A DNA stretch of 34,569 bases from Syntrophaceae bacterium. GTDB taxonomy: Bacteria; Desulfobacterota; Syntrophia; Syntrophales; UBA2185. Position 1 is the first letter of the stretch. Each line of letters opens with the position of its first letter. The notes beneath the pieces were generated by a model. It searched no databases, was not told the DNA's origin, and saw only the letters and a list, made by a program, of their open reading frames with translations. The stretch lies in contig PLMX01000167.1 of the NCBI GenBank assembly GCA_003142635.1, positions 1 through 34,569 of the forward strand, written 5' to 3'. Made by a program: the position numbers and the translations under genes. Shown piece by piece: positions 1 to 34,569 of the stretch.

Positions 1-329
1 CTGCTGCCGATGCGCAGGGCTTCCTGGATGACGAAGTCAACGTTTTTAACCTCCTGCATGCTCTGGTTCAGAATCACATAGTCAAAACAGTTATCCGGAT
101 ATTCACGCAGGCTGTGTTCAATATCATCATGAAAAACGCTTAATCCCTTTTTGACACATTCCTGAATGGCCTTATCGTCGAGCTCGATGCCCTGGGCACA
201 AACCTGTTTATCCCTGACGAGAGGATAGAGAAGGTCGCCTTCACCACATCCGAGGTCAAGCACCCGGGACTTGGGTTCGATGACAGAATAAATTATGCTG
301 TGATCAAGACGGATGTCGTTAGATGCCAT
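1..329 (-). CDS. metW: MetW, methionine biosynthesis methyltransferase-like protein (C-terminus cut by window edge)
   Basis: The first 109 codons of a SAM-methyltransferase-fold protein run off the left edge of the window. The ATG at 329-327 gives an N-terminus beginning [10 protein letters not shown]. The glycine-rich SAM-binding motif [12 protein letters not shown] follows at about residues 23-34, and an acidic residue ends the next strand (GIELDD). In this family MetW is encoded next to metX and is needed for full homoserine acyltransferase activity; it is about 195-200 aa long, so roughly half is missing here. Its start overlaps the end of metX by 11 bp, which indicates translational coupling. 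The identification rests on the motif together with the metX neighbour. Confidence 0.9.
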
Positions 330-1491
330 GATCACTCACCACCAGATAACCGTTGAACGTCTTGTCGAGAAAAGGTTTAATCAGAGTTGTCTGCTCTTCC
401 ACTTCCACCAGAAAGGCATCATGGCCGTACGTGGTGCCAAGCTCGCAGTATGTTGCGTCCACACGCTTCCTTTTTAACAACCGTACTATCTCCTGCGACT
501 GATGGGGCGGATAGAGCCAGTCCGACTTAAAAGAAATGATCAGGAAGCGCGTGTCGATTGCTTTTCCGCCGGGTATCAATTTGCCTCCGGAGAGATCAAA
601 GTAATCAATCGCCTTCGTGATATAGAGATAGGAATTGGCATCGAAGCGCTTCACAAAATTCGCACCCCGGTAATGCAGATAGCCTTCCACCTCAAAATCG
701 GCGTCAAATCCGAAGCTGAAACGCCCGCTCGTGAGCCGCCGGGAAAATTTCTCCTCCATGGACTGATCACTCATGAAGGTGATATGACCGATCATGCGCG
801 CCACTGCCAGCCCTTTCTCCGGCTGGCCATATTCATAGTAATTACCCTCACGCCACGCCGGATCAGCCATGATGGACTGTCTTACCACCTCGTTGAAGGC
901 AATCTGCTGGGGAGAGTGTTTAAGAGTCGTGGCAATGGGGATGGCGGACCTCACCCTTTCGGGGTAAGAGGCAACCCACTGTAGCGCCTGCATGCCGCCC
1001 ATGGAGCCGCCCGTCACGCATAGCAGTTCGTCGATTCCGAGAAAATCGATCAGATGCCGCTGGGCATGGACCATGTCGGCAACGGTTATAAACGGAAAGT
1101 CCAGGGCATATGGCTTACCGGTAGCCAAGTTTATCGAAGAGGGACCAGTCGAACCCTTGCAGCCTCCAATGACGTTCGAGCAGATCACAAAATACCTGTC
1201 CGTATCAAAGGCCTTTCCCGGCCCGATCATATCATCCCACCAGCCTTTATTCTCCTGACCCCTGTGAATGCCCGCTGCGTGGGCATCTCCGGAAAGGGCG
1301 TGCAGCGCCAATATCGCGTTCGTCTTCTCGTTGTTCAACTTTCCGTAGGTTTCATAAGCGATGGTGATCGGTCCCAGTTTCTCCCCGCTTTCAAGTTTGT
1401 GTTCCTTGCCCGGCCCGGCATAGGTATAGTACTGCGTTTCCACGACGCCTACGGACTTATTCTTATCTGTCTTGTTTTCTTTTTCCGTCAT
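319..1491 (-). CDS. metX: Homoserine O-acyltransferase (MetX type)
   Basis: This 390-aa alpha/beta hydrolase should transfer an acyl group (acetyl, possibly succinyl) from CoA to homoserine, the activation step of methionine synthesis. The nucleophile elbow GGSMGGMQ places the catalytic serine at residue 163. The other triad members are probably Asp324 ([10 protein letters not shown]) and His357 (YGHDAFLVE). The length and the LSGDAHAAG oxyanion region fit the MetX family. An AGGTG ribosome binding site lies upstream of the ATG. The gene sits 15 bp after cysK and overlaps metW, so metY-cysK-metX-metW reads as one sulfhydrylation-type methionine operon. Acetyl versus succinyl preference cannot be decided by eye. 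Confidence 0.95.
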
Positions 1492-1506
1492 TTAAAGATT
1501 CACCTG

Positions 1507-2433
1507 CTACTTCTGGAACAGCCACGTCGAGAGATACCTCTCCCCGCTATCGGGAAGAATGACCACGATCATCTTGCCTTCCGCCTCTTTCCTCTTTGCC
1601 ACCTCCAGGGCGGCCCACAGCGCGCCGCCGCTCGATATCCCTACAAGTATACCCTCTTCCTTCGCCAGGCGCCTAGCTATCTCTCCCGCACTCTCGTGGG
1701 ACACCTGGATGATTTCGTCCATCACGCTCCTGTTCAGCACCTCCGGGACGAACCCGGCGCCAATCCCCTGAATCTTGTGGGGACCGGCTTTCCCGCCCGA
1801 CAGCACCGGTGAATCCACAGGTTCAACTGCAATCATCTTTACCGACGGCTTCTTTTTCTTCAACACCTCACCTATGCCGGTAATTGTCCCGCCTGTGCCT
1901 ATCCCTGAGACAACATAATCGACCTTGCCGTCCGTATCCCGCCAGATCTCCTCCGCTGTCGTGCGCCGGTGAATCTCGGGATTAGCAGGGTTATTGAACT
2001 GTTGCGGCACGTAGCTGTTCTTATATTCCTTTGCCAGCTCCTCCGCCCTGTCCACGGCGCCCTTCATCCCTTTTGCCCCTTCCGTGAGCACCAGCTCCGC
2101 TCCCAGGATCGTCAGCAGGTGCCTTCTCTCCATGCTCATCGTCTCGGGCATCGTAAGAATAAGCTTGTATCCTTTGGCTGCACAAACAAAGGCGAGGGCG
2201 ATCCCCGTGTTTCCGCTCGTCGGCTCGATGATGACCGTATCCTTTTTGATAAGGCCCGCTTTCTCCGCCGCCTCAATCATGGAGACACCGATTCTGTCCT
2301 TCACACTGGACAACGGGTTGAAGGACTCAATCTTCACGACAATATCCGCCTTCGAGCCTGCCTGCATCCTGTTGAGTCTCACCAGGGGAGTCTTCCCTAT
2401 CGTCTTCGTAATATCTGAATATATGCTGCCCAT
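1507..2433 (-). CDS. cysK: Cysteine synthase A (O-acetylserine sulfhydrylase)
   Basis: This 308-aa fold-type II PLP enzyme makes cysteine from O-acetylserine and sulfide. The PLP lysine is Lys45 in the block SSVKDRIG. The substrate loop [10 protein letters not shown] and the phosphate-binding glycine loop [10 protein letters not shown] are both intact, and the length is normal for CysK/CysM. A strong GGAGG ribosome binding site lies 6 nt from the ATG, and the gene starts 17 bp after the metY stop. Its place between metY and metX joins cysteine and homocysteine production from sulfide in one transcript. CysK is favoured over CysM by length and motifs, but some CysM-like enzymes look similar. 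Confidence 0.94.
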
Positions 2434-2450
2434 GATTTGCCTCCTTGAAA

Positions 2451-3749
<1,299 letters not shown>

Positions 3750-3777
3750 TCACCTTTCATGTCATCGTGTTATGAAA

Positions 3778-3860
3778 CGGCAATTAAATATCGCATTGAT
3801 TAGTGGGGGAGAGGTGACCCATGTCGGATTGATTCCGGCATGGCGCATATTTGATTGCCG
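3778..3860. repeat. Nested inverted repeat in the metY leader
   Basis: A 14-bp outer stem (3778-3791 with 3847-3860, CGGCAATTAAATAT against ATATTTGATTGCCG) encloses an inner 10-bp hairpin (3819-3828 with 3834-3843, loop TTGAT). Each stem has a single imperfection, which is a G-U pair if read on the plus strand but a C-A mismatch in the metY mRNA sense. It lies between the fdhD stop and the metY start. It does not match a SAM riboswitch or T-box that I can recognise. It could be a regulatory hairpin, an attenuator, or a small palindromic repeat element. Confidence 0.6.
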
Positions 3861-3883
3861 TGTTGATGCAATGAATCAGTCTC

Positions 3884-4651
3884 TCAGACGATTCTCTCCT
3901 CGCCGCTGAAGATACACATTATGCTTCCCCGGGCGAGACCGACAACGGTCAGATTAACATTCTTTGCCAGTTTCACGGCCTGGTTGGTCGGCGCCCCTGC
4001 GGCCACGATTATCGGTATCCGGCACCGCAGCAACTTTGATAAGATCTCCGAAGACACGCGGCCGCTCGTCAAGATCATTTTGTTTTCAAGCTCAAGGCCC
4101 CGGCACAGGGCTTCCCCGATAACCTTATCGATCGCATTGTGCCTGCCTATATCGTCACGGAAAATAAGAATATCGTTGCCGTCCGCAAGGGCGCTGCTGT
4201 GCACGCCCCGCGTTTCCTTATGCTCGGGAGATTTCGTCTGAAACATCCCCATGAATTCTTCGATCTTTTTATAATCCACTGTAAATCCATCAGGGAGCCG
4301 CACCCGGTTCATCACATCCAGGGGGTTGTGAAATATGACCCCCTTACCGCAGCCGGAGGTATATATCCTCTTAAAGAGCATCTCTTCAGATATGCCGTCA
4401 CCGGCAAGCTTCACGGCTGCTTTCCATCGATCACGGTCGATGATCAAACTCTTGACGTCACTGGCTTCTTCAATAAAGCCGGAGTTAAAAAGAAAACCGT
4501 GCACGAGGTTTTCCAGATCCCCCGGGCTCGAGAGCAGTGTGACCAGTTCACTCCCGTTCACTTCAATGGTAAGGGGAATCTCCTCTGAGACGCGTCGGGA
4601 GAGCCTTTCCCGTATCCCTTTTTTTATAACGGTAATGTCAAATGGTTCCAT
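3884..4651 (-). CDS. fdhD: FdhD, formate dehydrogenase sulfurtransferase accessory protein
   Basis: This 255-aa FdhD/NarQ family protein passes sulfur from a cysteine desulfurase to the molybdenum or tungsten cofactor of formate dehydrogenase. The family signature DDIGRHNAIDKVIG is at about residues 166-179. LTSGRVSSEI and AAGAPTNQAV follow in the expected order. The mobile loop carries one cysteine (Cys101 in YTSGCGKG) rather than the two-cysteine C-x-x-C of the E. coli protein; single-Cys versions are known in other lineages. It starts 9 bp after the two-CW gene and lies in the same run as the desulfurase, its expected sulfur donor. No formate dehydrogenase gene is in the window. Confidence 0.93.
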   Translation of the reverse strand: MEPFDITVIKKGIRERLSRRVSEEIPLTIEVNGSELVTLLSSPGDLENLVHGFLFNSGFIEEASDVKSLIIDRDRWKAAVKLAGDGISEEMLFKRIYTSGCGKGVIFHNPLDVMNRVRLPDGFTVDYKKIEEFMGMFQTKSPEHKETRGVHSSALADGNDILIFRDDIGRHNAIDKVIGEALCRGLELENKMILTSGRVSSEILSKLLRCRIPIIVAAGAPTNQAVKLAKNVNLTVVGLARGSIMCIFSGEERIV

Positions 4652-4660
4652 ATACTTTCA

Positions 4661-4969
4661 CTAAGAGTCTTCCTCTTCTCTTACGGAAGGGGATTGATGG
4701 GAGACAGTATCATTTTTTTTGTAAGAACGGTCGTAGTGCCGGCTTTGAAAAAAGTCGCACTCAAGACAGCTTAATAGCTTCATGGCAAACGTACCCTGGA
4801 CTTTTCCTCCGCATAATGTACCAGCCACTTGTGCACATTTCCTTCCACGGTCTGGATATGCTGGACATGCTTCATTCTTTTTCGCGTTTACGCCGCCCGC
4901 CGAGAGCCCGCATTTTTTAAATTCCCAACAGTTCATCTTTTTCTGTTGTCTCGATAACGCCATTTCCAA
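4661..4969 (-). CDS. Two-CW-domain cysteine-rich small protein
   Basis: This roughly 90-102 aa soluble protein has eight or more cysteines in the pattern NCWEFKKCG, ACPAYP, GRKC, GTLCGGKVQGTFA and SCLECDFF, which is the layout of so-called two-CW proteins of anaerobic bacteria and archaea. The function is unknown; cysteine spacing suggests a metal or Fe-S site. The start shown is a TTG with a GAGGT ribosome binding site 5 nt upstream. An ATG at 4963 and another at 4936 (directly before NCWEF) are alternatives. It is 15 bp after nadA and 9 bp before fdhD, so it is almost certainly co-transcribed with the Fe-S and sulfur genes. The second CW is degenerate (GRKCAQ rather than a tryptophan after the cysteine). 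Confidence 0.8.
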   Translation of the reverse strand: MEMALSRQQKKMNCWEFKKCGLSAGGVNAKKNEACPAYPDRGRKCAQVAGTLCGGKVQGTFAMKLLSCLECDFFQSRHYDRSYKKNDTVSHQSPSVREEEDS

Positions 4970-4984
4970 GTCTTACCTCTTGAT

Positions 4985-5887
4985 CTAGTGATCAAGCATT
5001 ATCTGGAGACTGCTTTTCGCTTTGCTGATTATGTCCGGCGGTACCGTAACTTCATACTGCATCTCCTCCAGCGCCCACAGTACCTTCTCCAGTGTCGTCA
5101 GTTTCATATTCGGACAGGCGGCCCGTTCAGATACAGGATAGAAAGATTTATCGGGATTTTCCTTTTTCAGACGGTGGAGAATACCTATTTCTGTCCCTAT
5201 AATAAATTCCCGCGTCTTCGTTTCTCTCGCGTATCTCATCATGCCCTCCGTCGAAACCACCTTGTCGGCCAGCTCGGTGACAGCCGGTGTGCATTCTGGA
5301 TGCACCATGACCTCGGCTTCAGGATAAAGAACCCTTTTCCTGGCAATATCTTCGGGCAGTATCTTCACGTGCGTCGGGCAGTAGCCCTTCCAGAAAATGA
5401 AGTCCCTGCCAACCCGTGTCGATATGTTACGGGCTAAATACTGATCGGGAGCAAAAATTATCTCGTCATCACTTCGAAAAGCCTCCCGCACTATCCGCTC
5501 CGCATTTCCTGAAGTACAGCACACATCACACTCGGCTTTGACCTCAGCCGTTGTGTTCACGTAGCAGAGAACCTTCGCGCGAGGATGTTCCCGCTTCAGT
5601 TTCCGGAGCTCTTCGGCTGTGATCATATCCGCCATAGGACAGCCCGCATTCGCATCCGGGATGAGAACTGTCTTACCCGGCGAAAGAATCTTCGCCGTCT
5701 CCGCCATGAAATAGACGCCGCAGAATACAATGACATCGGCAGGAGTCTTTGACGCCTGAATGCTCAGCCCGAGGGAATCTCCCACATAGTCCGCGATATC
5801 CTGAACCTCGGGAATCTGATAATTATGCGCCAGTATGACGGCGTTTCTCTCTTTTCGTAATCGGTTGATCTTTTCAACAAGTTCCAT
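4985..5887 (-). CDS. nadA: Quinolinate synthase
   Basis: NadA condenses iminoaspartate with dihydroxyacetone phosphate to quinolinate, the first committed intermediate of de novo NAD synthesis, and needs a [4Fe-4S] cluster. With the ATG at 5887 the protein is 300 aa, the usual length. The three cluster cysteines align by position as Cys83 (NAGCPMA), Cys170 (KGYCPTHV) and Cys258 (AACPNMK). The N-terminal HNYQIPEVQD block is also diagnostic. The reading frame stays open upstream, but that part overlaps mnmA and is not conserved; the ATG at 5887 has an AGAGG site. It overlaps mnmA by 14 bp. No nadB or nadC is visible here. Confidence 0.95.
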   Translation of the reverse strand: MELVEKINRLRKERNAVILAHNYQIPEVQDIADYVGDSLGLSIQASKTPADVIVFCGVYFMAETAKILSPGKTVLIPDANAGCPMADMITAEELRKLKREHPRAKVLCYVNTTAEVKAECDVCCTSGNAERIVREAFRSDDEIIFAPDQYLARNISTRVGRDFIFWKGYCPTHVKILPEDIARKRVLYPEAEVMVHPECTPAVTELADKVVSTEGMMRYARETKTREFIIGTEIGILHRLKKENPDKSFYPVSERAACPNMKLTTLEKVLWALEEMQYEVTVPPDIISKAKSSLQIMLDH

Positions 5888-6956
5888 GCAAAACCTCTTC
5901 AATGATTCCCCCTCCCAGAACACGGTCATCCGCATAGAAGACCACGGACTGGCCGGGGGTGATTGCCTCCTGCTCTTCTGCAAATGTCACGCGGACACTG
6001 CCGCTCTCGAGAGTTACCGCGCAGGGTGCCTCTTTCTTCCTGTATCTGATCTTTGCGGAAACCAGGCGTGGCCAGGTCTCGGCAAGCATATTTAAACCTC
6101 CGGCAACAAGCCCTTTCGCCTTCAGGTCATTCTTTCCTCCTACGACGATACTATTATTCTCATGATCTATGGCAACAACATACCGGGGTGTTCTACTGCT
6201 GATACCCAGGCCACCTCGCTGGCCTATGGTATAAAATATGATTCCCTTGTGCCTACCCAGTATATTTCCCTGCATATCTAAAATGGGACCAGACTTCAAA
6301 TCCTGCACCCGCTCCGATAGAAACGCCTGATAATTTTTTTGCGTCACAAAACAGATATCCTGGCTCTCCTCTTTTTGAGCAACAGGCAAGCCAGCCTCCG
6401 TCGCCATCTTCCTGACTTCCTCTTTCGTCAGGGATGCAAGCGGAAACATGATGGACCCGAGGCCGGCATAGGGAATGGGATAAAGAAAGTATGTCTGATC
6501 TTTTCTCCTGTCCCGGGGCTTTTTCAGTTGTAAGCCTCCATCCTCTTTTTCAATGGCCGCGTAATGTCCTGTAGCCAGAAAATCAAACCCCAGAACCTTC
6601 GCTTTTTCCAAGAGACTCCCGAATTTAAGGTAACGGTTGCAGTCAACGCAGGGGTTCGGCGTTCTTCCCCGCAAATATTCACTGACAAATCTCGAAATTA
6701 CCTTTTCCTCAAGCTCTTCGGCATAATCGAATACATAGTGAGGAATCTTAAGCCGGCTACAGACCCTTTTTGCATCATCGACGGCAGCAGGGCCACAGCA
6801 CCTGACACGATCCGCTCCATCTCTGATGCCGAGACACATGGTAACACCGGCAACGTCGTATCCTTCATTTTTCATAATCATGGCCGTAACGGACGAATCG
6901 ACCCCGCCGCTCATGGCAACCAAAACTCTTTTACTCGTTTTATCCAACTGCTTCAT
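5874..6956 (-). CDS. mnmA: tRNA-specific 2-thiouridylase MnmA
   Basis: This 360-aa PP-loop ATPase adds sulfur to C2 of the wobble uridine 34 of Glu, Gln and Lys tRNAs. The ATP pyrophosphatase motif AMSGGVDSSV is at about residues 14-23. The two catalytic cysteines are likely Cys106 (VDCNRYLKF) and Cys202 (SQDICFV), separated as in E. coli. A second motif, GHYAAI, follows at about 130. The ribosome binding site is weak. It sits 49 bp downstream of the cysteine desulfurase start-proximal partner gene, its usual persulfide donor, so donor and acceptor are co-encoded. Confidence 0.95.
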   Translation of the reverse strand: MKQLDKTSKRVLVAMSGGVDSSVTAMIMKNEGYDVAGVTMCLGIRDGADRVRCCGPAAVDDAKRVCSRLKIPHYVFDYAEELEEKVISRFVSEYLRGRTPNPCVDCNRYLKFGSLLEKAKVLGFDFLATGHYAAIEKEDGGLQLKKPRDRRKDQTYFLYPIPYAGLGSIMFPLASLTKEEVRKMATEAGLPVAQKEESQDICFVTQKNYQAFLSERVQDLKSGPILDMQGNILGRHKGIIFYTIGQRGGLGISSRTPRYVVAIDHENNSIVVGGKNDLKAKGLVAGGLNMLAETWPRLVSAKIRYRKKEAPCAVTLESGSVRVTFAEEQEAITPGQSVVFYADDRVLGGGIIEEVLHGTC

Positions 6957-7005
6957 CCAATTGAATCCACAATTTCTTAGTTAATTTGCTCTTCACTGTA
7001 CTGCA

Positions 7006-8175
7006 TTATTTGACCTCTTTCTTGTACAGCGGAGACATCGCGCGCAGTTTACGGACAATGCCGGGTAGGACTTTAAGGACATAATCTATGTCTTCCTCCG
7101 AGGTCTGTCTACCGAGGGAAAATCTCAATGACCCGTGGGCGAGCTCATGAGAGAGCCCTATGGCGGCCAGGACGTGCGAGGGCTCCAGCGACGATGAGGT
7201 GCATGCAGAGCCTGTTGAACAGGCGATCCCTTCCATGTCAAGATTCAACAGCATGGATTCGCCCTCCACGTATGGAATAGAAACATTGACGTTGTTCGGG
7301 AGCCTATCCTTCGGGTGGCCGTTCAAACGCGCATATTCAATCTTGTCAAGAATGCCCTTGATCAGCTTATCGCGGAGCAGAGTCATCTTCTCGATCTCTC
7401 CTGTCATCTCCATTTTTGCCAGCTCCACTGCCTTCCCAAAACCCACGATCCCCGGCACATTGTGAGTCGACGCCCGGCGGCCCTGTTCCTGGTCACCGCC
7501 ATGCATAAAGGGAAGCATGCGTACACCTTTCCTGATGTATAGGACCCCCACACCCTTTGGTCCATAAAGTTTATGCCCCGATGCGCTGAGGAGGTCCACA
7601 TTCAGTTCGTTGACATCCACCGGAAGGTGGCCGAGAGTCTGAACGGCGTCGGTATGAAAATATATGCCTTCCGCCCTCGCTACCTTACCGATCGCCGCAA
7701 TCGGCTCGATTGTTCCCATCTCATTATTGGCGTGCATGATAGAGATCAGAACCGTCTTTCCCGTAATTGCCTTTTTCACATCCGCTGGATCGACCAGGCC
7801 AAATTCGTCAACAGGGACGTACGTCACTTCAAACCCCTGTTTCTCGAGAAAATGACATGTTTCCAGGACTGCATGGTGTTCTATCCGCGAGGTTATGATG
7901 TGATTCCCTTTATCACGTCTCGCGTAGGCCACGCCTTTAATCGCAGAATTATTGCTTTCCGTGCCCCCGCTGGTAAAAACAACCTCTTCCTGCCTGGCGC
8001 CGATAAATTGCGCAGCGATATATCGCGCCTCCTCGATGGCATGCTTTGTCTCCTGGCCGAAGGCATGGAGGCTTGAGGGATTCCCGTATACCTGCGAAAA
8101 GAAGGGCAGCATGGCCTCTATGACTCTTGCATCCGTCGGGGTCGTCGCTGCGTTATCGAGATATATTTTTTTCAC
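7006..8175 (-). CDS. iscS: Cysteine desulfurase (IscS/NifS class)
   Basis: This 389-aa PLP aminotransferase-fold enzyme takes sulfur from cysteine as an enzyme-bound persulfide for Fe-S assembly and thiolation. The Schiff-base lysine is Lys202 (SASGHKLYGPKG), and the catalytic cysteine is Cys325 in CSTGSACTSSSLEPSHV, a group I loop. The start is GTG at 8175 with a GAGGA site 6 nt upstream. It follows the Rrf2 regulator by 76 bp and precedes mnmA. No IscU/NifU scaffold gene is present in the window. Calling it IscS rather than NifS is by context and is not certain. Confidence 0.95.
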   Translation of the reverse strand: MKKIYLDNAATTPTDARVIEAMLPFFSQVYGNPSSLHAFGQETKHAIEEARYIAAQFIGARQEEVVFTSGGTESNNSAIKGVAYARRDKGNHIITSRIEHHAVLETCHFLEKQGFEVTYVPVDEFGLVDPADVKKAITGKTVLISIMHANNEMGTIEPIAAIGKVARAEGIYFHTDAVQTLGHLPVDVNELNVDLLSASGHKLYGPKGVGVLYIRKGVRMLPFMHGGDQEQGRRASTHNVPGIVGFGKAVELAKMEMTGEIEKMTLLRDKLIKGILDKIEYARLNGHPKDRLPNNVNVSIPYVEGESMLLNLDMEGIACSTGSACTSSSLEPSHVLAAIGLSHELAHGSLRFSLGRQTSEEDIDYVLKVLPGIVRKLRAMSPLYKKEVK

Positions 8176-8251
8176 TCTAAATCCTCACCGGATGGTCCAA
8201 AATCCGCCCTGCTGTTTCTTCTCCTCTGCATTTGTTCGATGTTTCGTCCTT

Positions 8252-8692
8252 TCAAAGATTGTGCATCATCGCCTTTTGAGCTTTTTCCTGATTCATCCTG
8301 ACCAGCATATCAAGGGTTATCGAACTCAAGGTCTCGGAAATTTTCCCGCCTAATATCGTCCAGACGTCATGGCTCGCACAGATGGGCACCCTCGGACACT
8401 TGGATGGATCCTTCACACAGTCCACGAGAGAACAGTCCCCTTCGAGGACGTCCATGATCTCTTTCATGGTTATCTGCGACGGGTCCTTGGCAAGACTATA
8501 GCCGCCATATGCCCCCCTGCTGGAATTAACCAAACCGACACCACGCAAGGGTATGATGATTTGACTGAGGTACTTCTCAGAGATATCCTCTCCCTTGGCG
8601 ATGTCCTTCAGAAATACAAGGCCATTGCCATAGTTAAGGGCCAAGGCAACCATCAACCGGACTCCATACCGGGCTCTCGTGGAAAGTTTCAT
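8252..8692 (-). CDS. Rrf2-family transcriptional regulator with IscR-type cysteines
   Basis: This 146-aa winged-helix protein opens with MKLSTRARYGVRLMVALA, typical of Rrf2 proteins. The wing and recognition region (EKYLSQIIIPLRGVGLVNSSRGAYGG) is followed by Cys92, Cys99, Cys105 and His108, which match the Cys92, Cys98, Cys104 and His107 ligand set of IscR; an extra Cys87 precedes them. It probably binds a [2Fe-2S] cluster and controls the genes downstream (desulfurase, mnmA, nadA and perhaps further) and its own promoter. Without other isc genes it could equally act as a CymR-like cysteine and sulfur regulator, but the cysteine set favours Fe-S sensing. Confidence 0.9.
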   Translation of the reverse strand: MKLSTRARYGVRLMVALALNYGNGLVFLKDIAKGEDISEKYLSQIIIPLRGVGLVNSSRGAYGGYSLAKDPSQITMKEIMDVLEGDCSLVDCVKDPSKCPRVPICASHDVWTILGGKISETLSSITLDMLVRMNQEKAQKAMMHNL

Positions 8693-8712
8693 AAGCTATC
8701 TTGCTTGTAATC

Positions 8713-8738
8713 ACTACTAATACTATCGTTTGAGTAGT
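8713..8738. promoter_or_regulatory. Candidate operator over the Rrf2 promoter start
   Basis: An inverted repeat ACTACT (8713-8718) and AGTAGT (8733-8738), 14 bp apart, runs from the -10 box across the expected transcription start. This is where a self-repressing Rrf2 protein would bind. It does not match the classical E. coli IscR type 1 or type 2 consensus that I know, so its link to this regulator is inferred from position only. Confidence 0.45.
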
Positions 8739-8766
8739 AATTAAATCAAAACAATGCCGCTGTCAA
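8738..8766 (-). promoter_or_regulatory. Sigma70-type promoter of the Rrf2/IscS operon
   Basis: On the minus strand a perfect -35 TTGACA (8766-8761) is followed after 17 bp by TAATTA (8743-8738). A transcript from here would start near 8731 and leave a leader of about 40 nt before the regulator ATG. Confidence 0.65.
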
Positions 8767-8786
8767 GAAAAAATTTACGCATTTGC

Positions 8787-8815
8787 TTGATCGCCGCTAT
8801 TGTGATAGTTATAAC
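8787..8815 (+). promoter_or_regulatory. Sigma70-type promoter of thrC
   Basis: TTGATC (8787-8792), a 17-bp spacer and TATAAC (8810-8815) form a good plus-strand promoter. The start would be near 8822, about 48 nt before the thrC ATG. Its -35 box lies 20 bp from the -35 of the divergent Rrf2 promoter. It argues against any thrC start upstream of 8822. Confidence 0.6.
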
Positions 8816-8869
8816 CTGTACATATCCACTGTATGGTGGAATATTCAAGAAGGATATCTTCAGTTTATC

Positions 8870-10261
8870 ATGTCGCAGAGAATCCAATACTATAGCACAA
8901 ATAGGAATCTCGCCGGTATCCCCGGCCTGATTCCATGGAAGAAGTCTGTTTCTTTCAGAGAGGCACTCCTTCACGGTCAGTCACCCGATGAAGGGCTCTT
9001 CATGCCGGATCCCATCCCGGTCATTACCATAGAAAGTGTCATGGCCCTTAAGGGCAAACCCTATACAAGAGCGGCCATGCTTGTTGCGACAGCCTTTCTC
9101 GCAGATGAAATCCATAACGAGGTGCTGGAAAAGATTATCGCAGAGTCGTACAACTACCCGGTCCCCATCGAAAAAATGATAGACCGCAAATACATCATGA
9201 GGCTCGATCAGGGACCGACCGCCTCCTTCAAGGATTTTGCGGCCAGGATGATGGCGCGCTTGATGAGCTATTTCCGTGATCCGGGGAAGAGACTGAATGT
9301 CTTAGTTGCCACATCGGGAGATACGGGAAGCGCTGTTGGCGACGCCTTCAAGGGTGTAGAAGGTATCGACGTCTACATACTTTATCCGAAAGGAGAGGTA
9401 AGCGGCAGGCAGAAGAGACAACTCGATACGATCGGCGAGAATGTTCAGGCCGTCTCTGTACTGGGTAAGTTTGACGATTGCCAGAACCTTGTCAAACAGG
9501 CCTTCTCGGACCCGTCCCTCAATTCCTTTAACCTGACCTCGGCAAATTCCATAAACTTCGGGAGGATCCTCCCCCAGATTATCTATTACGTCTACGCCTA
9601 TGCACAACTGGCCGCATCCGGCGAAGAAATAGTCTTCTCCGTTCCTTCGGGAAATTTCGGCGACGCCTTGGGATGCGAATATGCAAGAAGGATGGGCCTC
9701 CCTGTGAAGAGGCTTGTCATGCCAACTAACGAGAACGACGAATTCCCCAAATTTCTGGAAACAGGCATATACAAAAAAATATCGCCTTCCCGGGCGTGTC
9801 TCTCCAGCGCCATGAATGTGGGTCATCCGAGCAACCTCGCCCGATTCTTCGACTTGTATGGGGGAACAGTTGATCGCGGGGGCACTGTACATGGATACCC
9901 GGACATAAACGAGATGAGGCGATGGATTTTCTCCGTGAGCATCACCGACGAGGATACAAAGAAGACGATCAGAAAGGCATATGATAAATATGGAATCCTG
10001 CTGGAGCCGCACGGAGCGGTAGGTTGGAAGGGCCTTGAGATTTACCTCGAACGATGTGGTGACTTCCCTTTATGCGTATCTCTTGAGACAGCCCATCCGG
10101 CAAAATTTCCCGACGAAATCGAAGACCTCCTGGGAATAAGCCCTGAACTGCCTAAGAGCATGAAGGATATTGACCGCAAAGAAGGCAACTCCATGGAGCT
10201 TTCAGCAAGCTACGAAGAATTCAAGACGTACTTGAATAGCCGCCTCAAAGTGCGATCATAA
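8870..10261 (+). CDS. thrC: Threonine synthase
   Basis: This 463-aa PLP enzyme converts O-phosphohomoserine to threonine. The PLP lysine is Lys121 in PTASFKDFAAR. The N-terminal YYSTNRN, the VSFREALLHGQSPDEGLFMP block and the ATSGDTGSAV and VPSGNFGDA loops are those of the longer E. coli/yeast-type enzyme. The ATG at 8870 is chosen because the protein then begins at the conserved region and lies downstream of the promoter at 8787-8815; the ribosome binding site (AAGGA about 16 nt away) is poor. It uses the same homoserine branch as metX, but it is transcribed away from the sulfur genes. It converges with the prepilin gene. Confidence 0.93.
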   Translation: MSQRIQYYSTNRNLAGIPGLIPWKKSVSFREALLHGQSPDEGLFMPDPIPVITIESVMALKGKPYTRAAMLVATAFLADEIHNEVLEKIIAESYNYPVPIEKMIDRKYIMRLDQGPTASFKDFAARMMARLMSYFRDPGKRLNVLVATSGDTGSAVGDAFKGVEGIDVYILYPKGEVSGRQKRQLDTIGENVQAVSVLGKFDDCQNLVKQAFSDPSLNSFNLTSANSINFGRILPQIIYYVYAYAQLAASGEEIVFSVPSGNFGDALGCEYARRMGLPVKRLVMPTNENDEFPKFLETGIYKKISPSRACLSSAMNVGHPSNLARFFDLYGGTVDRGGTVHGYPDINEMRRWIFSVSITDEDTKKTIRKAYDKYGILLEPHGAVGWKGLEIYLERCGDFPLCVSLETAHPAKFPDEIEDLLGISPELPKSMKDIDRKEGNSMELSASYEEFKTYLNSRLKVRS

Positions 10262-10303
10262 GTGAAATAAAGAAGGTCAGATGTCACGCCTGCATCGCAC
10301 TTT
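10247..10303. terminator. Inverted repeat between convergent thrC and prepilin genes
   Basis: A perfect 10-bp inverted repeat, AAAGTGCGAT (10247-10256) and ATCGCACTTT (10294-10303), flanks a 37-bp loop and overlaps the last codons of thrC. It could act as a bidirectional terminator between convergent genes. The long loop and the absence of a clear T-run make this a weak call. Confidence 0.3.
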
Positions 10304-10315
10304 CTTCAACTTGGA

Positions 10316-10771
10316 CTATTTAATATCAAATTTCACATACGTTCTGCCGGTTATATTGACCTTTATGGTAGCATCGGATTGCCTGCTGTTCGCCAGTTTA
10401 ATGTTCCCGAATGGTGTCACGGTTCCTCTCGGCAAAAAATTAATGGTCTGTCCGGCTCCGAAACTGGCAGCGATGATTTTAATATCCGACCCGAATGCCA
10501 TAGGGCTCCGCGTGACAGGAGTAGATGAGCCCGGCTGGATGGTATAGGTGTTTCCGTCAACATCAAACGCGATCCGATAGGTCTTGCCCTCAGATGCCGC
10601 CCTCGCCCTGTACACAAAGAAATCAGATACAATCTCTCTCGCCGCTGACTTGAGATTCCTGTTTAACGTATACGCATGAAGGGCCAATCCGCCGATCGCG
10701 GTGATTATTGCCAGTAAGGCAATGACGATCATCAATTCAACAAGTGTAAATCCCTTTCTCGATTTCATCAT
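10316..10771 (-). CDS. Type IV prepilin-like protein (GspH/FimT type pseudopilin)
   Basis: This protein of about 151 aa has a class III signal: a short basic leader ending RKG, then FTLVELMIVIALLAIITAIGG, with Glu at +5 and a 20-residue hydrophobic helix. Prepilin peptidase would cut after the glycine. The remaining 125 residues are a small globular domain with the layout of GspH/FimT minor pseudopilins (RNLKSAAREIVSDFFVYRARAASEGKT). The ATG at 10771 is preferred over one at 10783 because a GAGG site sits 6 nt upstream. It stands alone rather than in a pilus operon. A phased repeat array lies upstream. It could serve the T2SS encoded at 31 kb or a type IV pilus. Confidence 0.85.
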   Translation of the reverse strand: MMKSRKGFTLVELMIVIALLAIITAIGGLALHAYTLNRNLKSAAREIVSDFFVYRARAASEGKTYRIAFDVDGNTYTIQPGSSTPVTRSPMAFGSDIKIIAASFGAGQTINFLPRGTVTPFGNIKLANSRQSDATIKVNITGRTYVKFDIK

Positions 10772-10889
10772 TTGTGACCTCATGACAAGTCAGAAATAAA
10801 GCGGGAAACGGATCGCTGATTGCTAATCTGAATTTCTACAAATTGTTTAGACTTATTGGTCGGCCCGGCAATAGATGCAGGTGTGATTT

Positions 10890-10939
10890 AATACGTGTGC
10901 ATAAAAAAAGCAATACGGGAAAAATACGTAAGAAATACT
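10890..10939. promoter_or_regulatory. Helically phased AATACG array upstream of the prepilin gene
   Basis: AATACG occurs at 10890, 10912 and 10923 and AATACT at 10934, so the spacings are 22, 11 and 11 bp, placing all copies on one face of the helix. On the prepilin coding strand the copies read CGTATT, CGTATT, CGTATT and AGTATT. Beyond them lie three related blocks of GGGAAAAA or GGAAAAA (near 10917, 10941 and 10983), each followed closely by GTA. The 282-bp region between the prepilin start and the ModF-like stop contains no gene. Tandem response-regulator sites are the likeliest reading. Confidence 0.55.
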
Positions 10940-11053
10940 AGGGGAAAAACCCGTACCAAGGTAGATTTACAGGCGGAGCCCCGGAAAAATGCTGTAAAAA
11001 ATGGGTTGTGATTTCTCGAACATGGCGGCTGTCGGCAGGTCGCGTTGCCGTTC

Positions 11054-12532
11054 CTATTTCATTTTGTTCCGGCTTTTCAATGTCAGAATATGGTCCATGC
11101 ATGCAGGAAGCTCATCTTGATGATGCGTTACATATAGGAGATTTGTATCCGTATCTCTGCCGATCATCTCAATCAGGCCCAGGAAGAGCTTCCGATTCTC
11201 CCGGTCGAGGCCCTGGCATGGTTCATCAAGTATAAGAAGCTCGGGCGACTTCACCATGGCCCGGGCGAGGAGCACCATCCGTCTTTCCCCGGAAGAAAGG
11301 CGAGTAAATATATTATTGGCGATATTCGATATGCCGAAGAACTCAATCCATTTTTCGACCTGCCGCTTGTGTTCCGAATCAAGATTTCTATAGAGTCCTA
11401 TGGAGTCAAAGATCCCGGATGCCACCACATCGCATGCCGCCATATCTCTTCTGTAGAGCGTTTGCATCTCTGAAGAGACCATGCCGATGTGCTCCTTGAT
11501 ATCCCATATGCTCTCTCCTGATCCCCTCCTCCTGCCGAACAAATATATTTCATTGGCATATGCCTGAGGATTATCGCCTGCGATCAAACTCAGGAGGGTG
11601 CTTTTTCCCGAGCCGCTGGGCCCAACAATCGCCCAGTTTTCGTTTCGCCTGACAGTCCAGTTCAAATTATTCAAGACCAGCGTATTCCCGTATTTCACCG
11701 ACACGTCCCTCATATCCACTAATATCCCGTTTCTATATGATGCACTGTTTACAGCTCCGGGCTTTCTCTTATCCAACGTAAACCCATGGTCAAAATATTT
11801 CCTATCATACAGACGGTTCAGATTTTCAGTTGTCAGGATATCGTTTCGTTTGCCCTGCATCAGTACTTTGCCATTTTTGATGAAGAGGATGTTTGAAATA
11901 AAGGGAGGAATCTCTTCCGCGCGGTGAGTGACCAGGATTATTTGAAGTCCCTGCCTCACGAGTCCGGCGATGGATTCGGCAATTTTTTTTCGTGATCCCG
12001 CGTCGATTCCCGCAAAAGGTTCGTCGAGAATCAAAATCTTCGGAGATTTTATTAACGCCCTGGCAATGAGCACCTTCCTCATTTCACCGGAGGAGAGATG
12101 ACGTATACCGCGATCCAGAAGGTAGCTGATACCCAGAGTGTCCGCGATTCTCCCAAGGTGAGGCGAACCATCGCTCCCATGATGAGCCCCGGCAAGAATT
12201 GTTGTTCTCGCTTTTTCAAAATCATCGAGCTTGCCGGCGAAATTGCGCGACATATCCTGAGATTTCTCCCTTGCAATCAAATGTTCCTGGAGTTCGGATG
12301 ACACATAACCGATTATCTCGGAGGGATGCTCTCGAAAGTGATGAGTGATGCTGCCACGAACATAGGGAACATCACCTGTGAGTACCCTGACCAGCGAAGA
12401 TTTGCCGGCTCCATTTGGTCCCAGTATCGCCCAGTGCTGACCGGTCGTAATTTTCCATGAAGTGTGGGGCAGGATAAATTTGTCGCGTAAGCGAATTGTG
12501 ATATCTTCAAGTGTGATTAATGGTTCGTCCAT
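11054..12532 (-). CDS. ModF-like tandem ABC ATPase
   Basis: This 492-aa cytoplasmic protein is made of two ABC ATPase domains. Domain 1 has Walker A GPNGAGKSS, signature LSSGEMRKV and Walker B ILILDEPFAGID. Domain 2 has Walker A GPSGSGKST, signature LSSGERRMV, Walker B LLILDEPCQGLD and H-loop TYVTHHQDELP-like residues near the C-terminus. There are no membrane segments. Size and layout match ModF (PhrA) of E. coli, a molybdenum-associated ATPase of unclear role, better than ABC-F proteins, which have a characteristic linker. No molybdate transporter is adjacent. The gene lies 270 bp from the prepilin gene. Confidence 0.82.
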   Translation of the reverse strand: MDEPLITLEDITIRLRDKFILPHTSWKITTGQHWAILGPNGAGKSSLVRVLTGDVPYVRGSITHHFREHPSEIIGYVSSELQEHLIAREKSQDMSRNFAGKLDDFEKARTTILAGAHHGSDGSPHLGRIADTLGISYLLDRGIRHLSSGEMRKVLIARALIKSPKILILDEPFAGIDAGSRKKIAESIAGLVRQGLQIILVTHRAEEIPPFISNILFIKNGKVLMQGKRNDILTTENLNRLYDRKYFDHGFTLDKRKPGAVNSASYRNGILVDMRDVSVKYGNTLVLNNLNWTVRRNENWAIVGPSGSGKSTLLSLIAGDNPQAYANEIYLFGRRRGSGESIWDIKEHIGMVSSEMQTLYRRDMAACDVVASGIFDSIGLYRNLDSEHKRQVEKWIEFFGISNIANNIFTRLSSGERRMVLLARAMVKSPELLILDEPCQGLDRENRKLFLGLIEMIGRDTDTNLLYVTHHQDELPACMDHILTLKSRNKMK

Positions 12533-12661
12533 ATATCTGTTTATGCATGCCGGCTATTATTAATACGGAGGAGAAAGTATAAGATGGCAACATGGATATT
12601 TCCGTTCTGTATGCCTTATCGCCTTATTTAATCTAATGCCGCCTCTTGAAGAAAACAAGGT

Positions 12662-13297
12662 CTAAACGCCATGACCTTTTTCATTTATCTCAAATATCTT
12701 CATGACTGCCTCTGCCATGAGCCTGTAGCCTTCTTCTGTGGGGTGCACGCCATCATACTGCACCAGAGATTCGAAAGGGATTCCATCCGCGATCTTCTTT
12801 TTCCAGTACTCGTGCACAAGCGCGACAGGAATGCTATAGTCTTCCCCCAATACTGTGAGCTGCTGATAATATCTTTCTACGCTGCGGTTATCATCATTGT
12901 CCCCAATATAATCTGAGGTTATCAGGATGATGTCCGTATCGGCATTTTCGTTAATTCTCTCAATAATACTTTTTATATTTTTCTTAAATTGCTGTTCTGT
13001 AAATCCCGAAAAGGCATCGTTGATTGCGTATTGTATGAAGACGCAATCGGGATTGTAGTAAAGAACGTCCCCCATCAGCCTGTACAGGCCGGAATCGGCC
13101 GTATCGCCGGGGATGCCGCTGTTAACAAGCTTGAATCTGCTTTTGGGAAACCTCATGCGAAGCATCTGCTCCAAGAAATCGATATACCCCTTCGAGACCA
13201 TCCATCCCTGCGTCAGGGAATCGCCAAGGGCCACGATGGTAATCGGCGTCCCGCTCATGAGTTTATTTATGGTTCGGGTCGGTTTAATCATTTGCAT
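12662..13297 (-). CDS. SGNH/GDSL-type hydrolase
   Basis: This 211-aa esterase-fold protein has all four SGNH blocks: Ser27 in ALGDSLTQGW, the glycine block NSGIPGDTADSGL at about 60-72, Asn93 in QYAINDAF, and Asp182/His185 in YDGVHPTEEGYRLM. It resembles the lysophospholipase L1/TesA-like group. No convincing signal peptide is visible, so it is probably cytoplasmic. The ribosome binding site is weak, and an ATG two codons in is an alternative start. The substrate cannot be told from sequence. It follows a 304-bp stretch without a confident gene and lies about 130 bp before the ModF-like gene. Confidence 0.87.
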   Translation of the reverse strand: MQMIKPTRTINKLMSGTPITIVALGDSLTQGWMVSKGYIDFLEQMLRMRFPKSRFKLVNSGIPGDTADSGLYRLMGDVLYYNPDCVFIQYAINDAFSGFTEQQFKKNIKSIIERINENADTDIILITSDYIGDNDDNRSVERYYQQLTVLGEDYSIPVALVHEYWKKKIADGIPFESLVQYDGVHPTEEGYRLMAEAVMKIFEINEKGHGV

Positions 13298-13601
13298 TCA
13301 CAATCTCGTAGGAATCAAGCAACATCCACAGAATTCTCCAAACAAGGCCTGCGGGAAGTAAATAAGAATTCGGGAGGCATCGGTTTTGGCTACTAATGTC
13401 AACAGTTATGAACCGATGAAATACGGTTATCACGGGCTGAGACGGCAAGTAAGGCTCAAACTTTACCAAGAAAACGAACCTGTAACCTTGAATAGGCACG
13501 ACTATGCAAGACAAGGCAGGATCGTATCACGCCTTGATCATAAAAATATACGGATTTTATCTATTATTCTTTGCTGCCAGCCTGTCTCAACCGAACACAG
13601 C
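13298..13601. other. Intergenic region, no confident gene
   Basis: This 304-bp region separates the SGNH gene from the lipoprotein gene. It contains a short minus-strand frame ending at 13284 and a plus-strand frame from a TTG near 13386 with a GGGAGG site 8 nt upstream, but neither product resembles a known family and the second runs antisense into the lipoprotein gene. I see no tRNA, terminator or strong promoter. Confidence 0.5.
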
Positions 13602-13976
13602 CTACTTGTCTTTCTGCTCGCCGAAACCCTTTTTTGAATCCTCAGCAGTCTTAGCAATCTTATGGCTCTTTACGATGCCATTGTCATCGAAGAGGATAAT
13701 GAGGCTTTTGGTAACGCTGGTCGTCCCGCCGTATAAAGGTATGGTGGACGTACTTGTCTCTGACCACTCATAGAAATACATCTTCTCATTTTCCATGGTC
13801 TTAGTGGGCGGACCGAATTCCATCACCACGTCCGACTTTGTCGTCTTGCCGTCGACAACACTGCTTTTCACCTTCGCTTCATCGATCGTCGCCCCATGCT
13901 TCACGCTCTTCATGCCGCACGCGGAGAGAGCTACTAACAGACACAATACGCCAATCAGCGGGAAATATCTTTTCAT
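13602..13976 (-). CDS. BamE/SmpA-like small lipoprotein
   Basis: This 124-aa protein has a lipoprotein signal with lipobox LSAC (cysteine at about residue 20 from the ATG). The mature part holds a BamE/OmlA-type segment: VVDGKTTKSDVVMEFGPPTKT followed by FYEWSE, an aromatic-rich strand pair and a closing LIILFDDNGIVKSH. Such lipoproteins sit in the inner leaflet of the outer membrane, and some assist barrel assembly. The ATG at 13976 has AAAGGAG 7 nt upstream, better than a TTG two codons earlier. A lysine-rich tail ends the protein. Whether it works with the Bam complex is unknown. Confidence 0.8.
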   Translation of the reverse strand: MKRYFPLIGVLCLLVALSACGMKSVKHGATIDEAKVKSSVVDGKTTKSDVVMEFGPPTKTMENEKMYFYEWSETSTSTIPLYGGTTSVTKSLIILFDDNGIVKSHKIAKTAEDSKKGFGEQKDK

Positions 13977-14055
13977 CGTCAAGCTCCTTTCAGTTTCTGT
14001 TGATGAGTTCTTTCTACATCAGAGTGTCCGCGATTTCAAGCGCTAAAGCTGTCTG

Positions 14056-14084
14056 ATGTTACAGCAGCATACCGAATATTTCAA
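14056..14084 (-). promoter_or_regulatory. Sigma70-type promoter of the BamE-like lipoprotein gene
   Basis: On the minus strand TTGAAA (14084-14079), a 17-bp spacer and TAACAT (14061-14056) lie about 80 bp upstream of the lipoprotein ATG, giving a leader of about 73 nt. Confidence 0.45.
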
Positions 14085-14117
14085 AATGATGTCATCGCCG
14101 CCGCGGTGCTTGAATCA

Positions 14118-14858
14118 TCATGTCTTCAACTTCGCGAGCGAAATCTCACCCTCCTTCTTAATGTAATCGGGAAGTGCGCTCGCGAGCACACGTCTCAGCA
14201 GATCCTCGCTCCAGGGCGCCGCCATACTCCCGAGGGCGCGGATGGCCAGCGCCTCCCTGAGGGTTTTCGGCGGATAGACCCTGTTTACGGAGTTCATCTC
14301 CGGGTAGAAGAACTGGACATATCCTTTCCGGACGTTCAATCCGTAGACGTTAATAGTAATGGCTGTATCGCTCCCGAAGTTTTCCATTCGGTGAATCCCT
14401 TTATTGAGCGGCAGCACATATGTCGTCTCACCCGGCTGAAGTACGATTGAAGAAACCTCCTCCAACTCTGCGTACCCTTCTTTTTTCCCGTCATCGAGGC
14501 GGATGTACTTGCGTTCTCCGATGGGTCGAAGGAAGCTTCCGATGATTCCCCATGATCCGTGATCGTGAACGGCGTCAGTGAGACCCGGGTCCCAAATATA
14601 GCACAGTACAAGGAAAGAGCGATCGGGGCTTCTGTGCAGGGTGATCTCGTTGGGCCAGATGCCGGGCTTCTGGTTTTCGGAAAACTCCTTATCGAAAAGA
14701 ACCCTCTCAAGGATGTCGCCGATCCACTCCTTCCGGCTCACAAGTTCGCCCACAAGCGACCGGCCTGTTCTGATGAGTGTTGATATGTCCGGCTTGCCCT
14801 TAAGAAGGTCACTGAAGCTTTCACAGAATTGTTCCAGATTTGTGACAGTCACCTTCAC
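14118..14858 (-). CDS. Cysteine-dioxygenase-like cupin protein
   Basis: This 246-aa cupin belongs to the cysteine dioxygenase type I superfamily by pattern: metal ligands His98 and His100 in VHDHGSWG and a third histidine at 156 in NKGIHRMEN, with the downstream strand TAITINVYG. True cysteine dioxygenases use oxygen and iron, so such an enzyme in a likely anaerobe would serve detoxification or act on another thiol. The start chosen is a GTG whose last two bases overlap the TGA of the upstream reductase gene; AGAGGA precedes it. The reading frame extends further upstream but only inside that gene. The coupling suggests the two proteins act together. Confidence 0.8.
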   Translation of the reverse strand: MKVTVTNLEQFCESFSDLLKGKPDISTLIRTGRSLVGELVSRKEWIGDILERVLFDKEFSENQKPGIWPNEITLHRSPDRSFLVLCYIWDPGLTDAVHDHGSWGIIGSFLRPIGERKYIRLDDGKKEGYAELEEVSSIVLQPGETTYVLPLNKGIHRMENFGSDTAITINVYGLNVRKGYVQFFYPEMNSVNRVYPPKTLREALAIRALGSMAAPWSEDLLRRVLASALPDYIKKEGEISLAKLKT

Positions 14859-15757
14859 GCTTCCTCTTTCTTCCCGTGTTCTCTTGTTCCAGATACCGGA
14901 ACGGCCTTCTCCTTCGTGAGCCCGTATTTCCGCACGTGCGTCCAAGACTTGTATTCAGGATCATCGGGGTTTGCGGCAAGGGCTCTCGCCTCCTTGAGGT
15001 ATTTCTTTTGGATACCTTTCCCTTTGTAGAGCATCCGATCCTTGCCTATGGGACACACCTTGGTGCATGTACCGCAGGGGTAACAACCTCTTTTGGTCAG
15101 GTCCTCGGCCATCTCCAGACAGGCCATTTTGTTGTAATCACCGGCTATGCTGTCATTGCGCAGCGTGAGCGCCTTCTTCGGACAGCAGCGGCAGCATAAC
15201 CCACACTTGATGCAGAGTTCCTTTTCCACGAGGGGGTCTGCCGGGATTTCGGCTGCCGTAAAGACGGAGACAAACCGCACCCTGGGCCCGAATTCCGGTG
15301 TCAGAAGGCAGCGGCTCACGCCGATGGTACCCAGCCCCGCGTATTTTGCAGCCATCACGTGACTGAATGCAGCCATGGGCGCGTCTCTCAAGGCCTTGAG
15401 GCTCGCATACACATCACGGCCGAAAAAAAATGAGGCGTGTCCCATGCGGTTCAGATGCCGGGTCAGGTCATAGGCCAGTGTATCGAGCTTTTGGTTAGCC
15501 GTACGGTAAAGATCTCTGTGCAGGACGGAGGGGGTCGTCTCCACGATAGGAAGAGGCATTTCCAGGCCGATGACGATAACGGTCTGGGCCGATGGCCAAA
15601 GGGTCCGGGGACGGAAATCCGGTGGCACCTCCCCGGTGTCACCCCAACGTTCCACAGGAGCAAAACCAACAAGGTCCGCTCCCCTATCCTCGCAGAAATT
15701 TATGATATGCTCTTTGAGTCCCTGACCTTCGACGGAGCTTTTTTCGCGCTGTTCCAT
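14855..15757 (-). CDS. QueG-like 4Fe-4S ferredoxin-type protein
   Basis: This 300-aa protein resembles the epoxyqueuosine reductase QueG superfamily. An N-terminal domain (DLVGFAPVERWGD, TVIVIGLEMPLP, AKYAGLGTIG at about 138-146) precedes two [4Fe-4S] motifs: Cys182, 185, 188 and 192-Pro, then Cys225, 228, 231 and 235-Pro. Real QueG acts on tRNA with a corrinoid cofactor and ends in HEAT-like repeats that are missing here. It is more likely one of the many QueG-like reductases of anaerobes, such as those linked to reductive dehalogenase-type chemistry, with unknown substrate. It overlaps the cupin gene by 4 bp. The predicted promoter lies almost on its ATG. Confidence 0.82.
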   Translation of the reverse strand: MEQREKSSVEGQGLKEHIINFCEDRGADLVGFAPVERWGDTGEVPPDFRPRTLWPSAQTVIVIGLEMPLPIVETTPSVLHRDLYRTANQKLDTLAYDLTRHLNRMGHASFFFGRDVYASLKALRDAPMAAFSHVMAAKYAGLGTIGVSRCLLTPEFGPRVRFVSVFTAAEIPADPLVEKELCIKCGLCCRCCPKKALTLRNDSIAGDYNKMACLEMAEDLTKRGCYPCGTCTKVCPIGKDRMLYKGKGIQKKYLKEARALAANPDDPEYKSWTHVRKYGLTKEKAVPVSGTREHGKKEEA

Positions 15758-15765
15758 AGACCTAA

Positions 15766-15794
15766 TTTATAACCCATTCTTAACTGAAAGTAAA
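15766..15794 (-). promoter_or_regulatory. Promoter of the QueG-like/cupin pair
   Basis: On the minus strand TTTACT (15794-15789), 17 bp and TATAAA (15771-15766) precede the ATG at 15757. The -10 box ends 8 nt before the ATG, so the message would have almost no leader. Confidence 0.45.
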
Positions 15795-15892
15795 ATCTAT
15801 TGGCCTGAGAGTTTGGTGATCGGTAATTGTGCCGGTGGTACGCCAGCGGATGTGATTCAATCGACGCGACTGATCAAATCATATACCGTCCA

Positions 15893-17533
15893 TTACCTCG
15901 TCATGACCAGTTTTTGTTCTTCTTTGGGAACATACCACTTGATAAAATTATACCCGATTCCCAGAGGCGCAGGTTCGATGCCGTGGAAGCGGGCATGGAT
16001 AATAGGCAGGGCATCGGGCACATACAGAAACGTATACGGCTGGTCTTCCGCCAATATCTCCTGTATCCTATCATAATATTTTTTTCTTTCTTTCTGGTCG
16101 AAGGTGTCCCTTCCCTTTTCTATGAGCCTGTCAACCTCTTCGTTCTTGTAGGATATAAAGTTCAGCTCCTGCGGTCCTGTCTTGCTCGAATGCCAGACAT
16201 CGTATATGTCGGGATCGAGAGGTATGGTCCAGCCCAGGATTGTAGCGTCAAAGCGCCGCTTATTTATAAAGTCGTTGACAAAAGCAGCCCATTCCAGGAC
16301 TCTGATCTTAACCTTGATTCCTATCTCAGAAAGACGCCTTTGAATGATCTCTGCACATTTTGCCCGGATCTCGTTTCCCTGATTCGTAATTATTTCGAAA
16401 ACAAAAGGTTGCCCACCTTTATACAGTATGCCGTCACCGTCGGTGTCCTTCCATCCGGCAGCCGCGAGAAGCTCCTTCGCCTTCCGCGGGTCGTAGGGAT
16501 ACGTCTTTACATTGGGGTTATAAACCCAGGTACCCGGCTTGTAAGGACCAGTGGCTTCTTTAGCCAGGCCCAGCAAGACGCCCTCGATGATCTCGTCTTT
16601 ATTGATAGCATATGCTATGGCCTGCCGCACGCGTTTGTCAGCGAACAGCGGATTTTTCAGATTGTATCCCAGGTAAGTGTAGGAAAAGGAGAGATACCTG
16701 TACTTATTGAAATTCTTCCGGAAGAGATTGTTCTCTGTCTGCCTCGTGTACTGCAGGGGCGTCAGGTTCATCCTGTCAATGCCGTTTGCACGCAGTTCGA
16801 GAAACATGGTGGCAGTATCCGGTATGATCCGCATAATGTAGCCGTCGATATACGGCCTGCCCTCAAAATAGTCCGGGTTGGAGATGAGGACAATCTTCTG
16901 GCCGGGCACCCACTCTTTGAAGATGTACGGTCCTGTGCCTATGGGATGTCGTGTCAGGGGAGATGTTGTGATGTCTTTCCCTTCGAGAAGATGCTGCGGC
17001 AGAACCGTTGTTCCCCAGCTCATGAGCGCGGGGGCGAAGGGCTTGTCATAAGTAACACGGAAGGTATGATCGTCCAGGACTTCCGCCTTCTTAACCTTGA
17101 GAAAGTCACCGGAATAGGCAGTGGGCGTCTTGGGGTCAATCGTAACCTGATAGGTATACAAGACGTCGCGGGCGGTAAGAGGATGGCCGTCATGCCACTT
17201 AACGCCCTTCCTCAGGTGGAACGTAATGACGAGCCCGTCCTTGGACACCTCCCATGATTCAGCGAGGTCGCCCACAATATTTACGTCTTTGTCGTACTTG
17301 ACGAGACCGTTAAATACCAGTCCGGAAATCTCATGAGAAGTGCTGTCTGAAGAAAGGATGGGAATCAGATTGCTGGCGTCACCGATGGAGCCCTCAACCA
17401 TGATATCCCCATAGGCAGGTCCGGAATCGGTCAGGTTCCTGGCGGTGACTCCCTCATCTTTCTGACTGCAGCCCCCTAAGGCTATATGAGCGGCCATGAT
17501 AATCAGCAAACTAAAATGCGCTAAATTCCTCAT
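15893..17533 (-). CDS. Family 5 solute-binding lipoprotein (peptide ABC transporter type)
   Basis: This 546-aa periplasmic binding protein is of the DppA/OppA family. The ATG at 17533 gives a compact lipoprotein signal, with MRN, a hydrophobic stretch and the lipobox ALGGC. Family landmarks follow: GLVKYDKDVNIVGDLAESWEVSKDG, FHLRKGVKWHDGHPLTARDVLYT, HPIGTGPYIFKEW and VRQAIAYAINKDEI. It should deliver peptides or another small solute to an ABC permease, but no permease or ATPase genes adjoin it. A GTG at 17599 with a GGGGAGG sequence 7 nt upstream is an alternative start, but it would give an unusually long signal region. A promoter-like sequence lies 7 nt from the chosen ATG. Confidence 0.9.
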   Translation of the reverse strand: MRNLAHFSLLIIMAAHIALGGCSQKDEGVTARNLTDSGPAYGDIMVEGSIGDASNLIPILSSDSTSHEISGLVFNGLVKYDKDVNIVGDLAESWEVSKDGLVITFHLRKGVKWHDGHPLTARDVLYTYQVTIDPKTPTAYSGDFLKVKKAEVLDDHTFRVTYDKPFAPALMSWGTTVLPQHLLEGKDITTSPLTRHPIGTGPYIFKEWVPGQKIVLISNPDYFEGRPYIDGYIMRIIPDTATMFLELRANGIDRMNLTPLQYTRQTENNLFRKNFNKYRYLSFSYTYLGYNLKNPLFADKRVRQAIAYAINKDEIIEGVLLGLAKEATGPYKPGTWVYNPNVKTYPYDPRKAKELLAAAGWKDTDGDGILYKGGQPFVFEIITNQGNEIRAKCAEIIQRRLSEIGIKVKIRVLEWAAFVNDFINKRRFDATILGWTIPLDPDIYDVWHSSKTGPQELNFISYKNEEVDRLIEKGRDTFDQKERKKYYDRIQEILAEDQPYTFLYVPDALPIIHARFHGIEPAPLGIGYNFIKWYVPKEEQKLVMTR

Positions 17534-17540
17534 GGCGAGA

Positions 17541-17569
17541 AGATTACAGGATACAAAAGACCTTTTCAA
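17541..17569 (-). promoter_or_regulatory. Promoter of the solute-binding protein gene
   Basis: On the minus strand TTGAAA (17569-17564), a 17-bp spacer and TAATCT (17546-17541) end 7 nt before the ATG at 17533. If real, the transcript would begin at or next to the start codon. Confidence 0.45.
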
Positions 17570-17592
17570 CGAAATTCTGCGCTCTTTTGAAC

Positions 17593-17621
17593 TTGACACA
17601 CCCATGCCTCTCCCCTATAGT
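17593..17621 (+). promoter_or_regulatory. Strong sigma70-type promoter of the YihY-cNMP fusion gene
   Basis: A perfect -35 TTGACA (17593-17598), a 17-bp spacer and TATAGT (17616-17621) predict a start near 17628. This rules out the earliest in-frame start at 17587 and leaves ATGs at 17647, 17704 and 17749. Confidence 0.65.
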
Positions 17622-17703
17622 TCTATTCGTTTGCGCGCCAGTTTCCATGAAGAAAAAACCAAAATGCATTCTTTGTGCAGCTTCTTCAAAACAGCATAAG
17701 CCC

Positions 17704-19284
17704 ATGACCGGCAAAGCTAAACAAACATATGAAAAATTGAAACGCAAGATGGAACGGCCTCATCTCGTCCTCGCCACAGCATGGGATATCCTCAGTGACG
17801 CAGTAAAGAATTTCTCGGCCAACGGCAATACCAATCAGGCCGCGGCCATTTCGCTTTATGCGATGCTCTCTTTTGTACCTCTTTTCATTTTAACCCTGCT
17901 GATAGCAAGCTACATTTTCAGCTCGCATCCGAACATTCAGAATGAGCTAATTGAAAAAATCAGGGGTTTTCATCCTTACATCTCGGAATCCCTGCTATCC
18001 CAACTGGGCCCTATGGAGCAAAAGAAACAACTCTTAGGCTGGGTCGGGATCATAAGTCTGATATGGTCTTCCGCCATGATCTTCAGCGCTATTGAAACAG
18101 CCATGAACATAATTTTCCGCTCGCGGGGCCGCCGAAATTACTTCGCATCAAACCTCCTTGCCGTTGCCATGATTACCATGGGGTGGGTTGTAGGCATAGC
18201 CAGCGTGGGGATTACATATATTTCCACAACAATTGTGAAACAACCTCCTCTTTTCAGCAATGAGTTTATGATCATTCCCTTCCTGTATGGGGCGCTGTTT
18301 AGCTATGTCCTCCCTTACATGCTGACGGTTGCATTTTTTACGATTGTCTACAAAATAATCCCCACGGGGAAAGTAAGCTGGAGAAGCGCACTTACAGGCG
18401 CTGCCATCTTTTCAGTTCTAATGGAAATTGCTAAATATTTTTTTGCCTGGTATGTGTCCGGTGATAAAAAATATAATGTAATATTTGGTTCTCTCGAAAC
18501 CGTCGTCATTCTCGTGCTGTGGGTTTTCTATGTGGCATTAATCCTGCTGTTCTGTGCGGAGCTTATTTCTTCGTATCAGCGAAGAAATCTGATCCTCCTT
18601 GAAAAGGCCTTCCTAAAACCCAGGAAACAAATCATGAAAATCGAGGAACGCCTGTTCAGAAAATTCGGTCGCATGTATCCCAAAGACACTTATGTTTTCA
18701 GACAGGGGGACACCGGTCAGGAAATGTACTACATCCTCATGGGTAACATGCGTGTGGCGAAAACTGCCGGCCAGATAAAGAAGGTCCTTGCCGAAATGGG
18801 GCCGGGAGAATACTTCGGCGAAATGGCGGCTCTGATCGAAGCGCCTCGTACCGCTTCCGTACAAGCGACGGAGAACAGCAACGTGGCCGTAATTGACAGC
18901 GATACTTTTCGCAGCCTGCTCCGTGAAAGCGGCGATGTGTCTCTTTTTATGCTCAAAGAATTCTCAATCAGAATCAGGGAAACGGGCAACGCCCTGGGCG
19001 AACTTACCCAAGCCTGGACGAGATTGATTACCGTCCTATATTTTCTCATGAAGTGGCCCATGCCGGGCGACGGCGACCCCCTTCACGAGCTCGCCATGTA
19101 CACGAGGAAAGAGCCTGTTGAGATTCAACAGGTCTTATGGGACCTCAGGGACCAGGGCGTCGTAGCCATCGAGGATGGACATGTTTCCGATTTCAGTAAG
19201 GAACGTGCCTGGGAACTACTGAATGATCAGGTTTTTTTCTCGGAAAGACGCCTGGAGAGACGAGAGTTAAACGTCCATATATGA
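17704..19284 (+). CDS. YihY/BrkB membrane protein fused to a cyclic-nucleotide-binding domain
   Basis: This protein of about 526 aa has two parts. Residues 1-290 form a YihY/BrkB (UPF0761) membrane domain with about six helices, including the family block TNQAAAISLYAMLSFVPLF and IGIISLIWSSAMIFSAIE-type residues; older annotations as RNase BN are wrong. From about residue 310 a cNMP-binding barrel follows: YVFRQGDTGQEMYYILMG and the cassette FGEMAALIEAPRTASVQA, which keeps the Glu and Arg-Thr-Ala that hold cyclic nucleotides in CRP. The last 100 residues look like a CRP-style helical or winged-helix tail (EPVEIQQVLWDLRDQGVVAIEDG). None of the candidate ATGs (17647, 17704, 17749) has a clear ribosome binding site. 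Function unknown; a ligand-gated membrane protein is plausible. Confidence 0.87.
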   Translation: MTGKAKQTYEKLKRKMERPHLVLATAWDILSDAVKNFSANGNTNQAAAISLYAMLSFVPLFILTLLIASYIFSSHPNIQNELIEKIRGFHPYISESLLSQLGPMEQKKQLLGWVGIISLIWSSAMIFSAIETAMNIIFRSRGRRNYFASNLLAVAMITMGWVVGIASVGITYISTTIVKQPPLFSNEFMIIPFLYGALFSYVLPYMLTVAFFTIVYKIIPTGKVSWRSALTGAAIFSVLMEIAKYFFAWYVSGDKKYNVIFGSLETVVILVLWVFYVALILLFCAELISSYQRRNLILLEKAFLKPRKQIMKIEERLFRKFGRMYPKDTYVFRQGDTGQEMYYILMGNMRVAKTAGQIKKVLAEMGPGEYFGEMAALIEAPRTASVQATENSNVAVIDSDTFRSLLRESGDVSLFMLKEFSIRIRETGNALGELTQAWTRLITVLYFLMKWPMPGDGDPLHELAMYTRKEPVEIQQVLWDLRDQGVVAIEDGHVSDFSKERAWELLNDQVFFSERRLERRELNVHI

Positions 19285-19553
19285 ATTTATTTTGATCCCC
19301 CTATCATCGTCAAGTTCATGGCCGTCAGCACACCCCCAACGCAGCAGTCTTCATCCTTAGACACCATGATGTAGAGCACCAAGTTATAAAAACTTGCAAC
19401 CGTTCGGACGATAGATTAAAATGACAGGCAGATATGAACGGCTGCGGAATGATCTATCCTCCCAGAATAGCATTTAACCTCCTGAATTGCCCTCGACAAA
19501 AGGTTAGAGATCCGTTTCCAGCCGGGAATGAACTTAGGCTCTGAGACAAATTT

Positions 19554-20699
19554 ATGATAAGCATATCAAGACTATGCTGTGGCAAAGCGGAAACTATGGA
19601 TTCGCTTCGCTACGGCGATGAGAAGCATAGACGGCCTGTGGTCGTCTGGAACATGACCAGGCGGTGTAATCTCAACTGCATGCACTGCTACTCAAGCTCC
19701 CAAAACATCAGCTATGCTAATGAATTGACCACAGACGAGGGGAAGAAGCTGATATCCGATCTTGCCTCGTTTGGATCACCGGTCCTCCTCTTTTCCGGTG
19801 GCGAGCCCATGATAAGAGAGGACCTCCCTGAACTGGCCGAGTTCGCCGTAGACAGGGGTTTGAGGGTTGTCTTATCGACCAACGGGACCCTCCTTACAAG
19901 AGAACTCGCACACACATTCAAGAAAGTCGGCGTTTCCTACATCGGCGTAAGTGTGGACGGGATGGAGAAGACGCACGATACCTTTCGGGGCGTAAAGGGG
20001 GCCTTTGACATGACCCTGAGGGGGATCAGAATCTGCAGGGATGAAGGAATCAAAGTGGGAATGCGTGTTACGATGAACAGGAAAAATATTGCAGATATTC
20101 CTGCCCTCTTCGAACTCATGGAAAAGGAGAACATACCCCGTGCATGTTTTTATCACTTAGTCTATTCCGGCCGCGGTTCGAAGCTGGTCAACGAAGACCT
20201 CTTTCAGGATGAAAAAAGGCAGATCCTGGACCTTATCATGGAAAGGACCATGGCCCTGTTCGACCGGGGAAAGCCCAAAGAGATACTAACAGTAGACAAC
20301 CATGCCGACGGACCCTATGTCTACATGCGCCTTCTCGAAGATGATCCCGAACGAGCAAAGGAAGCTATTGCACTCCTTATGGTGAACGAAGGTAACAGTT
20401 CCGGAAGCGGCATAGGCTGCGTGAGCTGGGACGGCGAGGTTCATGCCGATCAGTTCTGGCGGGGTGTCTCGTTTGGAAACGTGAGAGAACGTCCCTTCAG
20501 CGAGATATGGATGGATACGTCAAACGAGCTGATGTTCAGGCTTAAAGACAGAAAGAAATACGTAAGAGGAAGATGCGCCGATTGCCGTTGGCTCGATATT
20601 TGCGGTGGAAATTTCCGGGCTCGGGCGGAAGCGGTCACAGGAGACATATGGGCTTCCGATCCGGCTTGTTATTTGACGGAAAAGGAAATAGCAAAGTGA
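19554..20699 (+). CDS. ahbC: AhbC-like radical SAM/SPASM protein (alternative heme pathway)
   Basis: This 381-aa radical SAM enzyme has the [4Fe-4S] motif Cys38, Cys42, Cys45 (TRRCNLNCMHCYS) and a SAM-binding GGEP at about 83-86. A C-terminal SPASM-type cysteine set (GIGCVSWDG, RCADCRWLDICGG, ACYL) holds auxiliary clusters. The N-terminal pattern ISISRLCCG then LRYG, followed by PVVVWNMTRRCN, and the DNHADGPYVY segment match AhbC, the 12,18-didecarboxysiroheme deacetylase, and its relative NirJ. AhbC removes two acetate side chains in the siroheme route to heme used by sulfate reducers and methanogens. No other ahb genes are near. NirJ-type specificity cannot be excluded. There is no strong ribosome binding site. 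Confidence 0.8.
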   Translation: MISISRLCCGKAETMDSLRYGDEKHRRPVVVWNMTRRCNLNCMHCYSSSQNISYANELTTDEGKKLISDLASFGSPVLLFSGGEPMIREDLPELAEFAVDRGLRVVLSTNGTLLTRELAHTFKKVGVSYIGVSVDGMEKTHDTFRGVKGAFDMTLRGIRICRDEGIKVGMRVTMNRKNIADIPALFELMEKENIPRACFYHLVYSGRGSKLVNEDLFQDEKRQILDLIMERTMALFDRGKPKEILTVDNHADGPYVYMRLLEDDPERAKEAIALLMVNEGNSSGSGIGCVSWDGEVHADQFWRGVSFGNVRERPFSEIWMDTSNELMFRLKDRKKYVRGRCADCRWLDICGGNFRARAEAVTGDIWASDPACYLTEKEIAK

Positions 20700-20833
20700 C
20701 GGCTCGAAAAAGGGACACTTAAGAAATTAAACAAATGTGCCGACTATTAACCTTGAGGGGAATTGATTGAAGTTGATAGGTAACTTTGACATCTCTTATT
20801 TAAGAATTACTGCAGAAGCAGGGGCGTGTGCGG

Positions 20834-21730
20834 ATGGATGAACAGAATCCAGCCAGGGAATGGTTCATGGAGGGATGCAGATATGACCTTCTTGATCCAC
20901 AATCCGATAAGGCAATAGAAGCATACAAAAAGAGTATCATTCTTGAGCCAAGGTTTACGGATGCCTATGTTAACCTCGGATTCATTTACCTCCAGAGAGA
21001 AGATTACGACTGGGCCCTGGTATGCTTAGAGAGGGTGGCTAAACTCGAACCCAATAATCCCGAAGCTTACAACAACCTCGGCTATGTCTACGAGAGAATG
21101 GGAAGGTTGGGACGTGCGCGGCAGATGTATGAACGGGCGCTCATACTCAGCCCGGGCAATATTGAAGCGATGTTTAATATAGGCCACGTCTTCGAATTGG
21201 AAGGAGATTATCACGGAGCCGTAGAACAGTATAAAAAAGCCATTGAAGCCGACCCCGATGCCGTGACACCGCGGTTCTTTCTGGCCCTCCTGTATGACCG
21301 CCACGATATGTTCGATGAAGCAATACAGGAATATCAAGGCGTCCTCGAAAGGGATCCCTCCCATGTCAAAGTCCTCTTTAACCTGGGGACCCTGTATGTC
21401 CAGTTAGGCGACTATAATAATGGTATTGGATTCTTTAAGAATGTCCTGGCGATAGATGAAAAGAACCCCGAGGCATGGAATAATTTGGGGTCTATTTTTG
21501 AAATTACGGGTCAACCTGAAGAAGCAATCACGGCTTACCAGAAATCTCTTGCGTTAAACCCCTATCAAGAAGAAGCTAACATTAATCTCGCGCAGATCCA
21601 GTATGAGGATTACCGTACAAGTCCGGACAGCGGAAAGAAGGAAGAACTAATCCGGAGGCTTCACTTTGTCCTTTCCATAAATCCGCAAAAGACAAGGGCA
21701 GAGCACCTTCTCCACGAGCTTACAAAGTAA
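20834..21730 (+). CDS. Tetratricopeptide-repeat protein
   Basis: This 298-aa protein is made almost wholly of about seven TPR units of 34 residues (for example AYVNLGFIYLQREDYDWAL, AYNNLGYVYERMGRLGRAR, AWNNLGSIFEITGQPEEAI). There is no signal peptide or membrane helix, so it is a cytoplasmic scaffold with unknown partners. The ATG at 20834 is preferred over the in-frame GTG at 20828 because AGGGG lies 9 nt upstream. It lies 134 bp after the AhbC-like gene and converges with the ExeA-like gene. Confidence 0.88.
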   Translation: MDEQNPAREWFMEGCRYDLLDPQSDKAIEAYKKSIILEPRFTDAYVNLGFIYLQREDYDWALVCLERVAKLEPNNPEAYNNLGYVYERMGRLGRARQMYERALILSPGNIEAMFNIGHVFELEGDYHGAVEQYKKAIEADPDAVTPRFFLALLYDRHDMFDEAIQEYQGVLERDPSHVKVLFNLGTLYVQLGDYNNGIGFFKNVLAIDEKNPEAWNNLGSIFEITGQPEEAITAYQKSLALNPYQEEANINLAQIQYEDYRTSPDSGKKEELIRRLHFVLSINPQKTRAEHLLHELTK

Positions 21731-21770
21731 AATCTTTGATAAAGAGACCGTAAGGATTTATGCCGGCCTC

Positions 21771-23060
21771 TCATTTCAGTTTGCCCGCGATAAACTCACG
21801 CAGCTCACTCCACATGGAAATAGGATCAACTGACGGTGCAGCTACGAGCTTTTCATGCTTTTTCATGATCTGCGCCGCCAGAGTGCCAGCTATCTTCATC
21901 CGATGCTCATGCGTGGACGATTGAGCCTGTTTGAAAATGTGCTGGGGAATATTCACCGCAAACTTCAAACCGCCTGCCTTCACTTCTACGGAAATGTCGT
22001 TTTTGAGCATACGCTCTTCGAGAGAGGGCGCAGGCACATCCACAGTCCTTGCCTTCTCTGCAATGATCTCCTTTTCTTGCGACTCTTCGGCATCTTTGGA
22101 ACGGCGTCGCTCCTTGAAGGCCTCAACGGAAAGAGCCCCGTGATCATCGGAAGCCTGTATCGCTTCTTTCTCTGCTGCTTGTGCGACAACCTCACCGTCA
22201 GGCCGCTTTCGCGGCTTCCTCTTCGGGATGGCAGGCCCCGTCAAGTGCCGGAAGCGCTCGCCGATCTGACGAACAACCTCCCCGGAAACCTGCATGAACT
22301 CATTTGTCTCCCCCGCCTTCAGCGATAATTTGCACATCTTGTTTATCAGACGGGGTACGCCGTGTTCAGAATACTCCCACAAGAAACCATATGCATCATC
22401 AGCAAAAATCTGCCTTGCTCCTCCTGCGAGCTTCAGCCGGGTTTCCACGTAACCCTTCAAGAGACCCTCGGACTCTATTTTATCAATCCTGCTCAACGTC
22501 CCTATGCGTTGCAAAAGGTTGGCGCGTTTCGGGTGTTCCAATCTTCGGGCCAGTTCCAACTGTCCTGCAAGGACGATGGTAAATAAATTCTTCTGATCAT
22601 CCTGCATATTCGTGAGTAATCTCAGGCTTTCCAGATTGGTGGGCGATATTGCATTTGCCTCATCGATAAATATCAAAACCTTCTTGCCTGAATCTATAGT
22701 GTCAAACAATATCTTGTTGAATTTTTCGAGGAGATCAATCTTTCGTCTTTCTTCACACTTCCTGCCGGCAAGCTGGCCAATAATTTCCTTCAATAGCTCA
22801 ATGAAGGACATATCGGGATTTGTCACCAGTGCGATTTTATATTTTTCATGATCGAGAGAATCAATAATAATCCTCAGTGACAAGGTTTTACCCAGACCGA
22901 CATCACCCACGATTACCGCAATGCATTCATTCCCTTCATCAATGGCAAATAGAGTCTCTGCTATGGCGTTCTCCATTGAAGAATGAGAATCTGAGTACAT
23001 CGTCGGGTCAGGGACGTTGTCAAAAGGCGGTTTTTGCAGACCCCAGTACTCGTAATACAT
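21771..23060 (-). CDS. ExeA/GspA-like AAA ATPase
   Basis: This 429-aa protein begins MYYEYWGLQKPPFDNVPDP, the typical ExeA opening. Walker A is GDVGLGKT (52-59), Walker B is VLIFIDEAN (128-136), and a sensor-like region follows (NLFTIVLAGQLEL). After the AAA module (to about 270) comes a basic and charged linker rich in Lys, Arg and Glu, then a short conserved-looking tail. ExeA proteins support assembly of the T2SS secretin or similar envelope machines; this one lacks the usual membrane helix and peptidoglycan-binding domain. The ATG at 23060 has GAGGAGG about 10 nt upstream. It follows the HTH gene by 52 bp. Confidence 0.85.
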   Translation of the reverse strand: MYYEYWGLQKPPFDNVPDPTMYSDSHSSMENAIAETLFAIDEGNECIAVIVGDVGLGKTLSLRIIIDSLDHEKYKIALVTNPDMSFIELLKEIIGQLAGRKCEERRKIDLLEKFNKILFDTIDSGKKVLIFIDEANAISPTNLESLRLLTNMQDDQKNLFTIVLAGQLELARRLEHPKRANLLQRIGTLSRIDKIESEGLLKGYVETRLKLAGGARQIFADDAYGFLWEYSEHGVPRLINKMCKLSLKAGETNEFMQVSGEVVRQIGERFRHLTGPAIPKRKPRKRPDGEVVAQAAEKEAIQASDDHGALSVEAFKERRRSKDAEESQEKEIIAEKARTVDVPAPSLEERMLKNDISVEVKAGGLKFAVNIPQHIFKQAQSSTHEHRMKIAGTLAAQIMKKHEKLVAAPSVDPISMWSELREFIAGKLK

Positions 23061-23112
23061 AGATTCATAACCTCCTCGATGGCTGAATGAGACACTCGAA
23101 ACTACTAAAGTT

Positions 23113-23658
23113 CTATAAATCTGAGCTTTCTGTAAGCTCTTCACTCCTTGACAGATAATCAAGGACATCCTGTAATAGGAAGCGTCTGAGCCTGCCAACC
23201 TTGAAGCTTCTGATCTTCTTTGACCTGACCAGGTTTATGAGCAGGCTGTTGCTGATCTGCAGCATTTGACAGACGTGTTTCGCCTTGAGCATTCTCACAA
23301 TATCTACCTTCTTGAATTGGAAATTGAAAATGATCTGCCCTTCTGTGTGCCTTTGTATATCTAAAGATACGCCGGTTGAGTCTCCGTTCAGGAAATATTT
23401 TACATACCGGTTGGACTTGACGAGATCATACTGCTCGGGAGTCAGATTAACGGAAATCGCTTCATTAGTTTCTTTGTCCGGTTCTTCGAGACCGTGCGGC
23501 TCTTCCCTCTCGCACATCGGACTTTGATTGAGCGCTGTGGAGGCAATCTCGATCAATTCCTGCCCGTATAGCATTTGTGAACCGAGCTCAGGTTGCTGCT
23601 GTCCCCGGGTCTCAATGGCCTCGCTTCTTCGTCTTCTAACAATAGAAATTTTTTCCAT
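23113..23658 (-). CDS. Small protein with C-terminal helix-turn-helix (excisionase/MerR-like)
   Basis: This 181-aa protein has a basic start (MEKISIVRRRRSE), a polar middle section, a segment VNLTPEQYDLVKSNRYVKYFL and a C-terminal HTH_17-type domain: LKAKHVCQMLQISNSLLINLVRSKKIRSFKVGRLRRFLLQDVLDYL (residues 125-170). Such domains bind DNA in excisionases and small regulators, but no recombinase or phage gene is near. It shares a sigma54-type promoter with the ExeA-like gene and has a hairpin over its ribosome binding site. It probably regulates or accompanies the ATPase. The middle region is unassigned. Confidence 0.8.
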   Translation of the reverse strand: MEKISIVRRRRSEAIETRGQQQPELGSQMLYGQELIEIASTALNQSPMCEREEPHGLEEPDKETNEAISVNLTPEQYDLVKSNRYVKYFLNGDSTGVSLDIQRHTEGQIIFNFQFKKVDIVRMLKAKHVCQMLQISNSLLINLVRSKKIRSFKVGRLRRFLLQDVLDYLSRSEELTESSDL

Positions 23659-23662
23659 TAGC

Positions 23663-23681
23663 TTTTCCTCATAGAGGAAAA
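23663..23681 (-). promoter_or_regulatory. RBS-sequestering hairpin before the HTH gene
   Basis: In the mRNA sense TTTTCCTC (23681-23674), loop TAT and GAGGAAAA (23670-23663) form a perfect 8-bp stem. The 3' arm is the Shine-Dalgarno sequence itself, 8 nt before the ATG at 23658. Folding would block translation initiation. Confidence 0.6.
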
Positions 23682-23738
23682 CGAATCATGAACCGCTCAT
23701 TTTCCACTGCCTGGCTTTTCCTGTCTTATGAAAACATT

Positions 23739-23754
23739 GCAATTTTTGTGCCTT
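23739..23754 (-). promoter_or_regulatory. Sigma54-type promoter of the HTH/ExeA operon
   Basis: On the minus strand AGGCACAAAAATTGCA has GG (23753-23752) and GC (23741-23740) separated by exactly 10 bp, with the conserved CAC and TTGCA around them. The consensus TGGCACG-N4-TTGCA is matched except at the first T and the G after CAC. Transcription would start near 23728, about 70 nt before the HTH ATG. An enhancer-binding activator would be needed; its site was not identified. Confidence 0.65.
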
Positions 23755-23856
23755 TAATTCCAACTAATTGCCTGAATCTTAATTAACAGCTTCAGATAAA
23801 TCAATATAATATTTGGAGCTCCAAGGCAAAGACAAAGGTCTTCACAGAACAAATAT

Positions 23857-25434
23857 TTAGCAAGCATTCATGATAAAAAAGGGGGCATGATTGGAGGTAA
23901 AGATGGGGGGCGATTTCCTCAGTATGGGCGCAATGGCAAGGTGTTTCTTAAATTCCCTGTCAAGGAATTGCCTCACAAGACTTCTTTTCCACCCTCGCGG
24001 ATGAAAAAAACTCCTGTAAAGCGACAGGTCACCTTCATAAAAATCACTGACTTTGAGCTCTTGGGCTTCCGGACTATTGACCGGGAGGTTGAAGATCGCA
24101 AGATTGAGAAAATCGATCTCTCTACTGTGCCGGACTGCAAAATCAAGGGTCTTACGCGCCTCGGCAACTGTTTCCCACGGAGTTCCAAAAATCAAGTAGA
24201 CATAGGTTGCTATGCCTGCCTTCTTCAGCGTCTTCAAGGCGGCGGAAGCTGTCATGAGATCAAAACCCTTTTGCATGTTGTCCAGGACATCCTGATCCCC
24301 TGATTCCAGTCCGAGCTGCAACATGACGCAACCAGATCGTTTCAGCGCGCGGCAGAAATCGAGGTCCGTCAGTTGCGAGGATACTCTGACAAATCCGTAC
24401 CATGGAAGTCTCAAAGATGATCCCGCCACACCCTTCAGAAGCGCCGGACTAACTGCATTGTCCAAAAGATGGACGAGGCTGGGTTTTGTTTTTTCGGCAA
24501 GGCTGCTGATATCCTCAAGTGCCTGCTCCACGGGCGCGGGTGCATACGGATTTCCCTCCGCCCTTTCAGGACAGAACGAACAGCGGCTCCAGTAGCAGCC
24601 GCTCGATGCACTGTAAGGCAGGACAGGACCCGGCGCCAGATAGTTGTTCATGGATAATACATCATAATCGGGAGCATGATGTCCCTGCCTGTGGGCTGCA
24701 CCGTGAATCGAAAGAAGCGCGGCCTCTCCCGGCCCTGCCACCAGGTTGTCAACGAGGCCGCCAAATGGATTCGACCATCCACCTCGCCGCATCCACGATG
24801 TGACCAGCCCGCCGCCCAAGATTACCCTGATGCCTGGCCACTCCCGTTTCAAGAAGCCGATCATGGCAAAGGTGCACAGCGCCTGGCTGAGATAGTTTAA
24901 TGAAAATCCCACATGGGCAGGGCATTCCTGCCCCAACGCTTCCGCAAGACGCTTCTTGAAATATCCGTAGAAGGGATTCTGTTCGGGTGTTTCGGAAGCT
25001 CTTATCAAATCCGCACTTCTGACCGGAGAGAGATTCCGATCAAGATAATTAGCGAGACCCAGATGCACGCCGCTCTCCGACGCCGCCACCTCGAGAACCC
25101 TGTTGATGTCTGCTACTGCCCGTTTATACCGATCAACATTCTTATAGGTCTCCCAAGAGCTTAAAGCGGTAATATTGGTTCCCAAGTTGCGGAAGGAACG
25201 GTTCGTCCAGGTATTCAATAAATTTTTAGGAATCACGCCCTTGTTCCCGCCAGTCGTCCGCTTCCCGGGGCGATACCCTCCCGGTTCTCTTTCCGGGAGG
25301 AGGCTTGAGATACCCTCCAAATTGGCATCAATTACTTTGCAACGGATGTCATGGGCATACATGACGCCTGCCAGTTTCGCCAGTCCTGCCGGCGGCTCAC
25401 ACGGTTTAACAACAGGTGGATATATAAGAATCAT
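23857..25434 (-). CDS. B12-binding-type radical SAM protein
   Basis: This 525-aa protein starts MILIYPPVVKPCEPPAGLAKLAGV, the usual opening of cobalamin-binding radical SAM proteins. The N-terminal half (to about 270) carries VGFSLNYLSQ and VILGGGLVT stretches of that fold, but the classical DxHxxG loop is not obvious. The radical SAM motif is Cys280, Cys285, Cys288 (SGCYWSRCSFC), a CX4CX2C spacing seen in GCYW-type subfamilies. MLQLGLESGDQDVLDNMQKG further on is the SAM-binding strand. The substrate is unknown. It stands alone between the HTH/ExeA pair and the inositol-phosphatase gene, with about 180 bp of gene-free sequence upstream. Confidence 0.83.
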   Translation of the reverse strand: MILIYPPVVKPCEPPAGLAKLAGVMYAHDIRCKVIDANLEGISSLLPEREPGGYRPGKRTTGGNKGVIPKNLLNTWTNRSFRNLGTNITALSSWETYKNVDRYKRAVADINRVLEVAASESGVHLGLANYLDRNLSPVRSADLIRASETPEQNPFYGYFKKRLAEALGQECPAHVGFSLNYLSQALCTFAMIGFLKREWPGIRVILGGGLVTSWMRRGGWSNPFGGLVDNLVAGPGEAALLSIHGAAHRQGHHAPDYDVLSMNNYLAPGPVLPYSASSGCYWSRCSFCPERAEGNPYAPAPVEQALEDISSLAEKTKPSLVHLLDNAVSPALLKGVAGSSLRLPWYGFVRVSSQLTDLDFCRALKRSGCVMLQLGLESGDQDVLDNMQKGFDLMTASAALKTLKKAGIATYVYLIFGTPWETVAEARKTLDFAVRHSREIDFLNLAIFNLPVNSPEAQELKVSDFYEGDLSLYRSFFHPRGWKRSLVRQFLDREFKKHLAIAPILRKSPPIFTSNHAPFFIMNAC

Positions 25435-25613
25435 GAGAGAGGGTTTGGCTCGTTAGAGAAGTTTGTAGAAATAATATAATAGCCATTTCTTTCCGTGAAG
25501 GAAAAATAGACGATGTTCACATTGTCAGCTGCCGGTTGAGTTTGCTCCTGCCGCGATTTACAAACACTAGAATCGCATGATCATCGCATCTGAGGCAGTC
25601 TGAGTGGGTTCAT

Positions 25614-26405
25614 TCAAGAGACGGTCTCTCCGTCAATTTTCATAAGCAGCTCAATCATGTTGCGGTGTATCTTCCCATTTGTGGCCAGGACATGCGGAGC
25701 CTCAAGGTGAAATGCGCCGCCGAAGATATCCGTAACGACACCTCCCGATTCACAAATCATGAGCCATCCGGCAGCAGTATCCCACGGCATGAGTTTCAGT
25801 TCCCAAAAGCCGTCAAAACGGCCGGCCGCAATATAGGCCATATCAAGAGCAGCGGATCCGGCCCGGCGAATAGCCTGGGCGCTTTTCGCCATCCCGTTAA
25901 AGTAATTGATATTATTGTTTCTGTCAGACCTTATGTCATAAGGGAAACCAGTAGCCAGCAGACTCCTGGAAAGATCAGCCGTATTCGATACGGTGATTTT
26001 CCGACCATTCAGAAAAGCTCCCTTCCCTTTTTCCGCCACAAACATTTCGTCCAACATGGGATTGTAAATAACACCCGCATGGATTTCACCGTCTTTTTCA
26101 AAGGCAATGGATACGCAGAAAACCGGATACCCGTGTGCATAGTTCGTCGTCCCATCGAGAGGATCGATTATCCATCGGTATTTCGAACCCCTCGCCGTTT
26201 GCGCCGACTCTTCGGCAAGGATGTCGTGGTCGGGATACCTCTTGCGAATTCTGGAAGTAATCATCCCTTCGGAAAGCCGATCCTCTTCCGTGACAATGTT
26301 TATTTCCCCTTTATAGTTTATTATGTGTTTGTCATTGAGCCTTTCTCTTAAGAATATTCCTGCTTCTCTTGCTACCGCTATTATAAAGTCGATACAATCA
26401 TCCAT
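25614..26405 (-). CDS. Inositol monophosphatase family protein (SuhB-like)
   Basis: This 263-aa Mg-dependent phosphatase has metal ligands Glu65/Glu66 (DILAEESA), Asp81 and Asp84 in IDPLDGTTNYAHG, and Asp209 in MPWDTAAG, all in the family order. It should hydrolyse inositol monophosphate or a related sugar phosphate; SuhB-type proteins may also have RNA-polymerase roles. The ATG at 26405 gives the standard N-terminus (MDDCIDFIIAVAREAG). The frame continues 46 codons further upstream but that part looks unrelated. The ribosome binding site is weak. It diverges from the rodZ-like gene across 278 bp. Confidence 0.92.
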   Translation of the reverse strand: MDDCIDFIIAVAREAGIFLRERLNDKHIINYKGEINIVTEEDRLSEGMITSRIRKRYPDHDILAEESAQTARGSKYRWIIDPLDGTTNYAHGYPVFCVSIAFEKDGEIHAGVIYNPMLDEMFVAEKGKGAFLNGRKITVSNTADLSRSLLATGFPYDIRSDRNNNINYFNGMAKSAQAIRRAGSAALDMAYIAAGRFDGFWELKLMPWDTAAGWLMICESGGVVTDIFGGAFHLEAPHVLATNGKIHRNMIELLMKIDGETVS

Positions 26406-26683
26406 AAACCAACAATTCCTATCAAGGGATATTTTAATTCTGCGTACTACTTCAAATTCGCATTCGGCCCGGCTCCGTTCAGGAGTAAGTATTGCAAGAA
26501 TGCACTCAGATCTTAAACCCAAAAATGTGGCAACATATACCAAGCTTTCCGATTTTTTGAAAGCTGCATCTTTCTGTTGCGTGACTATGAAAATGATGCT
26601 AATTATATCTTTAGTATGATCTGCTTAATGTCAGGCCTTTCAAGCCCTTTCTCTTACTATCGCACCTGACCGGGATATTAAAC

Positions 26684-27595
26684 ATGGTTGATACGACAAA
26701 AAATACAGGCCCTTCCCCAAAACCGTACCGAGGTTTCGGTATTACAGAACACGATCTCAAATCGATCAGAGAATCCAAAGGGTTCACATTAAGAGACATA
26801 TTCGAACGCACCCGGATCAGCGTTGCCACTCTTGCGGCAATTGAGAATGGAGAATTTCACCTGCTGCCGCCGCCGGTTTTTACCAAGTCATTCATAAAAA
26901 TATATGCAAAGGCTCTGGGTATCGACAGCAACGTAATTCTCGTCCGTTATGAGAAATACTTAGAAACACTCAATCCGACTCACCGGGATGTAAAAATCAA
27001 AGAAATCCCCAAGTCTGCCAGGCTGTTTTACAAGACTTTCCTGTGGGCAGCATTGATTATTCTTATAGTTGGTTTTGTCACTTTCTCGTTATCTACCCAT
27101 GAAACAGCAATCGACATCGTGAAAAATCAAATTCCCGAACAGGAACACAAATCAGCCGATTTAAAAACAACCGATGATATTGGAAAAGTCCCTAAGAGTG
27201 AAGTTGTGGATCAGACAAACGTGGTTGCAAAGACGCAAGAAGGAGAAGCCCAACCAATCCCTCTTGCGCAGACGCAACCAGCCCCCCGCGAAACTCAAGA
27301 GAAGGAGAGGGTGAAGCAGGTCACTGCATCTGAGGAAACCAATAAAACCCGGGGCGACACGGCCGAAACACATAAAATAACCATGGGGGCCAGAGAGATG
27401 ACGTGGTTAAGAATCACTGCAGATAATAATCAACCATATGAAATTTTACTGCAACCCGGTGAAAAGATAGAGAGAGAAGCGTCGCACTTTATTGTTGTTG
27501 TGGGCAACGCAGGCGGTATAGACATCACATTTCAAGGAAAATCTCTCGGCAACCTGGGTAAAGAAGGCCAGGTTGTGCACTTAACGCTCCCCTGA
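26684..27595 (+). CDS. rodZ: RodZ-like cytoskeletal membrane protein
   Basis: This 303-aa single-pass membrane protein has an N-terminal HTH_25 domain (LKSIRESKGFTLRDIFERTRIS through FTKSFIKIYAKALGID, residues 25-85), one membrane helix near 113-132 (AALIILIVGFVTFSL), a low-complexity Gln/Glu/Thr linker and a C-terminal DUF4115 domain (TWLRITADNNQPYEILLQPGEKIE, residues 235-303). RodZ links MreB to the cell-elongation machinery. No mreB is near. A possible promoter TTGCGT-17 bp-TAATTA lies at 26577-26605. tatA follows 74 bp downstream and may be co-transcribed. Confidence 0.9.
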   Translation: MVDTTKNTGPSPKPYRGFGITEHDLKSIRESKGFTLRDIFERTRISVATLAAIENGEFHLLPPPVFTKSFIKIYAKALGIDSNVILVRYEKYLETLNPTHRDVKIKEIPKSARLFYKTFLWAALIILIVGFVTFSLSTHETAIDIVKNQIPEQEHKSADLKTTDDIGKVPKSEVVDQTNVVAKTQEGEAQPIPLAQTQPAPRETQEKERVKQVTASEETNKTRGDTAETHKITMGAREMTWLRITADNNQPYEILLQPGEKIEREASHFIVVVGNAGGIDITFQGKSLGNLGKEGQVVHLTLP

Positions 27596-27669
27596 TATTA
27601 TAGGTTTGAGAACGGCGGCTTGGTACCTTAGAATTGTTAATAATCATCAAGAAATGAGGTCACGGAAAT

Positions 27670-27864
27670 ATGTTTGGAATAGGCGTGCCTGAATTAATTG
27701 TAATTCTTGTCATCGTTCTCATCGTCTTTGGCGCCGGTAAGCTCCCGGAAATCGGTGGCGCGATTGGAAAAAGCATAAAGAACTTTAAAAAATCAGTCCG
27801 CGAACCGGATGAGAACGAAACAACGCAGGGCACTAACACTAAGAAGATCGACGAAAAGAAATAG
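27670..27864 (+). CDS. tatA: Twin-arginine translocase subunit TatA/E
   Basis: This 64-aa protein has the TatA plan: a short N-terminus, one membrane helix ([14 protein letters not shown]), the hinge [10 protein letters not shown], an amphipathic helix ([14 protein letters not shown]) and a polar acidic tail. TatA oligomers form the pore for folded proteins with twin-arginine signals. GAGGT precedes the ATG. No tatB or tatC is in the window, so the rest of the system is encoded elsewhere. It ends 12 bp from the convergent ssb gene. Confidence 0.95.
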
Positions 27865-27876
27865 AACGGAAGCAGG

Positions 27877-28293
27877 CTAAAAGGGGACATCATCGGGCGG
27901 CGCTGATTCGGAGCCTGCTGACGCGAGCGTCTGATCATCAACAGCGGCCTCCTGGCTGCGCATTTGCCCCTTTGAATCCAGCATTTGCATGTTTGACGCA
28001 ACAATCTCAGTAGTGGAACGCTTTACGCCGTCTTTGTCTTCCCAGGAACGTGTCTGAATTCGGCCTTCAATAAATATCAATTTCCCCTTCGCAAGATAAT
28101 TGCTGCAGATTTCGGCCAACTTGCCGTAGGTCACTATCCTGTGCCATTCTGTTCTCTGAATCTTTTCGCCGTTCTTGTCTTTCCATTGAAGATCTGTTGC
28201 CATACGAAAATTGACCACCATAGTACCGTCAGGTGTGTATCTTACCTCGGGATCCGCTCCCAGCCTGCCTATTAATAATGCCTTGTTAACCAT
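27877..28293 (-). CDS. ssb: Single-stranded DNA-binding protein
   Basis: This 138-aa protein has an N-terminal OB fold ([20 protein letters not shown] to about residue 108, including [14 protein letters not shown] and [16 protein letters not shown]) and an acidic tip ending DDVPF, the protein-docking tail of SSB. It protects single-stranded DNA and recruits replication and repair proteins. AAGGAGGGGG precedes the ATG. A TATAAT on the minus strand (28393-28388) could be the -10 box, with a poor -35, for an 87-nt leader. Confidence 0.95.
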
Positions 28294-28441
28294 TATTCCC
28301 CCTCCTTCCTCTTTCTTGAGAAATGCTAATTAAGTTTGTCTGTGTGGCAAAAGAGTTCGTCACTGATAAAATGCATGTCGGCCATACATTATATTTTACA
28401 ATCACACAACATAAATACGCGAAAAACAGTATTTGACAAGA

Positions 28442-28481
28442 AATTAATGAGGGAAAAATATTCGTTTTTTCCTCATTAATT
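28442..28481. terminator. Perfect-class 17-bp palindrome downstream of the RCC1 gene
   Basis: AATTAATGAGGGAAAAA (28442-28458) pairs with the arm at 28465-28481 across a 6-nt loop; the only imperfection is one G-T pair on the plus strand (C-A on the minus strand). It lies in the 292-bp gap between ssb and the RCC1-repeat gene, about 105 bp beyond the stop of the latter. A terminator built into an A/T-rich stem is the likely role, but an operator is possible. The rest of the gap shows no gene. Confidence 0.5.
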
Positions 28482-28585
28482 ATGCAATATTCAATCGCTT
28501 AACAGGGCAACACTGAAAATCATTATAAACTATTGCCGATATCTACGATAATTCAGAATATGTCCCGTATACTTCCAGTTCATGG

Positions 28586-30016
28586 CTACATTGCCTTCAC
28601 AGGGATATCACTATCGATTATCGTCCCGTTACCAAGCTGACCATAGAGATTGTACCCCCACGTCCAGACCGTGCTATCGATCTTCAGAGCAACAGTATCG
28701 TAAACGCCTGCAGCAACGGCCTCCACACCAGACATTCCGATGGGTTGCACAGGGGTAACGCTGCCGGTCGTAGTCCCATTGCCAAGCTGACCCTTACCAT
28801 TACCTCCCCACGTCCAGACCGTGCCATCAGTCTTCATAGCGACAGCGTGGTCGTAGCCTGCGGCTATGCCTATTGCGCCCGTGCCGACCATTCCGCTTAC
28901 CTCCACAGGGCTCCAAACGTCGGTCGTATCTCCATCACCAATCTGACCAACATTATTAAACCCCCATGCCCAGACGGAGCTGCTGAGCGCGTCATTCCGC
29001 AGGGCGACAGTGAATAAGTTGCCTGCGGCGATGGCCATTATGTTAGCCAACCCGGGAACCTCCACAGGTATATAACTGTCGGTCGTAGTTCCGATGCCAA
29101 GCTCACCATTACCGTTATCTCCCCACGTCCAGATAATGCCGCCGCTGCTGTTCATAAGAGCAACTGTATGGTCGTATCCTGCTGCAACGGCTATTACGCT
29201 CGACAGACCGGACGTTCCGCTCACCTGTATAGGAACAGGGCTATCAGTTATACTGTTATTACCAAGCTGACCATGGTTATTATACCCCCACGTCCAGACG
29301 GTACCGTCATTTTTCAGTGCGACAGTGAATCTATAGCCTGCTGCAACGGCTGTCATGCCTGACAGTCCACCCACCTGCGCAGGGGTACGACTATCAAGCC
29401 CAGGCCCGTTACCAAGCTGACCATTACTATTACTTCCCCACGTCCAGACCGTGCCGTCATTCTTCAGGGCAACAGTATGGTCATAGCCTGCTGCAACGGC
29501 TGTCATGCCTGACAGTCCGCCCAGCTGCGCAGGGGTATCACTATCGGTTATCGTCCCGTTACCAAGCTGACCATTGCTATTGTATCCCCACGTCCAGACC
29601 GTGCCGTCGCTCCTGAGGTAAACGGTGTGATATGACGTCGACACCGCACCGCTCCCAAAACCACTGAAGTTGAAACCGCTCCCACTCAGGCCATAGATAG
29701 TGGCATTTCGGTTTATCGGTCCAAAGGTGTATCCTGCGAGTGACGGGGTGATAGTGTATGAGCTGTAGTTCGATACGTCAAAGCTATAATTACCATGACT
29801 ATCTGTAGTCGCGGCCGCTGAACTATCGCCGGAAAGAGTTACCGTTACACCTGAGAGCGGTGAACCGCCTGATGTAATCGTGCCAGAAAGCGTAAATGTC
29901 TCGGAGCTGAACAAGCTGCCACATCCTGAAAGCATAACTATTGTAACCATACTTAATAACAAAACCAACATCGCTACAGAAAACTTCATATGTTCTACCT
30001 TGCTATAATTCTTCAT
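28586..30016 (-). CDS. RCC1-repeat (seven-bladed propeller) lipoprotein
   Basis: This 476-aa exported lipoprotein has a signal ending in the lipobox LSGC, then a carboxypeptidase-regulatory/Ig-like domain (SGTITSGGSPLSGVTVTLSG to about residue 120) and seven RCC1 repeats, each with a W(T/A)WG and a G(Q/E)(L/I)G core. Seven repeats would close a seven-bladed propeller. Bacterial RCC1-like surface proteins are usually binding or adhesion modules. The ATG at 30016 has GGAGG upstream; an ATG 9 codons later is also possible. The repeats are similar at DNA level (a block starting CCCCACGTCCAGA recurs), so recent duplication is likely. No partner is adjacent. Confidence 0.88.
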   Translation of the reverse strand: MKNYSKVEHMKFSVAMLVLLLSMVTIVMLSGCGSLFSSETFTLSGTITSGGSPLSGVTVTLSGDSSAAATTDSHGNYSFDVSNYSSYTITPSLAGYTFGPINRNATIYGLSGSGFNFSGFGSGAVSTSYHTVYLRSDGTVWTWGYNSNGQLGNGTITDSDTPAQLGGLSGMTAVAAGYDHTVALKNDGTVWTWGSNSNGQLGNGPGLDSRTPAQVGGLSGMTAVAAGYRFTVALKNDGTVWTWGYNNHGQLGNNSITDSPVPIQVSGTSGLSSVIAVAAGYDHTVALMNSSGGIIWTWGDNGNGELGIGTTTDSYIPVEVPGLANIMAIAAGNLFTVALRNDALSSSVWAWGFNNVGQIGDGDTTDVWSPVEVSGMVGTGAIGIAAGYDHAVAMKTDGTVWTWGGNGKGQLGNGTTTGSVTPVQPIGMSGVEAVAAGVYDTVALKIDSTVWTWGYNLYGQLGNGTIIDSDIPVKAM

Positions 30017-30193
30017 ACTACCTCCGGCAGGATTCAATCTTCTTTAAGTAACATAAATTTTCTAATGTAATTGAAACGTTTTTGATTACCTTACCTTACC
30101 TTAATTCGCCAATCTCGCGCAGTCGTAGATGTCCTCATAGTGTTCATCTTCTGCCACTTCTTTCGCTTCCTGTCCATGAATTTATGACTTTTC

Positions 30194-30814
30194 TTATCTA
30201 AAGAAAATTGACAGTCCTACGATGGCAAAGTGACCGTCAATCCCATAGTTTGGTGTTCTGGTATACGCGTTAGACATGTGGCGAAGCCTGTATCCAATGT
30301 TAAGGGCTATGTCTTTAGTGAAGAAGAAATAAGACCCTGCGCCGGCAGTGCATGAGAATATAAATCCTTTTGCTTGTGTCTCTGTTTCCAAATTGAAATA
30401 GTGGGGACCTACCACGCCCAGAATATAAGGGGAGAACCTTTCTGTCAGCGGATAAGAATACTGAACTCCGAGACCGATGCCAAACTCTATGTCCTTTGCA
30501 GGTTCCGTAACATAATTTAATTGAGGTTCAAGTATGAAAGAAAGCGTTCCTTTATGGCCAGCTATATTCGAGAAGAAGACTTTTGCATCAATCCCAATGC
30601 GTAAGATAAAAGGAATCACCTGATAGCTTCCTTCGTAAACTGACCCTTTTCCATATCCGGAAATAAGTCCTAACTCAGAAATTAAAGGTGTCTTGGACGT
30701 TACTCCTTTGTCTGATTTTTCATCAGCAAAGCCTATTGTCGGAATAACAATAAGAGCGTGACTAAATACAATCAAAAACGCGAACAGTCTGAATTTACCT
30801 GCGACTACTATCAT
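30194..30814 (-). CDS. PagL-like lipid A 3-O-deacylase
   Basis: This 206-aa outer-membrane protein has a cleavable signal (to about residue 30) and alternating hydrophobic strands of a small beta-barrel, ending in a terminal aromatic-Arg strand (GLSIFFR). The PagL active-site motif is present: His179-x-Ser181-Asn182-Ala in YRLRHMSNAYTRTPNYG. PagL removes a 3-O-linked acyl chain from lipid A and can change LPS signalling. Length is slightly above the roughly 170-190 aa usual for the family. The gene is single and lies beside the 95-bp inverted-repeat element. Confidence 0.85.
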   Translation of the reverse strand: MIVVAGKFRLFAFLIVFSHALIVIPTIGFADEKSDKGVTSKTPLISELGLISGYGKGSVYEGSYQVIPFILRIGIDAKVFFSNIAGHKGTLSFILEPQLNYVTEPAKDIEFGIGLGVQYSYPLTERFSPYILGVVGPHYFNLETETQAKGFIFSCTAGAGSYFFFTKDIALNIGYRLRHMSNAYTRTPNYGIDGHFAIVGLSIFFR

Positions 30815-30842
30815 GATCGTGATATCTATTCAACACAGAGTG

Positions 30843-30937
30843 TGACCTGCCCCCAGAACATATACCACATGTTAAGTTAGAGTTCGGCCATTTTGAGGGC
30901 TCCCCAAAAACTGTACCAGCTTTAGGGGGGCAGGTCA
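30843..30937. mobile_element. 95-bp element with perfect 12-bp terminal inverted repeats
   Basis: TGACCTGCCCCC (30843-30854) is mirrored exactly by GGGGGCAGGTCA (30926-30937). The TG...CA ends recall IS3-family termini. The 71-bp interior has no coding capacity. No clear target duplication flanks it. It is either a MITE or the fused ends of a deleted insertion sequence. It lies within the 419-bp gene-free region between the PagL-like gene and gspC. Confidence 0.6.
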
Positions 30938-30951
30938 TTTTAATGACATTT

Positions 30952-30981
30952 ATATTTTTTTATGTTAGCATAAAAAAATAT
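30952..30981. repeat. A/T-rich 13-bp hairpin
   Basis: ATATTTTTTTATG (30952-30964) and CATAAAAAAATAT (30969-30981) form a perfect stem around the loop TTAG. It stands between the inverted-repeat element and the gspC promoter. It could stop read-through into the secretion operon; no protein-binding role can be read from it. Confidence 0.5.
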
Positions 30982-31117
30982 GATTCGGCATAATAATTAT
31001 TTCTTGTTGACGGCTTTTAAAAGTGTCCATTCTTATCTTGACTGGCAAGACAAATCTTATGGCCGTCGAAAAATTGTAAGATTGCAACATACATTTGCTC
31101 CTTGTGATAAGTGTTTG

Positions 31118-31126
31118 TGGTATAAT
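31118..31126 (+). promoter_or_regulatory. Extended -10 promoter of the gsp operon
   Basis: TGGTATAAT (31118-31126) is a consensus -10 box with the TGn extension, which can work without a good -35; the nearest candidate is TCCTTG 16 bp upstream. Transcription would start near 31133, about 100 nt before gspC. Confidence 0.55.
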
Positions 31127-31233
31127 TTTTCAGTGTTTTCTGTTATTTCTGAGGAAAAACTGGGATAGTGTCTGACTTGTTAATTGAATTCGGTGGCGAG
31201 CGCAAACATCTTCGCTTGCTGCGGAGAGCTTCA

Positions 31234-32118
31234 ATGATTTGCAGTATGGAAGTTATAAACATAAAACATCATTATTTGAAGATAGTAAGAGTAGTGAATA
31301 TTACCATAGGGTTATTACTACTTGCATCTCTGGTTTTTTTTGCGAGGAATATCATAACGGTGGTTCAAAAAAGAGATATGAAACCTCTTTCAACTGCCCC
31401 GATCGAATCCAGGAAACATGAAAATAAAAGTATTCAGGAATATGAAGCGCTCCTTCAAATCAACCCGTTTGGCGTATCTGTTGGTTCGGTGAAACAAGGT
31501 CGTTCCCAGGGAGATCAAGCAGCATTTTCTAATATTAGGCTCGTGGGAACAATTTCTGGAAGTGATAAAAACGGCTATGCCGTTTTTATTGGCGGCGATG
31601 GAAAACAATCAATGCTCAAGACAGGCGAGACCGTGTTCGGGTTGGGAGAGCTTAAAAGGGTTGAAAAAACCAGCGTATTCATTCTTCATAAAAATGGGAA
31701 ATTGGTGAAAATTAGTATGCACGATCAGCTAACCTTAAGCGATATGCAAGCTTCCAAGGGTACTACAGGAATAGCCGGACCAGTGCAATCTATCGGAAAG
31801 GGGGAGTATATCATAGACCAAAAGGCAACGCTGGTTGCTTTGGATAATCCTGCTCAGATCATGACGGATGCAAAGCTTATCCCTAACATGGTAAAGGGTA
31901 AGCTAGATGGGTTTATTCTGCAGGGAATAAGAAAAGACGGTTTCTACGATAACTTGGGTATGAAAAATGGCGATATCCTTTTGCGGATCAATGACTCCAA
32001 CATTTCAAATCCCGAAAATGCACTTCAGACCTTTATGGCCTTGAAGGGGATGGATAAAGTACAATTAGATATAATCAGAGACGGTAACAGGGTGACTCTC
32101 AATTATCAAATCAGATGA
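31234..32118 (+). CDS. gspC: Type II secretion protein GspC
   Basis: This 294-aa inner-membrane protein of the T2SS has a short cytoplasmic N-terminus, one membrane helix (IGLLLLASLVFFA), a periplasmic HR domain (SNIRLVGTISGSDKNGYAVFIGGDG, about residues 95-170) that docks to the secretin N0 domain, and a C-terminal PDZ domain (LDGFILQGIRKDGFYDNLGMKNGDILLRIND to the end). The ATG at 31234 is chosen for its GGAGAG site; a GTG at 31168 and an ATG at 31246 are less likely. gspD begins 16 nt after its stop. Confidence 0.92.
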   Translation: MICSMEVINIKHHYLKIVRVVNITIGLLLLASLVFFARNIITVVQKRDMKPLSTAPIESRKHENKSIQEYEALLQINPFGVSVGSVKQGRSQGDQAAFSNIRLVGTISGSDKNGYAVFIGGDGKQSMLKTGETVFGLGELKRVEKTSVFILHKNGKLVKISMHDQLTLSDMQASKGTTGIAGPVQSIGKGEYIIDQKATLVALDNPAQIMTDAKLIPNMVKGKLDGFILQGIRKDGFYDNLGMKNGDILLRINDSNISNPENALQTFMALKGMDKVQLDIIRDGNRVTLNYQIR

Positions 32119-32134
32119 GGAAAACCAGTAAACT

Positions 32135-34183
32135 ATGTATAACATAATAGTAAAAAGAGTCTCAATGCTAATTTTTTTGGTGTGTGTTTTGACAATGTCA
32201 GCCGATACCATGGCGGCATTTAAGACGGACAGCATGGTCACATTCAACTTTGTGGATGTCGATCTGCCAGTCATCACAAAATTTGTGAGTGAAATAACCC
32301 ACAAAAATTTCATTCTCGATGAGCGTGTAAAAGGAAAGATAACGATAATTACGCCTACGAAACTGAGTGTATCGGATACATTCAATCTCTTTACTGCCGT
32401 TCTGGAAATGAAAGGGTTTACTGTTGTTCCTTTAGGTGTGGACGCTTATTCCATTATTCCCACTTCGGAGGCAAAACAGAAAGGGTTAAAATTTAATAAA
32501 GAGAAGCAGCCCGTCAATGCAAGCTATGCAGCCCAATTGATTCCGCTGAAATATGTTTCAGCGGCAGAAGTAATGAAATTAGTCCAGCCAATCATATCGA
32601 AAGATGGATACATATCGGTATTCGGTCCGGGTAATCTGCTCTTAGTTATTGACTCAGGTGTAAATATTGCAAATGTCGTGTCAGTCATCGATGCTATTGA
32701 CAAGCCATCAGAGAACAGGGGATCGATTAACATCTATTTCCTTGAAAACGCCGATGCAACTGAACTGTCAAAGGTGCTGGAAACACTAACTAAGTCGGCG
32801 CAGGCACAGCCTCAGAAGCAGCCCTCAGTTGCCTCAGCATTTGAGTCCGTGAGCGGGATTACTATAACGCCGGACAAGGCCTCCAATGCCCTCATTATTG
32901 TTGCATCCCCTTCCGACTATCAGAATATACTGCCGATCATCAAAAAACTGGATAAGCGGCGTCGACAGGTATTTGTTGAGGTCATGATTGCAGAGATATC
33001 TTTGAATAGACTCATTCAACTTGGCTCGCAATGGCGGGCTGCTGTACAGTCGGGTGGGGCGCCGGTAGTTGTTGCAGGTGTCGGAAGCGTAGACACAAGC
33101 ACAATCAGCTCTATCATCACCGGTCTGACAGGTCTTACCATCGGAGGCCTGGGCAATTACTATACCATACCGCAGACCATGATTTCTGGGGCGACATCGA
33201 ATGTGACAGCTCCCGGTATTGCGGTACTCTTTAGTTTGAGTGATTTCAGGGATGCCCTAAACGTCCTTTCAACTCCGCAGATATTAACATCAGACAACAA
33301 AGAGGCGCAAATTCTCGTTGGCCAGAATGTTCCTTTTATTGCATCAAGACAACAGGACATCACGACTGCGAATACAGTGCTTAACAACATCACTAGGCAG
33401 GATGTAGGCATTACGCTGAAAATCACCCCCCAGATTTCTGAGAGTGAATACGTAAAGATGGATATATATCAGGAGGTCTCTGCACTCGTCGGGGGGCAGT
33501 CGGATAATATTTTGACCACTGTCGGTCCAACGATTACCAAGAGATCAACGAAAACATCGGTGGTCGTCAGAGATAAACAAACTGTCGTAATCGGTGGGCT
33601 CATGCAGGATAGCGAAGAAGAGACAACGACGAAGGTACCTTTCTTCGGTGACATTCCCCTGATCGGATGGCTTTTTAAATACAAGACAACCCAGAAGACT
33701 AAGACCAACCTCTTAGTATTTCTGACACCTCATATAGTTACAGAAGCAGCTCACTTGGGCCAACTTTCCAGAGATAAGCTAAATGATTTTACCCAAAAAG
33801 AGAAACTTTATATTGAAGGGGAGCTGATCGTGACATTCAAAAGCGGTGTGACAGAGGAAGCGGCGAAGACTATTGTTAATCGTCAGAAGGCTGCGATTAT
33901 AAAAATTGTCAAGGAGAATACATATCGCATTAAGCTAAAAGAGGGAATGAGCCTGGAAGAGGCCGCCAATCAATTCTCAGCGTTGCCGGAGGTACAGAAG
34001 GCCGAACCTATTAACCTTATTCAAATGCCCGGTAGTGAAGGTGAATTGTCGCGACCCTCTGTTCCTTCAAGTGCCACGAGTGAAACTTCTGTAAAGCGAG
34101 ATGCCCAACCTGCTGCAGTTTTACCTGTTGAGGAGAAAAACCTTAAGGGTCAAACTAAAGACCTTGCTCCTGCCGCTCCGTGA
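32135..34183 (+). CDS. gspD: Type II secretin GspD with a propeptide-like C-terminal extension
   Basis: This 682-aa outer-membrane secretin has a signal peptide (to about residue 27), N0 (VTFNFVDVDLPVITKFVSE, 35-100), three N1-N3 repeats (115-335, with AAQLIPLKYVSAAEVMKL and GSINIYFLENADATELSKVL) and the secretin barrel domain ending VPFFGDIPLIGWLFKYKT and NLLVFLTPHIV (about 350-545). Residues 558-625 are unusual: GELIVTFKSGVTEEAAKTIV, then YRIKLKEGMSLEEAANQFSALPEVQKAEP, resembling the inhibitor-like propeptide of fervidolysin-type subtilases. A Pro/Ser/Ala-rich linker follows to a TGA. The next in-frame codons encode a SPOR domain. No pilotin-type S-domain is obvious. Confidence 0.92.
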   Translation: MYNIIVKRVSMLIFLVCVLTMSADTMAAFKTDSMVTFNFVDVDLPVITKFVSEITHKNFILDERVKGKITIITPTKLSVSDTFNLFTAVLEMKGFTVVPLGVDAYSIIPTSEAKQKGLKFNKEKQPVNASYAAQLIPLKYVSAAEVMKLVQPIISKDGYISVFGPGNLLLVIDSGVNIANVVSVIDAIDKPSENRGSINIYFLENADATELSKVLETLTKSAQAQPQKQPSVASAFESVSGITITPDKASNALIIVASPSDYQNILPIIKKLDKRRRQVFVEVMIAEISLNRLIQLGSQWRAAVQSGGAPVVVAGVGSVDTSTISSIITGLTGLTIGGLGNYYTIPQTMISGATSNVTAPGIAVLFSLSDFRDALNVLSTPQILTSDNKEAQILVGQNVPFIASRQQDITTANTVLNNITRQDVGITLKITPQISESEYVKMDIYQEVSALVGGQSDNILTTVGPTITKRSTKTSVVVRDKQTVVIGGLMQDSEEETTTKVPFFGDIPLIGWLFKYKTTQKTKTNLLVFLTPHIVTEAAHLGQLSRDKLNDFTQKEKLYIEGELIVTFKSGVTEEAAKTIVNRQKAAIIKIVKENTYRIKLKEGMSLEEAANQFSALPEVQKAEPINLIQMPGSEGELSRPSVPSSATSETSVKRDAQPAAVLPVEEKNLKGQTKDLAPAAP

Positions 34184-34477
34184 AAGGTTACAAAAAATGG
34201 CAAATATGCCATTCAGATAAAAGCTTATCCTGAAGCAGAAAAGAAAGATGCGATGGTGCTTGCAGAGGATCTGAGAAAAACACAACCAGATGTTTACATG
34301 GAAAGAGTTAAGGCTCGGAAACGGGGTGACTGGTATAGAATATTGATCGGACATTTTGCCGGTATTGAAGTTGCTGCAATTATTATGAAGGAAAGGAAAA
34401 TTTTAGAAGCGCATCCGGGAAGTTTTGTCCAACTGAAATCTGAAGGACGATCATCAAAGCTGAAACCGGAAGAATAA
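34184..34477 (+). CDS. SPOR-domain segment in frame with gspD beyond a TGA
   Basis: The 97 codons directly after the gspD TGA (34181-34183) stay open in the same frame and encode a SPOR-like fold: GKYAIQIKAYPEAEKKDAMVLAEDLRK, then VYMERVKARKRGDWYRILIGHFAG. SPOR domains bind denuded peptidoglycan glycans. The first ATG in frame (34253) would delete the first strand of the domain, and no start codon with a ribosome binding site precedes it, so independent translation is doubtful. It looks like the tail of a longer GspD that a stop codon has cut off, or that is made by read-through. A small hairpin (34197-34212) sits 13 nt after the TGA. Confidence 0.7.
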   Translation, partial: KVTKNGKYAIQIKAYPEAEKKDAMVLAEDLRKTQPDVYMERVKARKRGDWYRILIGHFAGIEVAAIIMKERKILEAHPGSFVQLKSEGRSSKLKPEE

Positions 34478-34507
34478 GAAAGGTGTGAACAAAACCTGGA
34501 ATCCGAT

Positions 34508-34569
34508 ATGGCTGACAGTTGTCAAGAAAAAAATAGTTCTCCTGTCCTTTTTTTAAGGGTTAAACTTTT
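34508..34569 (+). CDS. Possible start of the next gsp-operon gene (partial)
   Basis: An ATG at 34508 opens a frame that runs to the window end (20 codons, starting MADSCQEKNSSPVLF). A second candidate is a GTG at 34486 with GAAAGG upstream whose product (NKTWNPIWLTVVKKK then hydrophobic) looks like a membrane-protein start but stops in a T-run near 34554. Too little is visible to choose. In T2SS operons the gene after gspD is usually gspE. Confidence 0.2.
   Translation, partial: MADSCQEKNSSPVLFLRVKL

Follow-up and report, generated by a model that had tools for sequence, protein, structure and literature searches.

The type II secretin gene gspD of a Syntrophaceae bacterium ends in a TGA, behind which the same frame runs on into a SPOR domain. 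This raises the question of whether the locus is an interrupted fusion gene, a stop codon that is read through or a site of re-initiation, all of which a preliminary description had put forward. The window analyzed here, a stretch of 34,569 nucleotides (PLMX01000167.1), is the entire contig C202 of a metagenome-assembled genome (MAG) of 260 contigs that is 95% complete. The features that bear on the question are as follows.

31168-32118, plus strand: gspC, with T2SSC and PDZ domains (Pfam T2SSC, E 1.4e-8; PDZ_2, E 2.2e-5).
32135-34183, plus strand: gspD, a type II secretin of 682 amino acids ending in TGA (Secretin, E 6.7e-52; Secretin_N, E 2.2e-23; GspD N0, E 3.5e-22).
33791-34009, plus strand: Fervidolysin_NPro-like domain, GspD residues 553-625 (PF22148, E 5.6e-12).
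34031-34180, plus strand: unconserved Pro/Ala/Lys linker, 28% identical to the orthologue in a gap-free alignment.
34181-34183, plus strand: in-frame TGA, facing CCA (Pro) of the orthologue in the codon alignment.
34184-34477, plus strand: frame open past the stop, 97 codons plus TAA (34475-34477), with the SPOR match at 34196-34429.
34197-34212, plus strand: 6-bp hairpin with AATA loop, missing in the orthologue and of unsupported role.
34498-34569, plus strand: end of a mobile-element-like dispersed repeat between gspCD and gspE, within which the contig ends.

With N0, Secretin_N and Secretin domains and a place in a gsp operon, the 682-residue product is a GspD-type secretin. Outside the operon, the window encodes on the minus strand (28586-30037) a 483-aa protein made up mostly of repeats of the type VALKNDGTVWTWGxNxxGQLGNG, resembling RCC1 repeats.

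The codons behind the stop were confirmed to encode a recognizable SPOR domain, as evidenced by a match to PF05036 with an E-value of 4.7e-9 and 36.9 bits against a cut-off of 21. A search within the genome itself placed SPOR at the same position (E 1.9e-8). Modeling of the tail with AlphaFold2 (pLDDT 79) yielded the order beta-alpha-beta-beta-alpha-beta, and the best matches of this model in the protein data bank were RlpA SPOR domains with Z-scores of 9.5 and 9.3, the former at a root mean square deviation of 2.4 over 75 residues aligned; DedD, CwlC and DamX were among the next. Phmmer found no match between the tail and PDB sequences. The profile score above cut-off and the RNP-like fold identify the tail as a SPOR domain. 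It retains residues that match those known to bind glycan in SPOR domains (PMC6895207), namely a Gln in strand 1 and Trp-x-Arg in strand 3, which suggests that the tail would be able to bind peptidoglycan. The nearest relatives found outside GspD are free SPOR membrane proteins from the same family with about 50% identity, and these are a plausible source of the tail. One of them (G000:C136) is encoded in the same genome and its SPOR domain is about 50% identical to the tail, but it is a separate gene with a transmembrane segment in another gene cluster.

The stop lies, as had been described, in the linker between the two domains. Also borne out was the lack of a usable start codon for the first strand of the SPOR domain. 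Counted from the stop, the first in-frame ATG, GTG or TTG is codon 24, the ATG at 34253. Strand 1 (residues 8-16) lies before it, and an ordinary start codon can therefore not give rise to an intact SPOR domain.

Orthologues were sought in 60 relatives, in 155 genomes of the order, in a phylum sample of 395 genomes and in one scan of genome contigs. Across this set, a close full-length GspD orthologue was found in one genome only, the Syntrophaceae MAG bin_41 (G005:C202, JAFNGM010000202.1). Its gspD (L039 1243-3699) is a single uninterrupted frame of 818 codons with SPOR at residues 727-804 (E 8.5e-9), and the protein is 67% identical over residues 9-779 of the window query. Both genomes share the domain order N0-Secretin_N-Secretin-Fervidolysin_NPro-SPOR and the gspC-gspD neighborhood, with the gspC orthologue in the equivalent position. 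Unlike in the window, there is no stop between linker and SPOR in bin_41, and gspE starts 12 nt further on. The preliminary description had proposed looking for a sense codon in place of the TGA, and the fused orthologue has one: the linker aligns without gaps at the codon level and the TGA faces CCA. Given the poor conservation of the linker, the identity of the codon facing the TGA is less certain than the openness of the frame. The fusion in bin_41 also contradicts the view that this SPOR domain is invariably encoded by a gene of its own that has a separate start. With an intact homolog, a sense codon at the stop and homology in one frame on both sides, the window gene has the marks of a gene interrupted by a nonsense codon.

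More distant GspD orthologues are those of L046 (Desulfobacteraceae), L047 (Thermodesulfovibrionales) and two members of the phylum sample, L072 and L073. They terminate shortly after the Fervidolysin-like region, and a family-derived SPOR profile detected no such domain in the fetched stretches of these four. Another relative (G027:C184) shows 62% identity, but its contig ends after residue 108, which makes it uninformative on the tail. Possible further SPOR genes with internal stops in relatives were rejected; the cases opened were matches overrunning their own C-terminal stop.

Three other features of these proteins deserve mention. The Fervidolysin_NPro-like domain, which resembles a subtilase propeptide, is found at the GspD C-terminus here (33791-34009) and in several other orthologues, being present in GspD of bin_41, L046, L047 and L072. 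Two Secretin_N matches were obtained in the GspD proteins of bin_41 (L039 1243-3699) and the window genome, compared with three in L046, L047 and L072; the lineage with the SPOR gain thus seems to have lost one ring-forming module. Finally, the N-terminus of bin_41 GspD (L039 1243-1400) reads ...ILDSRFRGNDIYV... and looks as if a dispersed repeat had been translated; the true start may therefore be located downstream of the predicted one.

Taken with the SPOR-less distant orthologues, the fusion in bin_41 makes for a simplest history in which the common ancestor of the two Syntrophaceae-like genomes gained SPOR and one of its descendants subsequently acquired the stop. Direct observations are the unbroken fusion of a relative, the sense codon at the site, the outgroups without SPOR and the preserved SPOR frame. 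We consider it highly probable that the tail was gained by fusion in this lineage and later cut by the TGA, whether as a real nonsense mutation or as an error of assembly, and of the options first proposed this is the one that the comparison supports. In the common ancestor with bin_41, the GspD C-terminus would have been extended by fusion to a SPOR domain similar to the family's free SPOR proteins. The TGA of the window genome would now end translation in the flexible linker, giving a secretin of 682 residues that keeps its Fervidolysin-like domain and closely resembles the orthologues that have no SPOR. The tail would remain untranslated save for any basal UGA leakage of the cell. We infer that the stop is recent and that the truncated GspD still works.

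The pairwise omega (NG86) of the post-stop part is 0.35, compared with 0.06-0.11 in the Fervidolysin and secretin parts. Relaxed selection was nevertheless rejected as a reading of this value, because SPOR pairs of the family often show 0.1-0.4 and because the branch test is not significant. In this codon model, the SPOR omega is 0.36 on the window branch versus 0.29 in the background (2 delta lnL 0.2), and a fully neutral window branch is mildly disfavored (2 delta lnL 4.5). The secretin core, which is certainly translated, gives 2 delta lnL of 3.4 in the same neutrality test; the power of the branch test is therefore low, as the core rejects neutrality no better than SPOR does. Polarized amino-acid changes, 10 on the window branch and 6 on the other, are too few for use. 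The SPOR codons past the stop carry no second lesion. Since the lineages split, the tail has probably been kept from decaying most of the time. The lack of detectable relaxation is compatible with a stop that is young, with an error of assembly and with continued low-level translation alike, and does not separate these.

An assembly or sequencing error in the MAG, with the real gene an intact fusion, is the second form that our preferred explanation can take, and we regard it as possible though rather unlikely. It would account for a SPOR domain without detectable relaxation, and the contig does break 92 nt downstream, in a repeat. On the other hand, no frameshift or other lesion was found in gspC, in gspD or in the genes read on the gspE side. 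Similarity to the dispersed repeat starts at 34498, twenty bases past the end of the SPOR frame, and 70-nt matches to it were obtained from other genomes within the order, frequently at the ends of contigs. The gspE gene is located on contig C4, the end of which bears the same 12-mer in opposite orientation. The repeat at the contig end and the shared 12-mer at the gspE-side end of C4 indicate that the operon is split here by the repeat. In the surroundings of one repeat copy, which were read through, there was no transposase. On C4, gspE and the subsequent genes are intact in the stretch read; a TAA apparently inside gspE is the gene's own end. This shows that the junction has been disturbed and not that the secretion system has been lost.

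Programmed or otherwise functional read-through of the UGA, which would give a minority of secretins a peptidoglycan-binding SPOR tail, is improbable. UGA is the leakiest stop codon in bacteria, which counts in its favor, as do the intact frame with a SPOR domain lacking detectable relaxation and the position of the break between domains. However, programmed read-through implies a stop and a stimulatory element that are conserved in orthologues, while the only close orthologue of full length carries CCA at this place and its fusion is uninterrupted. Searches of the 155 genomes of the order and of the 395-genome phylum sample yielded no second species with a stop at this site. A hairpin (ATGGCA-AATA-TGCCAT) does lie 13 nt past the TGA as had been reported, but its suggested role in favoring read-through did not hold up. 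It is missing in the orthologue, its folding energy is a weak -7.1 kcal/mol and comparable perfect 6-bp hairpins occur in 3.6% of the 40-nt stretches of the window, so that it is unremarkable by chance. The surrounding region folds no better than shuffled sequences (z -0.85). Still less probable is a use of UGA leakage as a dosage device, in which a few subunits per secretin ring would carry the SPOR tail and tether the channel to peptidoglycan while most would end earlier.

Selenocysteine at the UGA would be another form of special decoding. The genome encodes a full-length SelB (G000:C28:6978-8870, 390 bits against the family cut-off of 242), so the organism probably makes selenoproteins, and UGA is probably decoded as selenocysteine somewhere in this genome. 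At this site we give it hardly any credence. The bSECIS model (PMC13188914) asks for a G in the first two loop positions, a distance of 16-37 nt from the UGA and a minimum free energy of at most -7.5 kcal/mol; no hairpin in the allowed range has such a G or reaches this energy. An Rfam scan gave no match, and the aligned residue is a Pro in an unconserved linker and not Cys.

Equally far-fetched is a separate production of SPOR by re-initiation past the TGA. The AAAGG just past the stop has suitable spacing to the ATG at 34197, but this only well-placed Shine-Dalgarno/ATG pair opens another frame that stops after 7 codons, which also speaks against the decayed re-initiation considered earlier. 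A fragment starting at the in-frame ATG 34253, behind strand 1, would in addition have no signal peptide. A reassignment of TGA to sense is ruled out, as genes of the window genome such as gspC end in TGA. Overall, the most likely origin of the TGA is a recent nonsense mutation of the ordinary kind, or else an assembly error, and not special decoding.

The fusion has a partial counterpart in Legionella LspD, a T2SS secretin with a SPOR domain that is N-terminal and precedes N0 (PMC6617341, PMC9239104). According to a paper from 2022, SPOR on a secretin was known only from the N-terminus of that protein (PMC9239104). While both are T2SS secretins bearing SPOR, the domain described here is C-terminal behind a Fervidolysin-like domain, and in the window it is cut off by the TGA. 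No description of a secretin with this C-terminal arrangement was found in the literature searched. GspA/GspB (ExeAB) and OutB anchor secretins to peptidoglycan (PMC9239104) and thus share with the fusion the proposed purpose of fixing the secretin to the cell wall, but they are separate proteins, whereas here the binding domain is located within the secretin gene. For the GspB family (PF16537), both the window genome and bin_41 gave hits below the cut-off only. Another member of the phylum (L083 919-3396, minus strand) encodes a GspD with an AMIN-like match at the C-terminus, another possible wall-binding tail, so C-terminal additions of this kind may have arisen more than once.

From the domain content, it is reasonable to suppose that SPOR may anchor the intact bin_41 secretin to peptidoglycan. 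There is probably nothing unusual about the stop as such. The fusion extends the possible modes of wall anchoring of T2SS secretins by a C-terminal SPOR domain, and the pair of genomes, one with an intact and one with a cut gene, offers a natural comparison for the dispensability of this putative anchor.
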